Positions 1 to 64,000 of a stretch of 64,000 bases of DNA are shown here, one piece after another. The DNA comes from Ignavibacteria bacterium (GTDB lineage: Bacteria; Bacteroidota; Ignavibacteria; Tepidaquicellales; Tepidaquicellaceae). The stretch spans positions 1-64,000 of the forward strand of contig JAQTLX010000001.1 in the NCBI GenBank assembly GCA_028714695.1, read 5' to 3'. The position numbers and the translations under genes are program-made. Numbering within the stretch: the stretch's first letter is position 1; each line of letters starts with the position of its first letter. The notes under the pieces are model-generated. The model ran no database searches. It worked only from the letters and a program-made list of their open reading frames with translations, and was not told the origin of the DNA.

Positions 1-36
1 TGTTCCCGCAAAATATTTTTTGCTATCTTTTTCCAT
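1..36 (-). CDS. 5' end of a minus-strand gene cut by the window edge
   Basis: Only the first 12 codons are visible, reading MEKDSKKYFAGT. The start is supported by an AAGGAG Shine-Dalgarno sequence seven bases before the ATG on the minus strand. The rest lies outside the window, so the product cannot be named. The start codon and the 3' part of the Shine-Dalgarno sequence lie inside an inverted repeat (see the entry for 35-104), so translation may be structure-controlled. Confidence 0.6.
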   Translation of the reverse strand, partial: MEKDSKKYFAGT

Positions 37-104
37 GGTAAGTCTCCTTATTTTAAATTTTTTGTCGAAAAATTAATTTAAAAAATATTATTGAGACTTA
101 CCAT
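35..104 (-). promoter_or_regulatory. Inverted repeat enclosing a start codon, with a short leader ORF
   Basis: Positions 35-46 (atggtaagtctc) and 93-104 (gagacttaccat) are perfect 12-base inverted copies separated by 46 bases. On the minus-strand transcript the upstream arm would pair with the start codon and part of the ribosome binding site of the edge gene. The upstream arm also lies in a short reading frame from 113 to 78 (MFKMVSLNNIF then stop). This arrangement resembles leader-controlled translation, but a role is inference. Confidence 0.4.
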
Positions 105-244
105 TTTAAACATAAGGTCTCGCGAAACCGCGAAGCGGCTCGCTTTTAAAAGCGGGAATCAAGAACATATAGAAAAGTTACGAAGATATTATTTAAGCGG
201 TTACGTTTAGTAATCTATTATCCGTTTTTTAATATTAAAAGCAA

Positions 245-274
245 AAGAACGGGATGTTCTAACATCCCGTTCTT
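245..274 (-). terminator. Intrinsic terminator-like hairpin downstream of folE2
   Basis: A 14-bp perfect stem (245-258 with 261-274) has a two-base centre. Read on the minus strand it is followed by TTTTGCTTTT. It lies about 115 bases past the folE2 stop codon, so it most likely ends that transcript. Confidence 0.55.
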
Positions 275-352
275 CCAAAACTGCAATTAAAAAATATTAA
301 ATAAAAAACAATTTCGATGTTCAAGTTAACCGTCTGGCTTAACCGGGTCCAA

Positions 353-387
353 TTCATTGTACATTGAAGATTGAAAACTGAAGATTA
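353..387. repeat. Short period-7 repeat after folE2
   Basis: Five heptamers in register: ttcattg, tacattg, aagattg, aaaactg, aagatta. The block ends three bases before the folE2 stop codon on the other strand. It belongs to a set of degenerate period-7 blocks next to gene ends in this window (4251-4530, 11514-11548, 37001-37056). Confidence 0.5.
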
Positions 388-390
388 ACT

Positions 391-1251
391 TCAATATCTC
401 TTTATCATGAAATCCTTTTGGTGTCCGTTGCTGAAATCTTCATGCGATTCAATCATTGCATAGGCATTATGATTATGTATGCTTTCGAAGTTTTCGGCTT
501 CTACAAGATACCATAATATGCTTTTATTGTCCTTGAGTTTCAGAACAACGTTACGCACAACGTCTTCCACGAATACGGGATTTTCATAAGCATGTTCCGT
601 TACGAATTTTTCGTCTTCGCGTTTCAGCAGCGTGAAGAGTTCGGAACTCGCGCTTGTTTCTACGTAACCGATTATATCTTCTATCCAGACCGAGTCCAGA
701 AATCTGACTGCAACGGTTACTTCGCCGCGCTGATTGTGCGCTCCGTATTTCGAAATGTTTTTCGAACACGGGCAGAGTGTTTTTACCGGAACCTGCACTG
801 TCATTATCAGGTCTTTCTTGTCTTCGTTCATAACCGCATGGAATTTTATCTTATAGTCCATGAGCGAAGGTTTTCTGCTGACGGGCGCCTTCTTTTCCTT
901 GAAGTAGGGAAATTCGAGTTCGATGTGCGCGGATTTCGCTTTCAACTGCTTCTGCATTTCGGAAAGAATTTCATAAATTGAATCGATGTGAATTTCTTTC
1001 CTGTCCATGAGCACTTCCACAAACCTGCTCATGTGCGTACCCTTGAATTCTTTCGGGAGGTCGACTGTCATTGAAACTGTAGCGACTGTGTGCTGGATAT
1101 CGTTATCGCGGTCTTTTACTGTTATAGGATACTTGAGATTTTTTATTCCTACCTTGTCGATAGGGATGTTTCTCGCGTCTGATTGATTTTGCGTATCGGG
1201 AAGCATATTATTTTTTATTCCTTCCTCAATAAAAATTTCATTTTTAAACAT
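391..1251 (-). CDS. folE2: GTP cyclohydrolase FolE2 (type IB)
   Basis: It converts GTP to 7,8-dihydroneopterin triphosphate, the first step of tetrahydrofolate (and queuosine) precursor synthesis in the cytoplasm. The 286-residue protein shows family signatures: LPDTQ and IDKVGIKNL near residues 17-39, KGTHMSRFVE at 70-79, and the CPCSK motif at 160-164 with the metal-binding and catalytic cysteine region, followed by AHNQRG. Length is normal. An internal ATG at 1206 (residue 16) is preceded by a GAGGAAGG sequence and would give an N-terminus closer to other members, so the true start may be there. A hairpin downstream (245-274) probably terminates the transcript. Confidence 0.93.
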   Translation of the reverse strand: MFKNEIFIEEGIKNNMLPDTQNQSDARNIPIDKVGIKNLKYPITVKDRDNDIQHTVATVSMTVDLPKEFKGTHMSRFVEVLMDRKEIHIDSIYEILSEMQKQLKAKSAHIELEFPYFKEKKAPVSRKPSLMDYKIKFHAVMNEDKKDLIMTVQVPVKTLCPCSKNISKYGAHNQRGEVTVAVRFLDSVWIEDIIGYVETSASSELFTLLKREDEKFVTEHAYENPVFVEDVVRNVVLKLKDNKSILWYLVEAENFESIHNHNAYAMIESHEDFSNGHQKDFMIKRY

Positions 1252-1277
1252 ACTTTTTCATTTGGGTTTGTTGTTTT

Positions 1278-1754
1278 TCACACGCCGGATTCAACCGTAC
1301 ATTCATAAGGACTTTTGCCGCAGTCAATGTAAACGCTGAAAAATTTTCCGGCATTATCTAAAACAAATTTCCAAATATAAAGTTTGTCCGATTCCGGTAT
1401 GTTGGAATTAAGTATGTCTTTTTCTTCTATATATGAGAACTTTCCCTCGTTGAATGACGGAGGCAGAATATCGAATTCGTGTTTGTATTCAAAAAGGAAG
1501 AGCATTATGTTGCCGATTTTAGGATAGTTCTTTTCCGTGATGATGCCTTTTAAATGCCAGTCGGTTTCTTTTGAAACAATGCCGCATTCTTCGTTGGCTT
1601 CTCTAACGGCGCACTGATATGGTGATTCAGCATCATGTATGTGAAGTTTACCGCCGGGAGGAGACAACAAACCCTTGTTGGGTTCGTTTAATCTTTCCAG
1701 CAGAAGATACCCGCCTTGCGGGTTTTTAATATAAAGCAGTGTTGCAAAAACCAA
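1278..1754 (-). CDS. Nudix hydrolase
   Basis: A 158-residue pyrophosphohydrolase of the MutT/Nudix fold, acting on a nucleoside diphosphate-X substrate that cannot be predicted. The Nudix box spans roughly residues 34-59: PPGG near 32-35, then a Glu, seven residues, and REANEECG with the metal-binding REx2EE core. The gap between the conserved Gly and first Glu is seven residues instead of the usual five, a small loop insertion (KLHIHDA). The early LLLERLNEP region and the SPPGGK turn suit a nucleotide-pool sanitation enzyme of the 8-oxo-dGTPase kind, but this is only family resemblance. It lies 26 bp upstream of folE2 and may be cotranscribed with it. Confidence 0.85.
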   Translation of the reverse strand: MVFATLLYIKNPQGGYLLLERLNEPNKGLLSPPGGKLHIHDAESPYQCAVREANEECGIVSKETDWHLKGIITEKNYPKIGNIMLFLFEYKHEFDILPPSFNEGKFSYIEEKDILNSNIPESDKLYIWKFVLDNAGKFFSVYIDCGKSPYECTVESGV

Positions 1755-1805
1755 TGTGAAATGGATTAAAATAGGGAAGGAAAATTAAGAGTAAAATAAA
1801 TGTTA

Positions 1806-1985
1806 TTACTTTGCTTCCCTGTGTAATACGTGTTTTTTTGCGAATCTGTCGTATTTCTTAAGTTCGATTCTTTCCTTGGTATTGTTTCTGTTCTTATATG
1901 TGACGTAAACACTCTTGCCTTTATGTTCGCCTTCGATGCTGACCAGTTTGATTTTTATTCTTGCGCCTTCTTTTTTCTTTGCCAT
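1806..1985 (-). CDS. rpmG: 50S ribosomal protein L33
   Basis: A 59-residue protein beginning MAKKKEGARIKIKLVSIEG, with VYVTYKNRNNTKERIELKKY in the middle and HVLHREAK at the end, as in bacterial L33. It is the cysteine-free (C-minus) form, so it does not bind zinc. It is a structural component of the large ribosomal subunit. The start is ATG at 1985; no strong Shine-Dalgarno sequence is visible. It lies 51 bp before the Nudix gene. The usual secE or rpmB neighbour is absent. Confidence 0.95.
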   Translation of the reverse strand: MAKKKEGARIKIKLVSIEGEHKGKSVYVTYKNRNNTKERIELKKYDRFAKKHVLHREAK

Positions 1986-2066
1986 ATCGCTTTTTATAGA
2001 TTATTAATTTTAATACAAGAAATAAATATATAAAAAATATACTTAAAAGTCATCACCAAAAATACT

Positions 2067-2540
2067 TCAAAACCTGAAATCCAGACCTATTTCGGGTGAA
2101 ATGAACCAATTATTGCCAAAACCGAACCTTCCTGTTACAGCCAGATTGTCTTTAAAGAAGTATCTGACGCCTGCCTGAGTGCAATACCATGCGGCTGCAA
2201 ACTGAAAATCCGTTCCCGCCATTAATCCTACAAACGGGATAATTTTGCCGCCGTTGATTTTTGTGAAACTATAACTTATCTGTCCTCCCAGAAAAGCGTT
2301 CTTTAAAACAACAGAGCCCAGATTGGAATATTTAACGACAGCGCCTCCGCCGAAAAGCCCGGAAGGCGTTTCTAGCAGTTCGTGCTCATAGTATCCGGAA
2401 AACAGAACTGCGGATTTATCCGTAAGAATCGTTATGCCGGGTCCTGCCAGATTATCGTGGAGTTTCATTTGCGCATTTAAGCGGTTAAAGAAAAATAATT
2501 GTACTGTAATCAAGGCGAAGAGAACAAAAAAGATTCTCAT
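2067..2540 (-). CDS. Exported small outer-membrane barrel-like protein
   Basis: A 157-residue protein of unknown function. Residues 1-23 form a signal peptide with a long hydrophobic core and an LNAQ cleavage region. The remainder alternates polar and aromatic or hydrophobic residues with many glycines (LFGGGAVVKY, FLGGQISYSF, GVRYFF, VTGRFGFG) and ends in GLDFRF, a terminal Phe strand typical of outer-membrane barrels. A small eight-stranded barrel is a reasonable guess. It is divergent from thyX, with an 87-bp shared upstream region. Confidence 0.7.
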   Translation of the reverse strand: MRIFFVLFALITVQLFFFNRLNAQMKLHDNLAGPGITILTDKSAVLFSGYYEHELLETPSGLFGGGAVVKYSNLGSVVLKNAFLGGQISYSFTKINGGKIIPFVGLMAGTDFQFAAAWYCTQAGVRYFFKDNLAVTGRFGFGNNWFISPEIGLDFRF

Positions 2541-2627
2541 AATGAATTAATTAATTTTATTTAATGCTTATTTCCGTTAATTTAACTTTCACTTTATACA
2601 AAATCTATAATAAATTGTTCCTAATAA

Positions 2628-3338
2628 ATGGAGAAAAAAAATCTATATAAACCTATCCTTGATAAAGGATTTATTGAAGTTGTTGACCATCTCGGCTCGG
2701 ATTTGACGGTCGTAAATTCAGCCAGAGTGTCTTTCGGAAAGGCAAAAACTGAATTTACCGAAAGGGACAGAATTCTCGTGAAATTTCTTGCAGAGAACAA
2801 ACATTTCTCGCCGTTCAGGCATTCGATAGTTCAGTTTCACGTAAAGGCGCCTGAATTCGTAATGAGGCAGTGGTACAAGCACGTTGTCGGAATTGAAACC
2901 ACTTCGAGTTATCCGACGAAAGACCATGCATGGAATGAGATAAGCGGAAGATACGTTCCCGTAAACGATTTTTATGTTCCCGCGCAGTGGAGAGCGCAGT
3001 CCGAAAATAACAAGCAGGCGTCCGAAGGTACAATCGAAGAACAGGACAGGGCGAACAGTATTTTTCGGAATGCCATGGCAACGATACTCGATTGTTATGA
3101 AGAACTGCTCGAACTCGGTGTCGCGAAAGAGCAGGCAAGGATTTTACTTCCTTTGAATCAGTTCACTGAAGTTTACTGGACTGCTTCGTTTCAGGCAATA
3201 ATGAATTTTATCGATTTACGCGATGATAAGCATGCACAATGGGAAATCAGAGAATATGCGGTTGCAATAAAAGAATTCATGTATGAACTTTTCCCCGAAA
3301 CCACCAAAATCTGGTTTGAGGTTCAGAATAAAAAATAA
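2628..3338 (+). CDS. thyX: FAD-dependent thymidylate synthase ThyX
   Basis: It makes dTMP from dUMP using methylene-tetrahydrofolate, NADPH and FAD, and is active as a homotetramer. The 236-residue protein has NSARVSFGK near residue 30, the SPFRHSIVQFHVKAPEFVMR segment (61-80), WNEISGRY at 102-109, and PLNQFTEVYWTASFQAIMNF followed by AQWEIREYA in the C-terminal half. The usual RHRxxSxNExSxRY signature is altered: the RHR position reads KHV and about ten extra residues precede WNEISGRY. No thyA is present in the window. folE2 close by is also in folate metabolism. Start ATG; it is followed after 31 bp by the DUF4239 gene. Confidence 0.93.
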   Translation: MEKKNLYKPILDKGFIEVVDHLGSDLTVVNSARVSFGKAKTEFTERDRILVKFLAENKHFSPFRHSIVQFHVKAPEFVMRQWYKHVVGIETTSSYPTKDHAWNEISGRYVPVNDFYVPAQWRAQSENNKQASEGTIEEQDRANSIFRNAMATILDCYEELLELGVAKEQARILLPLNQFTEVYWTASFQAIMNFIDLRDDKHAQWEIREYAVAIKEFMYELFPETTKIWFEVQNKK

Positions 3339-3369
3339 CAAAATATTTATATAATTTAAAATTATATTT

Positions 3370-4161
3370 ATGTTTCTACTCGAACTCCCATTATGGGCGG
3401 CGCTGGTCGTTCTGCTTGTATTCAGCATAGTTGTATCATATTACGGTCTGAAATTAGTACACAAGTTTTATCGTTATGAACACCTCAGAGAAACGCACGA
3501 ACTTTCCGGATACATATTCAATGCATACGGGCTGCTGTATGCTGTTGTAATTGCCTTCGTTGTTTATATCAACTGGGGCGAGTACAACGAAGCGCAAAGG
3601 CAGGTTTACGTAGAGACAAATCAAATGTCGAATATATTCCACAACGCGCAGGGATTTGACGATTCGCTGAAAACCAATCTGATGAAGGCTGTTACGAATT
3701 ACGCAGAAAGCGTAATGAGGGATGATTTCGCTGCCATGAAAAAACTGAATAGAAGCGATAAGACGAGAGAAGCATACGATAAACTCTGGGACGTTCTCTT
3801 AAAAGCGGACACAGGCAAAATAAAAAACCCGAAAGTATATGAAATGTGCCTTAATGAACTGAACGAACTCAGCGAAGCAAGACGTCTGCGGTATCTTTAC
3901 ATGGAGAATACGATTCCGACGGTTATATGGGTAATAATGATTGTCGGATGTTTAATAACCATGTGTTTCTCATATCTTTTCGGAATGAAGAATAAGAACC
4001 CATATATATTTTTCGTAATAGCGTTCACGTATATAAATATACTGATGCTTTATCTTATACTGGTTCTGGACTATCCGTTCACGGGATATAACACGATTTC
4101 AAATGAACCGTATCTGTTGATAATAAACCACTTCAAAGATGTGATGGGGATGGTGAAATAG
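3370..4161 (+). CDS. DUF4239 (bestrophin-like) membrane protein
   Basis: A 263-residue integral membrane protein. Hydrophobic segments lie at about residues 5-25, 47-67, 183-205 and 212-235. Between the second and third is a soluble helical region with WGEYNEAQRQVYVETNQMSNIFHNA, the pattern of DUF4239 proteins (GLLYAVVIAFVVY followed by an Ala/Glu-rich helix). Its function is not established; some relatives are described as bestrophin-like, so ion conduction is conceivable but unproven. Start ATG. It is probably cotranscribed with thyX. The repeat island begins directly after its stop codon. Confidence 0.75.
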   Translation: MFLLELPLWAALVVLLVFSIVVSYYGLKLVHKFYRYEHLRETHELSGYIFNAYGLLYAVVIAFVVYINWGEYNEAQRQVYVETNQMSNIFHNAQGFDDSLKTNLMKAVTNYAESVMRDDFAAMKKLNRSDKTREAYDKLWDVLLKADTGKIKNPKVYEMCLNELNELSEARRLRYLYMENTIPTVIWVIMIVGCLITMCFSYLFGMKNKNPYIFFVIAFTYINILMLYLILVLDYPFTGYNTISNEPYLLIINHFKDVMGMVK

Positions 4162-4198
4162 AAGTTAGGAGTCGGAGATTCGTGTTAACGAATCGGAT

Positions 4199-4249
4199 AC
4201 CCGCCCGTGGCGGGTTAGAATTAAGAATTCGAAGATTCGCCGTGGCGAA
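4199..4249. repeat. Two short CGTGG-centred hairpins
   Basis: ACCCGCC-CGT-GGCGGGT (4199-4215) and TTCGCC-GT-GGCGAA (4236-4249) are perfect hairpins with a GTGG centre. A similar one, CTCGCC-GT-GGCGAG, is at 4865-4878. Just upstream, GATTCGT-GTTA-ACGAATC forms another stem. They belong to a class of short palindromes scattered in the intergenic regions of this window. Confidence 0.6.
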
Positions 4250-4250
4250 C

Positions 4251-4530
4251 AAGAATTAAGAATTAAGAATCAAGAATTAAGAATCAAGAATTAAGAATCA
4301 AGAATTAAGAATCAAGAATTAAGAATCAAGAATTAAGAATTAAGAATCAAGAATTAAGAATCAAGAATTAAGAATCAAGAATTAAGAATTAAGAATCAAG
4401 AATTAAGAATCAAGAATTAAGAATCAAGAATTAAGAATCAAGAATTAAGAATCAAGAATCAAGAATTAAGAATTAAGAATTAAGAATCAAGAATCAAGAA
4501 TTAAGAATCAAGAATTATGAATTAAGAATC
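4251..4530. repeat. 40-unit heptamer tandem repeat AAGAAT[T/C]
   Basis: Exactly 40 consecutive seven-base units fill this block. Every unit is aagaatt or aagaatc except one (atgaatt at 4517-4523). The T and C forms mostly alternate, so much of the array also has a 14-base period. The array carries no gene. Perfect phase over 280 bases points to recent slippage or recombination growth. Confidence 0.95.
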
Positions 4531-4615
4531 AAGGCAAGAGACTGTTTTGTATAATGCGTTTATTGATTTCTCCTGCAATAATCTACTTTAATTCTTCCCC
4601 CTGTTGATTTTTCCC

Positions 4616-4692
4616 ATTGTCATCCCGAAAGTGCGTTTTTTTGCATCCCGATTTATCGGGACTCTTAAAGGGGATCCACATTACACGCACGC
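4616..4692. repeat. Dispersed palindromic element, copy 1
   Basis: It begins with attgtcatccc and ends with ggggatccacattacacgc. Inside is the hairpin tgcatcccgatttatcggga. The element returns at 4840-4909, and in inverted orientation at 5428-5464 and 48522-48582 (the latter with the same inner hairpin). It is an intergenic repeat family; no coding role is seen. Confidence 0.8.
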
Positions 4693-4713
4693 CAAACTTA
4701 GCAACCGAACCAA

Positions 4714-4849
4714 CTCTCTCCAATTGTCATCCCCGCTCTCTCCAATTGTCATCCCAGCACTCTCTCCAATTGTCATCCCAGCGCTCTCTCCAATTGTCAT
4801 CCCAGCACTCTCTCCAATTGTCATCTCAGCACTCTATCCAATTGTCATC
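4714..4849. repeat. 24-bp tandem repeat (six copies) ending in the dispersed element
   Basis: The core caattgtcat starts at 4721, 4743, 4767, 4791, 4815 and 4839, giving steps of 22, 24, 24, 24 and 24 bases. The unit is about ctctctccaattgtcatccc plus agca. The last copy runs directly into dispersed element copy 2, whose edge is the same attgtcatccc, so the array looks like an amplified terminus of that element. The long plus-strand reading frame across it (repeated SPIVIPAL) is a translation of the repeat, not a gene. Confidence 0.9.
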
Positions 4850-4909
4850 CCCGAGCGCCGAAGGCTCGCCGTGGCGAGTTCTTATCGGGGATCCACATTA
4901 CACGCTCGC
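4840..4909. repeat. Dispersed palindromic element, copy 2 (left flank of GIY-YIG gene)
   Basis: attgtcatccccgagcg (4840-4856) is followed by a 20-base insert containing the CTCGCC-GT-GGCGAG hairpin, then gttcttatcggggatccaca (from 4878). The two outer parts match the reverse complement of 5428-5464 as one uninterrupted block, so the insert is extra in this copy. Confidence 0.8.
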
Positions 4910-4938
4910 TTAACATTTCAATCGAAAGAACAATCGTC

Positions 4939-5298
4939 TCATTCCTCATACATTTCCTTATTCTCAACAATCATATCCGTCATGTTCATTATTAGTTCTT
5001 TATCCGCAATATCCGGCAACAAATCCCTCCACTCTTTATTCTCTTTTTCAATAAGCGCAATCTTCCATTCCCTGTTCCATTTCTTCAACTGTTTTTCTCT
5101 TTTTATCGCCAAATCAATGTATTCAAAAACCTCATAGTACACCAGCCTGAACAAATCATATTTTTCCGAAAAACCCTTTTTCATTTTAAGCCTGTGCTCC
5201 AGCACCCTGACGACAAGATTTCCCGTCACACCGATATATAATGTCCCATTAATTTTTGCGGATAGAATGTAAACGTAATAATATTTCTTATCCTCCAT
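4939..5298 (-). CDS. Small GIY-YIG nuclease domain protein
   Basis: A 119-residue protein made almost wholly of a GIY-YIG domain. YYYVYILS (residues 6-13) and TLYIGVT (19-25) are the two core strands carrying the signature tyrosines. An Arg follows in VVRVLEHR, and the REKQLKKW helix holds the metal-binding Glu. The KYDLFRLVYYE and W-x-DL regions match the short stand-alone YhbQ/UPF0213-like group. The substrate of these stand-alone proteins is not settled. The gene is flanked by inverted copies of a dispersed palindromic element at 4840-4909 and 5428-5464, within a repeat island, which suggests the gene and the repeats may be linked. Start ATG, with a GGAGG-like stretch only after the ATG. 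Confidence 0.88.
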   Translation of the reverse strand: MEDKKYYYVYILSAKINGTLYIGVTGNLVVRVLEHRLKMKKGFSEKYDLFRLVYYEVFEYIDLAIKREKQLKKWNREWKIALIEKENKEWRDLLPDIADKELIMNMTDMIVENKEMYEE

Positions 5299-5671
5299 TA
5301 CGTTGCTTTTCCCTCCTCTTGTTTGTAATCCCAGAACTCTTACCTCACGTCATCCCTTCGCCGCTACGTTATGATAAAAGTGGTTCGATAATGGTTTGAT
5401 TTATTTACAATGTTAATCGTGCTCGTTATGTGGATCCCCGATAAGAACGCTCGGGGATGACAATCTGAGAGATTTCGTTTTCCGATAAATCATATTACCT
5501 TCTTCAATTCAACCACACTTCCTTCTTCGATTCAACCATACTCTATTTTCAATTCATATGTACTTTATTATTCTTCTTCCTGTTTTTGATTCCCGCCGGA
5601 AATCCCGATTCGCTTTACTCATAAGGGATGCATATAACGCACACGCGGGAATGACAATGGAAGACCCCCCC
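5299..5671. other. Intergenic region with two more repeat copies
   Basis: No gene is seen. Positions 5428-5464 hold an inverted copy of the dispersed element (tggatccccgataagaac, then gctcggggatgacaat). Positions 5589-5658 hold a more diverged relative running from attcccgccgg to cgcgggaatgacaat, with gggatgcatataacgca inside. Between them is a short pyrimidine-rich stretch with repeated cttcttcaattcaaccac-like words (about 5501-5555). Confidence 0.65.
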
Positions 5672-7354
5672 CTACTTCACCATCACCATTCTTTTCGTTT
5701 GCACAAAATCCTCTGTCACAATTCTGTAGAAATAAACACCGGAAGCAAAACCGGATCCGTCAAACAACACCTGATAATTCCCTGCGCGTTTCATTTCATT
5801 TACAAGTTTTGTTATTTCTCTTCCTGTTATATCAAACACACTTATTGAAACAAATCCATTCTTAGGTAAAGCATATTTAATTGTAGTTGAAGGATTAAAA
5901 GGTTCCGGATAATTCTGGTATAATAAATAATTTACCGGAACAGTTTCGCCAATATTCTGTATCCCTACGTTTTTGCTGTATTTTATTGTTACCGCATCAG
6001 AACCTGTTCCTGTCTCACAAGCACTGCCCGTTACAATTACATTCTGTGCATTGTCAAGTATTATAGACAGCGGCGTATCACCATAATTTAAAGATCCGTT
6101 ATATCTGCTGCTCCATAGCGTATTACCCAGAGAGTCATAAGATATTGTATAATAGTCAGAGTAGTATCCGCCGGTTCCGGCGCTTAATCCCGTAACATAT
6201 ACATTGCACTGCCTGTCGATAGTTAATCCTCTCGGCCAATCCATACCATTACCAATACCGTTATAATTTCGAACCCATGCTGTATCCCCGTTTTGTTTAT
6301 ATCTGATTGTAACAAAATCACGTGTATCGGGAAGAGATCCGCTATTGCTTGTATATCCCGTAACATAAATATTGTTATTTTTATCGACCCCTATACACAT
6401 TCCGAGGTCGAAAAAATTTAATGTATCATGCTGATAAACTTTATACCATTTTAAAACCCCCGTACTATCATATTTGACAACTGTCAAATATGCTTTATTG
6501 GTAGAATTGTTAATTGATTGACCCGTCACAAAGATATTTCCTAAACTATCAATTGCCATCGCGGTGGGAGTGTTGACAAGGTGGTCGTAATCAAAAGTTC
6601 TTGACCACACTGTGTCTCCATTGCCTGAATACTTCACGGTTATAAAATCCCATCCCGTCTGGCTAACAATTGAAAGACCTGTAACATAGATATTCCCAGA
6701 TTTATCAAGAACCATATCCGCTGCTTCAGTTGAAACATTACGTCCGCGGTTACGCCTTACCCATTCCTGTGTTCCTGAAGAATCGATTTTAATCAGCAAT
6801 AAATCGTTTTCATTCTCATTTAGTGCGCTCCCCCCGAACACATATATGCTTTTATTCTTATAAATCTTTACTACTTTGCCGTAATCGGGCTGGTTTACTC
6901 CAAAATTATAAATATTGGTCCATCTTAAATTTCCTGAAGAATCAAACTTAAGAGTCACACATTCCGATAATGAACTGGCATTGGTCGCTGTCCCTGTAAT
7001 GTATGCATTCCCGAAATCATCTACCGCTAAAGAATAACACAGGTCCCAATTATTGCCCGTTCCGTTATACGACCTGTTCCATATCATATTTCCCGATGGT
7101 GTATATTTAATCAAAAAGTAATCATACAAAGTCTGAACATTTTTAATATATCCCGCGACATAAATATTATCCTGCCTGTCAACTCCTAAAGAATATCCGT
7201 AGTTTGTTCCGTTCACCAGAGTTCCGGAAAATCTTTTTACCCATTGCTGCTGATACTGGGAATACACACTTGTTGATAATAAAAAAAGGGCAAGCAAGAA
7301 ACTTGCCCTTATGAATAACAAATCACTATTAAAATATTTCTTAATTAATACCAT
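5672..7354 (-). CDS. T9SS-exported beta-propeller (SBBP repeat) protein
   Basis: A 560-residue secreted protein. The signal peptide covers residues 1-33, with core FLLALFLLS and end VYSQ. The body has about nine repeats of the SBBP type, each with a V-D-x-x-x-N-[IV]-Y-V-[TA]-G motif followed by D-[FY]-x-T-[IV]-[KR]-Y-x-x-x-G and W. The C-terminal 80 residues are a T9SS type A sorting domain (NYPEPFNPSTTIKY, FDITGREITKLVN, GVYFYRI, KRMVMVK). One Asn of the usual PNPFNP motif is Glu here. It is probably exported across the outer membrane and anchored or released; its ligand is unknown. A terminator-like hairpin lies within the signal-peptide codons (7286-7310). The first residues MVLIKK resemble a T9SS tail and may derive from one. 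Confidence 0.85.
   Translation of the reverse strand: MVLIKKYFNSDLLFIRASFLLALFLLSTSVYSQYQQQWVKRFSGTLVNGTNYGYSLGVDRQDNIYVAGYIKNVQTLYDYFLIKYTPSGNMIWNRSYNGTGNNWDLCYSLAVDDFGNAYITGTATNASSLSECVTLKFDSSGNLRWTNIYNFGVNQPDYGKVVKIYKNKSIYVFGGSALNENENDLLLIKIDSSGTQEWVRRNRGRNVSTEAADMVLDKSGNIYVTGLSIVSQTGWDFITVKYSGNGDTVWSRTFDYDHLVNTPTAMAIDSLGNIFVTGQSINNSTNKAYLTVVKYDSTGVLKWYKVYQHDTLNFFDLGMCIGVDKNNNIYVTGYTSNSGSLPDTRDFVTIRYKQNGDTAWVRNYNGIGNGMDWPRGLTIDRQCNVYVTGLSAGTGGYYSDYYTISYDSLGNTLWSSRYNGSLNYGDTPLSIILDNAQNVIVTGSACETGTGSDAVTIKYSKNVGIQNIGETVPVNYLLYQNYPEPFNPSTTIKYALPKNGFVSISVFDITGREITKLVNEMKRAGNYQVLFDGSGFASGVYFYRIVTEDFVQTKRMVMVK
7286..7310 (-). terminator. Terminator-like hairpin inside the signal-peptide codons
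   Basis: On the minus strand, AAGGGCAAG (from 7310) and CTTGCCCTT (to 7286) pair around a seven-base loop, and T residues continue to 7281. This is the shape of an intrinsic terminator. It lies about 45-70 bases after the ATG of the 5672-7354 gene and encodes the hydrophobic core of its signal peptide. It could be the former terminator of the upstream orphan tail (7377-7661) or an attenuator. Confidence 0.5.
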
Positions 7355-7376
7355 TCTTCAATATTATGAATACGCT

Positions 7377-7661
7377 TTATTTTATCAACACCATTCTTTT
7401 GATATCGACAAAATCATTTGATTGTAATTTGTAAAAATATACACCTGAAGATAAACGCGAACCGTTAAAATCGAGTGTGTAATTTCCTGCCTGTTTATAT
7501 TCATTTACCAATACATCGACAAGCCTGCCGAGAACGTCAAAAACCTCCAATTTCGTGAAACCGGGTTTTTCAAGTTCGTAATTGATTTTGGTCACCGGAT
7601 TAAACGGATTAGGATAATTAGCATTGAGTTTATATATATGGTTATGATATGTATCTTCATT
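7377..7661 (-). pseudogene. Orphan T9SS type A sorting domain (decayed gene tail)
   Basis: The frame is open from a TAA at 7662-7664 to the stop at 7377 and encodes about 94 residues with no ATG at its beginning. It reads KLNANYPNPFNPVTKINY, then FDVLGRLVDVLVN, SGVYFYKLQ and KRMVLIK. These are the complete sorting signals of a T9SS cargo protein without any cargo domain or signal peptide. A GTG at 7595 could start a 72-residue peptide, but that would cut through the NYPNPFNP motif. The simplest reading is the 3' remnant of a deleted gene. It lies 22 bp upstream of the intact T9SS gene, and an IS256-like remnant lies further upstream. Confidence 0.75.
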
Positions 7662-8022
7662 TTAATTAACGAAATAATGTTGTATTTATTACCCGGCAGT
7701 ACAAAGGCAAAGATTGAATTCTCTAAAACCAATCTTTATATAAAAGACATTCAATCAATTGTTTATTAATAAATTGATAATTTACTTTAATTAAATGGTA
7801 CATATAAAAGACAGCAGTATTTTATTTAACTAACCGGCAAATAACTCTGCCAAGATATCCGGCATAGTTGAATTCGGGAGAAGCAATAGGGTATCAGTGT
7901 CCTGCTATATTATTCAAGAAGACAAAACCGGCTACATCTTGCTTGTCGGGATAGTAATAAACCTCCTGCAAAATTGTCATATACAGACAAGGATATGCCA
8001 TTTTCTTTTTTCTTAACCTCGC
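7662..8022. other. Decayed intergenic stretch with an interrupted reading frame
   Basis: No intact gene. On the minus strand a frame from ATG at 8001 reads MAYPCLYMTILQEVYYYP and continues to a TGA at 7894-7896. It goes on in the same frame (YPIASPEFNYAGYLGR) to a TAA at 7822. It also continues the frame of the transposase remnant above, past that gene's TGA. I do not recognise it; it may be degraded coding DNA. Confidence 0.35.
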
Positions 8023-8289
8023 TCAACCAATTTCCTGCATTTTTATTCTCAACCATTTATCGAATACCCGTATCAGTATTTCAAATGTTAGTTTCATACA
8101 ACTCTTCTCGCTGAAGAATTCTGGAATTATGTTTGTTTTTCTTCGGAGATTTTCAAAATACCTATCCAGCAGATTAGTCGTTTTTATATATCGATGATTA
8201 CATATTGAAAATACCTTAAACTGAATGTGTCTTCCAGAATACAAGCAATTCTTTTTTTTGATTTCCGATGGGTTACTACTGATTAACAA
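8023..8289 (-). pseudogene. C-terminal remnant of an IS256/Mutator-family transposase
   Basis: The 88-residue frame matches the C-terminal end of IS256-type DDE transposases. TTNLLDRYFENLRRKTNIIP corresponds to the TTN-x-x-E-R-x-F-x-E-x-R-R-R-T-K-V-I-P segment, and FFSEKSCMKLTFEILIRV followed by W corresponds to the closing helix. The catalytic DDE core upstream is missing (a full protein is about 400 residues), so it cannot be active. No terminal inverted repeats or target duplication are visible. It marks this intergenic region, with the orphan T9SS tail, as a site of past insertion and deletion. Family assignment is from remembered motifs. Confidence 0.7.
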
Positions 8290-8404
8290 TTACATTAGCG
8301 AATAATGATTAGGAATGAGTTAATGGGAATCGCAGTAAATGAATGAATTTTATCCGCAGGTACTTTTCAAATGTACTTTTGGAGCGCTAATTATAGCAAA
8401 TGGA

Positions 8405-9301
8405 TTATTTCGAAAAAATTGATTTCAGAACCTGACCCGCTACGTTCGGGTTTTCCTGAAAGCGGCGGAGAGAATATTCGTACCACCTCTGTCCGAATGG
8501 AACATAGACGCGCATTTTGTAACCCTCTTTCACGAGGTTGTCCCGCAGCCATTCTCTTACACCCAGAAGCATCTGGAATTCGAATTTGTTTTTCGCGATA
8601 TGATTTTCTTTGATTATTTCTTGCGCTCCGTTTGTCAGATAATCGTCGTGTGTTGCAATTCCGACGTACGCGTTCTTTTCGAAAATGAGTTTCAGAAGTC
8701 TGAGATAGTTGTCGCGGATTTCCTGTTTCCCTTTATACGCGATTTTTTCCGATTCTATGTAAATCCCTTTGCAGAGTCTGAAGTTTGATTTTTCTTCAGT
8801 GAGTTTAATAATATCGCTTTCGGTTCTGCGGAGATATGCCTGTAAAACTAATCCTATATTATCATATTTCTTTCTCATTTCATCGTACATCTTAATCGTA
8901 ATATCGGTTACTGATGAATCTTCCATGTCTATGCGCACGAAAATATTTTTTTCCTTTGCGGAATCCAGTATTTCAGAGAACAGACCTCTGCATAAGTCGT
9001 AATCCATTGCAAGTCCGAGCATTGTAAGTTTAACGGAAAGGTTGCCGTCGAGTTTTTCTTTCACTATCGTATCGAGAACTTCAAGCGATTCATTTTTCGA
9101 TATTTCCGCTTCGTGTTTGTCTTTTATACTCTCGCCGAGCACGTCAATCGTCGCCATAACGTTTTTCGAATTCAGATTTCTCACGGTTCTTACGGCGTCG
9201 TTTATATTATCACCCGCGATATATTTATTCGCGAATACTCTGACGAGTTTTCTTGGAAGCAGGGGCAATGTTTTTACGAGAGTATAATTTATCGGGTTCA
9301 T
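8405..9301 (-). CDS. Proline dehydrogenase (FAD-dependent)
   Basis: It oxidises L-proline to pyrroline-5-carboxylate and passes electrons to the quinone pool. The 298-residue protein is the single-domain bacterial form with a TIM-barrel fold. The FAD- and substrate-binding C-terminus is clear: IATHDDYLTNGAQEI near residue 215, KFEFQMLLGVREWL near 240, MRVYVPFGQRWYEYSLRR near 262-280 with the paired arginines that hold the proline carboxylate. The partner P5C dehydrogenase is not adjacent; the aldehyde dehydrogenase at 38000-39424 is a different branch. It is the last gene of a minus-strand cluster with DUF2203, ribH and a PHP phosphoesterase, three bases after the DUF2203 gene. Confidence 0.9.
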   Translation of the reverse strand: MNPINYTLVKTLPLLPRKLVRVFANKYIAGDNINDAVRTVRNLNSKNVMATIDVLGESIKDKHEAEISKNESLEVLDTIVKEKLDGNLSVKLTMLGLAMDYDLCRGLFSEILDSAKEKNIFVRIDMEDSSVTDITIKMYDEMRKKYDNIGLVLQAYLRRTESDIIKLTEEKSNFRLCKGIYIESEKIAYKGKQEIRDNYLRLLKLIFEKNAYVGIATHDDYLTNGAQEIIKENHIAKNKFEFQMLLGVREWLRDNLVKEGYKMRVYVPFGQRWYEYSLRRFQENPNVAGQVLKSIFSK

Positions 9302-9304
9302 AGT

Positions 9305-9691
9305 CTAAAGTTTATCGGTTGATTCTCTTCCGCTGAATCCTTCGGGGATTGTGTGCCAGTAATTTATTGTTGATTCGCCCAGAAGGTAGCACAGATACAC
9401 CTCTTCGCCGTTGCTGCGTATGTGCGGGAAATCGATTAAGCCTTTGTTGATGTCTTTTATAATTATCCCGAGTTCGGAAAAATATTTAACGATAAGAACG
9501 AGTTCTTCCATTGCTTCCGGAAATTTTCCGGTGCCGTTCGGTCCGAAGCCTCCGAAGTAAGAATGATTGAAAATATCATAGCCGGTTTCGTCGAGATTTT
9601 TCTTGAGTTCTACAAGGCGTTCGAGTTTTTCCTGAATCAGAAATAACGTTTCCTTCGCTTCAATCAATGTGTAATGCCGTGTGTGCTGCAT
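9305..9691 (-). CDS. DUF2203 family protein
   Basis: A 128-residue soluble protein matching DUF2203: TLIEAKETLFLIQEKLERLV at the N-terminus, ELGIIIKDINKGLIDFPH in the middle, and the conserved VYLCYLLGE and INYWHTIPEGFSGRES end. Function is unknown in the family. It starts one base after the ribH stop codon and ends just before the proline dehydrogenase start, so translational coupling is likely. The conserved His, Trp and Arg at the C-terminus could form a small-molecule or metal site, but this is a guess. Confidence 0.8.
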   Translation of the reverse strand: MQHTRHYTLIEAKETLFLIQEKLERLVELKKNLDETGYDIFNHSYFGGFGPNGTGKFPEAMEELVLIVKYFSELGIIIKDINKGLIDFPHIRSNGEEVYLCYLLGESTINYWHTIPEGFSGRESTDKL

Positions 9692-9692
9692 A

Positions 9693-10178
9693 TTATATTC
9701 TGTTCATAAGGTTAATGGTTTCGATGAGCGATTCGGCCGCTTCGTAACCTTTGTTGTTTTCTGAATTACAGTTTTCTATAACGCTTCTTTTCTCCGCCTG
9801 TTCGTCAGTATAAGCAGTAAGGACGCAGAATCCAACGGGTACGGAATATTTTGAAGCAATAAAATTGATGTTATGCGAAACGGCTGATGAAATATATTCG
9901 AAGTGCGCGGTCTCGCCTTTTATAACGCATCCGATAGTCAGAACGCCGTCGTATTTATGCTCGTCGTTTTTCCTGCATATTTTTTCGAGCACTGAAGGGA
10001 TTTCATATGCGCCCGGGACGTAATACAATGTGATATCTTTTTCCGCGACTCCGTTTTTTTGAAGTGATATAACGGCGCCGTTAATAAGGTTCGATGTGAT
10101 TTCTTCGTTGAACCTGCTTGCTATGACTGCAATCTTAAAATCTTTTCCCTTTAAATCGCCTTTAATTGTATTCAGCAT
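9693..10178 (-). CDS. ribH: 6,7-dimethyl-8-ribityllumazine synthase
   Basis: It condenses 5-amino-6-ribitylaminouracil with dihydroxybutanone phosphate to lumazine, the penultimate step of riboflavin synthesis. The subunit normally assembles into pentamers or 60-mers. The 161-residue product carries the family blocks IAVIASRFNEEIT, YVPGAYEIP, GCVIKGETAHFEYI and GFCVLTAYTDEQA. I chose the ATG at 10178, which gives MLNTIKGDLKG and overlaps the upstream PHP gene by seven bases (ATGCTGA), a typical coupled junction. A longer frame to 10226 would add 16 basic residues not expected in the family. No other rib genes are nearby. Confidence 0.93.
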   Translation of the reverse strand: MLNTIKGDLKGKDFKIAVIASRFNEEITSNLINGAVISLQKNGVAEKDITLYYVPGAYEIPSVLEKICRKNDEHKYDGVLTIGCVIKGETAHFEYISSAVSHNINFIASKYSVPVGFCVLTAYTDEQAEKRSVIENCNSENNKGYEAAESLIETINLMNRI

Positions 10179-10999
10179 AAATTTAATTTTTTCTTCATTC
10201 TTTTTATGGCTTCCATTTCGACGCAATATCTTCCGATATTATTGTAATCCTCTTCATGAAAACCGTGAAAATCGGAACCACCGCATGTGAGCATGCCGTT
10301 GTCCTCTGCAAATTTAGTGAATTTTTTCACATGATTTGAGGTGTGTGACGGGTGTATAGTTTCAAGACCGTCGATTCCCGCCTCTTTCATTTTTAACAGT
10401 GAACTTTCCCTGAAATAATTTCCGGGATGCGCTACGAAAGCAAGTCCGCCCGCATTGTGAATCAGTTCGATAATCACATTGTAATCGAGATTTTCTTTCC
10501 TGACGTATGCAGGTTTATTGTCGCCGAGATATTTCTGAAAGGCGGTATTGAAGTTCGGAACCAGCCCCTGCGCCACAAGTTCGTTTGCAATATGCGGTCT
10601 GCCGACAGAATTGCTGGCGGAATATTTTTCGAGCATATGTTCTCTTTTCAGATTCAAGCCGAGTTCAATAAGTTTATCTATTATTTTCTCAAATCTTTTA
10701 ACTCTAAGATTATTTATAAAATTCAAATGCTCGATAAGCGGTTTGCTTTTGAAATCCATAAAATATCCGAGAATATGAACTTCTTTGCCGTTGAAATCCG
10801 CGCTGATTTCTATACCGGGGATAACGTGGAGACCGTCTTTGCCGTCGTATTTCAGCATCGCGACAGAGCCTTCGAAATTATCGTGGTCGGTTACGCTGAT
10901 GACTTCGAGTCCCTTTGACTTTGCCAGTTCAAGAATTTCCGCAGGTAAAAGTTTACCGTCGGAGAAACTTGTGTGAATATGAAGGTCAGTTTTTTGCAA
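10172..10999 (-). CDS. PHP-domain phosphoesterase
   Basis: A 275-residue metal-dependent phosphoesterase of the PHP superfamily. Metal-binding motifs are visible: HIHTSFSDG at residues 7-15, VTDHDN near 35-41, GIEISAD near 60, and the later HPGNYFRE, HPSHT and GSDFHG. Length and layout match the YciV/RNase AM group, which hydrolyses 3',5'-nucleoside bisphosphates and short RNA ends, but substrate choice cannot be fixed from sequence. It heads the cluster with ribH, DUF2203 and proline dehydrogenase; its stop overlaps the ribH start. Confidence 0.87.
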   Translation of the reverse strand: MQKTDLHIHTSFSDGKLLPAEILELAKSKGLEVISVTDHDNFEGSVAMLKYDGKDGLHVIPGIEISADFNGKEVHILGYFMDFKSKPLIEHLNFINNLRVKRFEKIIDKLIELGLNLKREHMLEKYSASNSVGRPHIANELVAQGLVPNFNTAFQKYLGDNKPAYVRKENLDYNVIIELIHNAGGLAFVAHPGNYFRESSLLKMKEAGIDGLETIHPSHTSNHVKKFTKFAEDNGMLTCGGSDFHGFHEEDYNNIGRYCVEMEAIKRMKKKLNLC

Positions 11000-11639
11000 A
11001 TTTTTATGTTGTTTGACAGGACAATATCCCGATAATTAATAAAAATAAGCCCGGTACGGGAGTTTTGAAAGTCAAAAAGAAAAAAAGATTTGTTACCATG
11101 AGATGCCGCCACTACGTTTCTAAAAATCAATCTGTATTATTGCTACAAAGATTTCGCCCCTACGGGGCTTTTTCATTTCGAAATTTAAAATTAAAAACGC
11201 AAAATTATATTTAAAAATGCAAATTTGAATACAGGCGCCGCTTCATATGGGTTTTTCACAAAGTTTATACACAGGGGTTCGGTTTTAATAGTAACACCAT
11301 TCTTTAGAATGGAGTAAATGAATAAACACTAAACGGAATTTGGTCCGCAATATACCGGACTAAAGTCCGGATAAGAGAAATTGTATTCCCCCGCTAATTT
11401 GCGGGGTTATTATAAAGATGCAAGTGATGGAGAGGTGTGCTAAAAATGATAGATTCAATTATGTCAGATTTAACGTTCTTCCATTATCGGCAGCATACAG
11501 GTTAAAGACTCAAAACAATTTTGAAATTTACAATTTACAATTTAAAATTGCTTTTATAACAACCCTAAAAAGTAAGAAAAAAATGAATGTTTTTATACTA
11601 TAATATATTGATTATATTTATTGTTTTACTGGAAATTAT
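11000..11639. other. Long intergenic region with several short hairpins
   Basis: No convincing gene. Hairpins are GCCCC-TAC-GGGGC followed by five T (11156-11173, terminator-shaped on the plus strand), CCATTCT-TT-AGAATGG (11297-11312), CCGGAC-TAAA-GTCCGG (11355-11370) and CCCCGC-TAATTT-GCGGGG (11389-11406). A period-7 block lies at 11514-11548. The start of the ddl operon needs a promoter in the last part; none was identified with confidence. Confidence 0.6.
11514..11548. repeat. Short period-7 repeat upstream of ddl
   Basis: Five heptamers in register: aacaatt, ttgaaat, ttacaat, ttacaat, ttaaaat. It lies about 90 bases before the ddl start. It resembles the period-7 blocks elsewhere in the window in length and base composition. 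Confidence 0.45.
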
Positions 11640-12662
11640 ATGAATATTGCTTTATTAACGGGCGGTTTATCGGCTGAAAGGGAAGTTTCCCTTTCTTCGG
11701 GCAGGGGTATTCTCAAAGCATTGAGAAGTCTCGGTCATAATGTCATCGTCATCGACCCGATTTACGGTGATAAAAGAGTTGACGAAGATGTTATTTTTCA
11801 GGATGTAGTATCGAAAGATTATCCTGCTCTGGAAAAGATTAAAAAACTTCAGGGCAGCAATGCGAGACGCATGCTGGATTGTGTAAATTCGGATTTATTT
11901 GACAATATCGATATGGCTTTTCTTGGTTTGCACGGTAAGTTTGGAGAGGATGGAAAGATTCAGACACTGCTGGAATTGAGAGGCATTAAGTACACAGGTT
12001 CCGGAATCACCGCATCTACATTTGCAATGGATAAAGATATTGCAAAAACGGTATTTAAGGAGAACGGAATTTCAACTCCTGAATGGATTGCATTAAAGCG
12101 CGAAGATGAATATAATATCAAGGAATTTCTCAGAATATTCGGGAAACCCCTTGTAATTAAGCCGAATGACGAGGGAAGCACTGTTGGTCTTACAATTGCA
12201 AGCGACGAAAAAGAACTTGAAAAAGGGATTAAACTCGCGTTTTCATATTCCGATAAAATTCTTGTTGAAAAACATGTTAAAGGCAGGGAACTGACGGTAT
12301 CAATAGTCGACGGAAAAGCATATCCTGTGGTTGAAATTAAACCGAAGGAAGGCTTTTACGATTACGAGCATAAATATACAAAAGGCAAAACGGAATATGT
12401 TTGTCCTGCGGTGATTAGCGCTGCCGTTTCGGACAAGGCGAAGGAAATTGCGCTTAACGCTTTTGAACTTTCGGGCTGCGATGTTTATGCAAGAGTGGAT
12501 TTTCTTTTGACAGCGGATGATGAACTCAGTTGTCTGGAGGTCAATACACTGCCGGGCATGACTGAACTTTCACTTGTGCCAATGTCTGTGAGGGCGGAAG
12601 GCATGGAGTTTAACGTTTTAATTGATACTATAATAAAAGCATCGCTGAAGAAGTATGTATAA
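11640..12662 (+). CDS. ddl: D-alanine--D-alanine ligase
   Basis: It joins two D-alanines using ATP for the peptidoglycan precursor. The 340-residue ATP-grasp enzyme begins MNIALLTGGLSAEREVSLSS with the serine of the N-terminal substrate site. It has FLGLHGKFGEDGKIQ near residue 95-109, YTGSGITASTFAMDK near 117, PLVIKPNDEGSTVGL for ATP binding, and DVYARVDFLL followed by EVNTLPGMTELSLVP for the metal and second substrate. It opens a nine-gene plus-strand run devoted to envelope and division functions. It overlaps the next gene by eight bases. Confidence 0.96.
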   Translation: MNIALLTGGLSAEREVSLSSGRGILKALRSLGHNVIVIDPIYGDKRVDEDVIFQDVVSKDYPALEKIKKLQGSNARRMLDCVNSDLFDNIDMAFLGLHGKFGEDGKIQTLLELRGIKYTGSGITASTFAMDKDIAKTVFKENGISTPEWIALKREDEYNIKEFLRIFGKPLVIKPNDEGSTVGLTIASDEKELEKGIKLAFSYSDKILVEKHVKGRELTVSIVDGKAYPVVEIKPKEGFYDYEHKYTKGKTEYVCPAVISAAVSDKAKEIALNAFELSGCDVYARVDFLLTADDELSCLEVNTLPGMTELSLVPMSVRAEGMEFNVLIDTIIKASLKKYV

Positions 12663-12996
12663 GTATAGTGAAGAAAAGGACGGTATGATTAAAACCGTTT
12701 TACGGTTTTTGAAATACAATAAATTTTTCTTCATAGTCGCGGTGATTGTTACGCTGCTGCTTTTATTCTCTGTATTTGCCGACAAAGGACTGATAACGAG
12801 GCTGAAATACCAGTCGGATAAAAAGAAGATGGAAAAGCAACTTGAAGACGAAAAGAAAAAGCAGGAAGAACTGAAAAAAGAAATTGACGAACTTAATAAT
12901 TCAAACGACAAGATAGAAAAGATTGCCAGAGAGAAATTCGGCATGACAAAAGAAGGTGAAGTGATTTATAAAATAGAAATTGACAGCACAAAATGA
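12655..12996 (+). CDS. FtsB/DivIC-like septum formation protein
   Basis: A 113-residue bitopic membrane protein. A cytoplasmic N-terminus is followed by one transmembrane segment (about residues 24-44, FFFIVAVIVTLLLLFSVFA), then a coiled coil rich in Lys and Glu (residues 50-90), and the conserved end EKIAREKFGMTKEGEVIYKIE. This is the layout of FtsB/DivIC, which joins FtsL and FtsQ in the divisome. The first ATG lies inside ddl; a second at residue 11 (12685) is possible. It overlaps trpS by four bases (ATGA). Confidence 0.85.
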   Translation: MYKYSEEKDGMIKTVLRFLKYNKFFFIVAVIVTLLLLFSVFADKGLITRLKYQSDKKKMEKQLEDEKKKQEELKKEIDELNNSNDKIEKIAREKFGMTKEGEVIYKIEIDSTK

Positions 12997-13997
12997 GCGA
13001 TAAAAAGACAAAAGTGATTTTATCCGGGATGAGACCTACGGGAAAACTGCATATTGGACATTATGTAGGCGCTCTTGAGAACTGGGTTTCATTGCAGAAT
13101 GATTACCAGAATTACCATCTCATCGCGGATTACCATACTCTGACGACGAATCTCGACACAACAAATGTTTATGACGATTCGATTGAAATGGCAATCGACT
13201 GGATTGCATGCGGCATTGACCCCGTAAAATCTCCGATGTTCAGACAGTCTCAGATAAAAGAGCATACGGAATTGTTCCTTTTATTTTCCATGCTGATTAC
13301 AAAAGCAAGGCTTGAAAAAAATCCGACTCTGAAGGAACAGATAAAGGACATGAAACTTACGGGCATAATATACGGACATCTCGGATATCCCGTGCTTCAG
13401 GCAGCGGATATACTGTTGTATAAAGGCAATATGGTACCTGTAGGAGAAGATCAGGTTCCGCACGTAGAAATCACGAGACATATAGCGGGTGTATTCAACG
13501 AGAAGTATAAAATGAAAGACGGCAGAACTATTTTCCCGATGCCGGAACCGAAAATAACGCAGTTCGCGCGTCTGCCCGGACTGGACGGCAAGGCGAAAAT
13601 GAGCAAGTCGCTCGATAATACAATACTTCTATCGGATGACGGCGAAGCGATTAAGAATAAGATGAAGAAAGCATTTACCGACCCGGATAAATTACGCAAA
13701 GGCGACAAAGGAAATCCGGACATTTGTCTGGTTTATACGTATCATAAAAAGTTCAATCCCGAAGAAATTTCCGAAATAAGGGAAGGGTGCACTTCGGGAG
13801 CACTTGGATGTTTCGACTGCAAGATGAAAATCTCGTCGAAGATAAGCGATTTTTTTGCACCGATTAGAGAAAAAAGAAATGAACTTGAAAAGAACAAAAA
13901 CGGCGTACTGGAAGTATTAATAGACGGAGAGAAAAGAGCGCATGAAGTTGCAAAGCAGACAATGTCGCAGGTGCGCGAAGCAATGAAAATCGGATAA
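12993..13997 (+). CDS. trpS: Tryptophan--tRNA ligase
   Basis: A class I aminoacyl-tRNA synthetase charging tRNA-Trp. The 334-residue protein has the HIGH motif at residues 20-23 (PTGKLHIGHYVGAL), the KMSKS motif in GLDGKAKMSKSLDN near residue 199, and the PVGEDQVPHVEITR segment of the active site. Length is standard. Its start overlaps the stop of the FtsB/DivIC-like gene, and it sits inside an envelope operon, a position with no obvious functional link. Confidence 0.96.
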   Translation: MSDKKTKVILSGMRPTGKLHIGHYVGALENWVSLQNDYQNYHLIADYHTLTTNLDTTNVYDDSIEMAIDWIACGIDPVKSPMFRQSQIKEHTELFLLFSMLITKARLEKNPTLKEQIKDMKLTGIIYGHLGYPVLQAADILLYKGNMVPVGEDQVPHVEITRHIAGVFNEKYKMKDGRTIFPMPEPKITQFARLPGLDGKAKMSKSLDNTILLSDDGEAIKNKMKKAFTDPDKLRKGDKGNPDICLVYTYHKKFNPEEISEIREGCTSGALGCFDCKMKISSKISDFFAPIREKRNELEKNKNGVLEVLIDGEKRAHEVAKQTMSQVREAMKIG

Positions 13998-14015
13998 TTA
14001 ATTTTATATTTAAAA

Positions 14016-14789
14016 TTGATAGAACCAAAACCAAAAGACAAGGCTGTACAGGACGAACTGAAAAGAAACGGAGAGATTCCGAAACATATTGCGATAATTA
14101 TGGACGGCAACGGCAGGTGGGCGAAGAAAATCGGCAAGACACGTATTTTCGGACACAGGCAGGGAGTCACTTCCGTAAGAGAAACAGTTGAAGCCTGCGG
14201 ACAACTTGGAGTGAAATATCTGACGCTCTATACGTTTTCTACGGAAAACTGGAAAAGACCGAAGGAAGAAGTAACAATTTTAATGAAACTGTTAATCAGT
14301 TCTCTGAAAAATGAAACCGACAGGTTAAATGAAAATAACGTACGGCTCATAGCATCCGGAAATCTCGAAAAATTACCTGACGTTGTTTACAGGGAATTGC
14401 GCGATGCCATGGAAAAGACAAAGGACAATAAACTCATGACGCTGAATTTAGCCTTAAGTTATAGCGGCAGATGGGATATTGTGAATGCAGTGAAAAAACT
14501 TACTTTGGAATGTATTGAAGGCAAAATGAAGCCCGAAGATATCAGCGAACAAAATTTTTCGGATTATTTAATAACCGGGGGAATACCCGATCCCGACCTT
14601 ATGATAAGGACGGGCGGTGAATACAGAATAAGCAATTTTTTGCTCTGGCAGCTTGCTTACACTGAAATATACATAGATAATGTTTTCTGGCCTGATTTCA
14701 GAAGAAAGCATCTGTACGAAGCAATACGCGAATTCCAGAAACGCGAACGCAGATTCGGTCTGGTAAGCGAACAATTAATTAAAAGGTAA
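14016..14789 (+). CDS. uppS: Undecaprenyl diphosphate synthase (isoprenyl transferase)
   Basis: It extends farnesyl diphosphate with isopentenyl units to the C55 lipid carrier for peptidoglycan and other wall glycans. The 257-residue protein shows IIMDGNGRWAKK (catalytic Asp at residue 30), GHRQGV, YLTLYTFSTENWKRP, NLALSYSGRWDI, and the C-terminal PDLMIRTGGEYRISNFLLWQ with TEIYIDNVFWPDF. The start is a TTG at 14016, because no ATG occurs before the catalytic motif. It follows trpS by 18 bp and precedes bamA by eight. Confidence 0.95.
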   Translation: MIEPKPKDKAVQDELKRNGEIPKHIAIIMDGNGRWAKKIGKTRIFGHRQGVTSVRETVEACGQLGVKYLTLYTFSTENWKRPKEEVTILMKLLISSLKNETDRLNENNVRLIASGNLEKLPDVVYRELRDAMEKTKDNKLMTLNLALSYSGRWDIVNAVKKLTLECIEGKMKPEDISEQNFSDYLITGGIPDPDLMIRTGGEYRISNFLLWQLAYTEIYIDNVFWPDFRRKHLYEAIREFQKRERRFGLVSEQLIKR

Positions 14790-14797
14790 TCAAAAGA

Positions 14798-17164
14798 ATG
14801 ATTAGTAATAAATTCAGGAAAATATTTTTAGCATTACTGATTCTGCTTATGACGGGGTTCTTTGCAAAATCTTTCGCGCAGGATGAAAGTCTGAGTTACA
14901 GGATAGTAAATATTTCCGTAAAGGGAAATAAAGTCTATGACACAAAAACAATCATAGCATATTCGGGACTCAGGGAGAATATGGAAATTGCGATTCCTTC
15001 GGATGAAACAAGGGAAGCGATAAAACGATTGTGGAAACTCGGACTTTTTTCAAATATAGCATTGGCTGTTGATAAAAAGTTCGGAAAAGATGTATATCTT
15101 GTCATCGAAGTGGATGAACTTCCCCGTATTGAAAAGGTCGAAGTTATAGGCAACGACCATTTTTCAAAGAGCGAGATTGACGAAAAGGTCGGACTGGCTA
15201 CCGGAGAGGTTGTTTCCGAGCAGAAGTTGAAAGACATTGAATACAATCTTGAAAGATATTATGCAGAAGACGGCTACGCACTGGCAACCGTTAAAGTCGA
15301 CAAATTAATCTCTGCAAACAACGAAGCAAGAATCAGAATTAAAATAGAAGAAGGCAAGAAACTGACTGTAAGGGAAATTGTTTTCGAAGGAAACACCGAT
15401 ATTAAGTCTAAGAAACTCAAAGGCGCTATGGATAACATTTCCGAAAAAGTATGGTGGAAATTCTGGGACGGCGCAAGATATGACAAGACAAAACTTGAAG
15501 ACGACAAGAAACTCATCGTCGATTACTATCACGAACAGGGTTACAAAGATGCCGAAATTTTGGAATCCAACATAAAACTCTCGCCCGACAAAGAAGATGT
15601 TTTCCTCAAGATAAAAGTAAGAGAAGGCAGGCAGTTTTTCATTGATACGATTACAATCGAAGGCAACAAAATTTATCCCGACTCGGTTTTGATAACGAGG
15701 ATAAACATGAAAAAGGGCGATGTTTACAACATGAAGAAATTCCAGCAGAACCTTTACAGCAACGAAACCGAATCGGATGTAAGCGCGCTTTATTACGACA
15801 ACGGATATCTTGCAGTAAATACGGATGTTTCCGAAACAAATACCGATATAAACAAAGTAAAAATAAAAATTAAAATAACGGAGAACAACCAGTACAGGCT
15901 TGGACTTGTTACGTTCGAAGGCAACGATAAAACAAAGGAAAAAGTTCTTCGCCGTGAAATGTACACAATGCCGGGAGAGTATTTCAACCGCGGCAATGTT
16001 AAAAGAAGCATGCAGCAGTTGAACGCGCTGAATTATTTCAATCCCGAAAAACTCAATCAGGATATTACTCTTGCAAATGATTCCACTGTCAATATCAAAT
16101 ATATTGTTCAGGAAAGGTCATCCGATCAATTCAATGCATCCGTAGGATACAGCGGTTCATTCGGCTTCACGGGCGCGCTTGGACTGACATTCAACAATTT
16201 CGACATACTTCAGCCGTTCTCAGGCGGAGGCGGTCAGGCGCTGAATTTTTCATGGCAGTTCGGAGAAGCGGGAACTTACAGAACATTCTCTGTCGGCTTA
16301 ACTGAGCCCTGGTTCCTTGATACGCCGACGCTGTTGGGTTTCAATGTTTTTGATTCAAGAACGTTATACACTTACGATGTAAGGGAAACGGGTTTGCAGG
16401 TAAATATCGGACGCAGATTCAAATGGCCCGATGATTTCTTCAGAGGCGACTGGTCAGTTAAATTTCAGAATACAGACGTCATCGACGGCGGCGGCTATTA
16501 TCAGGTTGGCAACAGGTCGCAATTCAGTTTAAGGCAGACAATAACAAGATCAACTGTATTTGACCCTATTTTCCCGTTGTATGGTACGCGCGTTGCGAAT
16601 ACCACGGAATTATCAGGCGGTCCTTTCCTGCCGGGCAATACAAACTTTGTAAAAAATATTTTTACGGCGGAAACCTATACACCAATATTCAGAGCATCGA
16701 AACTGGTACTGTATTCTAATTTTAATTTTTATCTCGTGAATCCGATTGGCAACGACAGATATCTGCCTCCTACGGAATTATTTTACATGGGAGGAAACGG
16801 TCTTGCTTATAACACAATAGCATTAAGAGGTTATGACGACAGGACCATCGGTCCTAAAAATTCCTCGTCTTCAATAATCGGCGGTAAGGTTGCACTGAAA
16901 TACGGTGTGGAACTGCGGTTTCCGCTGTCGCTCGATCCGTTCCCGATATTCATACTTGCTTTTGCCGAGGCGGGCAATGTATGGTCAGATTTCGCAAAAG
17001 CGGATCCGTTTAATATGAAACGGTCTGTAGGTATTGGAACAAGGCTTCAAATGCCGGCAGTGGGTATGATAGGATTCGATCTCGGTTACGGATTTGACAG
17101 AAAGACAGTTGACAATTCAGATCCGAAACTTATATTCCATTTCCAGTTCGGCAAGGGATTCTGA
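14798..17164 (+). CDS. bamA: Outer membrane protein assembly factor BamA
   Basis: The core of the machinery that inserts beta-barrel proteins into the outer membrane. The 788-residue protein has a signal peptide (residues 1-27, ending AKSFAQ), five POTRA-like repeats over about 33-425 with recurring [VI]-x-x-[IV]-x-[FI]-x-G-N and ALYYDNGYLAVNTDV-type segments, and a C-terminal 16-strand barrel. The barrel holds the ALRGYDDRTIGP motif near residue 675, the counterpart of the VRGF/Y loop-6 motif, and ends in FHFQFGKGF. It is followed by two Skp-like chaperone genes, as is common. Confidence 0.95.
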   Translation: MISNKFRKIFLALLILLMTGFFAKSFAQDESLSYRIVNISVKGNKVYDTKTIIAYSGLRENMEIAIPSDETREAIKRLWKLGLFSNIALAVDKKFGKDVYLVIEVDELPRIEKVEVIGNDHFSKSEIDEKVGLATGEVVSEQKLKDIEYNLERYYAEDGYALATVKVDKLISANNEARIRIKIEEGKKLTVREIVFEGNTDIKSKKLKGAMDNISEKVWWKFWDGARYDKTKLEDDKKLIVDYYHEQGYKDAEILESNIKLSPDKEDVFLKIKVREGRQFFIDTITIEGNKIYPDSVLITRINMKKGDVYNMKKFQQNLYSNETESDVSALYYDNGYLAVNTDVSETNTDINKVKIKIKITENNQYRLGLVTFEGNDKTKEKVLRREMYTMPGEYFNRGNVKRSMQQLNALNYFNPEKLNQDITLANDSTVNIKYIVQERSSDQFNASVGYSGSFGFTGALGLTFNNFDILQPFSGGGGQALNFSWQFGEAGTYRTFSVGLTEPWFLDTPTLLGFNVFDSRTLYTYDVRETGLQVNIGRRFKWPDDFFRGDWSVKFQNTDVIDGGGYYQVGNRSQFSLRQTITRSTVFDPIFPLYGTRVANTTELSGGPFLPGNTNFVKNIFTAETYTPIFRASKLVLYSNFNFYLVNPIGNDRYLPPTELFYMGGNGLAYNTIALRGYDDRTIGPKNSSSSIIGGKVALKYGVELRFPLSLDPFPIFILAFAEAGNVWSDFAKADPFNMKRSVGIGTRLQMPAVGMIGFDLGYGFDRKTVDNSDPKLIFHFQFGKGF

Positions 17165-17237
17165 TTTTATCCGTAGAAAAGGAAATAATTTAAAACTTTA
17201 ATTATATTTTTAAACTAAAATTTAAGGAGATATTTTT

Positions 17238-17798
17238 TTGAAAACGCTAAAAGTATTTTTATCATTATTGATTCTTTTTGCTTTGACCTATGCAACCAAT
17301 GCTGACGCCCAAATCAAAGTAGGGTATGTGGACAGTGAAGTTATTCTCAAACAACTGCCCGAATCACAAAAAGTTCTTTCCGAACTTGAAGGAATGAAAA
17401 AATTGTATGTAGATACAATTCAGGCTAAGGAAAAAGATCTGAAATCCAATGCCGAAGCATTCAAGAAAAGATATGAAGATGCACAAAAACTTGTTGAATC
17501 CGGTACTGTAAAATCCGAAGCGGATTTGAAGAAACTTAACGAAGAAATTCAGGGACTTCAAAAAGGCCTGCAGGAACAGGACGATGCATTAACGGTTTAT
17601 AAACAAAAGATTCAGGAAGACCTGATGCAGAAACAGAATGAAATGTTTAAACCTATAAAGGAAAAAATAACGAAAGCAATCGAAAACTGTGCAAAAGAAC
17701 TCAAGATAAATTTTGTATTCGATAAGGCTGACGGTTCGCTCATATACGGTGACAAGGAATACGATATAACATTTAAGGTCCTGGATAAATTAAAATAA
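17238..17798 (+). CDS. OmpH/Skp family periplasmic chaperone (first copy)
   Basis: A 186-residue exported helical protein of the OmpH family that should hold unfolded outer-membrane proteins for BamA. The signal peptide covers residues 1-24 (ATNADAQ end). The mature part begins IKVGYVDSEVILKQLPE, then a long charged coiled coil (residues 45-130), and ends in LKINFVFDKADGSLIYGDKEYDIT. The start is TTG at 17238, seven bases after a strong AAGGAGAT ribosome binding site. It is a paralogue of the next gene; both share the xKVGYVDS and YD[IV]T ends. Confidence 0.92.
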   Translation: MKTLKVFLSLLILFALTYATNADAQIKVGYVDSEVILKQLPESQKVLSELEGMKKLYVDTIQAKEKDLKSNAEAFKKRYEDAQKLVESGTVKSEADLKKLNEEIQGLQKGLQEQDDALTVYKQKIQEDLMQKQNEMFKPIKEKITKAIENCAKELKINFVFDKADGSLIYGDKEYDITFKVLDKLK

Positions 17799-17825
17799 TT
17801 AATTATTAATTTTAATTTAAGAAAA

Positions 17826-18359
17826 TTGAAAAAATCATTTTCCCGGGTTCTTGTAACCCTGATGATTGTTATGCTTACGGGATTATTCGCCGACGCGGTA
17901 TCCCAGACGAAAGTCGGATATGTGGATTCGAAAAAAATTCTTGATAACCTTCAGGAAGCCAAGGATGCCAAACTTAAACTCGATAATCTTGTAGGAGAAT
18001 GGCAGACGCAGTTAAACAATCTGCAGGACAGCCTTAAGCGTTACAAAGATGATTTCGAAAAGAAGAAACTTATACTTTCGGATGCGCTAAAACAGCAGTA
18101 CGAAAAGGATACTAAGACTCTGGAAACTTCAGTTGCGAATTTCAAAATTCAGAAATTCGGAGAAGGCGGAGAATATTTCCAGAAACAGACGGAGTTCATG
18201 AAACCGGTGCAGGACAGGGTTTTTAAAGCAATAGAAACGGTCGCGAAAAAAGAAGATTACGATTATGTATTTGACAGAAACAGTGATTTGCTCCTTCTTT
18301 ACGTAAACGAGAAGTATGACATCACCGCAAAAGTCCAAAAGATTGTGGAAGGAAAATAA
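17826..18359 (+). CDS. OmpH/Skp family periplasmic chaperone (second copy)
   Basis: A 177-residue protein with a signal peptide (about residues 1-27, ending AVSQ), a mature start TKVGYVDSKKILDNLQEAK, a coiled coil of about 90 residues and the conserved C-terminal DYVFDRNSDLLLLYVNEKYD. It begins with TTG at 17826, like the first copy, but without a strong ribosome binding site, so it may rely on coupling across the 27-bp gap. Two adjacent Skp-like genes suggest divided client ranges or a mixed trimer; this is inference. Confidence 0.9.
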   Translation: MKKSFSRVLVTLMIVMLTGLFADAVSQTKVGYVDSKKILDNLQEAKDAKLKLDNLVGEWQTQLNNLQDSLKRYKDDFEKKKLILSDALKQQYEKDTKTLETSVANFKIQKFGEGGEYFQKQTEFMKPVQDRVFKAIETVAKKEDYDYVFDRNSDLLLLYVNEKYDITAKVQKIVEGK

Positions 18360-18365
18360 CACTCC

Positions 18366-19394
18366 ATGAAATTAAAACAGATAGCGGAAATATTAGGCGG
18401 TACTATTGAAGGCAATCCGGAACAGGAAGTGTCGCATATTGCCGAAATAGAACATGCCGGAGTCGGCGAGATAACTTTTATATCGAATCCCGTATATGCA
18501 AAATACTACGAGACAACAAAAGCATCCGCTATTATTGTTGCCAAAAATTTCGAAGCAAAGGACATCAGAACGGATATTACGCTCATAAGAGTGGAAGACC
18601 CGTATATGTGTTTTGTTAATCTGCTTGAGTTGTTTTCGAAAGATGCAGTAACCGAAGAAATAAGCATCTCCGCTTTGTCTTCGGTCGGGAAAAATTCGAC
18701 TCTCGGAGAGAATATTTCGATTGGTGATTTCACTACAATCGGCAAGGACTGCACCGTAGGAATGAACACGCGAATATGCTCGAATGTATCTGTCGGAAAT
18801 GGAGTTAGTATCGGTGAAAATTCCTACATTGGCAGCAACGTTGTAATATACAGAAAATGTAAAATCGGAAACAACGTAATCATTCATTCCGGCACCGTTA
18901 TCGGAAGCGACGGATTCGGTTTCGCAAAAAACAAAGACGGAAGTTATAAAAAAATTCCCCAGACCGGTATTGTGCTTATAGATGATGACGTTGAGATAGG
19001 AAGCAACTGTTGTATTGACAGGGCGACTATCGGCGAGACGCATATTTGCAGGGGAGTTAAAATGGATAATCAGATACAGATAGCGCACAACGTTGTAATA
19101 GGGGAAGACTCAATAATTATTTCACAGGTCGGAATAGCCGGCTCTACGAAGATTGGAAAGAGATGTATCATTGCAGGTCAGGCGGGAATAGTAGGACATC
19201 TTACAATCTGCGATGATGTCGTTATCGGCGCGGCAGTCGGTGTAACGAAATCAATTACAAAACCGGGTGTTTATGCAGGTTACAGATTCAAGCCTATAAA
19301 AGAAAATTTAAAAGAAGAAGCATATATCAAGGAAATTCCGTTTATAAAAGAAAAACTAAAAATTATAGAAAAATCATTAAATAAAGACAAGTAA
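18366..19394 (+). CDS. lpxD: UDP-3-O-acylglucosamine N-acyltransferase
   Basis: It adds the second (amide-linked) acyl chain in lipid A synthesis. The 342-residue trimeric enzyme has an N-terminal uridine-binding domain ([20 protein letters not shown]) and a left-handed beta-helix with many hexapeptide repeats ([20 protein letters not shown] and similar) from about residue 108. The catalytic His lies in the [12 protein letters not shown] segment near 240. The start overlaps nothing; it lies six bases after the second ompH gene and its stop is directly followed by the lpxC-fabZ start. Confidence 0.95.
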
Positions 19395-20810
19395 ATGCTG
19401 GTAAAACAAAGAACAATATCATCCGCGGCTACACTTTCGGGCGTTGGACTTCATACGGGAAATAAGTCAAATATGACTTTCAAGCCCGCACCTCCGAATT
19501 ACGGAGTAAGGTTCAAAAGAATTGACCTTGAAAATTCTCCCGAGATTCCGGCCGATATAGACCACGTGACTGATATTTCGAGGGGTACTACAATTGCCAA
19601 AGATGGAGTGGATGTTCATACTGTTGAACATGTTCTTGCCGCCATTACCGGCTGCGAGATAGACAACATTATCGTCGAACTTGATACAAACGAACCGCCT
19701 GTCATGGACGGAAGCGCAAAGGATTACGTTAGAACGCTTATTCATGCAGGGATTGTGGAACAGGATGAGGACAGGGATTATCTCGTAATAGAAGACACAG
19801 TTCATTACCATGACGAAAAAGGAAATGTCGATATAGTTGCTTTGCCTTTAAAAAATGATTTCAGAATTACGGTGATGATAGATTTTCAGAATCCCGCCCT
19901 TGGAAGCCAGCATTCGGGTTTGTTCAATCTTCAGGAGGAGTTTGCAAAAGAGTTTGCACCCGCCAGAACGTTTTGTTTCCTGAAAGAAGTAGAAATGCTT
20001 ATTCAGAACAATCTCATCAAAGGCGGAAGGATTGACAATGCTGTAGTGATAGTCGACAGGGAATTCACCGATTCGGAATTTAAAGAATATAAGAAAAAAA
20101 TCAGGCTCGATGATAAAGTTAAACTTGGAACAACGGGAATCTTAAATGATACACCGCTGCGGTTCAAGAACGAACCTGCAAGGCATAAACTTCTTGATTT
20201 GCTTGGCGATATAGCATTGATTGGCGCGCCTATAAAAGGACAGATTCTTGCTGCGCGTCCGGGACACAGGTCAAATGTGGAGTTCACGAAAATACTTCGC
20301 AAGTTGTATCTGCAGAAAAAAGCAGTAAAGAAATACCAGATGCTGAAATCTTCGAACGGTGTACTTGATATAGAAGATATAATGAAGATTTTGCCTCACA
20401 GATACCCGTTCCTTTTAATCGACAGGATACTCGAAATAGACAAGGAAGCAAATAAAATTACAGGACTGAAGAACGTATCGTTCAATGAGCCGTTCTTTCA
20501 GGGTCATTTTCCGATAAAGCCCATTATGCCCGGTGTGCTTATTGTTGAAGCGATGGCGCAATGCGGCGGCGTACTGTTAATGCATGCGATGGAAGACAGC
20601 CACAAGAAGATGGCTTTCTTTACTTCAATGGACAATGTGAAATTCAAAAAGCAGGTTGTACCCGGCGACCAGTTGATTTTCGAGATGGAAATAACAACAT
20701 ACAGACGGGGTTTCTGCAAAATGAAAGGAAAAGCATATAAATCGTATGTGGGCGGTGAACTTGCCGCAGAAGGCGAATTCTCAATTGTTGTTGTCGATAG
20801 ACCCGTATAA
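19395..20810 (+). CDS. lpxC/fabZ: LpxC-FabZ fusion (UDP-3-O-acyl-GlcNAc deacetylase / 3-hydroxyacyl-ACP dehydratase)
   Basis: A bifunctional 471-residue protein. Residues 1 to about 310 are LpxC, the zinc deacetylase committing lipid A synthesis: QRTISSAATLSGVGLHTG, DVHTVEHVLAAITG with a zinc His, EPPVMDGSAKDYV, KGGRIDNAVV and HKLLDLLGDIALIG with the other zinc ligands. From about 325 it is FabZ: LPHRYPFLLIDRI with the catalytic His and MPGVLIVEAMAQCGG with the catalytic Glu. This fusion is characteristic of the Bacteroidetes/Chlorobi lineage. lpxA, often next, is missing here; instead a bidirectional terminator follows. Confidence 0.96.
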   Translation: MLVKQRTISSAATLSGVGLHTGNKSNMTFKPAPPNYGVRFKRIDLENSPEIPADIDHVTDISRGTTIAKDGVDVHTVEHVLAAITGCEIDNIIVELDTNEPPVMDGSAKDYVRTLIHAGIVEQDEDRDYLVIEDTVHYHDEKGNVDIVALPLKNDFRITVMIDFQNPALGSQHSGLFNLQEEFAKEFAPARTFCFLKEVEMLIQNNLIKGGRIDNAVVIVDREFTDSEFKEYKKKIRLDDKVKLGTTGILNDTPLRFKNEPARHKLLDLLGDIALIGAPIKGQILAARPGHRSNVEFTKILRKLYLQKKAVKKYQMLKSSNGVLDIEDIMKILPHRYPFLLIDRILEIDKEANKITGLKNVSFNEPFFQGHFPIKPIMPGVLIVEAMAQCGGVLLMHAMEDSHKKMAFFTSMDNVKFKKQVVPGDQLIFEMEITTYRRGFCKMKGKAYKSYVGGELAAEGEFSIVVVDRPV

Positions 20811-20851
20811 ATAGAAAAAAGAACAAATAAGATTTTAATAGAATGAAAAAA

Positions 20852-20879
20852 CCCGTTAAATTAAAACGGGCTTTTTTTA
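20852..20879. terminator. Bidirectional intrinsic terminator between lpxC-fabZ and pgk
   Basis: The stem CCCGTT (20852-20857) pairs with AACGGG (20865-20870) around AAATTAA, with seven T after it on the plus strand and a run of A before it that gives U on the minus strand. It serves the convergent lpxC-fabZ and pgk transcripts. Confidence 0.85.
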
Positions 20880-20888
20880 TATGCGAAA

Positions 20889-22106
20889 TTAAACATTAGT
20901 AAGCGCTTCCACTCCGGGAAGCTTTTTGCCTTCGAGAAATTCAAGCGATGCACCGCCTCCCGTTGAAACGTGCGATACTTGCTTCTCCAGCCCCGCCTTT
21001 GCAATTGCCGATGCGGAATCACCGCCGCCGATTATCGTTACAGCGCCTTTTTTCGTTGCTTCAGCCAATGCTTTGGCAATCTCAAATGTTCCGATTGAAA
21101 AATTATCCATTTCGAATACGCCCATTGGACCGTTCCAGACAATCGTATTCGAAGTAATAATCTCGTTTCTGAATTTATTAATTGTTTCAGGACCGATATC
21201 CATTCCCATCCACTCATTTAAATCATCGGTCATGCTGTCATAACCTATGACCTTGGTGTTTGCGTCATTTTCGAATTTATCGGCTATAATAATATCTGTA
21301 GGCAGAAGCAATTCCTTGTTCATATGCTTTGCTTTTGCAAGTACTTCTTTCGCAAGTTCAACTTTGTCTTCCTCAAGTATCGATTTGCCTATGTTCAAGC
21401 CCATTGCTCTGTAAAAAGTAAACGACATACCGCCGCCGATTAGTATTTTGTCGGCTATGTTGAGAAGGTTATCAAGTACGTCAATCTTTCCAGAAATTTT
21501 TGACCCGCCGAGAATTGCGCATAATGGTCTTTTCGGATTTATTATCGCGGAAGATAAATATTTTAATTCCTTTTCCATAAGGTATCCCGCTGCGCAGGTC
21601 TTGATGAAGTGAGTAACGCCTTCCGTAGAAGCATGGGCGCGGTGCGCTGTCCCGAAGGCATCATTGATATATATATCGCCGTACGATGCAAGTTTTTCCG
21701 CAAATTCGGGATTGTTCTTTTCTTCGTCCTTATAAAATCTCAGATTCTCAAGAAGAAGTACATCGCCTTCATTCATCTCTGCTATAATTTTGTTGTTATC
21801 AGGGTTTATGCAGTCATCCGAAAAAAGAACGGCTCTGTTGAGAGTCGATGTCAGAAATTCGGCAGCAACGTTCAGCGAATACTTAGGGTTCTTTTCGCCT
21901 TTAGGTCTGCCCAGATGGCTCATTAATATGCATTTGCCGCCGTTTTTGATTATGGCGTCAATTGTAGGGATACTTTCTATAATTCTTTTTGCGTCTGAAA
22001 TGTTTCTGTTTTCATCGAGGGGCACGTTGAAGTCAACGCGAACGAGTATTCTTTTGCCCTTTATGAGGTTCTTCTCAATCAGGTTTTCGATAGTTAGTTT
22101 ATTCAT
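20889..22106 (-). CDS. pgk: Phosphoglycerate kinase
   Basis: A glycolytic and gluconeogenic enzyme exchanging phosphate between 1,3-bisphosphoglycerate and ADP. The 405-residue monomer shows RVDFNVPLDENRNISD at residues 22-37, LMSHLGRPKG, LLENLRFYKDEEKN, the hinge segment NDAFGTAHRAHAST, LGGSKISGKI, and the C-terminal GGGDSASAIAKAG with STGGGASLEFLEGK. Start ATG at 22106; it is monocistronic here and convergent with the lipid A genes. Confidence 0.97.
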   Translation of the reverse strand: MNKLTIENLIEKNLIKGKRILVRVDFNVPLDENRNISDAKRIIESIPTIDAIIKNGGKCILMSHLGRPKGEKNPKYSLNVAAEFLTSTLNRAVLFSDDCINPDNNKIIAEMNEGDVLLLENLRFYKDEEKNNPEFAEKLASYGDIYINDAFGTAHRAHASTEGVTHFIKTCAAGYLMEKELKYLSSAIINPKRPLCAILGGSKISGKIDVLDNLLNIADKILIGGGMSFTFYRAMGLNIGKSILEEDKVELAKEVLAKAKHMNKELLLPTDIIIADKFENDANTKVIGYDSMTDDLNEWMGMDIGPETINKFRNEIITSNTIVWNGPMGVFEMDNFSIGTFEIAKALAEATKKGAVTIIGGGDSASAIAKAGLEKQVSHVSTGGGASLEFLEGKKLPGVEALTNV

Positions 22107-22212
22107 ATTCTTTTAATATTAAGTAACGAAGAAAAAGTAAAGTATTTAACCGGCAAAAAATATAAAAGTCAAATTTAATTATTAAAACCGGGTGCCTTCG
22201 GGAGATAAAAAA

Positions 22213-22241
22213 AACCCTTCCGCATTTTGAGCAAAAGGGCT
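22213..22241 (-). terminator. Terminator of the first tandem T9SS gene
   Basis: On the minus strand CCCTTTTGC and GCGGAAGGG flank a short loop, followed by eight T. Very similar hairpins end the other two paralogues (24215-24247 and 25675-25708), so the terminators were apparently duplicated with the genes. Confidence 0.85.
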
Positions 22242-22263
22242 TTGAAAAGAAAATATAATTTTA

Positions 22264-24021
22264 TTACTTGATAAGAATCATTTTCTTGATATCTGTGAAT
22301 CCATTGGATTCTAATTTGTATAAGTAAGTTCCGCTTGCGAGATTTGCGCCGTTGAAATCAATGATATATGCACCGGCAGACTTTACTTCATTTACCAGCG
22401 TAGTTACTTCTTTACCGAGAATGTCATACACCTTCAAAGTAACCGGTCCGTTTGTTTTGATTGAATATTTTATTTGCGTGATGGGATTGAACGGGTTAGG
22501 GTAATTTTGTGATAATGAATAATTTACCTGAGTCGAGGTTCCGGGATTATTAATACCGGATGGCGGATATCCTTTTACGCAAATGTTGTCAATTGCCCAC
22601 CACCAGTCAAATGAGGGCTGGATTGCCGTGAATCTTAATCTAACGTTTGCCCTATTTTCGGCCAACGGCATATCGAGAGTCACATGTTCACTCCTGTGGC
22701 TTGTAGTCCAGGTCGCAAGGTTTATCCATGACGAACCTCCGTTTGTACTGTAGTCAACGATTGCCTGATCGCTAGATGACATTACATACCAGTCCTGATC
22801 AAATTCAAGTGAAATCCAATCTCGATTCGTGCAGTTGATATCTGTTGTAAGAGTTGCAACGGCATTCGATGTATTTTCCAAACCTGCAGCATCGACGTTG
22901 CAGGACATCCATGGAAGCACAGAGGTTGTAGGCATAATCATATTGTTATAAGCAGCGGTTTGAAGCGACCAGGGAACTGTACCTGTGGATGTCAAAGTCC
23001 AGTTTCCAAGTGTCTGAAAGTGATCGCAGAATATTAAATATATATTCTCTAATACAACTGTCTTTACAGTTCTTATCGTGTCATTTGCTTTTAACTGATC
23101 GGTTCCTAACTGCGAAACTACCATGAGGGTTTTGCTGCCCGTAGATGTCGGTGTCCACGGGAAACCGACTGAGTCAACTCCGCCTGCAGGCAGACTTAGA
23201 GTTACTGCCGAACCAACCTGTGTTCCGTTTACGAAGAAAGAAACAGGAACATTGGTTTCCTCTGATGTACCGAAATTCTGGACTTTTGCTTTTACTATAT
23301 AAGGAGTGTACTTTACGAATTCATCCGGTAAATTTAAGAAATCTATTACACCGTAATTGTGTACATACTGTACTGCCGAACCGCCTTCCGCTCTGAACAT
23401 TATTGCCCTGTATGTTGGCCAGAGGACTGCAGGATTCTGCCATGGACCTGCTGCTGTTGTTGCCCAGCCCGGCCAAATTGGCGTTGTTATTGTTTCGTCA
23501 GCACCGACATAAACCGCTGACATTGTTACGGGATTGTATCTTATTCCTAAAAATACACTGTCACCCGCTATTGTTACGTTTGCCCATGTTGTAGGAAGTA
23601 CGAAATCATAAAATGCAAATGAAGGATAAACCGGAATTCCGGTTGCCGTAACTGTCGTTGAATCCATAATATTCGCTGGCATTCCGTTAACGCACTTCCA
23701 CTGAACAATTTTAAATGTAAAATTTGAGGTACCCGCTGAAGTTCTTGTAAGATTGATACAGAACTTGCTGAATTTATAAGGATAAAACGGGGGGATAAAC
23801 TTTTGACAGAATGCACTTGGATCGCCTGCTGATGCAATCCATCCGTATCCGTTTTCAGGTACGCCGTCATCATGAATCTGTCCGTCTGTGCAGTTTGCGC
23901 CTAAATCAGAAACCGTTTTTACATGAAGTGAGTTAGGATTCAATGAAACGGATTGCGGGTACGAGAGTTTTGCTGCGAATAATATAATTATCGCAATTGA
24001 TGTAAAAGTAATAAATTTCAT
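22264..24021 (-). CDS. T9SS-exported protein, tandem paralogue A
   Basis: A 585-residue secreted protein. It has a signal peptide (1-23), a unique N-terminal domain of about 170 residues (GGQIHDDGVPENGYGW-type start, with WKCVNGMP and FLGIRYNP), then a CARDB-like Ig segment (residues 215-320, VPVSFFVNGTQVGSAV). Next is a jelly-roll or MAM-like domain with LEFDQDWYV, DYSTNGGSSWINLATW and WWWAIDNICVKGY. It ends in a T9SS type A sorting domain (QNYPNPFNPITQIKYSI to KKMILIK). The cargo function is unknown; the jelly-roll with an NGG-WxNL pattern is common in cell-surface adhesion or peptidase accessory domains. The start follows a GGAG ribosome binding site. It is closely related to the genes at 24266 and 25730. 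Without the sorting domain, nothing would point to a pathway. Confidence 0.88.
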   Translation of the reverse strand: MKFITFTSIAIIILFAAKLSYPQSVSLNPNSLHVKTVSDLGANCTDGQIHDDGVPENGYGWIASAGDPSAFCQKFIPPFYPYKFSKFCINLTRTSAGTSNFTFKIVQWKCVNGMPANIMDSTTVTATGIPVYPSFAFYDFVLPTTWANVTIAGDSVFLGIRYNPVTMSAVYVGADETITTPIWPGWATTAAGPWQNPAVLWPTYRAIMFRAEGGSAVQYVHNYGVIDFLNLPDEFVKYTPYIVKAKVQNFGTSEETNVPVSFFVNGTQVGSAVTLSLPAGGVDSVGFPWTPTSTGSKTLMVVSQLGTDQLKANDTIRTVKTVVLENIYLIFCDHFQTLGNWTLTSTGTVPWSLQTAAYNNMIMPTTSVLPWMSCNVDAAGLENTSNAVATLTTDINCTNRDWISLEFDQDWYVMSSSDQAIVDYSTNGGSSWINLATWTTSHRSEHVTLDMPLAENRANVRLRFTAIQPSFDWWWAIDNICVKGYPPSGINNPGTSTQVNYSLSQNYPNPFNPITQIKYSIKTNGPVTLKVYDILGKEVTTLVNEVKSAGAYIIDFNGANLASGTYLYKLESNGFTDIKKMILIK

Positions 24022-24214
24022 AATACATCTCCAAAATTTAATTAAGGAGTTCGTGAATTAATTTAAAATTTCATATAACTTACGGATCAATGGAGTTCAT
24101 AAGGGGCTAATAATTTATCCGTATTTAACTGATAATAGTAAGTTATATCTTAAAATAAAAGATAAATTTACACGGATGAATGTATTCTGAAGTGATTTGT
24201 ATCGTTGAGCATAA

Positions 24215-24247
24215 AAAGCCCTTCCGCATTTTTAGCAAAAGGGCTTT
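24215..24247 (-). terminator. Terminator of the second tandem T9SS gene
   Basis: AAAGCCCTT (24215-24223) pairs with AAGGGCTTT (24239-24247), and on the minus strand T residues and a further TTTTT-like run follow. It is nearly the same as the hairpin at 22213-22241. Confidence 0.8.
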
Positions 24248-24265
24248 GAAAGTATGTAGACTATT

Positions 24266-25480
24266 TTATTTAACGAGTATCATTTTCTTTACATCTGTGA
24301 ATCCGTTTGATTCCATTCTGTATATGTAAGTACCGCTCGGGAGATTTGCACCGTTGAAATCAACAGTATGCGAACCTGCTGTCTTCACTTCGTTTACAAG
24401 CGTAGTTACTTCTTTTCCGAGAAGGTCATATACCTTCAATGTAACCAGTCCGTTTGTTTTGATTGAATATTTAATTTGTGTTGTCGGATTGAACGGATTC
24501 GGATAGTTCTGAGTCAGTTTGTAGTCGGAGTTTGTATTTTTTGGATCCGAAATCCCTAAAACGGAATAATAGCCTGTTATAGTTACATTGTCGATAGCCC
24601 ACCACCAGTCCCATGAAGGCTGAATGCATGTAAACCTTATTTTCAGGTTAGCCGCATTTGTTGCACCCGGTATTGGCAGTGCAGCAGTTTCATCTCTGTG
24701 GCTTGTGTTCCACGTTGCCAGATTAACCCAGTTCGCGCCTCCGTTAATGCTGTAATCAATTATTGCCTGATCGTTTGATGATAATGCATACCAATCTTGG
24801 TCGAATGTTAGAACTATATCGGTAACGTTAGTACAGTTAATTCCCGTAGTTAGAGTTGCAACTGCATTTGAGGAATTACCGTTTCCCGTTGCATCCACAT
24901 TACAGGACATATAAGGCAAGACAGCGGTTGACGGCATTACCATAGAGTTGTATGCTGAAGTCTGAAGCGCCCATGGTACGGTGCCAGCCGAAGCCAATGT
25001 CCAGTTTTCAAGTGTAGTGAACTGATCGGAGAACAATGTCACTGTGGCGCCTGTCACGACGTATACGGTGGCTCTTAGAGTATCGTTTGACCTTAACTGG
25101 TCCGTGGATAATTGAGAAACAACCGTAATAAATTTACTGCCTGTTGTTGTCGGTGTCCATAGATAACTTACGGAATCGGAACCTCCCGGAGCCAGGCTTA
25201 AATTAACTGCGGAGCCGACCTGTGTCCCGTTCACAAATAATGAAACAGGAACATTCGTCTCAGCGGATGTTCCGAAGTTATAAACTTTGGCTTTAATATT
25301 GTAAGTACTGTTTATAAAAAAAACAGAAGGAAAACTTAAGAAATTAACGACTCCGTAATCATGTGTGAATAACGGCGAATCCTTGCCCGAATTCTGATTC
25401 GCATATTTAGACTGCGGGAGCGAAATGTTTGATACCAAAAAGAATGCAGCGATAAAAAATAATTTATAAAAAATTTTCAT
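24266..25480 (-). CDS. T9SS-exported protein, tandem paralogue B (short)
   Basis: A 404-residue secreted protein with signal peptide (1-22, ending SLPQS), the same CARDB-like segment (VPVSLFVNGTQVGSAVNLSL), the jelly-roll domain (TFDQDWYALSSNDQAI, WWWAIDNVTITGY) and the T9SS sorting domain ending KKMILVK. It lacks the roughly 170-residue N-terminal domain of paralogues A and C, so it is either a deletion derivative or the ancestral core. ATG with CAGGAG about nine bases upstream. It lies between A and C, all on the minus strand with separate terminators. Confidence 0.88.
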   Translation of the reverse strand: MKIFYKLFFIAAFFLVSNISLPQSKYANQNSGKDSPLFTHDYGVVNFLSFPSVFFINSTYNIKAKVYNFGTSAETNVPVSLFVNGTQVGSAVNLSLAPGGSDSVSYLWTPTTTGSKFITVVSQLSTDQLRSNDTLRATVYVVTGATVTLFSDQFTTLENWTLASAGTVPWALQTSAYNSMVMPSTAVLPYMSCNVDATGNGNSSNAVATLTTGINCTNVTDIVLTFDQDWYALSSNDQAIIDYSINGGANWVNLATWNTSHRDETAALPIPGATNAANLKIRFTCIQPSWDWWWAIDNVTITGYYSVLGISDPKNTNSDYKLTQNYPNPFNPTTQIKYSIKTNGLVTLKVYDLLGKEVTTLVNEVKTAGSHTVDFNGANLPSGTYIYRMESNGFTDVKKMILVK

Positions 25481-25674
25481 GCCGATACTCCTGTTTTAAA
25501 GTTGATAATAAATCTTTAATTTGAATATCACGATATCATACAAATTGCCCGAAATACCGGAAGTTCAATTTTATATCGTGCTAAACCGAAAATATTTAAT
25601 GGGAGATAAACAAAAAAGGCATTTTGAAATTAGCCGTAGATTGACCGGTGTATCGGGAGTTTGGTATTAATTAT

Positions 25675-25708
25675 AAAAAAAGCCCTTTTGCTTTTCAGCA
25701 AAAGGGCT
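25675..25708 (-). terminator. Terminator of the third tandem T9SS gene
   Basis: An 11-bp perfect stem AGCCCTTTTGC (25681-25691) with GCAAAAGGGCT (25698-25708), followed on the minus strand by at least six T. Confidence 0.88.
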
Positions 25709-25729
25709 TGTATAAAATATTAAATCTAA

Positions 25730-27484
25730 TTACTTGATAAGAATCATTCTCTTTACGTCTGTGAATCCATTGGATTCCATTTTGTAAATGTATGTTCCGC
25801 TTGAGAGATTCGCACCATTGAAATCAATGATATGAGTTCCGGCATTCTTTACTTCATTTACTAATGTTGTGACTTCTTTACCGAGAATGTCATATACCTT
25901 TATTGTAACCAATCCGTTTGTTCTAATCGAATACTTAATCTGTGTAGTCGGGTTGAACGGATTCGGGAAGTTCTGTGATAATGCATATGCTACAGGAGTT
26001 GTTACCGGTGATGAAATACCATCTGCCGGATATCCTTTTACGCAAATGTTATCAAGTGCCCACCACCAATCATATCCCGGTTGGATGCAGGAAAATCTTA
26101 ATTTTACATTTGTCATATTTGTTGCTGCAGGCATTGGAATTGTTGCATGCTCTGTTCTATGACTTGCTGTCCATGTTGCAATGTTAATCCAGCTTGATCC
26201 GCCGTTTGTGCTGTAATCTATTATTGCCTGATCACCTGACAGTACATAAAAATCCTGGTCGAATTCAAGGAAGACACCATCTTTTCCGCTGCAGTTAATA
26301 CCGGTTGTAAGTGTCGCAACCGCATTGGAATTACTTCCTGAACCGGCAGCGTCAACGTTACATGCCATCCATGGAAGTACTGCGTTTGTAGGCATAACCA
26401 TATTGGTATAAGCAGCCGTCTGAAGCGCCCACGGCACTGCACCTGTTGAGGTCAATGTCCAGTTGCCTAATGTTGTAAGAGGATCGCAGAATATTGTTAC
26501 CTGCGCGCCTGCTACTACGTTCATTGTAGTTCTTATTGTATCATTTGCTCTTAAGAGATCAGTTCCTAACTGTGATACGACCATAAGGTTTTTGACTCCT
26601 GTTGTAGTCGGTGTCCACGGGAAAGAAACAGAATCAACTCCGCCTACTGGCAGAGAAAGGTTAACCGATGATCCGACCTGTGTTCCGTTTACGAAGAAAG
26701 AAATAGGAACGTTGCTTTCGGCTGATGTACCGAAATTCTGAACTCTTGCCTTAATGTTATAAGGTGTGTTCTTAATGAGTGGATTTGTCGGTAAACTTAA
26801 GAAATTTGTTACACCGTAATCGTGTGCATACTGTACTGCTGAACCGCCTTCGGCTCTGAACAGTAATGCTCTGTATGACGGCCAAAGTGCTGCTGGTGCT
26901 TGCCACGGACCTGCTGCTGTTGTTGCCCAGCCCGGCCATAATGGTGTTGTTGATGTTTCGTCTGAACCGACATAAACTGCTGACATTGTTACGGGATTGT
27001 ATCTTATTCCTAAGAATACGCTGTCACCCGCTGTTGTAACGTTTGCCCATGTTGTAGGAAGTACGAAATCATAAAATGCAAATGCCGGATAAACCGGAAT
27101 TCCGGTTGCTGTAACTGTTGTTGAATCCATTATATCGGTCGGCATTCCGTTCACGCATTTCCACTGAACTATCTTGAATGTGAAAGTAGAAACACCGGCT
27201 GAAGTTCTTGTAAGATTGATACAGAACTTGCTGAATTTGTAAGGATAAAGTGTGGGAATAAACTTTTGAGCGAATGCACTTGGGTCACCTGCTGAAGCAT
27301 TCCATCCGTATCCGTTTTCAGGTACGCCGTCATCATGAATCTGTCCGCCTACACAATTCACGCCAAAATCTGACTGTGCATTGATGTTAATCGAATTCGG
27401 ATTCAAATTTAACGCTTGCGAGTACGCGAAATTTGCGGCAAATACAAATAATGCTGCAATAATAACGCTGGAAATAAATTTCAT
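25730..27484 (-). CDS. T9SS-exported protein, tandem paralogue C
   Basis: A 584-residue secreted protein almost colinear with paralogue A: signal peptide (1-23), N-terminal domain (GGQIHDDGVPENGYGW, FLGIRYNPVTMSAVYVG), CARDB-like segment, jelly-roll (LEFDQDFYVLSGDQAI, WWWALDNICVKGY) and T9SS sorting domain (QNFPNPFNPTTQIKYSI to KRMILIK, with Phe for the usual Tyr). Large blocks are identical to A at the protein level, so the duplication seems recent or kept uniform by gene conversion. An AAAGGAG ribosome binding site lies seven bases before the ATG. It is divergent from the gene at 27673. Confidence 0.88.
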   Translation of the reverse strand: MKFISSVIIAALFVFAANFAYSQALNLNPNSININAQSDFGVNCVGGQIHDDGVPENGYGWNASAGDPSAFAQKFIPTLYPYKFSKFCINLTRTSAGVSTFTFKIVQWKCVNGMPTDIMDSTTVTATGIPVYPAFAFYDFVLPTTWANVTTAGDSVFLGIRYNPVTMSAVYVGSDETSTTPLWPGWATTAAGPWQAPAALWPSYRALLFRAEGGSAVQYAHDYGVTNFLSLPTNPLIKNTPYNIKARVQNFGTSAESNVPISFFVNGTQVGSSVNLSLPVGGVDSVSFPWTPTTTGVKNLMVVSQLGTDLLRANDTIRTTMNVVAGAQVTIFCDPLTTLGNWTLTSTGAVPWALQTAAYTNMVMPTNAVLPWMACNVDAAGSGSNSNAVATLTTGINCSGKDGVFLEFDQDFYVLSGDQAIIDYSTNGGSSWINIATWTASHRTEHATIPMPAATNMTNVKLRFSCIQPGYDWWWALDNICVKGYPADGISSPVTTPVAYALSQNFPNPFNPTTQIKYSIRTNGLVTIKVYDILGKEVTTLVNEVKNAGTHIIDFNGANLSSGTYIYKMESNGFTDVKRMILIK

Positions 27485-27672
27485 AATAATTCTCCTTTAA
27501 AATGTTTTTAAATTAAGGATATATGATAAAACTTAGAAAAAAATACTTATAAAAGCAACTCAAATTCTCAATTTTATTTGTAATTATTTTGGGTTTACAG
27601 ATTTATTTAAATTCCCTTAAATTTAAAATCTATCATTGTTGTTTTTAATTAAATTTGATATTTTAATTCATC

Positions 27673-28152
27673 ATGAAAAAATTAGCAATAATTATTATAT
27701 CATTGTTGGTTTTGAGCGCAAGTTCAAACGCACAATATAAAAAACCCGAAGAAGGCAGCAGAATCAACCGCAGTACTAATAATCTTATACTGGGAATATT
27801 CAATCCGAAAAACTTCACAATGAATCAGTCATTTGAAGTTTCAATGCTCAGTTCTGCATTCGGCAATATTTCCGTTACGTCTTATGTCAATTCAATGAAT
27901 TACAAAGTATCCGAGAAACTGAATGTTTCAGCGGACGTCAGGCTTTCGTATTCACCTTACGCCAGTTCCAGTCTGGGGAATTCTTATTCGAAGATGCTTC
28001 AGAACGACCTCAACGGTCTTTCTCTCTCGAGACTTTCTGTAGATTATAAACTTTCGGATAATGCCTTTATTAAATTCGAATACAGAAAAATGGACGACCT
28101 AAACTATTATAATCATTTTGGTGATTATTCTTATGACAGGTTCTACAGGTAA
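27673..28152 (+). CDS. Exported protein of unknown function
   Basis: A 159-residue protein. Residues 1-21 form a signal peptide (LLVLSASSNAQ end). The rest has alternating polar and hydrophobic residues (QSFEVSMLSSAFGNISVTSY, LSLSRLSVDYKLSDNAFIKFEYRK) as in a small outer-membrane beta-sheet protein, then ends in a Tyr-rich tail (NYYNHFGDYSYDRFYR). I do not recognise a named family. It is monocistronic with its own terminator at 28187-28215. Confidence 0.72.
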   Translation: MKKLAIIIISLLVLSASSNAQYKKPEEGSRINRSTNNLILGIFNPKNFTMNQSFEVSMLSSAFGNISVTSYVNSMNYKVSEKLNVSADVRLSYSPYASSSLGNSYSKMLQNDLNGLSLSRLSVDYKLSDNAFIKFEYRKMDDLNYYNHFGDYSYDRFYR

Positions 28153-28186
28153 ATTTGTAAATAAATATTAATCATTTTATCATTAC

Positions 28187-28215
28187 ACCGGAAGTATAAT
28201 GCTTTCGGTTTTTTA
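28187..28215 (+). terminator. Intrinsic terminator after the 27673 gene
   Basis: ACCGGAAG (28187-28194) pairs with CTTTCGGT (28202-28209; one G-U pair) around TATAATG, followed by TTTTTTATTT. The next start codon is at 28221, so the hairpin lies in its leader and read-through could still serve the rsfS operon. Confidence 0.75.
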
Positions 28216-28220
28216 TTTAT

Positions 28221-28712
28221 ATGAAACAGGATATAAAAAAAAATATTGTCAACTACGGTTTGAATATCTCTATCATTCTTATTACGGGCGCCTGCCTGTA
28301 TTTTGCCTACTCGCTTATTATGGGTACTTCGGGTTTTAAATCGCGCGGGGATTTGAAAGAAGGCACGGACACTGCAAAGAAACAGATTACAAACCAGCCG
28401 AATCTTTCCATACAGATTGATATCCTTAACGCGACAGGCGAAAACCGCATTGCCGCAAGATTCAGGGATTATCTCAAACAAAAAGGTTTCGATGTTGTGG
28501 ATATGGGTAACTACAAAACCGAAGTCGAGAAAACTCTTGTCGTCGATAAATGCGGGGATATTAGCAAAGCAAAAAGAGTCGCAGAGGCGCTCGGCGTGAG
28601 CCAGCGAAATGTTGTACAGCAGTTAGATAAAAGCAAATTTATAGATGCATCAATTGTAATCGGGAAAGATTATAATGAATTAAGACCATTTCAGGAAAAA
28701 GTTAAAAAATAA
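28221..28712 (+). CDS. LytR C-terminal domain protein, membrane anchored
   Basis: A 163-residue protein with a transmembrane anchor (about residues 10-32, IILITGACLYFAYSLIM) and an extracytoplasmic LytR_C domain (IQIDILNATGENRIAARFRDYL near 70, YKTEVEKTLVVDKCGDISKAKRVAEAL, VIIGKDYNEL-like end). LytR_C domains often accompany LCP ligases that attach glycopolymers to the wall; no LCP domain is present here. It is followed after three bases by rsfS, a common gene pair in this lineage. Confidence 0.8.
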   Translation: MKQDIKKNIVNYGLNISIILITGACLYFAYSLIMGTSGFKSRGDLKEGTDTAKKQITNQPNLSIQIDILNATGENRIAARFRDYLKQKGFDVVDMGNYKTEVEKTLVVDKCGDISKAKRVAEALGVSQRNVVQQLDKSKFIDASIVIGKDYNELRPFQEKVKK

Positions 28713-28715
28713 TAA

Positions 28716-29141
28716 ATGGATAAAGAAAAACTGGCGTACTTTATAGCCGAATTAATGCTTCAGAAAAAAGGCACTGATATAAAGATTCTGAACCTTACGG
28801 ATAAAACTTCAATCACGGATTACTTCGTGATATGTTCCGCATCGGTTGACGTACAGGTCAAATCAATCGCCGACCATATTATGCGTGAAACGCGGAGCAA
28901 AGACGAACATGTCTGGAGAAACGAAGGATATACAGGATTGAGATGGGTGCTTCTTGATTTTGTGGACGTTGTTGCGCATGTGTTTAACGAGGAGACAAGA
29001 AGATTTTATAATCTCGAAGGACTTTGGGGTGATGCCGAGATAATAAACATTACTGAAGAAACATTCGCCAAAAAACCAGGAAAAAAAGCGGTCAAAACAT
29101 TAAAAACAGTCAAACCCGTCAAAACGGTTAAGAAAAAATAA
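28716..29141 (+). CDS. rsfS: Ribosomal silencing factor RsfS
   Basis: It binds ribosomal protein uL14 and blocks subunit joining when nutrients are limiting. The 141-residue protein has DIKILNLTDKTSITDYFVIC and the core AHVFNEETRRFYNLEGLWGDAE. Residues 118-141 form an added basic tail with repeated KTLKTVK/VKTVKK motifs, which is longer than in most homologues and could add RNA affinity. Start ATG. Overlaps nothing; it is followed six bases later by pdxA. Confidence 0.93.
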   Translation: MDKEKLAYFIAELMLQKKGTDIKILNLTDKTSITDYFVICSASVDVQVKSIADHIMRETRSKDEHVWRNEGYTGLRWVLLDFVDVVAHVFNEETRRFYNLEGLWGDAEIINITEETFAKKPGKKAVKTLKTVKPVKTVKKK

Positions 29142-29147
29142 TTTACT

Positions 29148-30101
29148 TTGCATCGTAAACCGGAAATACTTCTTACCTGCGGTGACCCTAACGGAATAGG
29201 TCCGGAGATTGCACTGAAAATTCTTGGCAACAATAACATTAAGAAAAAGTATAGTCTTAAGGTCCTTATTCCCGAAAATGTTCTTGCATACTATTGCAAG
29301 AAGTTTAAACTTAAAATTCCTTCTTACGACGAAATTCTCTTCATACACGATTTTGATTTGAAAGTGTGCGAAGGAAAATCCGATAAGAATGCCGGAAGAA
29401 TTGCAGGGGACGCTGTTCAAATCGGAACTGAACTTTGCCTTAACGGTAAGTTCGATGCACTTGTAACCATGCCCATATCAAAACATTCGCTTTCGCTTGC
29501 CGGCTATGCTTTTACCGGACACACGGAATTTCTCAAGGCGCTGACAAAAAGCAAAGACGTGATTATGATTATGTATTCCGAAAAACTCTCGGTTATGCCC
29601 GTAACGATTCATATTCCCGCAGGCAGCATTGCAGGAGAGTTTAAAAAAGAACTTCTGAAGACAAGTCTTGAACTCCTTTATAAAACATACAAAGAAAAAT
29701 TCGGAATTGACAAGCCGCGCATTGCAATGCTTTCGCTTAATCCTCACAACGGCGACGGAGGTCTTCTGGGGAGCGAAGAAATCAATATTATAAATCCCGT
29801 TTTGAATTCACTCGGTAAAAAAAATATTAAAATTTCCGGTCCCTATGCGGCGGACGGATTTTTCGGTTCGGGCAATTATAAAAATTTCGATGTTGTAGCG
29901 GGAGCATATCACGACCAGGTTCTTATACCTTTCAAACTTTTATCGGGAAAAAAGGGAGTGAATTATACTGCTGGAATTCCTATAATTAGAACTTCCCCCG
30001 GACACGGAACGGCATTCGACATTGCCGGCAAAGGGATTGCAGACATTGAAAGTTCTATAGAAGCAATAAAACTTGCAGGGAAATTAATAAACAGAAAATG
30101 A
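29148..30101 (+). CDS. pdxA: 4-hydroxythreonine-4-phosphate dehydrogenase
   Basis: An NAD-dependent enzyme of the DXP-dependent vitamin B6 pathway. The 317-residue protein has LTCGDPNGIGPEIALK at the N-terminus, the metal-binding GHTEFL near residue 124, NPHNGDGGLLGSEE, GAYHDQVLIPFK and TSPGHGTAFDIAGKG. The start is TTG at 29148, since no ATG precedes LLTCGDPNG. Its stop overlaps the ftsE start by four bases (ATGA). Confidence 0.95.
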   Translation: MHRKPEILLTCGDPNGIGPEIALKILGNNNIKKKYSLKVLIPENVLAYYCKKFKLKIPSYDEILFIHDFDLKVCEGKSDKNAGRIAGDAVQIGTELCLNGKFDALVTMPISKHSLSLAGYAFTGHTEFLKALTKSKDVIMIMYSEKLSVMPVTIHIPAGSIAGEFKKELLKTSLELLYKTYKEKFGIDKPRIAMLSLNPHNGDGGLLGSEEINIINPVLNSLGKKNIKISGPYAADGFFGSGNYKNFDVVAGAYHDQVLIPFKLLSGKKGVNYTAGIPIIRTSPGHGTAFDIAGKGIADIESSIEAIKLAGKLINRK

Positions 30102-30766
30102 TATCATTAAATAATACAACTTTTTCATACCACAACAAGGAGATATTCGAACACGTAGAACTCGATATCAAAAAAGGTGAATTTGTTTTTCTTGTAGGCG
30201 AGAGCGGAATAGGAAAGACAACTCTGCTTAAACTGATATATTTCGAGTTGATTCCTAAATCGGGCTACGTTACATTCGATGAATATAATTCGAATGACAT
30301 CGATAAATCCGAGATTCCATATCTTAGAAGAAAAATCGGTATTGTGTTTCAGGATTTCAAACTCCTTAACGACAGGAATATTTTCGAAAATATTGCAGTG
30401 CCTCTTTATATCACGGGGGAAAAGAAAGAAGATATAAAGAAAAAGGTTTATGATATCTCCTCCAAACTCGGACTCATGGACCACCTGAAGGATATGCCTT
30501 ATGACCTTTCGGGAGGAGAACAGCAGAGAGCGGCAATTGCACGGGCAATGATAACAGAGCCTGTTCTTCTGCTTGCGGATGAACCTACAGGCAATCTGGA
30601 CCCTTTCGTTGCTCTTGACATCGTAAAACTTCTTAATGATATAAACAAAACAGGCACCACATTGCTTATAGCCACGCACAATTTCGAGATTGTGAAAAAA
30701 TTCGCGGATAAGAGAATACTCCAGATTAAAGACAGGAATGTTGTGGACGTAAGAATTAAAGTATAA
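30098..30766 (+). CDS. ftsE: Cell division ATP-binding protein FtsE
   Basis: A 222-residue ABC ATPase. Walker A is GESGIGKTT (residues 36-44), the Q-loop is IVFQDFKLL, the signature is LSGGEQQRAAIARAM, Walker B is LLLADEPTGNLDP, and the switch His is in ATHNFEIV. The wording FQDFKLLNDRNIFENIA is typical of FtsE, which with membrane partner FtsX activates cell-wall hydrolases at the septum. ftsX is not next to it; after ftsE comes a long gap and opposite-strand genes. A LolD-type export ATPase is the main alternative. Confidence 0.88.
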   Translation: MISLNNTTFSYHNKEIFEHVELDIKKGEFVFLVGESGIGKTTLLKLIYFELIPKSGYVTFDEYNSNDIDKSEIPYLRRKIGIVFQDFKLLNDRNIFENIAVPLYITGEKKEDIKKKVYDISSKLGLMDHLKDMPYDLSGGEQQRAAIARAMITEPVLLLADEPTGNLDPFVALDIVKLLNDINKTGTTLLIATHNFEIVKKFADKRILQIKDRNVVDVRIKV

Positions 30767-31166
30767 CATTTCTTTCCAGTTTATATTCCTTTGCTCTTCT
30801 ATACAGCACGGTGCTTGTTACCGCTCATCGCTATTATATACAAATTAATTCGTATGCATCTATATTTTCTGTGGTCAATGCTGGAAATCAAAACAAGTTA
30901 AAAACACATTAGGTGTTTAGATAAAGGAATTTATAGTATATCAAACAAATAACCTGTACGGAATTAGTAACTCCACTCTTCCGACTGTGGTTACTGGATA
31001 AAAAAAAGGGACTTTGATTCCTGACACAACACATTATTATTAAAACGGAAAATGAACTCTTCGGTACAGCCAACGACTTTAGTCGTGGGAAAATGAAATT
31101 AATTTTTGTAACCGTTTTAATTGAAAATCAGCCGTGGCTGACGGTTTAAAAACGAATGTAAAATGA
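30767..31166. other. Intergenic region with two short palindromes
   Basis: No gene. ACGACT-TT-AGTCGT lies at 31073-31086 and TCAGCC-GT-GGCTGA at 31128-31141. The second, with flanks AAACCG and TTTTCA on the reverse strand, recurs inverted at 47240-47264 and, in part, at 48278-48300. The rest (30780-31060) shows nothing I can assign. Confidence 0.6.
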
Positions 31167-31190
31167 TAAAGGGCGGTTAACCGCCCTTTA
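31167..31190 (-). terminator. Palindromic terminator after the TPR gene
   Basis: taaagggcggtt and its exact reverse complement form a 24-base perfect palindrome. It lies 30 bases after the stop codon of the minus-strand TPR gene. The downstream U-tract is weak (TTTATCATTTT). Confidence 0.55.
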
Positions 31191-31219
31191 TGGAAAAATC
31201 TCTAATAACAAAACCCGAA

Positions 31220-32578
31220 TCATCTCTTCACGAGAAACTCAATTATCTTCTGCCAGTCCTTTTCGAAATCATATTCGAATTTATCCTGCGGTCTCAGCAG
31301 AAAAGCAATCTCAAGCATTTCAAGACCCGATTCTATTTCCTTTTTCAGGAAGAAAATCTTTGCTTTCTCATAATATGCGTCAGCCATGTCGGGCTTGATT
31401 TCGATGCATTTGTCGAGAAGCACAAGCGCCTCTTCGTTTCGTTTGGAATCTACGAGCGCGCAGGCATAATCGTAAAAGGCTTCGTGATTCGTATCGTCAA
31501 GAGCGATTACTTTCTTGTAACTCTCGATTGCCTCGTCTATTCTGCCTACCGACATCAGTGTATCCGCTTTCGAATACCAGATTTCGGAATAATCTTTGTT
31601 CAGAGCGATGGCTGAATCGTAATCCTTTATAGCCTGTTCGTATTCGCCTTTGTTGTAATAACAGGAACCGCGTCCGAAATAAGAATCGTAGTTGCCGTTG
31701 TTAAGATTTATTGCTTCGTTGAAATAATTAATTGCAATATCATAATCCGAAAGTTCGTAAAACGCGTTGGCGATATTATGATATGCATAAGAATCGTTGT
31801 TGTTGTATTTGATTGAAAACTCGTAACACTCGATGCCTTTTCTTAGCCTTCCGATTGCAGAATAAGCGTTGCCGAGATTATACCATGCCGAAGCAAAATC
31901 CTTTTTAACGGCAATAGCCATTTCGTAACTCTCGATAGCCTTAAGGAATTTTCCCTGCCTGTTTAGCACGATGCCCTGATTGTACCACGCATTATAGTTC
32001 AGAGGATTCAGTTCAAGGTGTTTTTCGTATGCATCGACTGAACTTTCAAGTTCGTCCAGAAAATCATAGCAGTATCCGAGTTCGTAATATGCATCAGCGA
32101 ATTTGTAGTTGATTTCTATAACCTTTTCGAAGCAGGCTATTGCCTCTTCGAACTGTTCCATTCTTTCATAACTCAGACCTGAATTGAAAATGGCGTCCTG
32201 ATTGCCAGATTCGATTTCGAGCGCGCGTTTGAAGTTGTTTATAGCCTGTGTATAATTGCCGGTGTTATCGAGCGAAATCCCCTTATTAATGTAAAGTTCA
32301 ACATCGTTGGGATTAAGCGAGATTGCTTTATCGTAAAACTCAATTGCTTCTCCGTGCAGACCAAGACCGTCGAGAACCAGCGCCTTTTTATAGTATGCTT
32401 CGGAGGAGTACGGCGAAAACATTAAATAACTGTCTATAAGTTTTAGAGCCTCTTCGAATTTACCGTTTTCGTACAGAATGTTTATTTTTTCTTCCGTCGA
32501 TTCCGAGTCAAGGTTTGATAATTCTCCGCTATCGAAGTTATCATCGGCATTATATTCTATATCATCGAAATAATTCAT
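31220..32578 (-). CDS. Tetratricopeptide repeat protein
   Basis: A 452-residue soluble protein. After an acidic N-terminus (MNYFDDIEYNADDNFDSGEL) it is made of about 11-12 consecutive 34-residue TPR units from residue 30 to the end, with typical W/Y-YNLGNAY, A-[IVL]-x-[FYC]-[FYE] and P positions. No signal peptide and no catalytic domain is seen, so it should be a cytoplasmic scaffold. I chose the ATG at 32578 since the longer frame to 32641 adds an unlikely hydrophobic N-terminus. It has its own palindromic terminator. Partners are unknown. Confidence 0.9.
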   Translation of the reverse strand: MNYFDDIEYNADDNFDSGELSNLDSESTEEKINILYENGKFEEALKLIDSYLMFSPYSSEAYYKKALVLDGLGLHGEAIEFYDKAISLNPNDVELYINKGISLDNTGNYTQAINNFKRALEIESGNQDAIFNSGLSYERMEQFEEAIACFEKVIEINYKFADAYYELGYCYDFLDELESSVDAYEKHLELNPLNYNAWYNQGIVLNRQGKFLKAIESYEMAIAVKKDFASAWYNLGNAYSAIGRLRKGIECYEFSIKYNNNDSYAYHNIANAFYELSDYDIAINYFNEAINLNNGNYDSYFGRGSCYYNKGEYEQAIKDYDSAIALNKDYSEIWYSKADTLMSVGRIDEAIESYKKVIALDDTNHEAFYDYACALVDSKRNEEALVLLDKCIEIKPDMADAYYEKAKIFFLKKEIESGLEMLEIAFLLRPQDKFEYDFEKDWQKIIEFLVKR

Positions 32579-32750
32579 TTTATCTTTTAATCTTATTAAA
32601 TAATACTGAAATAAATTATTAAATAGAGAGGCATAAGTCAAGAGATATTACCCATAGAGAAAAATTTTGGTATAAGCATTTTCTTATCCCTAAAATTCTG
32701 TCAATGCAAAAAGATAAATATTATCGGAAACCGTATTTATCCACTATATT

Positions 32751-33617
32751 TTATGGTTTTTTTGGAGATAAATTATGCACCAAAATAGCCGTGAGGATTA
32801 TTACCCCGCCTATTATGGCGGTGAGGGAGGGGACTTCACCGACTCCGAGGAATACCCAGATGGGATTGAAGATTGCTTCGAGCATTCCGATTATCATCGT
32901 CTCGGTTGCGGATATGTATTTAATGCCGATATTGAATATGAAATAACTGACGCCTATTTGAATTACTCCCATGTACAGTAATATGAAAAACTGTGTCGAT
33001 GTTATAGTCATTTCCGTTCCGATAACCGCAAAACTAATAATGGCTACGAGAAAGTTCCCGTAAATCATGCTGATTATAGTGTTCTCCCTCCCGAGATTTC
33101 TTTTCCACTTTATGAAAAGCGAAAAGAACGCAAAACATATTCCCGCGATTACAGCGATTATATTACCGTAAACATTCCCGATGTCGAGTTTTCCCGTGAA
33201 GAAAAGAAACATTCCCGCGACACAAATTATTATTGTTACTAAATCTTTCCTCCTGAATTTTGTTTTAAGAAACAAGGGTTCGAGGAACAATAAATAAATG
33301 GGAGCAGTGAACTGAAGGAATATTGCGTTTGCCGATGTAGTCATTTTATTTGCTATCACGAAGAATATAAGTATTCCGGAATAAAAAACTGATGCGAGTA
33401 CAGTCAGCGAGTCGAATTCAAACCTGATTCTTTTTTCTTTGGCGTATGTAATTGCCAGCAGTGTGATTGACGCTATTAGAGAGCGGTAAAATGAAATTGC
33501 AAATGCATTTATTGTGAGAATCTTTATGAATAATCCGCTCGAACTCCAAAGAAACGCAGTGAGCGATATTAATATAAGCCCTTTTCTGTGTGCAGGTATT
33601 TTTGAAAGAATATTCAA
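32751..33617 (-). CDS. EamA/DMT-family transporter
   Basis: A 288-residue integral membrane protein with ten predicted transmembrane helices in two EamA repeats (first about 15-140, second about 155-285). GLILISLTAFLWSSSGLFIK opens the first repeat, and FYRSLIASITLL with its Arg is the family's second-helix signature. Such transporters export amino acids or other metabolites; the substrate here cannot be predicted. It stands alone between the TPR gene and the terminator of the threonine dehydrogenase gene. Confidence 0.88.
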   Translation of the reverse strand: MNILSKIPAHRKGLILISLTAFLWSSSGLFIKILTINAFAISFYRSLIASITLLAITYAKEKRIRFEFDSLTVLASVFYSGILIFFVIANKMTTSANAIFLQFTAPIYLLFLEPLFLKTKFRRKDLVTIIICVAGMFLFFTGKLDIGNVYGNIIAVIAGICFAFFSLFIKWKRNLGRENTIISMIYGNFLVAIISFAVIGTEMTITSTQFFILLYMGVIQIGVSYFIFNIGIKYISATETMIIGMLEAIFNPIWVFLGVGEVPSLTAIIGGVIILTAILVHNLSPKKP

Positions 33618-33730
33618 ACTCTTCTTATCATGGAAACAAGCCTTTCGGCATGAATAATTTTTTATTTTAAATATAAAATCTTAGCGAACTTTGCGGTAAA
33701 TTTTTTCTTTTGACTGAACAGTATAAAAAA

Positions 33731-33755
33731 AACCGCAGATAATAAATCTGCGGTT
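33731..33755 (-). terminator. Terminator after the threonine dehydrogenase gene
   Basis: A 10-bp perfect stem AACCGCAGAT (33731-33740) with ATCTGCGGTT (33746-33755), loop AATAA, and on the minus strand eight T follow. Confidence 0.9.
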
Positions 33756-33774
33756 CATGTAATTTCAGTGATTA

Positions 33775-34725
33775 TTATTTGCCGAGTTTTTTTGCTGTTT
33801 CCTTCAGCATAACATCCGTCATCTTCGCAAGGTCGTAAGTATATGAGCAATTCCAGTCTTTTTTTGCAGTCGAATCGTCAATGCTTGCAGGCCATGATTC
33901 CGCGATTTTCTGCCTGAAATCAGGCGCGTATGTAATCTTGAAATCAGGAATGTGTTTCTTTATTTCCGCGGCAAGTTCTTTCGGGTCGAAATCAATTCCG
34001 CCGAGATTGTAACTCGAACGAATTGTTAAATTCGCTGCATCTGCTTCCATAAGTTTAATAGTGGAATCAATTGCGTCCGGCATGAACATCATAGGCAGTC
34101 TTGCGTCTTCTTTCAAAAAGCATTCGTAACTGTGCGTCTTAACGGCATCGTAAAATATTTCTACAGCGTAATCCGTTGTACCGCCGCCTGCTTCCGTTTT
34201 ATAACTTATAAGTCCGGGATATCTGATGCTTCTGACGTCGAGGTTATATTTCCTGAAATAATATTCGCACCATCTTTCGCCCGCGAGTTTCGAGATTCCG
34301 TAAACGGTTGTTGGTTCCATCACTGTCAATTGCGGAGTATTCACTCTCGGTGTAGTCGGGCCGAATATTGCAATCGATGAAGGCCAGAAAATTTTCTTTA
34401 ATCCGATTTCGCGTCCTATATCGAGTACGTTGAGAATCCCATGCATGTTGATTTCCCATGACTGGAGCGGAAGTTTTTCGGCGTTGCCGGAAAGAACCGC
34501 TGCGAGATGGTAAATCTGCGTGATTTTATTTCTTATTACAAAGTGTATCAGATTCTTTTCGTTCATTACGTCGAGAATCTGAAAAGGACCGCTTTCAATT
34601 ATGTCCTGGGGAGCCTGTTTTATATCCGTAGCAAATACGTTTTCTCCGCCGTAAATATTTCTTAATGCAAGTGTAAGTTCGGAGCCGATCTGTCCTGCCG
34701 CTCCGATAACAAGTATCTTATCCAT
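33775..34725 (-). CDS. L-threonine 3-dehydrogenase, SDR type
   Basis: It oxidises L-threonine to 2-amino-3-ketobutyrate with NAD. The 316-residue protein is an extended short-chain dehydrogenase: Rossmann motif GAAGQIGSEL at residues 8-17, YGISKLAGERW with the catalytic Tyr and Lys near 141-151, and the branch-specific GGGTTDYAVEIFYDA, LPMMFMPDAIDST, YNLGGIDFDPKEL and SWPASIDDSTAKKDW motifs. These separate it from general sugar epimerases. It follows the glucan phosphorylase gene by 47 bp on the same strand. The partner glycine acetyltransferase (kbl) is not in the window. Confidence 0.9.
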   Translation of the reverse strand: MDKILVIGAAGQIGSELTLALRNIYGGENVFATDIKQAPQDIIESGPFQILDVMNEKNLIHFVIRNKITQIYHLAAVLSGNAEKLPLQSWEINMHGILNVLDIGREIGLKKIFWPSSIAIFGPTTPRVNTPQLTVMEPTTVYGISKLAGERWCEYYFRKYNLDVRSIRYPGLISYKTEAGGGTTDYAVEIFYDAVKTHSYECFLKEDARLPMMFMPDAIDSTIKLMEADAANLTIRSSYNLGGIDFDPKELAAEIKKHIPDFKITYAPDFRQKIAESWPASIDDSTAKKDWNCSYTYDLAKMTDVMLKETAKKLGK

Positions 34726-34772
34726 AAGCGTGTAAAAATTTATTTTTAATAATTCTTCCTAAAGCGAATTTG

Positions 34773-36866
34773 TTATTTAACTTTCGAATAAAACTTTTCG
34801 TGATATTCTTTTACCATTCTTCCCGTATTGAATACAGGCGCGAGTTTTGAAATAGAACCTCTTATCATGTTTACCCATTTAACAGGTATTCCCGATTCAT
34901 TTCTTTCAAAAAACATCGGTATAATCCGGTTCTCAAGCGTATCGTATAACGATTTGCTTTCGAATTCGTTTATCTGGTCATCCGAATAACCCGCTTCATT
35001 CTCGAGGCTGTTTATTTTCCATCCCGTATTTTCGGCATAACCTTCTACCCACCAGCCGTCGAGTATCGAGAAATTTAGTCCGCCGTTTGCGATTGTTTTC
35101 ATACCGCTCGTACCCGATGCTTCCAGAGGTCTGCGGGGATTGTTGAGCCAAACATCGCAGCCGCTAACGAGTCTTTTTGCCACTTCCATGTCGTAGTTGT
35201 CAAGGAATACTATATTTTTCTTGAAACCGTTTGTACGGGCAAACTTGAGTATTTCCGAAATGAAATGTTTGCCGCCTTCGTCTTTCGGATGCGCCTTGCC
35301 GGAAAATATCAACTGTATTTTTCTGTTTTTGTCTTCGAGAAGTTTCTGCAGTCTTTCTATATCTCTGAGTATCAGCGTTCCTCTTTTATATGTGGCAAAT
35401 CTTCTTGCAAATCCGATTGTAAGCGCGTTTTCATCGAGGAGTTTTTTGGCTTCTGCGATTTGTTCTTCGCTTTCGTGAAGCAGTTTGACCTTGTCAATGA
35501 TGCGTCCGCGGACGAATTCGACGAGTTTCTTCCTGTTCTGATTTCTCAGGTTCCACAACTCTTCGTCCGGCAGTTCCGAAATCTTCTGCCAGATATTGTC
35601 AACATCAATCCAGTCTTTACCGAAATTTTTGGAATAAATTTTTTCGGATACCCAGGATAGATATGTCTTAGTATGGACACCGTTCGTTATTGAATCTATC
35701 TGCGAGCGTGATTCGGGAAGTTTCCACATCTTCCTTGAAATTTCGCCGTGAAGTTTGCTTACGCCGTTAATGAAATTGCTGTTGTTTATGGCGAGGTATG
35801 CCATATTGAAGTAATCACCCTGCGACTGACCGTAAAGGTTGCTGCCTTCGTTGAAAAGCGTGTTGAAATCAACTTTCAGTTCTTCGGAAGCATATGCGCC
35901 CAGATATTTTTCAACCATCCAGCGCGGAAAAATATCAATTCCGGCGGGGACGGGAGTGTGTGTTGTGAATATATTCGAATAATAGCAGATGTCTTTTGCC
36001 TTGACGAATGATATGCCGTCTGCGTTTATTTTGTTTTTAATTCTTTCGAAAGTCAGGAATGCCGAATGACCTTCGTTAATGTGAAACGCTTTCGGCTCGA
36101 TACCGAGTGTTTCCAAAACTCTCATACCGCCTATGCCGAGAAGGATTTCCTGAAGAATCCTCTTCTCTATATCGCCGCCGTAAAGTATGTCGGTTATTCT
36201 CTTGTCATCAACAGTGTTTTCGTCAACGAACGTGTCCAGAAGATAAAGTTTGATTCTGCCTACGTTAAGTTCCCATATCTGCGCGTATAGTTTTCTGCCC
36301 GGCAGGTCGATTGAAATTTTTCTTGGTCTGTATTCTTCGTCGAGAACAAGTTTCATCGGCATCGAATTGAAATCGCTGAGTTCGAATAACTCCGATTGCT
36401 TGTTGTCTTCTGTTATTATCTGTCTGAAATATCCGTGCGAATATGCCAGCCCTACGGCTACGAGCGGAATTCCGAGGTCGGATGCGGATTTAAGATGGTC
36501 GCCTGAAAGCGTGCCGAGTCCGCCCGAATAGAACTTCAGACTTTTTGTCAGACCGTATTCTGCCGAGAGGTAACATATTTCGGGTTTATCCGTTTTGTAG
36601 TACTTTTTCTCGAAATATGTATCCTGCGATTTTAAATATTTGCGGTAGTCTCTGTAGAGATTATATATTTTATATCTTAAATTATTTTTCTCTATTACGT
36701 CGAAAAGATATTGCTTGTCTATAGCCTCGAAAAATTTCACTGGATTTTTTGACGACCATTTCCAAAAATCCTTGTTTATTTCTTCCATAAGAGCCAGAAA
36801 ATCATTATTCCAGGTCCAGTATAAATTGTTAGATAATTCCTTTAATTGGTTTAGAACTTCCTGCAT
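34773..36866 (-). CDS. glgP: Alpha-glucan phosphorylase
   Basis: It releases glucose-1-phosphate from glycogen or maltodextrin using pyridoxal phosphate. The 697-residue protein belongs to the short prokaryotic group. The N-terminus (LKELSNNLYWTWNNDF, residues 8-23) is the DUF3417-type domain. Then come AEYGLTKSLKFYSGGLGTLSGDHLK, FHINEGHSAFLTFERI and TTHTPVPAGIDIFP. Further on are ITNGVHTKTYLSW, IGFARRFATYKR, and the PLP-lysine segment EASGTSGMKTIANGGLNFSI near residue 580-600. Start ATG at 36866. No other glycogen genes are adjacent. Confidence 0.94.
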   Translation of the reverse strand: MQEVLNQLKELSNNLYWTWNNDFLALMEEINKDFWKWSSKNPVKFFEAIDKQYLFDVIEKNNLRYKIYNLYRDYRKYLKSQDTYFEKKYYKTDKPEICYLSAEYGLTKSLKFYSGGLGTLSGDHLKSASDLGIPLVAVGLAYSHGYFRQIITEDNKQSELFELSDFNSMPMKLVLDEEYRPRKISIDLPGRKLYAQIWELNVGRIKLYLLDTFVDENTVDDKRITDILYGGDIEKRILQEILLGIGGMRVLETLGIEPKAFHINEGHSAFLTFERIKNKINADGISFVKAKDICYYSNIFTTHTPVPAGIDIFPRWMVEKYLGAYASEELKVDFNTLFNEGSNLYGQSQGDYFNMAYLAINNSNFINGVSKLHGEISRKMWKLPESRSQIDSITNGVHTKTYLSWVSEKIYSKNFGKDWIDVDNIWQKISELPDEELWNLRNQNRKKLVEFVRGRIIDKVKLLHESEEQIAEAKKLLDENALTIGFARRFATYKRGTLILRDIERLQKLLEDKNRKIQLIFSGKAHPKDEGGKHFISEILKFARTNGFKKNIVFLDNYDMEVAKRLVSGCDVWLNNPRRPLEASGTSGMKTIANGGLNFSILDGWWVEGYAENTGWKINSLENEAGYSDDQINEFESKSLYDTLENRIIPMFFERNESGIPVKWVNMIRGSISKLAPVFNTGRMVKEYHEKFYSKVK

Positions 36867-37000
36867 AAATTCCTTTAAATTTGACTAAATTTTCACGTTT
36901 TTGTGTAAAATATAATAAAAGATACATCTTCCAAATTTAATATAATATTGATTAATTTTTCAGTTTCCTATCAGAAACTAAAAATAATATACTGAGCGGG

Positions 37001-37056
37001 GAAAATTACTAATTATTAATTACTAATTGTTAATTGTTAATTGCTAATTGCTAATC
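37001..37056. repeat. Period-7 repeat at the end of the GDP-fucose synthase gene
   Basis: Eight heptamers in register: gaaaatt, actaatt, attaatt, actaatt, gttaatt, gttaatt, gctaatt, gctaatc. The block abuts the stop codon of the minus-strand gene (37058). It has the same period and AATT-rich core as the array at 4251-4530. Confidence 0.75.
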
Positions 37057-37057
37057 G

Positions 37058-37990
37058 CTATCCTATTCCAAACTCATTCTTTAATATCCAGCCTGCCCCT
37101 TCTTCGAATTTTCTCGGAGAATATTCGGGCATAATGGATTTCAGATATGAAATATCGGTCAGTTTCTGAAACATTCCGTCGGGTTTTGATGTATCCCACT
37201 TTATTTCGCCTTCATAGCCGACGAGTTTCCTTACTGTCTCAATGTATTCCGCTATTGTATTGTCAATGCCTGTTCCGATATTAACTATTTTCTGTTCGTT
37301 GTAGTTTTCCATTAAATAAATCAGCGCGTCGGCGCAGTCATCTACGAACAATGATTCTCTCCGCGGTTTTCCCGTTCCCCAGAACGTCGGTACGATGCCT
37401 TCGGTTTTTGCAGCCACAAGTTTCTTTATTGTCGCCGCGAAAAAGTGGCTGTTCTCGAGATTGTAATTGTCTCTCGGACCGTACATATTTGTTGGCATTG
37501 CCGCGATTGCATTTATTCCGTACTGATTCCTGTAAAGTTCGCACGCTACCACACCCATTCCCTTTGCGACCGCATAGCCCTTGTTTGTTTCTTCAAGAGG
37601 TCCTGCCATAAATCTGTTTTCATTTATCGGCTGTGGATTTTCTTTCGGATAAATGCATGTTGAGCCTGTATATAATATTTTCGTTTTTGGCGAATATTCT
37701 TTTATTGAATCGAGAGTATAAAGAATCATCAGCGCATTCTGATACAGAAAGTCCGCCTGACGTGTATTGTTTGCAAGTATTCCGCCGACTAGTCCCGCAA
37801 CCATGAATGCGTAATCCGGCTGAATATTTTTAAGAAAATCATCTATCATCTGCCTGTTGAGGAGGTCAAATTCCGTATCTTTGGAAACTGCCATTATATT
37901 GGAAAATCCCTGTGCCTTAAGTCTTCTGACAACCGAACTGCCGAGCATCCCGGAACCGCCGAAAACAACTATCTTTGATTTCTTATCCAT
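37058..37990 (-). CDS. fcl: GDP-L-fucose synthase
   Basis: An NADPH-dependent epimerase/reductase making GDP-L-fucose from GDP-4-keto-6-deoxymannose for surface glycans. The 310-residue protein has the Rossmann motif GGSGMLGSSVVRRL at residues 11-24, GSTCIYPKENPQPINENR with the family signature, YAVAKGMG with catalytic Tyr and Lys near 138, NMYGPRDNYNLENSHFF, WGTGKPRRESLFVDDCADA and VNIGTG. The preceding step gene (gmd) is absent. It follows the aldehyde dehydrogenase gene by nine bases. Confidence 0.9.
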   Translation of the reverse strand: MDKKSKIVVFGGSGMLGSSVVRRLKAQGFSNIMAVSKDTEFDLLNRQMIDDFLKNIQPDYAFMVAGLVGGILANNTRQADFLYQNALMILYTLDSIKEYSPKTKILYTGSTCIYPKENPQPINENRFMAGPLEETNKGYAVAKGMGVVACELYRNQYGINAIAAMPTNMYGPRDNYNLENSHFFAATIKKLVAAKTEGIVPTFWGTGKPRRESLFVDDCADALIYLMENYNEQKIVNIGTGIDNTIAEYIETVRKLVGYEGEIKWDTSKPDGMFQKLTDISYLKSIMPEYSPRKFEEGAGWILKNEFGIG

Positions 37991-37999
37991 TGTGTATTA

Positions 38000-39424
38000 T
38001 TATAATATTAAAATTTTTCTTTCCGTCATTTCTTCTATCGCGTATTTCACGCCTTCCTTGCCCGTTCCCGAGTGTTTCATTCCGCCGTAAGGCATAGAGT
38101 CAACTCTGAACGCGGATACATCGTTTATAACAATTCCTCCCGCTTCTATGTTCTCAAATGCATACATAGCGTTTTTCAGGTTGTTCGTGAAAACTCCTGC
38201 CTGAAGTCCGAAATCCGAATTATCAACTTCGGACACTGCCTTTGAAAAATCGTCAAACGTTTGCAATGTAAGTACGGGAGCAAAAACTTCTTTTGAGTTT
38301 ACATTGCATGATGCAGGTGCGTTTGAAATAACTGTCGGTTCGAGAACGGCTTTTTTTCTGCCTCCGCCCGCCAGTAATTTCCCGCCCGATTCAAGAGCCT
38401 CGTTAATCCATCTTTCGGCTCTGATTGCTTCGGTTTCGTTTATCATCGGACCTGCAAGACAGTTTTCGTCATCGGGATCCCCGAAAATCGCTTTCTTTGT
38501 TTCTTCTATTATTAATTTCTCAAATTCTTTGTAAATATTATTATGAACAAAAACTCTCTGAACCGAAATGCACGATTGTCCTGCCGAATAGAATGCACCG
38601 GTTACAATTTTTCCGGCAGCGGTTTTCACGTCCGCGGATTTATCAACTATAACTCCCGCATTCCCGCCGAGTTCGAGAGATATTTTCTGTTTAGAAAGTT
38701 TCTTCTTTATGTCCCAGCCTACGAGAGGACTTCCCGTGAAACTTACCATTTTAATTCTGTCGTCGGAAATAAATTTTTCGATTTCTGAACCCGATGAAGT
38801 AACAACATTGACGGGGCAGTAATCAAGTCCCGACTCTTCCGCGGCTTCTTTGATTATTCTGACTACTTCAATTCCGCTGCAAAGAGAAGCGGAAGCGGGT
38901 TTCAGAAGAACCGTGTTTCCCGCCGCAAGGGCAGGTGAAAGTTTATGTGCAACAAGATTTACAGGGAAGTTCCATGGAGTTATACCGAGTATAACGCCTA
39001 TCGGAAAACGTTTCACGATGCCTGTTTTATTTTCCAGTCCTTTTAACTGGTCGAGAGGAATCATTTCGCCGTCGATTCTTCTTGCCTCTTCACTTCCGAT
39101 TTTGAAAGTCAGTATCGCCCTGTCGATTTCAATTCGGGAAAACTTAATCGGCTTGCCTGTCTCGAGAGTTATAAGTTTTGCGAGTTCTTCTTTCTTTTCC
39201 GTTATCCTGTCCGTAACTTTTTCAAGAAAATCAGCCCTGAGGTAAGCAGGCGTCTTTTTGTATTTTTGAAAAGCAGATGCCAGGTAATTTAAAGATTCGT
39301 TTACCTGTTCGCCGTTTGTTTTGTAAACCTTTTTTACGATTTTTTGCGAATAAGGATTTACGATATCGGCGATATCTCCGGAACTTTCAAACTTATTTCC
39401 TATTATAAACTTTTCCGCTTCCAT
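38000..39424 (-). CDS. NAD(P)-dependent aldehyde dehydrogenase
   Basis: A 474-residue member of the aldehyde dehydrogenase superfamily. PWNFPVNLVAHKLSPALAAGN and LLKPAS line the cofactor site. SLELGGNAGVIV holds the general-base Glu, and GAFYSAGQSCISVQRV holds the catalytic Cys near residue 280. GGIVINDVSAFRVDSMPYGG is the C-terminal loop. It resembles the lactaldehyde / glyceraldehyde-3-phosphate (non-phosphorylating) branch, but the substrate is unproven. It is separated from tatA by a strong terminator, and probably forms a two-gene unit with fcl. Confidence 0.88.
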   Translation of the reverse strand: MEAEKFIIGNKFESSGDIADIVNPYSQKIVKKVYKTNGEQVNESLNYLASAFQKYKKTPAYLRADFLEKVTDRITEKKEELAKLITLETGKPIKFSRIEIDRAILTFKIGSEEARRIDGEMIPLDQLKGLENKTGIVKRFPIGVILGITPWNFPVNLVAHKLSPALAAGNTVLLKPASASLCSGIEVVRIIKEAAEESGLDYCPVNVVTSSGSEIEKFISDDRIKMVSFTGSPLVGWDIKKKLSKQKISLELGGNAGVIVDKSADVKTAAGKIVTGAFYSAGQSCISVQRVFVHNNIYKEFEKLIIEETKKAIFGDPDDENCLAGPMINETEAIRAERWINEALESGGKLLAGGGRKKAVLEPTVISNAPASCNVNSKEVFAPVLTLQTFDDFSKAVSEVDNSDFGLQAGVFTNNLKNAMYAFENIEAGGIVINDVSAFRVDSMPYGGMKHSGTGKEGVKYAIEEMTERKILIL

Positions 39425-39496
39425 ATGAATGATTTAAAACACAAGTTAAGGATTTTGTAACTATTTTTTTAGGCAGATTTGAAACGGATAAAAAAA

Positions 39497-39523
39497 TCGC
39501 GGAATCATATTATTATTCCGCGA
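39497..39523 (-). terminator. Terminator after tatA
   Basis: A 9-bp perfect stem TCGCGGAAT (39497-39505) with ATTCCGCGA (39515-39523), with six or more T following on the minus strand. It separates the cysS-to-tatA run from the aldehyde dehydrogenase unit. Confidence 0.88.
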
Positions 39524-39615
39524 ATTGTTTTTGCAATATTTTGTTAAATCCAATAATTCATTTTACATGTAACGCATAAATCATGTTGTCATGTGTTACG
39601 CGTTCACAAATAGAA

Positions 39616-39813
39616 TCAGTCTTTCTTTTCTTCTTTTTTAGGTTCTTTTTTTCCTGCTTCGGTTATTTCAGTTTCTATATCGGAAGTTGCTTTCTTGAAT
39701 TCCCTTACGCCCTTGCCAATGCCCTGCATGAATTCGGGAATCTTCTTCGCTCCGAAGAGGACAAGTATTACAATAACTACTAATATTATTTCCGGTGTTC
39801 CAAGACCAAACAT
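39616..39813 (-). CDS. tatA: Twin-arginine translocase subunit TatA/TatE
   Basis: A 65-residue pore-forming subunit for export of folded proteins. The N-terminal transmembrane helix follows MFGLGTPEIILVVIVILVLFG; the hinge FGAKKIPEFMQGIGKGVREF leads into an amphipathic helix, and the tail is charged (KKEPKKEEKKD). tatC is not in the window. It lies 72 bp after purQ on the same strand, with an AGGAG sequence about ten bases before the ATG. Confidence 0.93.
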   Translation of the reverse strand: MFGLGTPEIILVVIVILVLFGAKKIPEFMQGIGKGVREFKKATSDIETEITEAGKKEPKKEEKKD

Positions 39814-39885
39814 TATAAAACTCCTGTTTAAAAATTCTTAAAATTCAGTCAGGAGGTAACTCCTGTCTGCCGCGTAATTAAAATT

Positions 39886-40557
39886 TTAAATTACGCTTTC
39901 GGCAATTCCCTGAAGCAGTCTCAATCCGTCGATATTCCCGAGCCTTTCATCCGACGCTCTTTCCGGGTGAGGCATCATTCCCATAACATTTCTTTTTACG
40001 TTCTGAATACCCGCTATATTGTTCAGAGAACCGTTCGGATTCTCATTATACGTAAAGAGAATCTGGTTATTGCCAATCAGTTCAGTAAGCGTATCTTCGT
40101 TGCAGAAATAATTACCCTCGCCATGGGCAACGGGCAAATTTATGCTTTCTTTGATACCATACTTATAACTAAAGATACTTTTATTATTTTCCACTTTCAA
40201 GGAAACAGTTTTACAAACGAATTTGAGGTTTTCGTTCTTTAAAAGCGCACCGGGAAGCAGTCCCGATTCGCAGAGAATCTGAAATCCGTTGCAGATACCG
40301 ATTACAATTCCGCCTTTATCGGCGAACCTGACGACGTCTTTCATGATGCCTGAAAATCTTGAAATTGCACCGCATCTTAGGTAATCCCCGTACGAAAATC
40401 CGCCGGGAAGAATAATAACGTTCCTGTCGCCTACGGCTCCTTCTTTATGCCAGATGAATTTCGTATCGGCGCCTATGATATCCTTAAAAACGCAATAAGC
40501 ATCATGGTCGCAGTTTGAACCCGGAAAAACCACAATACCGACTTTTGCTTTCGACAT
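39886..40557 (-). CDS. purQ: Phosphoribosylformylglycinamidine synthase subunit PurQ
   Basis: The glutaminase subunit of FGAM synthase in purine synthesis. The 223-residue class I amidotransferase has FPGSNCDHDA near residue 11, LPGGFSYGDYLRCGAISR, the nucleophile in GICNGFQIL (Cys89), and the His and Glu of MPHPERASD. It overlaps purS by one base. The large subunit purL is not in the window, so it must be encoded elsewhere. Confidence 0.96.
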   Translation of the reverse strand: MSKAKVGIVVFPGSNCDHDAYCVFKDIIGADTKFIWHKEGAVGDRNVIILPGGFSYGDYLRCGAISRFSGIMKDVVRFADKGGIVIGICNGFQILCESGLLPGALLKNENLKFVCKTVSLKVENNKSIFSYKYGIKESINLPVAHGEGNYFCNEDTLTELIGNNQILFTYNENPNGSLNNIAGIQNVKRNVMGMMPHPERASDERLGNIDGLRLLQGIAESVI

Positions 40558-40811
40558 CAGGATTCTCCTTCCGTAATCTCAAAAGTGTAATCTTCCATAA
40601 CAGGGTTTGCAAGAAGTTTTTTACATGCCTCTTCGGCAATCTTTTCAGCCTCGGCTTTGCTTCCCGCATTAATTTTTAACTCTATGAACTTACCGATTCT
40701 CGTATCGGTAATCTTATCATAACCCAGAGATTTGAGTGAATTTTCTACCGCTTTTCCCTGAGGGTCAAGAATGGTTTTTCTGAGAGTGGTCAGAATCTTA
40801 GCAATGTACAT
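40557..40811 (-). CDS. purS: Phosphoribosylformylglycinamidine synthase subunit PurS
   Basis: The 84-residue bridging subunit that couples PurQ to PurL. It has LRKTILDPQGKAVENSLKSLGY near residues 10-31, the DTRIGKFIEL strand and AEEACKKLLANPVMEDYTFEI. The start is one base after the anti-sigma stop, so it appears to be translated from the sigma operon transcript. Confidence 0.95.
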   Translation of the reverse strand: MYIAKILTTLRKTILDPQGKAVENSLKSLGYDKITDTRIGKFIELKINAGSKAEAEKIAEEACKKLLANPVMEDYTFEITEGES

Positions 40812-40812
40812 G

Positions 40813-41649
40813 TTATTGGTTGTCTTTTATTTTCTTACTTAGCGATTCAAGTACTTCTTTTGTTAAATCAGTTTCTTTGTTCGATTTTTTCTTCTTCGCT
40901 TCTTTCTTTTCGTCTTTCTTCACGTCTTTTCCCGTTTCCTTGCTCATCACTTCGGATTTCTCGACATCTTCATTTATTTTTTTAGGCGATATTGCATTGT
41001 CTTTTTTTGACTCTTCTATTTTTCTCGGCATTTCTTTCTTCTTGTCTTCAATCGCGCCTTTATTGACACTTTCCTGTTTTTCCGTCGGTTGGATTATCTT
41101 CTGCATCACTTCTTCGGATTGTTTAACGCTCTTATCTGTCGATTTCAGTTCATCTCTGCTGCGCTCGGATTCCATCTTCGGCGCAGACTGTATCGTGGAT
41201 GTCTCTCCGTAACCGCTGTGTATCTCGGTTTTCTTCTCGAGTCCCGGTGTCTTGCCTATCTCAAGGTCGTTTGCAATTTCTTTTCCGGGCTTGTTTTCAT
41301 CTGTTTTAGTTACTGATGAAGGAGGAACAACGGGCGCGGTTGTCTGTTCAGTCTTTGTAATACTGCTGTCCTGTTTTTTCGTTATATCGCCGTTATTGTA
41401 AAAAATTATATATACGCCTACCACAACTATCGCAACGACAGTAAGGCTCATTGCGGGAATGCTCCATACAAGAGATCTTTTCCCGAAGAGCAGATCGAAA
41501 ATGCCTGCGGAACGGCGTTCGGGCTGTTTTTCCGTTTCAAGCAGGTTGATTCTTCTCATCAGTTCGTTTTCAAAACCATCTTTAGCCTTGACCCTTGGAA
41601 GTTTGAGAAGTTTTTCTCTTATGTCAATATGTTCTTCGTCGTGCTTCAA
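40813..41649 (-). CDS. Probable membrane anti-sigma factor with a Lys/Glu-rich tail
   Basis: A 278-residue protein. It has a cytoplasmic N-terminus of about 55 residues (EKLLKLPRVKAKDGFENELMRRI), one transmembrane helix near residues 60-82 (PAMSLTVVAIVVVGVYIIF), then a long low-complexity segment rich in Lys, Glu, Ser and Thr outside the membrane, without a recognisable fold. It overlaps the ECF sigma gene by four bases, and this position plus the bitopic layout suggests an anti-sigma factor. No zinc-binding HxxxCxxC motif is present. The identity remains a position-based inference. Confidence 0.6.
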   Translation of the reverse strand: MKHDEEHIDIREKLLKLPRVKAKDGFENELMRRINLLETEKQPERRSAGIFDLLFGKRSLVWSIPAMSLTVVAIVVVGVYIIFYNNGDITKKQDSSITKTEQTTAPVVPPSSVTKTDENKPGKEIANDLEIGKTPGLEKKTEIHSGYGETSTIQSAPKMESERSRDELKSTDKSVKQSEEVMQKIIQPTEKQESVNKGAIEDKKKEMPRKIEESKKDNAISPKKINEDVEKSEVMSKETGKDVKKDEKKEAKKKKSNKETDLTKEVLESLSKKIKDNQ

Positions 41650-42239
41650 CTTGTTTCTTTGTAAGGATATATATCAATTAAAATTTTCTTTAGTTTTTCG
41701 CGGGCTCTGTTTATTCTTGATTTCACCGTTCCCATCGGAAGACCCGTGATTTTTGCTATTTCGTCGTATTCAAGTTCTTCTATGTCCCGTAATATAATTA
41801 TATTTTTGAAATCTTCATCGAGAGAATTTATTGCCTGCTGTATGTAATGATTTTCAATTCCCGAGTTAGCGTTGTCTTCAGGCGATTGTCCCGAATCCTT
41901 AAGGTCAAAATCCTTGTCATTTTCGGGGTCGAAGTCGCTTATCGAAATCGTGCTCATCCTGCTCTTCTTCTTTGCATTCGTCTTTGCAGTATTCACGGCT
42001 ATTGTATAGAACCATGTTGAGAATTTTGCAATTTCCTTGTACAGGTGTTTCGAACGGTAAACCTTAACGAAGGTATCCTGAGCAAGGTCCTCAGCCTCAT
42101 CTCTGTCGCCGGTATATCTGAACAGGAAGTTGACCACCTTGTCCTTATACCTCAATACAATCTCATTGAAAGCTTCAACATCGTTTTCCTGAAACTTCAG
42201 TATTAATTGTTCATCCGTATAACTCCTGTAACCCGGCAA
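41646..42239 (-). CDS. RNA polymerase ECF sigma factor
   Basis: A 197-residue sigma-70 family factor of the extracytoplasmic function type. Region 2 spans residues about 20-90 (EIVLRYKDKVVNFLFRYTGDRDEAEDLAQDTF) with the promoter -10 recognition helix FSTWFYTIAVN. Region 4 is near residues 125-185 (DIEELEYDEIAKITGLPMGTVKSRINRAREKLKK) with the helix-turn-helix. It precedes an overlapping probable anti-sigma gene; both lie between holA and purS. The signal it responds to is unknown. Confidence 0.92.
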   Translation of the reverse strand: MPGYRSYTDEQLILKFQENDVEAFNEIVLRYKDKVVNFLFRYTGDRDEAEDLAQDTFVKVYRSKHLYKEIAKFSTWFYTIAVNTAKTNAKKKSRMSTISISDFDPENDKDFDLKDSGQSPEDNANSGIENHYIQQAINSLDEDFKNIIILRDIEELEYDEIAKITGLPMGTVKSRINRAREKLKKILIDIYPYKETS

Positions 42240-42283
42240 TACTAATTATTTTACTTTATAAAATGATTAATTGTTCCGTAATG

Positions 42284-43351
42284 CTACAAATTAATCAGGT
42301 TGTGAATTAAATTGTTGATAACCAGCAACTTATCCTGAGAGGAGCTTTTCAGCGACCTGTCAGCCGTATAAATATACTCAAATGCTTTTTTAATTTTAAG
42401 TTCATTTAAATCCTTCATGTACTTTTTGTATAATCCTATCATCCTGTGCCCGTCTTTCCATATTTTAAGTTCGCGGAAAAGCGTAAAATCTTCGGGTCTT
42501 GATGCAAGTTCGGAATTTTGGAGTTTATGTAGCGCAATGAACAGCCAGCCGACGAGATTAATCAAATAAATTTCGGTTTCCTTGTATGAGGCTTCCTGTT
42601 TCGAATTGAGACTGTTGTAAATTGACATTGCTCCGTTGAAATCGCGGTTGAGTATTGCTTCGAAGAGATTGTTCTCGTCGAAGTTCTTCGTCATGCCTAC
42701 GCAGAGGTTTACGTCCGTGATTGTGACTTCCTTCGCGTTTATACAATATGTTTTCAGTTTCTCGATTTCCGAATGTATCTCATCGTAAGACGGGTTCATG
42801 AACAGCAGAAGGTGTTCAATTGTTTCTTCGCTGATTTTGTAATCCTCGAATTCATCCTTTACCCACTGTATAATTTCTGTCTCGGAGTCAGTGTTGATAA
42901 TGTATATTCCAAGTCCGGTATCTTCGAAGTCCTCAAAATTTGAGAAAGTAAATTCTTTGTCGGAATTAAGTATTATCAATATGTTGTCGGGATTCGGATT
43001 CTTCAGATAATTCAAAAGTCCTTCTTTAGAACTTTTCTGAATTCCTCTTACTCCCGTTCTTTTGACAAGTTTATATATTACAATCCTTTTATCCGAAAGG
43101 AAACTGAGGTTCGAGCATTCGTTTATGACCTCTTCTATTTCGCATTCATCGGAATAAAACTTCACAAGGTTGTTTTTCGGATTATATCCTTTCCCGATAA
43201 ATTTTGCCGCGACTTCCTTAATCAGTTCGTCGAGCAATACTTTTTCGGAGAGGAACAAAAGCATAGCGGGCGGCATTTCCTTTATCACTTTCTTTTTGAA
43301 AGCGGAAAATGGTACTATGTATTTTTTGCCATCGTTCTTTGCTTTTGCCAT
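42284..43351 (-). CDS. holA: DNA polymerase III delta subunit
   Basis: A 355-residue clamp-loader subunit that opens the sliding clamp. The protein starts with a basic N-terminus and has the typical LLDELIKEV and LSFLSDKRIVIYKL segments of the delta AAA-like domain, then NPDNILIILNSDKEF. The C-terminal helical domain has NLFEAILNRDFNGAMSIYNSL and EIYLINLVGWLFIALHKL. Sequence identity among delta subunits is low, so the call rests on these patterns and length. It starts one base after the cysS stop. Confidence 0.85.
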   Translation of the reverse strand: MAKAKNDGKKYIVPFSAFKKKVIKEMPPAMLLFLSEKVLLDELIKEVAAKFIGKGYNPKNNLVKFYSDECEIEEVINECSNLSFLSDKRIVIYKLVKRTGVRGIQKSSKEGLLNYLKNPNPDNILIILNSDKEFTFSNFEDFEDTGLGIYIINTDSETEIIQWVKDEFEDYKISEETIEHLLLFMNPSYDEIHSEIEKLKTYCINAKEVTITDVNLCVGMTKNFDENNLFEAILNRDFNGAMSIYNSLNSKQEASYKETEIYLINLVGWLFIALHKLQNSELASRPEDFTLFRELKIWKDGHRMIGLYKKYMKDLNELKIKKAFEYIYTADRSLKSSSQDKLLVINNLIHNLINL

Positions 43352-43352
43352 T

Positions 43353-44765
43353 CTATAGTGGTTTTATGTCGAATTCGCCGCCTTTTTTGTCGAGCAGTTC
43401 GAAGCCCTTGTCCTTGATCTGCTGTCTGAGTTCGTCGGCAAGTTTGAAATCTTTTGCCGCCTTTGCTTCTTTCCTCTTTTCCGCGAGTTGTATTATCTCA
43501 GCGGGAATATCGGAAACTGTATCCGCTTCGACCTTGTTCAAATCGAGTCCGAGTATTTTATCGAATTCATTTGCAAGATAAACTTTTTCAGAGTCGATTA
43601 ATTCGCCGTCTTTCATCGCTTCCCAGAGCAGCGCAAGACCTTCGGAAATGTTCAGGTCGTCGTTAATGCTTTCTGTGAATCGTTTAATATACTCGTTTGC
43701 CTTTTCCGATAAGTCTTTTACTTCTTTTAATTCGCCCGACTTAATTTCTTTGATTTTATTTTTCAGGTTTTGGAAACCGTTTCTTGCGGCATCGAGATTC
43801 TCGAATGAGAATTTAATTTTCTTCCTGTAATGGGTCATCAGAAGAAAATATCTGTAATCGAGAGGGGAGTAACCTTTGTCAATCAAAGTTTTCAGGCGAA
43901 GGAATTCGCCTGCCGATTTCGACATCTTACCTTTTTCCTCGATAAGGAATTCACCGTGCAGCCAGTAATTCACGAACTTTTCGCCCGTGCATGCTTCAGC
44001 CTGCGCGATTTCGTTTGTATGGTGAATCGGAATGTGGTCAACGCCTCCGCAGTGAATATCGAAATGCCTGCCGAGGAATTTAATGCTCATAGCGGAGCAT
44101 TCGATATGCCAGCCGGGAAAGCCCGTTCCCCACGGCGATTCCCATTCCATCTGTCTCTTCTGGTCTTTGGGAGAGAATTTCCACAAAGCAAAGTCGGTCT
44201 TGTTTTTCTTTTCATCGGAGAAAGCGATTCTTTTTCCTTCTTCGAGTCCTTCAATATCGAGCAATGCGAGTTTCCCGTACTCGGGAAATTTCTCGGTGTC
44301 AAAATAAATGCCGTCGTTTGTGGTGTATGTATATCCTTTATCGAACAGGCATTTTATAAGTTCGATTTGTTCTTTTATGTTATCTGTCGCTTTGCAGTAA
44401 ATTGTCGGCGGCAAAATGTTTAAAAGCGAGATATCTTCTTTAAATGCGCCGGTGTAAAATTCCGCGATTTCCCATACGGTTTTTCCTTCGCGGTTCGCGC
44501 CTTTTTCCATCTTGTCTTCGCCTTCGTCCTCGTCAGACACGAGATGTCCTACGTCCGTAATGTTCATTACGTGTTTGACTTTATATCCGTTGAAAAGCAG
44601 CACTCGTTTGAGAATATCCTCGAAAAAGTATGCGCGCAGGTTGCCGATATGCGCGAAATTATAGACTGTCGGTCCGCAGCAATACATGCCTGCCTTGCCG
44701 GCTTCCATGGGTATGAATTCTTCCTTTGTCCTGTGTAAAGTGTTGTATATGTATAATTTCTCCAT
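43353..44765 (-). CDS. cysS: Cysteine--tRNA ligase
   Basis: A class I synthetase charging tRNA-Cys. The 470-residue protein has the zinc- and ATP-binding GMYCCGPTVYNFAHIGN (Cys29, HIGH-type site 38-41), NITDVGHLVSDEDEG, WHIECSAMSIKFLG, HCGGVDHIPIHHTNEIAQ, and the KMSKS loop EKGKMSKSAGEFL near residue 275. It heads the minus-strand run cysS, holA, sigma, anti-sigma, purS, purQ, tatA. Confidence 0.97.
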   Translation of the reverse strand: MEKLYIYNTLHRTKEEFIPMEAGKAGMYCCGPTVYNFAHIGNLRAYFFEDILKRVLLFNGYKVKHVMNITDVGHLVSDEDEGEDKMEKGANREGKTVWEIAEFYTGAFKEDISLLNILPPTIYCKATDNIKEQIELIKCLFDKGYTYTTNDGIYFDTEKFPEYGKLALLDIEGLEEGKRIAFSDEKKNKTDFALWKFSPKDQKRQMEWESPWGTGFPGWHIECSAMSIKFLGRHFDIHCGGVDHIPIHHTNEIAQAEACTGEKFVNYWLHGEFLIEEKGKMSKSAGEFLRLKTLIDKGYSPLDYRYFLLMTHYRKKIKFSFENLDAARNGFQNLKNKIKEIKSGELKEVKDLSEKANEYIKRFTESINDDLNISEGLALLWEAMKDGELIDSEKVYLANEFDKILGLDLNKVEADTVSDIPAEIIQLAEKRKEAKAAKDFKLADELRQQIKDKGFELLDKKGGEFDIKPL

Positions 44766-45070
44766 AAAACCAAATTACAACTATTTGCGGTAATTTTAAA
44801 TCCATTCTGCTGTATTTGAATTTCAAAAATTCACAGCGGAGTTTGCCCTCCCAACAAGACGGCGGGTCTGCGACAAAGAACGTAAAGATTTTATTAGGGA
44901 TAAGAACGTAATTTTTCGAAATTTTACCACTAAGGTCACTTAGAACACTAAGAAAAAAGCGGGTAAATTTTGTTAATCCGTTTTAATCAGTGGTAATCCG
45001 CGGCAGAATAATGGAACTGGACTTAGTTGTCTTTTATTCCGAAGGATAAATTTCGTTTTGAATTTCTAAC
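44766..45070. other. Intergenic region with dispersed-repeat words
   Basis: No gene. The stretch about 44929-44955 reads accactaaggtcacttagaa and then cactaagaa, a reiterated cactaag word. At 44973-45010 aatccgttttaatcagtgg and taatccgcggcagaataat match 47372-47410 (aatccgtttgaattagtg, then ttaatccgtggcagataat) with few changes. These are intergenic repeats rather than coding DNA. Confidence 0.6.
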
Positions 45071-45982
45071 TTAATAATTCAATTTTATTTTCAATTGTGC
45101 GATTAAACTGTCCAATTCTTTGCTTTTAATATTATTTCTTAGTTTATCGAAATACTCAATTGCTTTTGTCTTGCCGCCTAACTTCTCGCAGAGAGTTGAT
45201 GCACGATATAATAGCGATAAATTATCAGGAGAACGACTATTATTCGAAATATAATATTCAATATCTTTTAAAAGTTGTTCGTCGTATTTATAATCGGCAT
45301 AATATCTGGCGAAACAATTTTGAGTCAATATCTTACCGGTATAAACAGAATTCGGATATTTATAAAGAAACTCTATGGATTTTTCAGTTAGTAAAATATT
45401 ATCTTCTTTTGTTATTGTTCTATTCCTGAACTTATTAAAGTAATTCGGGAAATATTTAAAATCCTCAAATGCTTTTGCTTCAGTTCCTTCCGGTTGTATA
45501 ACTTTAAATTTGATTTTATTTGATTTTATGATCTTTCCGTTTGCATCTTTATAAACTCCCCTTGTTGTATAATTTCCTAAAGGAAAATAAGAAAACCCAG
45601 GCGAGCCTTCCGGTCCTCTCAGTGCACCGACATTGGCGAGAATATCTTTCTTCTCGCCCGGGTTGATTTTTTGATAAAAGTAAATATCCGATACGTTACC
45701 TTCATATGGGATTGGCGTGTTATTATCATTTCTGATTTCGGAGCTGAAAGCAAGTGTTCCGTCTGAAAAATTGAAAAGAGAATCAACGAGTTTCCCTTTG
45801 TTCTCGATTGTAAATTTAATATATACATCTTCGCCCAGCAGATATGTGTCTTTTAGTGACGATACACTTAATTCAAATAATTCAAAGTCAGAAGTGGTCT
45901 TTTTTAAATATATTTTGTATCCTATAATGCAAAGGATTATCAGTAATATAGATATCGGGATTATTAGTTTCGAATTTTTCAT
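45071..45982 (-). CDS. Membrane-anchored protein of unknown function
   Basis: A 303-residue protein not recognised by me. It has an N-terminal hydrophobic anchor (residues 4-24, KLIIPISILLIILCIIGYKI), an Ig-like or proteinase-inhibitor-like segment (VSSLKDTYLLGEDVYIKFTI, then INPGEKKDILANVGAL and PLGNYTTRGVYKD) at about 35-165, and a helical C-terminus with tetratricopeptide-like spacing (LLYRASTLCEKLGGKTKAIE). It is probably surface-facing and lies in the same direction as the lipoprotein gene upstream, 12 bp apart. Confidence 0.7.
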   Translation of the reverse strand: MKNSKLIIPISILLIILCIIGYKIYLKKTTSDFELFELSVSSLKDTYLLGEDVYIKFTIENKGKLVDSLFNFSDGTLAFSSEIRNDNNTPIPYEGNVSDIYFYQKINPGEKKDILANVGALRGPEGSPGFSYFPLGNYTTRGVYKDANGKIIKSNKIKFKVIQPEGTEAKAFEDFKYFPNYFNKFRNRTITKEDNILLTEKSIEFLYKYPNSVYTGKILTQNCFARYYADYKYDEQLLKDIEYYISNNSRSPDNLSLLYRASTLCEKLGGKTKAIEYFDKLRNNIKSKELDSLIAQLKIKLNY

Positions 45983-45994
45983 ATTCAGATAACT

Positions 45995-47086
45995 CTACTT
46001 TATATTTTGTGTTTTAAGTTTACCCTTGTACAGGTATGAAATGTTGTAGTAATATTCATCCAACACGTCATAATATATTCTATCATTATAAAATTTAATA
46101 TTAGGTGTTTTCTCGAAATTAGGTCCGAAAGCTTTTTCATTACTCCATTTATTATCCTTAAATAATAATAGATAACAACATGTATTTTGTGCAATCACTA
46201 GTTCGTTTTTAGATTTACCGCCGATGATATTGTATAAATTATCGAAATAAGGCTCAAAGTCATCCTGAAACAACTTTAACCAATGAATTCCATCAAAGTA
46301 ATATACATGATAATCTCGTATTGCAGTAATATCTTCACCTGTCTGATAAATCAGTCCCATATCCTTACTGTTAAGCGTATCGGAACATACAAAAACAAGT
46401 TCATCGCCAATAATTTCATTAACTATTATTGCTCCTTTTGTAGAATTAATCCGGTAATTATTGATGAATAAATATAACTTACCCGACGGAGTCGGATATA
46501 GAAAATATCCGGCATCTCTGCATGGAGAGTTAATCGTTTTAATATTTCCGTTATCGTAAAGATAAATTACATCTTTAGAACTGATACACCAGAATTTCTC
46601 GGTATTTACAGCGTAGATAGCATAGATAGTAGAGTTTGAGTCGGAAGGAAGTATATATGTTGTGATGCTGCCTTTGTAATATTTAACTACGGTTGGAATG
46701 TATTTCGTTTCCGTACCGGAAAAATCCCTGGTTTCACCGCTAAAGAAAACACATTCGTTATTTAACCCGCTTAAAGAATAACTGTAAAAATAATTTCCGG
46801 TATTGAGTAAAGTAAAATTTATGCCGTCATATTTTGCAGGAGCACGACCGGTAGCAATGTATATGTGAGACGTATCTCCCACCCAGAAATCATTAACGGA
46901 GTATGATTGAACATAAGTCCATTCGTATCTGCTGGCAGTGTCTACATGGATATAATTTTTTGGCTCTGTAATAGTCGATTGGTCGTCCCGGCAGGATGCA
47001 AATACAACTGATATCAATAATGTCAGGGATATTATTACGATTCTATAATTGACCCAAACTGATTTTATATAACAGAAATTAATCAA
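45995..47086 (-). CDS. Lipoprotein with beta-propeller-like repeats
   Basis: A 363-residue exported protein. Residues 14-32 form a lipoprotein signal with SVVFASC as a possible lipobox (Cys32). The rest repeats short Trp/Tyr/Gly-rich strands, such as DFWVGDTSHIYIATG, KFWCISSKDVIYLYDNG and TAIRDYHVYYFDGIHWLKL, as in glucose-dehydrogenase-like or NHL propellers. The function is unknown. The true start could be the internal GTG (residue 12). It probably forms an operon with the following anchored protein. Confidence 0.72.
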   Translation of the reverse strand: MINFCYIKSVWVNYRIVIISLTLLISVVFASCRDDQSTITEPKNYIHVDTASRYEWTYVQSYSVNDFWVGDTSHIYIATGRAPAKYDGINFTLLNTGNYFYSYSLSGLNNECVFFSGETRDFSGTETKYIPTVVKYYKGSITTYILPSDSNSTIYAIYAVNTEKFWCISSKDVIYLYDNGNIKTINSPCRDAGYFLYPTPSGKLYLFINNYRINSTKGAIIVNEIIGDELVFVCSDTLNSKDMGLIYQTGEDITAIRDYHVYYFDGIHWLKLFQDDFEPYFDNLYNIIGGKSKNELVIAQNTCCYLLLFKDNKWSNEKAFGPNFEKTPNIKFYNDRIYYDVLDEYYYNISYLYKGKLKTQNIK

Positions 47087-47497
47087 TTAATCGTCATTTT
47101 AAAGTTGAATGAGGTGGATTTGATGAAATATTGCATCTTTATGCAACAGATTCAAGATAATAAAAAGCGGAAACATGTTTAATAATAGTAAAATATTGTT
47201 GTTTCTCTTTTGCTGATATACATGATACGGTTTTTTGATAAACGTCAGCCATGGTTGATTTTCATTTAAAACTGCTTATACTTTAATTCTCACCGGAATA
47301 CATTTAGTATATGGATTCAAGCCTGCCACAGCAGTTCTTCGACTTTCGACGGAATGACAAACGAGAGAAAATCCGTTTGAATTAGTGTTAATCCGTGGCA
47401 GATAATTATAGGAAACATTTTCGGGTTTACAGTGTATAATCATCAGTGGAATAATTAAATAATTATACATAAATTTAAACAACCAAACTTTTTCCTT
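47087..47497. other. Intergenic region with palindrome and repeat copies
   Basis: No gene. TCAGCC-AT-GGTTGA with flanks (47240-47264) is an inverted relative of 31122-31147. The words aatccgtttgaattagtg and ttaatccgtggcagataat (47372-47410) recur at 44973-45010. The tract 47310-47365 carries a ttcgactttcgacggaatgacaaa word related to the gaatgaca edges of the dispersed element. Confidence 0.6.
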
Positions 47498-48268
47498 ATG
47501 GACAACACATCAAGAAACAATTACCTGTATATTGCGACAATTCTTGCGCTCGGACTGATGTTTACGGGCATCATTATTTCAAACACATGGAAGAAAGTCG
47601 CGAGGAGCAACGTTACTATCAATGTTACCGGTTCGGCTTCAAAGCAAATCAAATCCGACCTCGGTATATGGCACGGCGGATTCTCAAATGAATCGCCCGT
47701 TATGACAGACGCGTATGCGAAACTGAAAGAATCGAACACGAAGATAAAGAATTATCTCGTTTCATTCGGTTTCACGGAAGACAAGATTAAATTTTCCGCA
47801 ATCAATACTACGACTTTGTATGAACCAACAAAGGGCGGCAATCCCGGTTCGTATTATGAAGGGGCGGGAAGCACGCAGAGCGGGAAGATACTGGGCTACA
47901 GGCTCACCCAGGATGTGTCGGTTGAATCGGCAGATGTCGATAAAATAGATAAACTGTCGCGCGAAGTGACTGAACTTATCAATCAGGGAATTGCAATAAA
48001 CTCCGTTCCTCCGAGTTTCCTTTACACGAAACTTTCAGATTTGAAAATCGAAATGATAGGACTTGCATCGCAGGACGCGAAAGTGCGCGCCGAACAGATT
48101 GCAAAAGCAACGGGTGATAAAGTCGGCGAAGTGCGTTCTTCGAAGACGGGCGTTATGCAGGTGAATGCAAAGAATTCATCCGAAGTTTCCGACTACGGAA
48201 TGAACGATACGTCATCGCTTGAAAAGACCATTACTTCGGTAGTGAACGTGACGTTTTCGATTGAGTAG
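47498..48268 (+). CDS. SIMPL domain protein
   Basis: A 256-residue protein with an N-terminal transmembrane helix (residues 9-28, YIATILALGLMFTGIIISNTW) and an extracytoplasmic SIMPL (DUF541) domain: VTINVTGSASKQIKSDLGIW, SFGFTEDKIKF, GYRLTQDVSVESADVDKID, QDAKVRAEQIAKATGDKVGEV and the final VVNVTFSIE. Members form oligomeric channels or act in oxidative stress and signalling, but the role here is not known. It is monocistronic and followed by repeat copies. Confidence 0.88.
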   Translation: MDNTSRNNYLYIATILALGLMFTGIIISNTWKKVARSNVTINVTGSASKQIKSDLGIWHGGFSNESPVMTDAYAKLKESNTKIKNYLVSFGFTEDKIKFSAINTTTLYEPTKGGNPGSYYEGAGSTQSGKILGYRLTQDVSVESADVDKIDKLSREVTELINQGIAINSVPPSFLYTKLSDLKIEMIGLASQDAKVRAEQIAKATGDKVGEVRSSKTGVMQVNAKNSSEVSDYGMNDTSSLEKTITSVVNVTFSIE

Positions 48269-48613
48269 TCTTTTGTAAACCGTCAGCCGCGGCTGACGTG
48301 GGCTATATCGAAGAGCAGGTATTACTTAGCCGTAATGTGGATTCACGCCAAAATTCCGCCCAGGCGGAGGAATGACAGGTTGAATGTGTATTGAATCAAA
48401 CGGGCTAAGTAGTATCAATAATCCATTATTTTAAGATCCCCGATAAGAGCGCTCGGGAAAGACAGGTTTATTGTGTTATGAATCATAAGGATAAACTTGT
48501 ATCTATGATTCACTTTTTTAAGACCCCCGATAAGAGTCCCGATAAATCGGGATGCACAGAACGCACGCTCGGGAATGACAAACAAAATATTTCTTCGACT
48601 AACTCCTAACTCC
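48269..48613. repeat. Repeat cluster after the SIMPL gene
   Basis: CGTCAGCC-GC-GGCTGACG is an 18-base perfect palindrome at 48281-48298. Two inverted copies of the dispersed element follow: 48435-48465 (gatccccgataagagcgctc) and 48522-48582, the latter holding the inner hairpin gtcccgataaatcgggatgc and ending gggaatgaca. Another gaatgacag edge occurs near 48370. Two and a half copies of ctaactc sit at 48599-48612, at the end of ade. No gene. Confidence 0.7.
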
Positions 48614-50245
48614 TTAGCGTACAAACAAATCCACAAACTTAAAGTTTGTGCCGTCGAAAAGTCCTTTGTCGCTGAGTTTCAGGGACGGTATTACGAGCAA
48701 AGCCATAAACGACATCGTCATATACGGTGAATGAAGTTTGCATCCGAGTTCTGCAGGCAGTTTATTTATCGAGGAATATTTTTCCGCTACTTTGAATCCG
48801 TCATCCGCCGACATTATTCCGGCTACGGGCAGAGGAAGCACTTCCGCTTTGCCGTCGATCACAACGGATATTCCCCCTTTATTCTCAATAATCGAATTTA
48901 CAGCCAGGCATAAACTTTTATCGTCCGCTCCTATTGCGATTATATTGTGCGAGTCATGACCGACGCACGAAGCAATCGCGCCTTTTTTCAATCCGAAATT
49001 CTTAATGAATCCCACTGCGGGTTTCTCTTCGTTGTATCTGTCAATCACGGTTATTTTCAGTACGTCATTTTCAATATCTGAAACAACTTTGCCGTCTTCT
49101 ATTTTCGGCTCAAGGATAAGTTCGTTAGTTATCAATTGCCCTTCAAGCGTTTCGATAACTCTGATTTTCCCGCCTTTGTTTTCAACTTCAAAATCCTTTT
49201 CGTGTTTAGGTTTTATGTTGAAGTTGTTTACGAGTTCGGAATGAACCGATTTAATGAGCGTCTTGCCGTCCTTTGAAACGAGGATTCCATTTATATAAGT
49301 TTCCTTTGTATTGAAGTCTTTCAGATTATCGACAACTATGAAATCGGCATCATCTCCTTTTCTAAGTGTTCCGACTTCAAGGCTGTAATGTTCGATTGGA
49401 TTGATACAGGCAATACGAAGTACATCAAATACGTCGTATCCCAGTTGCACGGCTCTTTTGACGATTAAGTTTACGTGTCCTTCGGCAAGGTCGTCGGGAT
49501 GCCTGTCGTCGCTGCACAGCATAATCATATCCATGTTGCTTTTTATAAGCGGATGGAGTTCTTCAAAGTTTTTCGCAGCCGAGCCTTCACGTATTAAAAT
49601 TTTCATTCCGTAAGAAATTTTTTCGAGAGCCTCATCCAGAGTAAAGCATTCGTGGTCGGTCGATATACCCGCGCTTACATATTTTTTCGCGTCTTCGCCT
49701 TTTAGTCCGGGCGCATGTCCGTCGATTGGTTTTCCAAATTTTTTTGCGACTTCGATTTTCGACATTACATCAGGGAAGGCAAATAACACTCCCGGATAGT
49801 TCATCATTTCGCTGAGGTATTTCAAATCGTATGTTTCGAAGAGGTCTTCTATATCACCCGCATCGAGTTTCGCGCCCGAAGTTTCAAAATCCGTTGCAGG
49901 CACGCATGACGGCGCGCCAAAATAAAACTTGAACGGAACCTTGTTCCCGTTCTCAATCATATATTTTATGCCGTCTTTGCCGAGAACATTGGCAATCTCG
50001 TGTGGGTCGGAAACGGTCGCGACCGTTCCGTGTGTTACTGCAAGCCGCGCGAATTCAGAGGGAATCAGCATTGAACTTTCAACGTGTATATGCGCGTCAA
50101 TGAATCCGGGCATAATAAAGTTGTCGTATTTTCCGTTGTCTTCGATTATATCTTTAATGATTCCATTTTCTACCGTAACTGTTCCCGGAAATATTTTCCT
50201 ATTCCTTATGTCAACTATGTTTCCCGATACTTTGAAATTATCCAT
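48614..50245 (-). CDS. ade: Adenine deaminase
   Basis: A metal-dependent amidohydrolase turning adenine into hypoxanthine for purine salvage. The 543-residue protein has the amidohydrolase motif MPGFIDAHIHVESSMLIPSEF near residues 45-65, DHECFTLDEALEKISYGMKILIREGSAA near 200, CSDDRHPDDLAEGH with the metal Asp, and the C-terminal SVVIDGKAEVLPLPVAGIMS domain typical of bacterial adenine deaminase. Start ATG at 50245. The gene lies 15 bases after the SafE-like transporter on the same strand; no functional link is apparent. Confidence 0.94.
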   Translation of the reverse strand: MDNFKVSGNIVDIRNRKIFPGTVTVENGIIKDIIEDNGKYDNFIMPGFIDAHIHVESSMLIPSEFARLAVTHGTVATVSDPHEIANVLGKDGIKYMIENGNKVPFKFYFGAPSCVPATDFETSGAKLDAGDIEDLFETYDLKYLSEMMNYPGVLFAFPDVMSKIEVAKKFGKPIDGHAPGLKGEDAKKYVSAGISTDHECFTLDEALEKISYGMKILIREGSAAKNFEELHPLIKSNMDMIMLCSDDRHPDDLAEGHVNLIVKRAVQLGYDVFDVLRIACINPIEHYSLEVGTLRKGDDADFIVVDNLKDFNTKETYINGILVSKDGKTLIKSVHSELVNNFNIKPKHEKDFEVENKGGKIRVIETLEGQLITNELILEPKIEDGKVVSDIENDVLKITVIDRYNEEKPAVGFIKNFGLKKGAIASCVGHDSHNIIAIGADDKSLCLAVNSIIENKGGISVVIDGKAEVLPLPVAGIMSADDGFKVAEKYSSINKLPAELGCKLHSPYMTMSFMALLVIPSLKLSDKGLFDGTNFKFVDLFVR

Positions 50246-50259
50246 TTTATTTTAATTTA

Positions 50260-50997
50260 TTATTTGCAGCAATCTTTTTTAATTTTTGTAGAGTCGCTTT
50301 CAATGACAGGCGACATATTCATTATTTTATCCGTCTTTGGACTAATGTACATGATTCCAAGATTCATTCCGCGGAGAATAAAAATCAAAGCCAGCAATAC
50401 GGCAAGGACTGGGACAATCTTAGTAAGTTTCTGCCTGACGCCGAGGCTGACGAAATTACCCGCGAGCGAAGTGGCAAGCATTACGGGTATCGTTCCGAAT
50501 CCGAACATTGCCATGTACAAAACTCCGGTTAAAGTATCGCCTGATGCAAGCGCTCCGGCGATGCCGACATACACGAATCCGCACGGAAGAAAACCGTTTA
50601 CGATACCGATTAAAAGCATCGAAGACAGAGAACCCTTTTTAAAGAGATTTCCGAAAGCGTTTTTTATTTTTGTCGTGAATGCTCCAAACGGAAGATTACT
50701 AATAATTTTTGATTTCGATGCCGTGGGAATAAGGACTATAATAATTATGACAACACCTGAAACTATTGAAACCCATCGTTGCAGTCCTACAACGGCAAGA
50801 TTCCTGCCTATAAGTCCGAAAATCAACCCGAACAATGAATAAGTTACAACTCTTCCGAGGTTATAAATTATCCTGCCGGCAAAAAATTTGAAACTTCTGA
50901 ATGTACCCGACGGCAGGGCAAAAGCAATCGGGCCGCACATGCCGATGCAGTGCAGGCTTCCGAGCAAACCGATAATAAATCCTGTGAATATTTCCAT
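50260..50997 (-). CDS. SafE/TauE-like cysteine-containing membrane protein
   Basis: A 245-residue polytopic membrane protein with about six helices. GSLHCIGMCGPI (Cys17 and Cys21) and GFLPCGFVY carry conserved cysteines of the urease-accessory/thiol-disulfide-like sulfite-exporter group (COG2836). Some members occur near copper-oxidase maturation genes and may transport metal; no such neighbour is present here. A short C-terminus ends DCCK. I chose the ATG at 50997; the frame open to 51051 would add an unlikely N-terminus. Confidence 0.82.
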   Translation of the reverse strand: MEIFTGFIIGLLGSLHCIGMCGPIAFALPSGTFRSFKFFAGRIIYNLGRVVTYSLFGLIFGLIGRNLAVVGLQRWVSIVSGVVIIIIVLIPTASKSKIISNLPFGAFTTKIKNAFGNLFKKGSLSSMLLIGIVNGFLPCGFVYVGIAGALASGDTLTGVLYMAMFGFGTIPVMLATSLAGNFVSLGVRQKLTKIVPVLAVLLALIFILRGMNLGIMYISPKTDKIMNMSPVIESDSTKIKKDCCK

Positions 50998-51148
50998 AAT
51001 TCTATAAAGATATTCTCTTTGCTTATAAGAAAAAACCATAAAAATATTCATTTCTAAAGAATATTGAGTATGTAATCCGAATTTTCAGCGTCTAATATAT
51101 TATACGATTTAATTTAATGCTGCATTCCACAATGAATATTTTCGCAGA

Positions 51149-51167
51149 ATTTTCAACAATTGAAAAT
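51149..51167. promoter_or_regulatory. Inverted repeat upstream of the second ECF sigma gene
   Basis: ATTTTCAA-CAA-TTGAAAAT is a perfect 8-bp inverted repeat with a three-base centre, 62 bases before the sigma factor start. A second small one, TTATTG-AC-CAATAA, is at 51178-51191. Either could be an operator or part of the promoter; position is the only support. Confidence 0.35.
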
Positions 51168-51228
51168 AAATGAAACTTATTGACCAATAACTTTCTCTAA
51201 TTAATAAATGGCGAGCATCAGATAAAAT

Positions 51229-51834
51229 ATGGCTGAAAGAGATTTAAAGAGATTTCCTGAATTATACATGCCTTTGCATAACAGTGCGCTCAGATATTGC
51301 AGGTCTTTGATAGCGGGAAATCCGAATTTTGAAGCAGAAGAATTGCTTCAGCAGTCGCTTCAGATAGCTCTCGAAAATTTCAGCAAGTTAAGAGATGAAG
51401 AAAAATTCAAATTCTGGTTCTTTAAAATAATCACACGCGCTTTTTACGCATACTCAAGAAAAAACTTCTGGAAGAAGCACACTACTCTTGACATCGGAAA
51501 GGAATACAAGGGCTATTCCGAATTTCCGAAAGTTTATGAGGATGAAGAAAACGATGAGAACAGAATGATTCTTTTGAAGGCACTGTCGAAAATCAAGAAG
51601 CGGGACCGTTCGGCTTTCATACTTTACGCCATTGAAGATTTTACTCTCGAGGACATTAAAAAGGTTCAGAATGAAATAAGCGTATCAACGGTAAAATCAC
51701 GGATTTACAGAACCAGAACAAAACTGCAGACATTTATAATCAATTACAATAATAACGAGGTGATTTATGAAAAAGCGGCGGACAGGGAAAATTTAAAACT
51801 ACTTGGAGAAATTGAAAATGAAGTATTTAAATAA
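51229..51834 (+). CDS. ECF-type RNA polymerase sigma factor (second)
   Basis: A 201-residue sigma-70 family factor. Region 2: YMPLHNSALRYCRSLIAGNP and the FEAEELLQQSLQIALENFSKL helix, then EEKFKFWFFKIITRAFYAYSRKNF for -10 recognition. Region 4: LSKIKKRDRSAFILYAIEDFTLEDIKKVQ and SVSTVKSRIYRTRTKLQTFI as the helix-turn-helix. It differs from the sigma factor at 41646. It overlaps its partner gene, and the operon continues with a Spy-like protein and a barrel, which suggests an envelope signal. Confidence 0.9.
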   Translation: MAERDLKRFPELYMPLHNSALRYCRSLIAGNPNFEAEELLQQSLQIALENFSKLRDEEKFKFWFFKIITRAFYAYSRKNFWKKHTTLDIGKEYKGYSEFPKVYEDEENDENRMILLKALSKIKKRDRSAFILYAIEDFTLEDIKKVQNEISVSTVKSRIYRTRTKLQTFIINYNNNEVIYEKAADRENLKLLGEIENEVFK

Positions 51835-53023
51835 ACATAAGAAAAAACCGGAAAATACTTTTTACTTCGAACTAACGGAGCAGGTTGAGTTATTGAAGAA
51901 AACGAACTATGACGATAAGTCCGGTGAAGTAAAAGCATGGCTTCAGTCCAATATAAATGCGATTCCTGTTAAGCAGAAGAACACAAGCATGCGCCATTTC
52001 TTTGTTTATTACCGTCACGGTATCAGACTTGCATTTTCAATTGTGCTTCTTGCTCTCTTTATTGCCGCGGGCAATATACCTTTGTCTTATAATACAACGG
52101 TCGGTTATATATTAAACTGGAACGTAAAGAAAGAAAATTACAGTGAAAAGATTTTTGAACGCTATGAATGGATGAACAATAATCAGGTAGTGACAAGTTT
52201 GAAAAATGTTAACGGAGTCGATCTGCTTTCATTCAAATTAATAGTGAACGATGAAAAAACTTACGAGAATTACGAGAAGGACCTGAAAAATGAAAAATCC
52301 GTACTATCTTATGAAGTACAGCCGATTAACAGGTCCGGCGCCCGCAGTTTGTTCCAGAGGGTATTGAATATATTTATAAGAGTCGATGCGGGAAATAAAT
52401 CCGTCGAGGAGGCGGGCGAAGAACTATCGGCGCAGTTCAATGCTGCGGGGTATAAAAACAGCAGGGTAGTTGTGAAGCAGGGGCCAAGCGGCAAGAAATA
52501 TCTTTTCATAACCATTCCGATTGACAGAAGCATTCAGTCGATGCCGCCCGAAAAACCTCCTTATCTTGAAATAGAGGTTGCTAACAACGGAAATCTTAGA
52601 AGGTTTGTTACTCCTGAAATGCGTATGCCCGATTCGATTATGAAGGATATGCCGCCGCCGATGCGCTTCGGGGACAGATTTGCAGGCAAATCCGATTCCG
52701 AAATCAAGCAGCAGATAAAGGAAGACGTTAAAAAATTCCATAACGAAAATATAAATGACAAGGATATTGAAGTAATCAGAATAAACGGAAAAGTTGTATT
52801 TGCGAAACTAAATAATTCAAAATTCAATGATCCCCCTCTACCCGGACCTCCGCCTATGTTCGAAAGAAACATCGATGAGGCGGACAGAGATTTTATCCGA
52901 AAAGAAATATTTCCCGACGGCGGTCCGGGCAGGTTCTTTAAGAGGGATCACGGAGTTTTTAATCCCGATTCATTAATGAAAAATTTTCCCGAAGAAATAA
53001 TTTCGGTACTTGTTGAGAAATGA
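51818..53023 (+). CDS. Membrane protein partner of the ECF sigma factor (probable anti-sigma)
   Basis: A 401-residue bitopic protein. About 65 cytoplasmic residues (with TEQVELLKKTNYDDKSGEVK and the basic MRHFFVYYRHG) lead into a transmembrane helix near residues 67-88 (IRLAFSIVLLALFIAAGNIP). The extracytoplasmic part has two similar-looking segments around residues 110-175 and 180-260, then a Pro/Met-rich stretch (MKDMPPPMRFGDRF and DPPLPGPPPMFERN). I chose the ATG at 51818, nine bases after a GGAG sequence; 51803 is possible and both overlap the sigma gene. Overlap, membrane span and order imply an anti-sigma factor, without any recognised anti-sigma motif. Confidence 0.65.
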   Translation: MKYLNKHKKKPENTFYFELTEQVELLKKTNYDDKSGEVKAWLQSNINAIPVKQKNTSMRHFFVYYRHGIRLAFSIVLLALFIAAGNIPLSYNTTVGYILNWNVKKENYSEKIFERYEWMNNNQVVTSLKNVNGVDLLSFKLIVNDEKTYENYEKDLKNEKSVLSYEVQPINRSGARSLFQRVLNIFIRVDAGNKSVEEAGEELSAQFNAAGYKNSRVVVKQGPSGKKYLFITIPIDRSIQSMPPEKPPYLEIEVANNGNLRRFVTPEMRMPDSIMKDMPPPMRFGDRFAGKSDSEIKQQIKEDVKKFHNENINDKDIEVIRINGKVVFAKLNNSKFNDPPLPGPPPMFERNIDEADRDFIRKEIFPDGGPGRFFKRDHGVFNPDSLMKNFPEEIISVLVEK

Positions 53024-53052
53024 TCCACAACGCTCTAAATATTTACCCCGTT

Positions 53053-53080
53053 AACTCCCGGGTGTAAAAGCCCGGGAGTT
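53053..53080 (+). terminator. Hairpin between the anti-sigma and Spy-like genes
   Basis: AACTCCCGGG (53053-53062) pairs with CCCGGGAGTT (53071-53080), a 10-bp perfect stem. Only TTTCT follows on the plus strand. It may reduce, rather than end, transcription into the following genes. Confidence 0.65.
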
Positions 53081-53123
53081 TCTAAAAGAAAATAAAAAAT
53101 TTTTAAAATTTAAAAAAGAAAAA

Positions 53124-53540
53124 ATGAAAATGAAGATTTTTGTAGCGGCAATACTGTTGTCTTTTCTGACCTGTCTCGGCTATTCGCAGGACAACAGGCC
53201 CCCTAACGGTCCGCCGGACGGGCCTCCCCGCGACGGAATGAAAATGCCGCCGCCCGAAGAAATGGCGAAAAAAGATATGAAAATGCTGACGGAGGAACTC
53301 AACCTTACTGACAGCCAGATTCCTTTCGTGAAAAAGATTCTCGAAGATTCATATAAGAAAATGCAGGGTAATTTCGATAAAGGCCCCGAAGGTTTTGACG
53401 AAATGAAAAAAGTCATGGATGAGAAAGATGCAAATCTGAAACTCGTTCTGACGGATGAACAGTGGACAAAGTACACCGATCTGATGAGCAAAAGAAAGAA
53501 TAAAATGAAGCCCGGGGATTCATTCCACGATAAAAACTGA
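53124..53540 (+). CDS. Spy/CpxP-like periplasmic protein with two LTxxQ motifs
   Basis: A 138-residue exported protein. After a signal peptide (residues 1-20, CLGYSQ) comes a Pro/Gly-rich linker (RPPNGPPDGPPRDGMKMPPP), then a helical domain. It carries LNLTDSQ (LTDSQ) near residue 62 and VLTDEQ (LTDEQ) near 115, the paired LTxxQ motifs of CpxP and Spy, along with a Met/Lys-rich surface. Spy acts as an ATP-independent periplasmic chaperone, and CpxP restrains an envelope stress sensor, so this is a candidate sensor or chaperone for the sigma system. Similar proteins are labelled heavy-metal sensors, which remains an alternative. Start ATG. Confidence 0.72.
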   Translation: MKMKIFVAAILLSFLTCLGYSQDNRPPNGPPDGPPRDGMKMPPPEEMAKKDMKMLTEELNLTDSQIPFVKKILEDSYKKMQGNFDKGPEGFDEMKKVMDEKDANLKLVLTDEQWTKYTDLMSKRKNKMKPGDSFHDKN

Positions 53541-53566
53541 ATCAAATAGCGGGTGAATAAAAATAA

Positions 53567-56152
53567 TTGATAAAAAAGATGTATTATAAAAGATTAATAG
53601 TGATGTTATTCCTGACTTTGTTCGTTTGTTCGGCATATTCTCAGGATATAGATTTAAAAACAAAAACCGGGAATGAAGGAGTAATTCTCGGAGCAGTAAT
53701 AGACAACGATACGGGTTCTCCGTTGGAGGAAGCTGTTGTACAGATTTTCAGTAATAAGGATTCCATTCCGCTGCTATCAGTCTCAACGGATAAAAGAGGA
53801 ATTTTTTCTCTGGAAGTCGATTACGGAAAATACAGGATTAGATTCAGTTATGTAGGATACAAGGACTTAATAAAATCGGTAAACATCACGCGTGAAAATC
53901 CGGTAAGGAATATCGGAAACGTAATGCTGAAACAGGGAACTGAATCAACACCGGAAATAGAAGTCACGGAAGAAGCGCCTCTGATGGAGAACCAGATCGA
54001 TAAGAAAGTATATAATGTCGAGAAGAGTATCATAAGCGAAAGCGGTACTGTTGTCGATGCTTTGAAAAACCTTCCGTCGGTTACTGTCGATTCCGACGGA
54101 AAGGTTTATCTACGCGGCAGCAGTAGTGTAAGAATTCTTATAAACGGCATGCCTTCTGCAACACTTGGGGACGATCCGTCAACCGTACTTGACCAGATTC
54201 CTTCAAAGATGGTTGCCTCAATCGAAATCATGAACAATCCGTCTTCCAAATATGACCCCGAAGGCACTTCGGGTATTATTAATATTATTCTCAAGAAAAA
54301 ACAGGACGACGGCGTTAACGGAAGCATCAGTCTGAATGCAGGAACCAGGGATAAATACAGTTCTTCGCTGAATCTGACAGCAAGGAAGAACAAACTGACT
54401 CTTAACGGAAATTATAATTTCAGACTGTTCAATATGACGGGAAGCGGTTCTTCTTATAAGAAAACTATTCTTGGAGATACGGCTTATATATCCAGCCAGA
54501 CAAGCGTTTCCAGAGACAAAATGTACTCACATTTCGCAACGCTCGGAATGGATTACGAAATAAACAGTAAAAATATTCTTTCCCTTTCGGGTAATTATAA
54601 TTACAGGGGGATGAACATTCATGAATTTTCACAGAATTATACAGGTGCAGAAAACAGTCTTGTTACATCCTCCTATACAAACGATATGTCGAAGAGCCTG
54701 AGCGGTTACGGAATGGACATGAACGTAAACCACAGGCTGAAATTCAGCAAACCAAAAGAGGAATTAATAACTTCCGCTCAATATTCGAAAATGAACATTA
54801 CCGATGCAAACAGCAGACTTATCGCGGATGTGAATTCAAACAATGTAACTTCGTCGCAAAGAGACAGCACGATAAATAAAATGGAATTATTCTCCTTTCA
54901 GTCGGACCTCACCATACCGCTTGGAAATGTTGAAGTGAAAGGGAATAACAACTCAAATATATCCAATAACAACAATCCCCCCGGCCCTGGTCCGATGGGT
55001 CCGGGAGGTCCTAATCCGCCGAATGCTCCATCAGTGTCCGGAAATACGGCAAAGGTCGAAATGGGAATTAAGGCATCGTACAGGAAAATGAACTCGGATT
55101 ACAAATCGAATTATCTCGATCTTAACACACAGAACTGGGTTTACAACGACCTTACCAGCAATAATTTCGAATATAAGGAACAGATATTGTCGGCATATGC
55201 AAATTACACGAATAAAATATTCGATATAGGTTATCAGGCAGGTTTGCGCATAGAACAGGCAAATACGAAATCGAATCAGTACACTCTGAATCTGAGCAAT
55301 GACAATAATTATTTCAGTTTGTTCCCGAGCATTTATCTTTCTAAGACAATTGCTAAGACGCATGAATTACAGGCGAGTTATACAAGAAGAATAAACAGGC
55401 CGAATACATTCATGCTTAATCCGTTTACGGATTACAGCGATCCGCAGAATTTAAGAAAAGGAAATCCTGATCTGAAACCGGAGTATATAGACGCGCTGGA
55501 ATTCGGTTACATGAAATATTTCTCGTACATTTCGGCATCGGGTTCGGTTTTTTACAGAAGGGTCAACGATGCAATAAACAGGATAGTATCCGTTATTGAC
55601 AGCGCCACATCGATAACAACATTTGCAAACGTTTCAACTTCTTCATCGTACGGACTCGAGTTTGTTCTTTCAGGAAGCCTGACCAAATGGTGGTCGGTTA
55701 ACGGAAGCCTGAACTATGCAAAGACAACGGTTAACGGAAGCAACATCGCCGGCGGAATGAATAATTCCGCGGATGTGTTCTCAGGTAAATTGATGACAGG
55801 TTTATCGTTCAGGAATTTATTTGAACTAATGGTATCGTATTTCTATTCGGGAAAAATGGTGACGGCTCAGGGCAGTATGGAGCCGATGCAGATGATGGAC
55901 ATAGCCATCAAGAAAGAATTTTTCGATAAGAGAGCAAGTCTGAATCTGAGGATATCGGATGTTTTAAATACCATGAAGTTTTCAGTGGTCTCCGGGGGGA
56001 GTAATTTTTACAATTCATTCTCCAGAAGACGTGATTCACGGGCGCTTTTCCTTACCTTCACATTAAGGTTTGGAAAAGACCCGCTGAATCAGAAAAAGAT
56101 GAAGGAACCGGAAAAAGAAATTAAGAATGACGGCAATCAGGAAGAGTATTAA
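53567..56152 (+). CDS. TonB-receptor-like outer membrane beta-barrel protein
   Basis: An 861-residue protein of the outer-membrane barrel family with carboxypeptidase-regulatory-like N-terminus. It has a signal peptide (about residues 1-26, SAYSQD), an Ig-like domain (GAVIDNDTGSPLEEAVVQIF, residues 38-118) and a plug-like segment (DALKNLPSVTVDSDGKVYLRG, 165-235). A barrel from about 250 to 835 ends with the strand ALFLTFTLRFGKDP, then a charged tail. A Pro/Gly-rich insert (PPGPGPMGPGGPNPPNAP) near residues 468-485 sits in a presumed extracellular or periplasmic loop. The start is TTG at 53567 or the ATG at 53579 four codons later. It ends the sigma operon-like cluster; no nutrient substrate is identifiable. 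Confidence 0.85.
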   Translation: MIKKMYYKRLIVMLFLTLFVCSAYSQDIDLKTKTGNEGVILGAVIDNDTGSPLEEAVVQIFSNKDSIPLLSVSTDKRGIFSLEVDYGKYRIRFSYVGYKDLIKSVNITRENPVRNIGNVMLKQGTESTPEIEVTEEAPLMENQIDKKVYNVEKSIISESGTVVDALKNLPSVTVDSDGKVYLRGSSSVRILINGMPSATLGDDPSTVLDQIPSKMVASIEIMNNPSSKYDPEGTSGIINIILKKKQDDGVNGSISLNAGTRDKYSSSLNLTARKNKLTLNGNYNFRLFNMTGSGSSYKKTILGDTAYISSQTSVSRDKMYSHFATLGMDYEINSKNILSLSGNYNYRGMNIHEFSQNYTGAENSLVTSSYTNDMSKSLSGYGMDMNVNHRLKFSKPKEELITSAQYSKMNITDANSRLIADVNSNNVTSSQRDSTINKMELFSFQSDLTIPLGNVEVKGNNNSNISNNNNPPGPGPMGPGGPNPPNAPSVSGNTAKVEMGIKASYRKMNSDYKSNYLDLNTQNWVYNDLTSNNFEYKEQILSAYANYTNKIFDIGYQAGLRIEQANTKSNQYTLNLSNDNNYFSLFPSIYLSKTIAKTHELQASYTRRINRPNTFMLNPFTDYSDPQNLRKGNPDLKPEYIDALEFGYMKYFSYISASGSVFYRRVNDAINRIVSVIDSATSITTFANVSTSSSYGLEFVLSGSLTKWWSVNGSLNYAKTTVNGSNIAGGMNNSADVFSGKLMTGLSFRNLFELMVSYFYSGKMVTAQGSMEPMQMMDIAIKKEFFDKRASLNLRISDVLNTMKFSVVSGGSNFYNSFSRRRDSRALFLTFTLRFGKDPLNQKKMKEPEKEIKNDGNQEEY

Positions 56153-56270
56153 AGATTCTGTTTCTTTGTTAGGCCTGTACTCTAATACTAAGAAGAGTAA
56201 AATCAAATTCAAATAGGGTAAAATTATTCAGTGAAAGTTTAGTTCTCTTTTCATAATTCCACCTGAAAAA

Positions 56271-56299
56271 AAACGACTCCGGATATACCGGAGTCGTTT
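56271..56299. terminator. Bidirectional terminator between convergent genes
   Basis: A 12-bp stem AAACGACTCCGG (56271-56282) with CCGGAGTCGTTT (56288-56299), loop ATATA. T residues follow on each strand (GTTTG on plus; TTTTTTTCAGG on minus). It serves the barrel gene on one side and the T9SS gene on the other. Confidence 0.85.
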
Positions 56300-56322
56300 G
56301 TATATTAATGATAATATATAAT

Positions 56323-59166
56323 CTATTTAATCAGCACCATGCGTTTTGTTGAAACAAATTCTCCCGCTTCAAGTTTGTAGAAATACACTCCTGATGATAA
56401 ACTGCTGCCGTCAAAATCCACCGAATAATTCCCCGCGGGTTTGTCGTCGTTTACTAATTTTGCAACTTCTTTTCCGAGTATATCATAAATCTTTAATGTT
56501 ACGAATGATTTTTTCGGAACACTGAACGATATTTTTGTTACAGGGTTGAAAGGATTCGGATAATTCTGTGAAAGTTTGTATTCTTTAGGTATTGTCGAAT
56601 TTCCTTCGTTTATTCCAATAATGGAATTAAATATAAATGATATATTCGGTCTGTTTGTTTGTGAAGTGCCTGCGTTCAGGTCGGTACATCCGTTACCGCT
56701 CGGTAAATCCTGATACTGATGCCATGTCTTGCCTGTCATAGGTGTCGCCGCGACGGATGAATTCATGTATGTCGTGTTGTTGTCGTAACAAACCTCTACG
56801 AGTATATTACTCGTTCCGTCCCAATGAAAAGGTGTTGAGAGAAATAAATACTGCCATCCGGTATTGGGTACGGTATAATTTCCCGAACATACGGTAGTCC
56901 ATCCCGAATTTGTGAATCCCGTTAGAGTATTATTTGACGTTAATTGCATTTTGATAGTATAACCGTTCATTGTCTGCGGAGATGCATTAAGAACATTAAA
57001 ACCTAAATACATTATACGCGCGAGTCCATTGCCCCATATGGCTGATATTTCTGAAGCGGTATAGAGCATATCTGTCCTCGAATCCATATAAAATGTTCTG
57101 TATGGATACGATGTGGTTATGTTGCCGCTGCCTAGTTTAATTTCTGCTATTGAACTAACACGGAAGTGATATATTTGAGTTGAATCTTTGTTATGGTTCG
57201 AAGAGTTATCGGACGCTATTATTCTATAATAAACTGAATCATTCGGATTTATTCCGGTTAGATTTGAATTAAATACACCTTTGAAATAATCTCCCGTAAC
57301 GCTTGTGAGTTTAAATTGTTTTGTATTTGCAGGATTGTCATTTAAATACCACCGTACCCACACTGAATCAATTCCTGTGTTATCAGAAACATAAACTTTT
57401 ATAGTATCAGGCCAGTGTATCCAATCTGACCATATAATAGGACTGTGATTAATCACGGGTTTTGTAACATCAGGACCGGTCTGAAAAGAAAACTTATTCG
57501 CGGGTGCGTTTAAAGGCAGTGTTGATACCCTTCCGGTCTGGTCTTTTGTCTTAATGTAATAATAATATGTTGCCGGACTTGAATTTCCCGGGATTGCCGC
57601 AGACCAGTTGTTTCCTGTATTCGTCATTGTAATGCTGTCGGTAATCGAACCGCGTCCCCAGAATGTTTTTGTTTCCCCGGCGGCAAGCGTGCTGCCGAAT
57701 GTCAGTATTACGGAATTAACATTATAAGGACCGGTAAGCACTTCAGTATCTTTTAAAGGTGTGTGAACAATGTACGGTGCAAGTACAACCCGCGCCATAT
57801 AGATCTGTGCAACGCCGTTGCGATTGTCAGTCCATACAGGATAAACTACGTCGTTCGCAGCCGTTACTCCGATATAGTCCGAATAATATCCGTCCGCATA
57901 TCCGCTTAACGGAACTGGTCTTTGGGGATGGTCGCTGACTTTTATATTGGTGAATGAATTTCCGTGGTCAGATGATATTGCCGCGAATACATCGCACGAA
58001 TCCTGTTGATATGTATCTCGGTTATCGTAGAAGACAATTGCAACCTTGCTTGTAATGTTGTCCACTGCAACCCATGGCATGAACTGATTCCTGCCGTTGT
58101 TTATTGCATCATCGTTAATTCTTGTTACTGCGCTCCATGTTGAACCGTTATTGACGGAATATGAATAACAAATATCCGCATCGCTACCCGCCGGCGCCAG
58201 ATTTTTCTGCGCCCAGCAAAGATAAAGCGTTCCGTCGAACGCGCCTGTTGACTTATCTATCGCAAGCGAAGGGAAAGAATTGACGCGCACTCCGGCAGGC
58301 GGCAGATAACCTCTTATGCCGTTGATTGTAATCGGATAAGAAGGAGCGCTCCATGTGATACCGCCGTCCATCGATTTTGTAAAACCAATTTTATCTTCTA
58401 TGTTCGAATTTGAAATATTAGGTGTTGCCCAGACGCAATAGACAGTTCCGTTCGTTGAAACAACAACCTTCGCACCCTGTTCATAATGATTCGCTAACGG
58501 AGAACCTATGTTCTGCGGCGATGAATATGTGCTGCCCCCGTCGGCGGAGTATGAAAGCACAACCCGCGGCTGCGTGAGGTCGAAGTTGCTCCAAACAACG
58601 TAAATTCTGCCGTAGTAAGGACTCGAAGAATTATTATCGACTGCAATTGAATTCATATCAAAGAGCGCAGAGGAAGGAACTGTGATTCTTCCTGTCCAGT
58701 CAACGCCGGAATTTGTTGAACGGTCGGTTACAACATAGTCATCAAAGTAGTTGTAAAATATATTACCGCCCGTGCCGTAGGCTACATAAGGATTTGTGGA
58801 ATAATAAACCGAGTTGGGCAGAATATCGCCGCCCGACCAGTTGGAGCCGGAGTTCAATGAATAATAATATCCCATTCCGAAATCGGTGTTGGAGCCTATG
58901 AATAAATTATAAGGAGATGCAGGGGAAATAGCAACTGAAGGTTCCGTCTGATTATATGGACTTGAATAAACACGGATATTTGGATATTGAGTTACTGCGT
59001 AAGTACCTGATTCAGTATATCCCCTAAGATTTTGGTTATAAGTAACCGCAGGATGAACGATTTTATAGGGATTAAAATCCTTTGTTTTTATATTTAAATT
59101 TTCCTGTGCAAATAAGCCTGAAGACAGGAGAAATAAAGCCAAAATAAGGTATTTGCCGTATCTCAT
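56323..59166 (-). CDS. T9SS-exported sialidase-fold (ASP-box) protein
   Basis: A 947-residue secreted protein. Signal peptide 1-20 (SSGLFAQ). An N-terminal six-bladed-propeller-like region (about 40-465) has repeated Asp-box motifs (S-x-D-x-G-x-T-[WY]-S), such as SYSADGGSTYSSP, SMDGGITWSAP, SVNNGSTWSAV and SSDHGNSFTNI. Then Ig-like or Fn3-like domains (residues 470-660, with TKTFWGRGSITDSIT) and a further globular part precede the T9SS type A sorting domain (QNYPNPFNPVTKISFSV to KRMVLIK). The propeller resembles exo-alpha-sialidase or BNR-repeat proteins, but catalytic residues (Arg triad) cannot be confirmed, so binding rather than hydrolysis is possible. Confidence 0.85.
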   Translation of the reverse strand: MRYGKYLILALFLLSSGLFAQENLNIKTKDFNPYKIVHPAVTYNQNLRGYTESGTYAVTQYPNIRVYSSPYNQTEPSVAISPASPYNLFIGSNTDFGMGYYYSLNSGSNWSGGDILPNSVYYSTNPYVAYGTGGNIFYNYFDDYVVTDRSTNSGVDWTGRITVPSSALFDMNSIAVDNNSSSPYYGRIYVVWSNFDLTQPRVVLSYSADGGSTYSSPQNIGSPLANHYEQGAKVVVSTNGTVYCVWATPNISNSNIEDKIGFTKSMDGGITWSAPSYPITINGIRGYLPPAGVRVNSFPSLAIDKSTGAFDGTLYLCWAQKNLAPAGSDADICYSYSVNNGSTWSAVTRINDDAINNGRNQFMPWVAVDNITSKVAIVFYDNRDTYQQDSCDVFAAISSDHGNSFTNIKVSDHPQRPVPLSGYADGYYSDYIGVTAANDVVYPVWTDNRNGVAQIYMARVVLAPYIVHTPLKDTEVLTGPYNVNSVILTFGSTLAAGETKTFWGRGSITDSITMTNTGNNWSAAIPGNSSPATYYYYIKTKDQTGRVSTLPLNAPANKFSFQTGPDVTKPVINHSPIIWSDWIHWPDTIKVYVSDNTGIDSVWVRWYLNDNPANTKQFKLTSVTGDYFKGVFNSNLTGINPNDSVYYRIIASDNSSNHNKDSTQIYHFRVSSIAEIKLGSGNITTSYPYRTFYMDSRTDMLYTASEISAIWGNGLARIMYLGFNVLNASPQTMNGYTIKMQLTSNNTLTGFTNSGWTTVCSGNYTVPNTGWQYLFLSTPFHWDGTSNILVEVCYDNNTTYMNSSVAATPMTGKTWHQYQDLPSGNGCTDLNAGTSQTNRPNISFIFNSIIGINEGNSTIPKEYKLSQNYPNPFNPVTKISFSVPKKSFVTLKIYDILGKEVAKLVNDDKPAGNYSVDFDGSSLSSGVYFYKLEAGEFVSTKRMVLIK

Positions 59167-59274
59167 TTCTTTTATTATTTTTTATAATCTATCTAAATTA
59201 TATGCTTATATCAACCGAAAATAATCTCCGGCAATACGGCATGAGTGATATTAAAATTTACGAACAGTACAATT

Positions 59275-59697
59275 TTATTCTCCGATGATTGTAACAACCA
59301 CATCTCTTGTTCCTCCGCTGTTTCGGTGCTCACAAAGATATACGCCCTGCCACATTCCGAGATTGAGTTTACCGTCAGTTATCGGAATGCTTATGTTGTT
59401 TCCGATAATAGTTGATTTAATGTGCGCGGTCATATCATCTGGACCCTCCTGAGCATGCGAGTAGAGGTCAATTTCATCAGGTACGGAATTGTTGAAATAA
59501 TTTTCCATGTCTTTTCTTACCGACTTATCCGCGTTTTCATTAATTGTAATTGAAGCCGATGTATGTTTTATCATAATGTGTGCAATTCCCGTTTTTATGT
59601 CATCTATCTCGGGAACATTGTTCATAATTTCGCCTGTTATAAGATGGAAACCTCTTTTTCTGGGGAGCAACGAAAATTCTTTCTGAATGATTTTCAT
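59275..59697 (-). CDS. YjbQ family protein (UPF0047)
   Basis: A 140-residue protein of the YjbQ/YugU family. It has IMIKHTSASITINENAD near residues 41-57, YSHAQEGPDDMTAHIKST near 79-95, and LGMWQGVYLCEHRNSGGTRDV near 112-134, with the His cluster that forms a possible metal or substrate site. Family members have been linked to a secondary thiamine-phosphate synthase activity, which is not established as the physiological role. It is isolated between the large T9SS gene and the divergent receptor gene. Confidence 0.88.
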   Translation of the reverse strand: MKIIQKEFSLLPRKRGFHLITGEIMNNVPEIDDIKTGIAHIMIKHTSASITINENADKSVRKDMENYFNNSVPDEIDLYSHAQEGPDDMTAHIKSTIIGNNISIPITDGKLNLGMWQGVYLCEHRNSGGTRDVVVTIIGE

Positions 59698-59840
59698 ATT
59701 AATTTAAGTTTTATAAAATTAGTTAAAATTATGCATAAAAATTATTCATTAAAGAATAATATCAACTTTATCTTACAAAAACAAAAAATTCCTATAATTA
59801 TTGTTATTCATGAAACCAATTCGTGTTGATTAAATGTTTG

Positions 59841-59872
59841 TATCTTTGTAGTTTCAATTTCGTATTAAGGAG
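59841..59872 (+). promoter_or_regulatory. Candidate promoter and ribosome binding site of the receptor gene
   Basis: tatctttg at 59841-59848 fits the Bacteroidetes-type -7 element TAnnTTTG; the matching -33 TTTG/TTG element is not clear at the expected distance. AAGGAG at 59867-59872 lies 12 bases before the ATG at 59885. The first is weak evidence, the second is a good Shine-Dalgarno sequence. Confidence 0.4.
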
Positions 59873-59884
59873 AAAACTTTAACA

Positions 59885-62089
59885 ATGAAAATCATTTTAC
59901 TATTCTTTTTCGCTGCTGTATTTTCCACTGTTTATTCTCAGCAGGACAGTTTGAAAACGACTTCCGTTGTCAAAGGAACGGTTAAAAATAAAAGCGGAAA
60001 ATTTCTTGAAAACGTGAATGTGGTTATTGAAGGAACAATAGACGGTACTTCAACGGATGAAAAGGGCTATTATGAGTTTGAGACAGGGAAAACCGGAAAA
60101 AGGGTGATTATATTCTCTGCGGTCGATTTCGGCGAGAAAAAAATGGATGTCGATATAGAACCCGGGAGTGTATTTGTTCTCGATGTCACTCTTAGCAATA
60201 CGGAATTTAAAACCGATGAAATTAACGTTACCGCAAGTTCGTTCACTTCAGGCGAAAATTCCAGAGTTACTCTTTCACCTCTTGAAATTACAAGAATACC
60301 CGGCGCGGATGCGGATCTTTACCGCGCTATAACTACTTTTCCCGGCTCGAATCAGGTCGACGAAGGAAGCAGAATTGCCGTACGCGGAGGCGATCCGTCG
60401 GAAGTCCTGACATTCCTTGACGGCGCTTCATTATACAATCCGTTTCTTTTCAGCGATAACTATAACACGTCTTCATATTCTACCGTTAATCCGTGGGGCA
60501 TGAAAGGAATTAATTTCTCGAGCGGAGGATTTTCCGCAAAATACGGAAATGTTCTTTCGGCAGTTCTTGACCTTCAGTCGTATGATATACCGCAGACCAA
60601 AGGTATGTTCGCGATAATTGGACTGGCGAATGCAGGACTGTCTGGCGTATATAAAACAAAGGACAATAAATTCGGCGCTACTTTTTCAGCGGGGCAGTTT
60701 TTTATTAAACCGATGCTTGCGATTAATAACGATAATACCGATTTCTCGCCCACCCCTACTGCATCTAATTTCGGCGGCACTCTTGCGTATAAAACTTCGC
60801 ATACCGGTTTATTGAAATATTATATGAATTATTCTTATGATGATATGGGAGTAAGAAGCACGGGTCCATCGTATGACGGATATTATTCCGGAAAGACTAA
60901 AAACTTTTTCACAAATCTGAAATATTCTTTCGCTCCGACCGATGTAAGTCTTCTTAATACCAGCGTATCATTAAGCACATATAACAGAACCGATAAATAC
61001 GGAATTATTAATACAATCTCGAATTCAATATACGGAAAAGTGCGCACTGATTTCGGCACGCCGGTAAGCGAAAAAGTTGACATTTCCACCGGAATGGAAT
61101 ATGAATATAATGATTACAAAGCCAACGGCACAGCGCCGATGTATTTTTATAATCTCCGTGAGGACGCGCCTTTCTTTACACTCGATAATCTTGATAAAAC
61201 CGGCAGGGCAGGCGTCTATCTTGAAACAAAATATAAAATAAGCGATAATTTCCTTGTTCAGGGCGGTGTCAGAAGCGATTATTATACGCTGACGAAAAAG
61301 ACTGTTATAGACCCGCGTCTTTCTGTTGTTCTCAGAATCACGCAGCACAGTTTCCTGAAAGCCGCGACCGGTGTTTATCATCAGAACCCGGGATTAGTAT
61401 ATTTTCTCCAGGGGAATACTACTGATTTAAAACCCGAACAGGCTGTGCATTATATAATTGGATATGAATACAACCGCGACAACGATTTCATTCTGCGCAT
61501 TGAATCATATTATAAAGATTATTCAAATCTTGTTTCGAATTCAATCAATTATTACGATTATACTTCGGACGGAAAAGGTTATGCAAAAGGCATGGATGTA
61601 TTTCTTAAAGTCAGGCTCAAACCCAAATTCAACGGATGGGTCTCGTATTCTTATGTTGATTCAAAACGCACTCCGTATGATGGGGCGGATAAAATCTCCT
61701 CCGATTACGATATAACGCATACGCTCTCGCTCGTTTCCGAATATAATATTTCGGACTATCTGACCGTGGGAGCAACATACCGTGTGTCTACCGGGAAACC
61801 TTATACTCCTGTAATAGGCAGTGTTTATGACCCTTCCCAGAATGCTTACATTCCGTTGTATGCTCAGAGGAACAGCGCAAGGTTTCCGGCTTATACGAGA
61901 ATCGATGTTAACGCCCAGTATATTTTTGCTTTGTTCGGAAGATTTGCGGTCGCTTTCGCGGCGCTTAATAATTTACTGAATACAAAAAACCTGTATGAAT
62001 ATAATTACAACTTTGATTATTCACGGAAAATAGCAGTGAGTTCATCAAATATACGCACAATTTATTTCGGTATGGGATTACAATTATAA
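59885..62089 (+). CDS. TonB-dependent receptor
   Basis: A 734-residue outer-membrane receptor. Signal peptide 1-18 (STVYSQ). A carboxypeptidase-regulatory-like Ig domain (VKGTVKNKSGKFLENVNVVI, residues 28-105) precedes a plug domain (residues 115-215, DADLYRAITTFPGSNQVDEG and IAVRGGDPSEVLTFLDGASL) and a beta-barrel to the end. The barrel contains GVYHQNPGLVYFLQGNTTDLKPEQ, a typical receptor motif, and the terminal strand ends YFGMGLQL. The ligand is unknown. It is followed after 15 bp by a periplasmic helical-repeat protein that may belong to the same uptake system. Confidence 0.9.
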   Translation: MKIILLFFFAAVFSTVYSQQDSLKTTSVVKGTVKNKSGKFLENVNVVIEGTIDGTSTDEKGYYEFETGKTGKRVIIFSAVDFGEKKMDVDIEPGSVFVLDVTLSNTEFKTDEINVTASSFTSGENSRVTLSPLEITRIPGADADLYRAITTFPGSNQVDEGSRIAVRGGDPSEVLTFLDGASLYNPFLFSDNYNTSSYSTVNPWGMKGINFSSGGFSAKYGNVLSAVLDLQSYDIPQTKGMFAIIGLANAGLSGVYKTKDNKFGATFSAGQFFIKPMLAINNDNTDFSPTPTASNFGGTLAYKTSHTGLLKYYMNYSYDDMGVRSTGPSYDGYYSGKTKNFFTNLKYSFAPTDVSLLNTSVSLSTYNRTDKYGIINTISNSIYGKVRTDFGTPVSEKVDISTGMEYEYNDYKANGTAPMYFYNLREDAPFFTLDNLDKTGRAGVYLETKYKISDNFLVQGGVRSDYYTLTKKTVIDPRLSVVLRITQHSFLKAATGVYHQNPGLVYFLQGNTTDLKPEQAVHYIIGYEYNRDNDFILRIESYYKDYSNLVSNSINYYDYTSDGKGYAKGMDVFLKVRLKPKFNGWVSYSYVDSKRTPYDGADKISSDYDITHTLSLVSEYNISDYLTVGATYRVSTGKPYTPVIGSVYDPSQNAYIPLYAQRNSARFPAYTRIDVNAQYIFALFGRFAVAFAALNNLLNTKNLYEYNYNFDYSRKIAVSSSNIRTIYFGMGLQL

Positions 62090-62104
62090 TAAAAATCTAA
62101 CATT

Positions 62105-62899
62105 ATGAAAAACTTTTCAAAGACAGTTTTACTTTCGGCAGTTATAATACTGCTTTGTGTAAATTTCGTTAAAGCGGACGATTTTACCGATGCAATAATG
62201 AAAGCAAAAAAAAATCTTCAGGCGTCAATGAATACATACGACGAAAAAGCGCTTTTGAAGGTGAGAGGGGAATTCGAGAGAATCCTCCAGTTAAAAAAGA
62301 ATGAGTGGATAGTTACTTACTACTTGGCTTTAATAGACTATACCATAGCAAGTTCGGCTATGGGCGGAGAAAATTCTGATAAGGATAAAGTGAAAAAGTA
62401 TACCGAATCCGGATTCGGCAATCTTGAAAAATCAATTCTTGTCCGTGATGATTTTGCCGATTCGTATATTCTTCGTTATGCGCTGAGTTTTAACCGCTGG
62501 ATATATGAATCGGATAAAATGAACGACATAATCGCGCAGTCGGAGGAAGCAAAGACAAAATCGGAAAAACTTGAATCTGATAATCCGAGATTGTCTCTTA
62601 TGGACGGAATATCCACTTATTATATGCCTGAAATGTTCGGCGGCGGAGCTAAAAATGCTGTGCCTATTCTTGAAAAATCGGTTGAACTCTTCGCTAAACG
62701 TGTTGAGAAAGAAGCATACTATCCCGACTGGGGCAAGGATATGGCTTACGGTTTTCTCGTCCTTGCTTATATTAAACGCGATGATGATGGTGATAAGAAA
62801 AAAGCGGCGGAACTCTTCAGTAAAGCAGCGACAGAACTACCTGACTCTTCTTTCCTTAAAGGATTTGTGAAAAAGGAACTTGATAAGAACGGAAAATAG
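62105..62899 (+). CDS. Periplasmic TPR-like protein paired with the receptor
   Basis: A 264-residue exported protein. Residues 1-24 are a signal peptide (VNFVKADD). The remainder is alpha-helical with degenerate tetratricopeptide spacing (FERILQLKKNEWIVTYYLALIDY; SYILRYALSFNRWIY; AYGFLVLAYIKRDDDGDKKKAAELFSKAA). No catalytic motif is visible. The 15-bp gap to the receptor gene suggests one transcript. A role as an accessory or stabilising factor for the receptor is inference. Confidence 0.75.
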   Translation: MKNFSKTVLLSAVIILLCVNFVKADDFTDAIMKAKKNLQASMNTYDEKALLKVRGEFERILQLKKNEWIVTYYLALIDYTIASSAMGGENSDKDKVKKYTESGFGNLEKSILVRDDFADSYILRYALSFNRWIYESDKMNDIIAQSEEAKTKSEKLESDNPRLSLMDGISTYYMPEMFGGGAKNAVPILEKSVELFAKRVEKEAYYPDWGKDMAYGFLVLAYIKRDDDGDKKKAAELFSKAATELPDSSFLKGFVKKELDKNGK

Positions 62900-62922
62900 T
62901 TATCTGAAAATGGAAAATAAAA

Positions 62923-62958
62923 AAATGGAAAATGGATTTATAAATCCATTTTCCATTT
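62923..62958. terminator. Perfect 36-base palindrome between convergent genes
   Basis: aaatggaaaatggattta (62923-62940) is followed at once by its exact reverse complement (62941-62958). It lies between the stop codons of the TPR-like gene and the 63007 gene. TTTTT follows at 62960-62965. The stem is AT-rich and built from two heptamer-like words (aaaatgg, aaaatgg). It can act as a bidirectional terminator. Confidence 0.75.
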
Positions 62959-63006
62959 AGTTTTTCCGGTTCACCCGAAAGGATATAATTTGCGATGTAT
63001 CGGTTG

Positions 63007-64000
63007 TTACGGCGTTATTTTTAAATCGCCGCCGTTAATTCCTCCCCATTCTACAACCGTGAATCCGGTTCTTGTGAATTTTGAAATAGTAGGAGCAGTC
63101 AATTGTGTTTTTTCACTTACCGGCTTGAAATGAAAATTAAGTCTCAATATAGATTGCGGTTCCGGAGTAACAACAAGTTTCATGTTTGCACTCAGAAAAT
63201 CGCTGCCGAGAAGTCTGATTTCATAATAATTAGATTTTTTAAGATTCTTCAGCCAGTATTCCTTAAATTGTTCTGTTTCTTTTTTATTTAAACCCATCGA
63301 CGGCAGATTTTCGTTGAACCAATTTTCAAGTTCGTTGTAACTTACAATCCAGCCTTCCGAAGGAAGATCGACTTTATTCAGGTCTGCTTCGTAAAATAGA
63401 TAATCATATTTGTCGTCAATCAATCCGTTTGAAGTTGCATTTACTTCCCATCCGTCTTTGTAAAGCGGTTCCGTAAACGTAAGTTTTCCGTTAACGGCAA
63501 TTTGCACATTTACCTTTATATCGGATTCGGGATAAAGATATACTGCAGGCTTTTTAACGGGCATTGGTTTTTGTGTGTCCTTTAAACATGTTTTCTGATA
63601 CAAGGTTACAAGGTCGCCTGTTATTGCGTATTTCATATCGATATCTGAATCTATACCGCTTTTAGCCGCCCTCACGGCATCGTCAGGTGTATCGGCAGTT
63701 AAACTGCATGAGGTATTTATGAAATCTTTATAGTGATTAGCGAACTCTTTGCAGCCCGTCATCATGAAACCAATAACCGAATTTTCATCCATTACAGCAT
63801 CGTCTGCTTTGTATAAGTCGGTAATTTTAAAATTTACATCGTAACCTGTTTGCGGTTCGGTTATCGGTGTAATTGTAATCCGGCTTACTTCAATCATTTT
63901 GAAATCTTTTAAATATGTTGTCTTGTCTATCGATGCTGTTTTTCCCGATATTATTGTGTTGTATAAAGACGCATAATCTTTACATTGTACCGCAGTTATC
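63007..64000 (-). CDS. Partial exported-type protein of unknown function (KPAVYLYPE family)
   Basis: The frame is open from the stop at 63007 to the window edge; the codons before the ATG at 63897 continue in frame as ITAVQCKDYASLYNTIISGK and so on, with no stop. The gene is therefore longer than the 296 residues beginning at that ATG, and its N-terminus lies outside. The C-terminal half contains KKPAVYLYPESDIKVNVQI, GKLTFTEPLYKDGWEV, KYDYLFYEA and WFNENLPSMGLNKKETEQF. I recall this KP-[AV]-[IV]-YLYPE then GW-x-V pattern from uncharacterised proteins; no function is established. It is convergent with the TPR-like gene. Confidence 0.7.
   Translation of the reverse strand, partial: ITAVQCKDYASLYNTIISGKTASIDKTTYLKDFKMIEVSRITITPITEPQTGYDVNFKITDLYKADDAVMDENSVIGFMMTGCKEFANHYKDFINTSCSLTADTPDDAVRAAKSGIDSDIDMKYAITGDLVTLYQKTCLKDTQKPMPVKKPAVYLYPESDIKVNVQIAVNGKLTFTEPLYKDGWEVNATSNGLIDDKYDYLFYEADLNKVDLPSEGWIVSYNELENWFNENLPSMGLNKKETEQFKEYWLKNLKKSNYYEIRLLGSDFLSANMKLVVTPEPQSILRLNFHFKPVSEKTQLTAPTISKFTRTGFTVVEWGGINGGDLKITP

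Follow-up and report, generated by a model that had tools for sequence, protein, structure and literature searches.

Four co-oriented genes at 51.2–56.2 kb of the window (the whole stretch of 64,000 nucleotides analyzed here, from a 3.85 Mb draft genome of an Ignavibacteria bacterium) are best read as an envelope-response cassette, with a probability of about 0.42. In this cassette a Spy-like protein (SPY) and the tail of an anti-sigma-like membrane protein (ANTI) would monitor the periplasm or the receptor-like barrel encoded beside them (BAR), and the response would be carried by an ECF sigma factor (SIG). The original prediction had put forward the order ECF sigma factor, bitopic membrane protein, exported protein with two LTxxQ motifs and receptor-like barrel, and all of these genes and motifs were found.

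SIG (51229..51834; 201 aa; forward strand, as for the other genes, the tracts, the hairpin and the promoter of the block) scores above the cut-offs of Sigma70_r2 (29.6 bits) and Sigma70_r4_2 (34.5 bits) in Pfam and of TIGR02937 (69.8 bits) in NCBIfam, and its approximately 200 aa hold sigma-70 regions 2 and 4 only, as in ECF sigma factors. ANTI (51818..53023) appears in the list of open reading frames with a TTG start at 51803, but most likely begins at the ATG at 51818, because a GGAGA ribosome site lies just upstream; counted from this ATG, it overlaps SIG by 17 nt. The protein begins with cytoplasmic helices (about 65 aa), followed by a single transmembrane helix, a periplasmic ferredoxin-like domain and a C-terminal extension. 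In the predicted model (mean pLDDT of 65 overall), the three-helix N-terminus ends in the transmembrane helix, the alpha/beta domain at residues 87–176 is well predicted, and the region beyond residue 176 consists of poorly predicted stretches that contain both of its Pro/Gly tracts. A cytoplasmic helical domain and a transmembrane helix, encoded together with a sigma factor, constitute an anti-sigma layout, and ANTI is considered the putative anti-sigma factor of SIG. No known anti-sigma domain (zf-HC2, FecR or others) was matched in Pfam up to an E-value of 1; the search for solved relatives by sequence returned only a weak match to BamA (E 0.035), and the fold search with the model returned only generic ferredoxin-like matches (NikR, PII and S6; Z below 9).

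ANTI homologues are present in 29 of 59 relatives found by search in the Ignavibacteria/Bacteroidetes, with a SIG homologue adjoining in the neighborhoods read, and SIG-ANTI is a widespread two-gene module, which stands alone, without SPY or BAR, in all the other loci examined; one such paralogous pair (C24) is located in the same genome. A survey of the 200 nt upstream of 28 ANTI-paired sigma genes revealed a family promoter, TGCGACTT-N16/17-TCTAAT, with the motif in a matching position in 26 genes and with TGCGACTT-N16/17-TC[TA][TA]AT-like elements about 20–45 nt from the start codon at 24 of the loci. The window carries a diverged form, TGAAACTT-N17-TCTAA (51171..51200; TGAAACTT-N17-TCTAATT in fuller form), as the predicted autoregulatory promoter of SIG, and locus L061 carries the variant TGTAACTT. 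The recognition helix of SIG, STVKSRIYRTR versus S[AS]VKSRLSR in the family, differs exactly in the copy with the changed −35 element: the 24 sigma factors with a canonical −35 have VKSRLSR-type helices (with one IKSRLSR and one VKSRLSS), and the variants VKSRIYR and IKLRLSR belong to the window and to L061, respectively. At the level of sequence, the autoregulation of SIG from the promoter at 51171–51200 is strongly supported by the conserved motif and by the corresponding alteration of the recognition helix. Within the genome, the only exact occurrence of the canonical motif is at the paralogous sigma gene, and the window variant likewise has a single exact copy; since both the −35 element and the recognition helix differ in the window copy, the two paralogous pairs probably use separate promoters. 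An exported gene of the beta-lactamase family (PF00144, checked on the G022 protein) also follows the canonical promoter in G022 and G043, and is the only shared additional regulon member seen.

The original prediction had suggested looking for a sigma-type promoter upstream of 51229 and of 53124. The former was located just downstream of the palindrome ATTTTCAACAATTGAAAAT (51149..51167), which ends 4 nt before the −35 element and may represent an operator or an UP element. The latter was not found, as SPY is not preceded by a SIG-type promoter, and the TCTAA at 53034 lacks, by eye, a properly spaced −35. The spacing between ANTI and SPY is 100 nt and includes an 11-bp hairpin (53053..53080; z −3.65), to which a hairpin in the sister genome G001 is related; since a long T run is missing, this structure would be at most an attenuator or a weak terminator. 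SPY and BAR are separated by 26–38 nt, and no Rfam match or tRNA was detected in the window.

SPY (53124..53540; 138 aa) has a signal-peptide-like N-terminus and the motifs LTDSQ and LTDEQ. It matches the LTXXQ and DUF4890 models, with 20.8 bits against Pfam LTXXQ (PF07813), under the gathering cut-off of 24.3, and for this reason it is called Spy-like and not a PF07813 member; the NCBIfam Spy model gives an E-value of 9e-8, far under the equivalog cut-off. Of ten aligned homologues, seven reach PF07813 with an E-value under 0.01 and one matches Metal_resist, a domain (PF13801) for which SPY itself gave no Pfam match up to an E-value of 1; the sequence search returned no solved relatives. BAR (53567..56152, the start being probably the ATG at 53579 rather than the TTG at 53567) matches OMP_b-brl_3 (PF14905) with 322 bits (cut-off 27) and contains in addition the Pfam domains CarboxypepD_reg and Plug (PF07715). 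In its model, 22 strands were counted, and Foldseek retrieved TonB-dependent transporters with E-values down to 1e-23, so that BAR has the 22-strand barrel and plug of a TonB-dependent receptor.

The DsbD-like and sorting-domain genes that flank the block abut in the related genomes G011 and G023, where they are separated by 131 and 146 bp, respectively, which indicates that the four genes entered the site as one inserted block. The closest SPY and BAR relatives are those of G001, where the order at the same place is deaminase, DsbD-like, SPY, a broken 3′ remnant of ANTI, SPY, BAR and the sorting-domain gene; SIG-ANTI has thus been lost from this genome, and BAR and SPY, the latter twice, have been kept. 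The ANTI remnant still displays the tract region, with a counterpart of the PPLPGPPPMF segment. In the simplest history, the common ancestor of the window genome (G000) and G001 would have received the complete block by insertion, and G001 would then have lost SIG-ANTI and duplicated SPY.

A second, independent four-part locus was identified at C2 of the same genome (approximately 398–402.6 kb), comprising an ECF sigma factor, a zf-HC2 anti-sigma factor, a small membrane-anchored protein of 120 aa and an OMP_b-brl_3 barrel. The zinc-finger anti-sigma factor is unrelated to ANTI, and the small protein is related to SPY (hhalign probability 94%, E 1.6e-7). This order is kept in three genera, with all four genes in G000, G008 and G023; in G001 it is split across two contig ends, and in G009 the anti-sigma factor and the small protein lie near a contig end. 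No Pro/Gly tracts were found in the C2-type locus, so the tracts are not required for the four-part layout. When the surroundings of 142 barrels of the family were read, a sigma factor, an anti-sigma factor and a Spy-like neighbor were combined only in the window, L065 and L083, and a later search added L262 and the split locus of G001; the count of LTxxQ-like motifs gave many false positives in Chitinophaga, from small proteins that were unrelated or lay on the opposite strand. The low number of such loci points to a layout that, on gene order, is uncommon but recurrent. Of the joint conservation proposed for the four genes, the block itself and the recurrence of the four-part order hold, whereas SIG-ANTI occurs alone elsewhere and has been lost in G001.

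The Pro/Gly/Met-rich stretches proposed for the last three proteins are all present, as MPPPMRFG (52649..52672) and PPLPGPPPMF (52832..52861, at the start of the C-terminal extension) in ANTI, RPPNGPPDGPP (53196..53228, just after the signal peptide) in SPY, and PPGPGPMGPGGP (54977..55012) in BAR. Eight loci of this genome, with 141 open reading frames of 120 aa or more, were compared for the maximum of Pro plus Gly per 12 residues: BAR ranked first with 11, SPY second with 8 and ANTI joint third with 7, together with four others, the maximum being 6 or less in 134 of them. Since the tract codons are varied and no DNA repeat joins the tracts, DNA slippage or copying does not account for their origin. 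Between the window and G001, 12 of 21 fourfold sites of the BAR loop are changed, and 7 of 11 of the SPY tract, a divergence like that elsewhere in these genes, while most residues of the BAR core tract and of the SPY tract stay the same; this maintenance of amino acids while fourfold sites differ suggests that the tracts are held by selection at the protein level. They occur only in the window genome and in this one sister species. Neither the C-terminal extension nor the tracts are present in any of the ANTI homologues (27 aligned for the tracts), and the barrel tract is absent from nearly all barrel homologues, including the other Ignavibacterial barrels aligned. The predicted conservation of the tracts is thus observed in G001 despite the synonymous divergence, but does not extend to the wider homologues or to the second locus. 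Pro/Gly runs were also noted in the stand-alone Spy-like protein of L125, and Gly-rich runs in Chitinophaga barrels of the BAR family.

The BAR tract lies in a loop of 42 aa between strands 8 and 9 (residues 453–494; 54923..55048) with pLDDT below 50, the other even turns of the model being short, of about 2–6 residues. In this class of barrels the strand after the plug runs outward, and the turns after even strands are consequently periplasmic; by this strand parity, the BAR tract would lie in a disordered loop on the periplasmic side. With SPY carrying a signal peptide and the ANTI tracts lying on the periplasmic side, all three proteins are predicted to expose their tracts to the periplasm, where they could meet.

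In the proposed cassette, the N-terminal helices of ANTI would hold SIG at the inner membrane, as suggested by topology, by the adjacent and overlapping genes and by the long conservation of the two together. Once released, SIG would use the TGAAACTT-N17-TCTAAT promoter to transcribe the operon to which it belongs, and transcription may pass, at least partly, through the intergenic hairpin into SPY and BAR. SPY would act as a periplasmic chaperone-like protein, BAR as a TonB-receptor-like barrel in the outer membrane, and most likely the condition of the periplasm, or of BAR itself, would be sensed by SPY together with the C-terminal tail of ANTI. In the periplasm, the disordered Pro/Gly parts of BAR, SPY and ANTI could compete for one another, and an excess of receptor, an unfolded or unloaded receptor, or a stress that occupies SPY, might leave ANTI free and release SIG, which would raise SPY and BAR. 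The control of SPY-BAR by SIG, the binding among chaperone, receptor and anti-sigma factor, and the direction of the signal are inferred, and the relay is a plausible mechanism. Its most specific version, in which the Pro/Gly loop of BAR, the N-terminus of SPY and the tail of ANTI bind one another so that SPY reports the amount or state of the receptor, within a four-part plan built twice with unrelated anti-sigma factors, is considered unlikely.

The cassette reading draws on the genes and their domains, on the occurrence of ANTI in 29 of 59 relatives, with SIG beside it in the neighborhoods read, on the conserved promoter, rare at other sites, and the matching recognition helix, on the block insertion and recurring four-part order, on the lineage-restricted but kept tracts, on the periplasmic turn of BAR and on the CirZ precedent described below; the low overall confidence of the ANTI model, the restriction of the tracts to two genomes and the tractless second locus weigh against it. 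Several further observations also count against it and favor two independent neighboring units, an autoregulated SIG-ANTI and a SPY-BAR pair whose small chaperone would help in the assembly or protection of its receptor, with accidental or only recent proximity. SIG-ANTI is unaccompanied in the other loci read, SPY-SPY-BAR persists without it in the sister genome, the sigma promoter is missing before SPY, and the hairpin at 53053–53080 lies between the units. This arrangement is nevertheless held as somewhat less likely than the cassette, as relatives have nothing inserted at the site where the complete block lies, the four-part order recurs in several genera with another anti-sigma type, ANTI shares with SPY and BAR tracts that other ANTI proteins lack, and the ANTI remnant of G001 still has the tract region. 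The tracts, for their part, may be ordinary flexible low-complexity linkers of separate origins whose likeness is meaningless, an explanation compatible with either gene wiring and held as a tentative possibility: Pro/Gly segments are common in disordered linkers, and the L125 and Chitinophaga proteins mentioned above have comparable runs, but three adjacent genes are at or near the top of 141 in Pro/Gly content, the 27 aligned ANTI homologues and the other aligned Ignavibacterial barrels have no tracts, and the amino acids remain constant despite synonymous change.

Two more specific circuits have a much lower probability. In CnrYXH of Cupriavidus metallidurans, an ECF sigma factor and a membrane anti-sigma factor are combined with a Spy-fold periplasmic sensor, an architecture shared with the window, and a metal or copper circuit of this kind, in which SPY would be the CnrX-like sensor and the Met/Pro tracts would bind the metal, is in agreement with the Met residues beside the tracts (MPPPM, PPPMF) and with the one SPY homologue of ten that matches Metal_resist. 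The window cassette differs in its added receptor barrel, and metal sensing is not indicated: SPY matches the LTXXQ and DUF4890 models instead of Metal_resist, the tracts have no His/Cys cluster, and no metal transporter adjoins the block; this interpretation is improbable. Classical FecA-FecR-FecI surface signaling likewise joins a TonB-dependent receptor to an anti-sigma factor and an ECF sigma factor, and the adjacency of a TonB-receptor-like barrel gene to SIG-ANTI would suit BAR as the signaling receptor. However, BAR has CarboxypepD_reg and no STN domain, and ANTI has no FecR domain (Pfam, E up to 1), so that this system is rejected at the domain level and is very improbable as an explanation; the extra Spy-like gene of the block is a further difference.

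CpxP and Spy of Escherichia coli are LTxxQ periplasmic proteins in envelope stress pathways run by CpxAR and BaeSR; the window resembles them in this respect, but uses a sigma/anti-sigma pair instead of these two-component systems. During colitis, Phocaeicola vulgatus induces no genes more strongly than the ECF sigma/anti-sigma genes cirYZ and the spy gene transcribed with them, and both cirY and spy increase when CirZ is removed; a further spy paralogue follows a second sigma/anti-sigma pair and is itself directly followed by a SusC/D pair (PMC13114119, 2026). The original statement that no four-part system of this layout had been described is thus only partly right, as sigma/anti-sigma/spy operons are published, one of them followed by SusC/D. 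Sigma, anti-sigma and spy-like genes are adjacent and co-oriented in the window as in the P. vulgatus operon, with a receptor-type barrel downstream as at the second P. vulgatus locus, where SusC is of the TonB-receptor type; the window, however, has no SusD, an OMP_b-brl_3 barrel replaces SusC, and no Pro/Gly tracts are reported for the CirYZ-Spy proteins. Dma proteins unite an anti-sigma factor, a disordered tether and a barrel in one chain (PMC13088901), and share with the window the anti-sigma domain, the single transmembrane helix, the disordered periplasmic segment and the connection with a barrel of the outer membrane. The anti-sigma chain of Dma itself forms this barrel as its C-terminal domain, whereas here the two proteins have separate genes and the C-terminus of ANTI is a short disordered tail; a dual membrane-spanning anti-sigma factor of the Dma type was rejected for ANTI, which has no barrel in its model and no barrel domain in Pfam. 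The novelty lies in the Pro/Gly add-on, carried by three of the four proteins, and in the repeated assembly of the layout with different anti-sigma types.

Operons of sigma factor, anti-sigma factor and spy came to attention only very recently, in gut Bacteroidales. The matching add-on in barrel, chaperone and anti-sigma protein provides a concrete candidate for the monitoring of an outer-membrane receptor by a chaperone, and the regulon can be tested directly, since the SIG-ANTI family has a clean promoter and one genome contains two paralogous pairs that probably differ in specificity.

At the transmembrane helix of the homologues of ANTI, the bitopic anti-sigma-like protein, the alignment reveals a stretch MKNFF...hydrophobic...IAAC-N (for example, L035:7215-8210 and L043:7923-8858, both on the reverse strand), which looks, from its sequence, like an internal lipoprotein signal with a lipobox Cys; this may mean that the proteins are processed, lipid-anchored or have a second start. 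Cys occupies this position in about 25 of the 28 aligned rows, Gly in the window's ANTI, and Thr in L053 and L054. Two ANTI-like proteins (L061:8726-10006 and L058:3536-5032) carry other unusual C-terminal tails, PDIEIPDIEIPDIEEQEIEI and a long Met/Lys/Asp-rich tail, which suggests that this anti-sigma family has a variable module as its tail.

The window's genome contains a second four-gene locus (L065 6977-11571, contig C2), encoding an ECF sigma factor, a zinc-finger anti-sigma factor, a membrane-anchored Spy-like protein and an OMP_b-brl_3 barrel, and this type of locus is kept in G008, G023 and the sister genome G001. On contig C3 of this genome, another barrel has beside it a tandem array of three ORFs, each about 250 aa long (L068 1405-3764, reverse strand), whose common N-terminus with KRKLKLEDIKVESFVTS resembles leader peptides of Bacteroidota peptide natural products. 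Chitinophaga barrels of the BAR family (L154-L187) contain runs of 5-8 Gly and are frequently found in tandem pairs.

Regarding promoters, TAAAACTT-N16-TCTAA (L062:2828-2856), upstream of the first SPY copy in G001, stands where the SIG promoter has been lost. An exported beta-lactamase-family gene lies immediately downstream of the SIG-family promoter TGCGACTT-N-TCTAAT in G022 (L224, contig C24) and G043 (L230, contig C115), two genomes that belong to different families, and is a likely regulon member.
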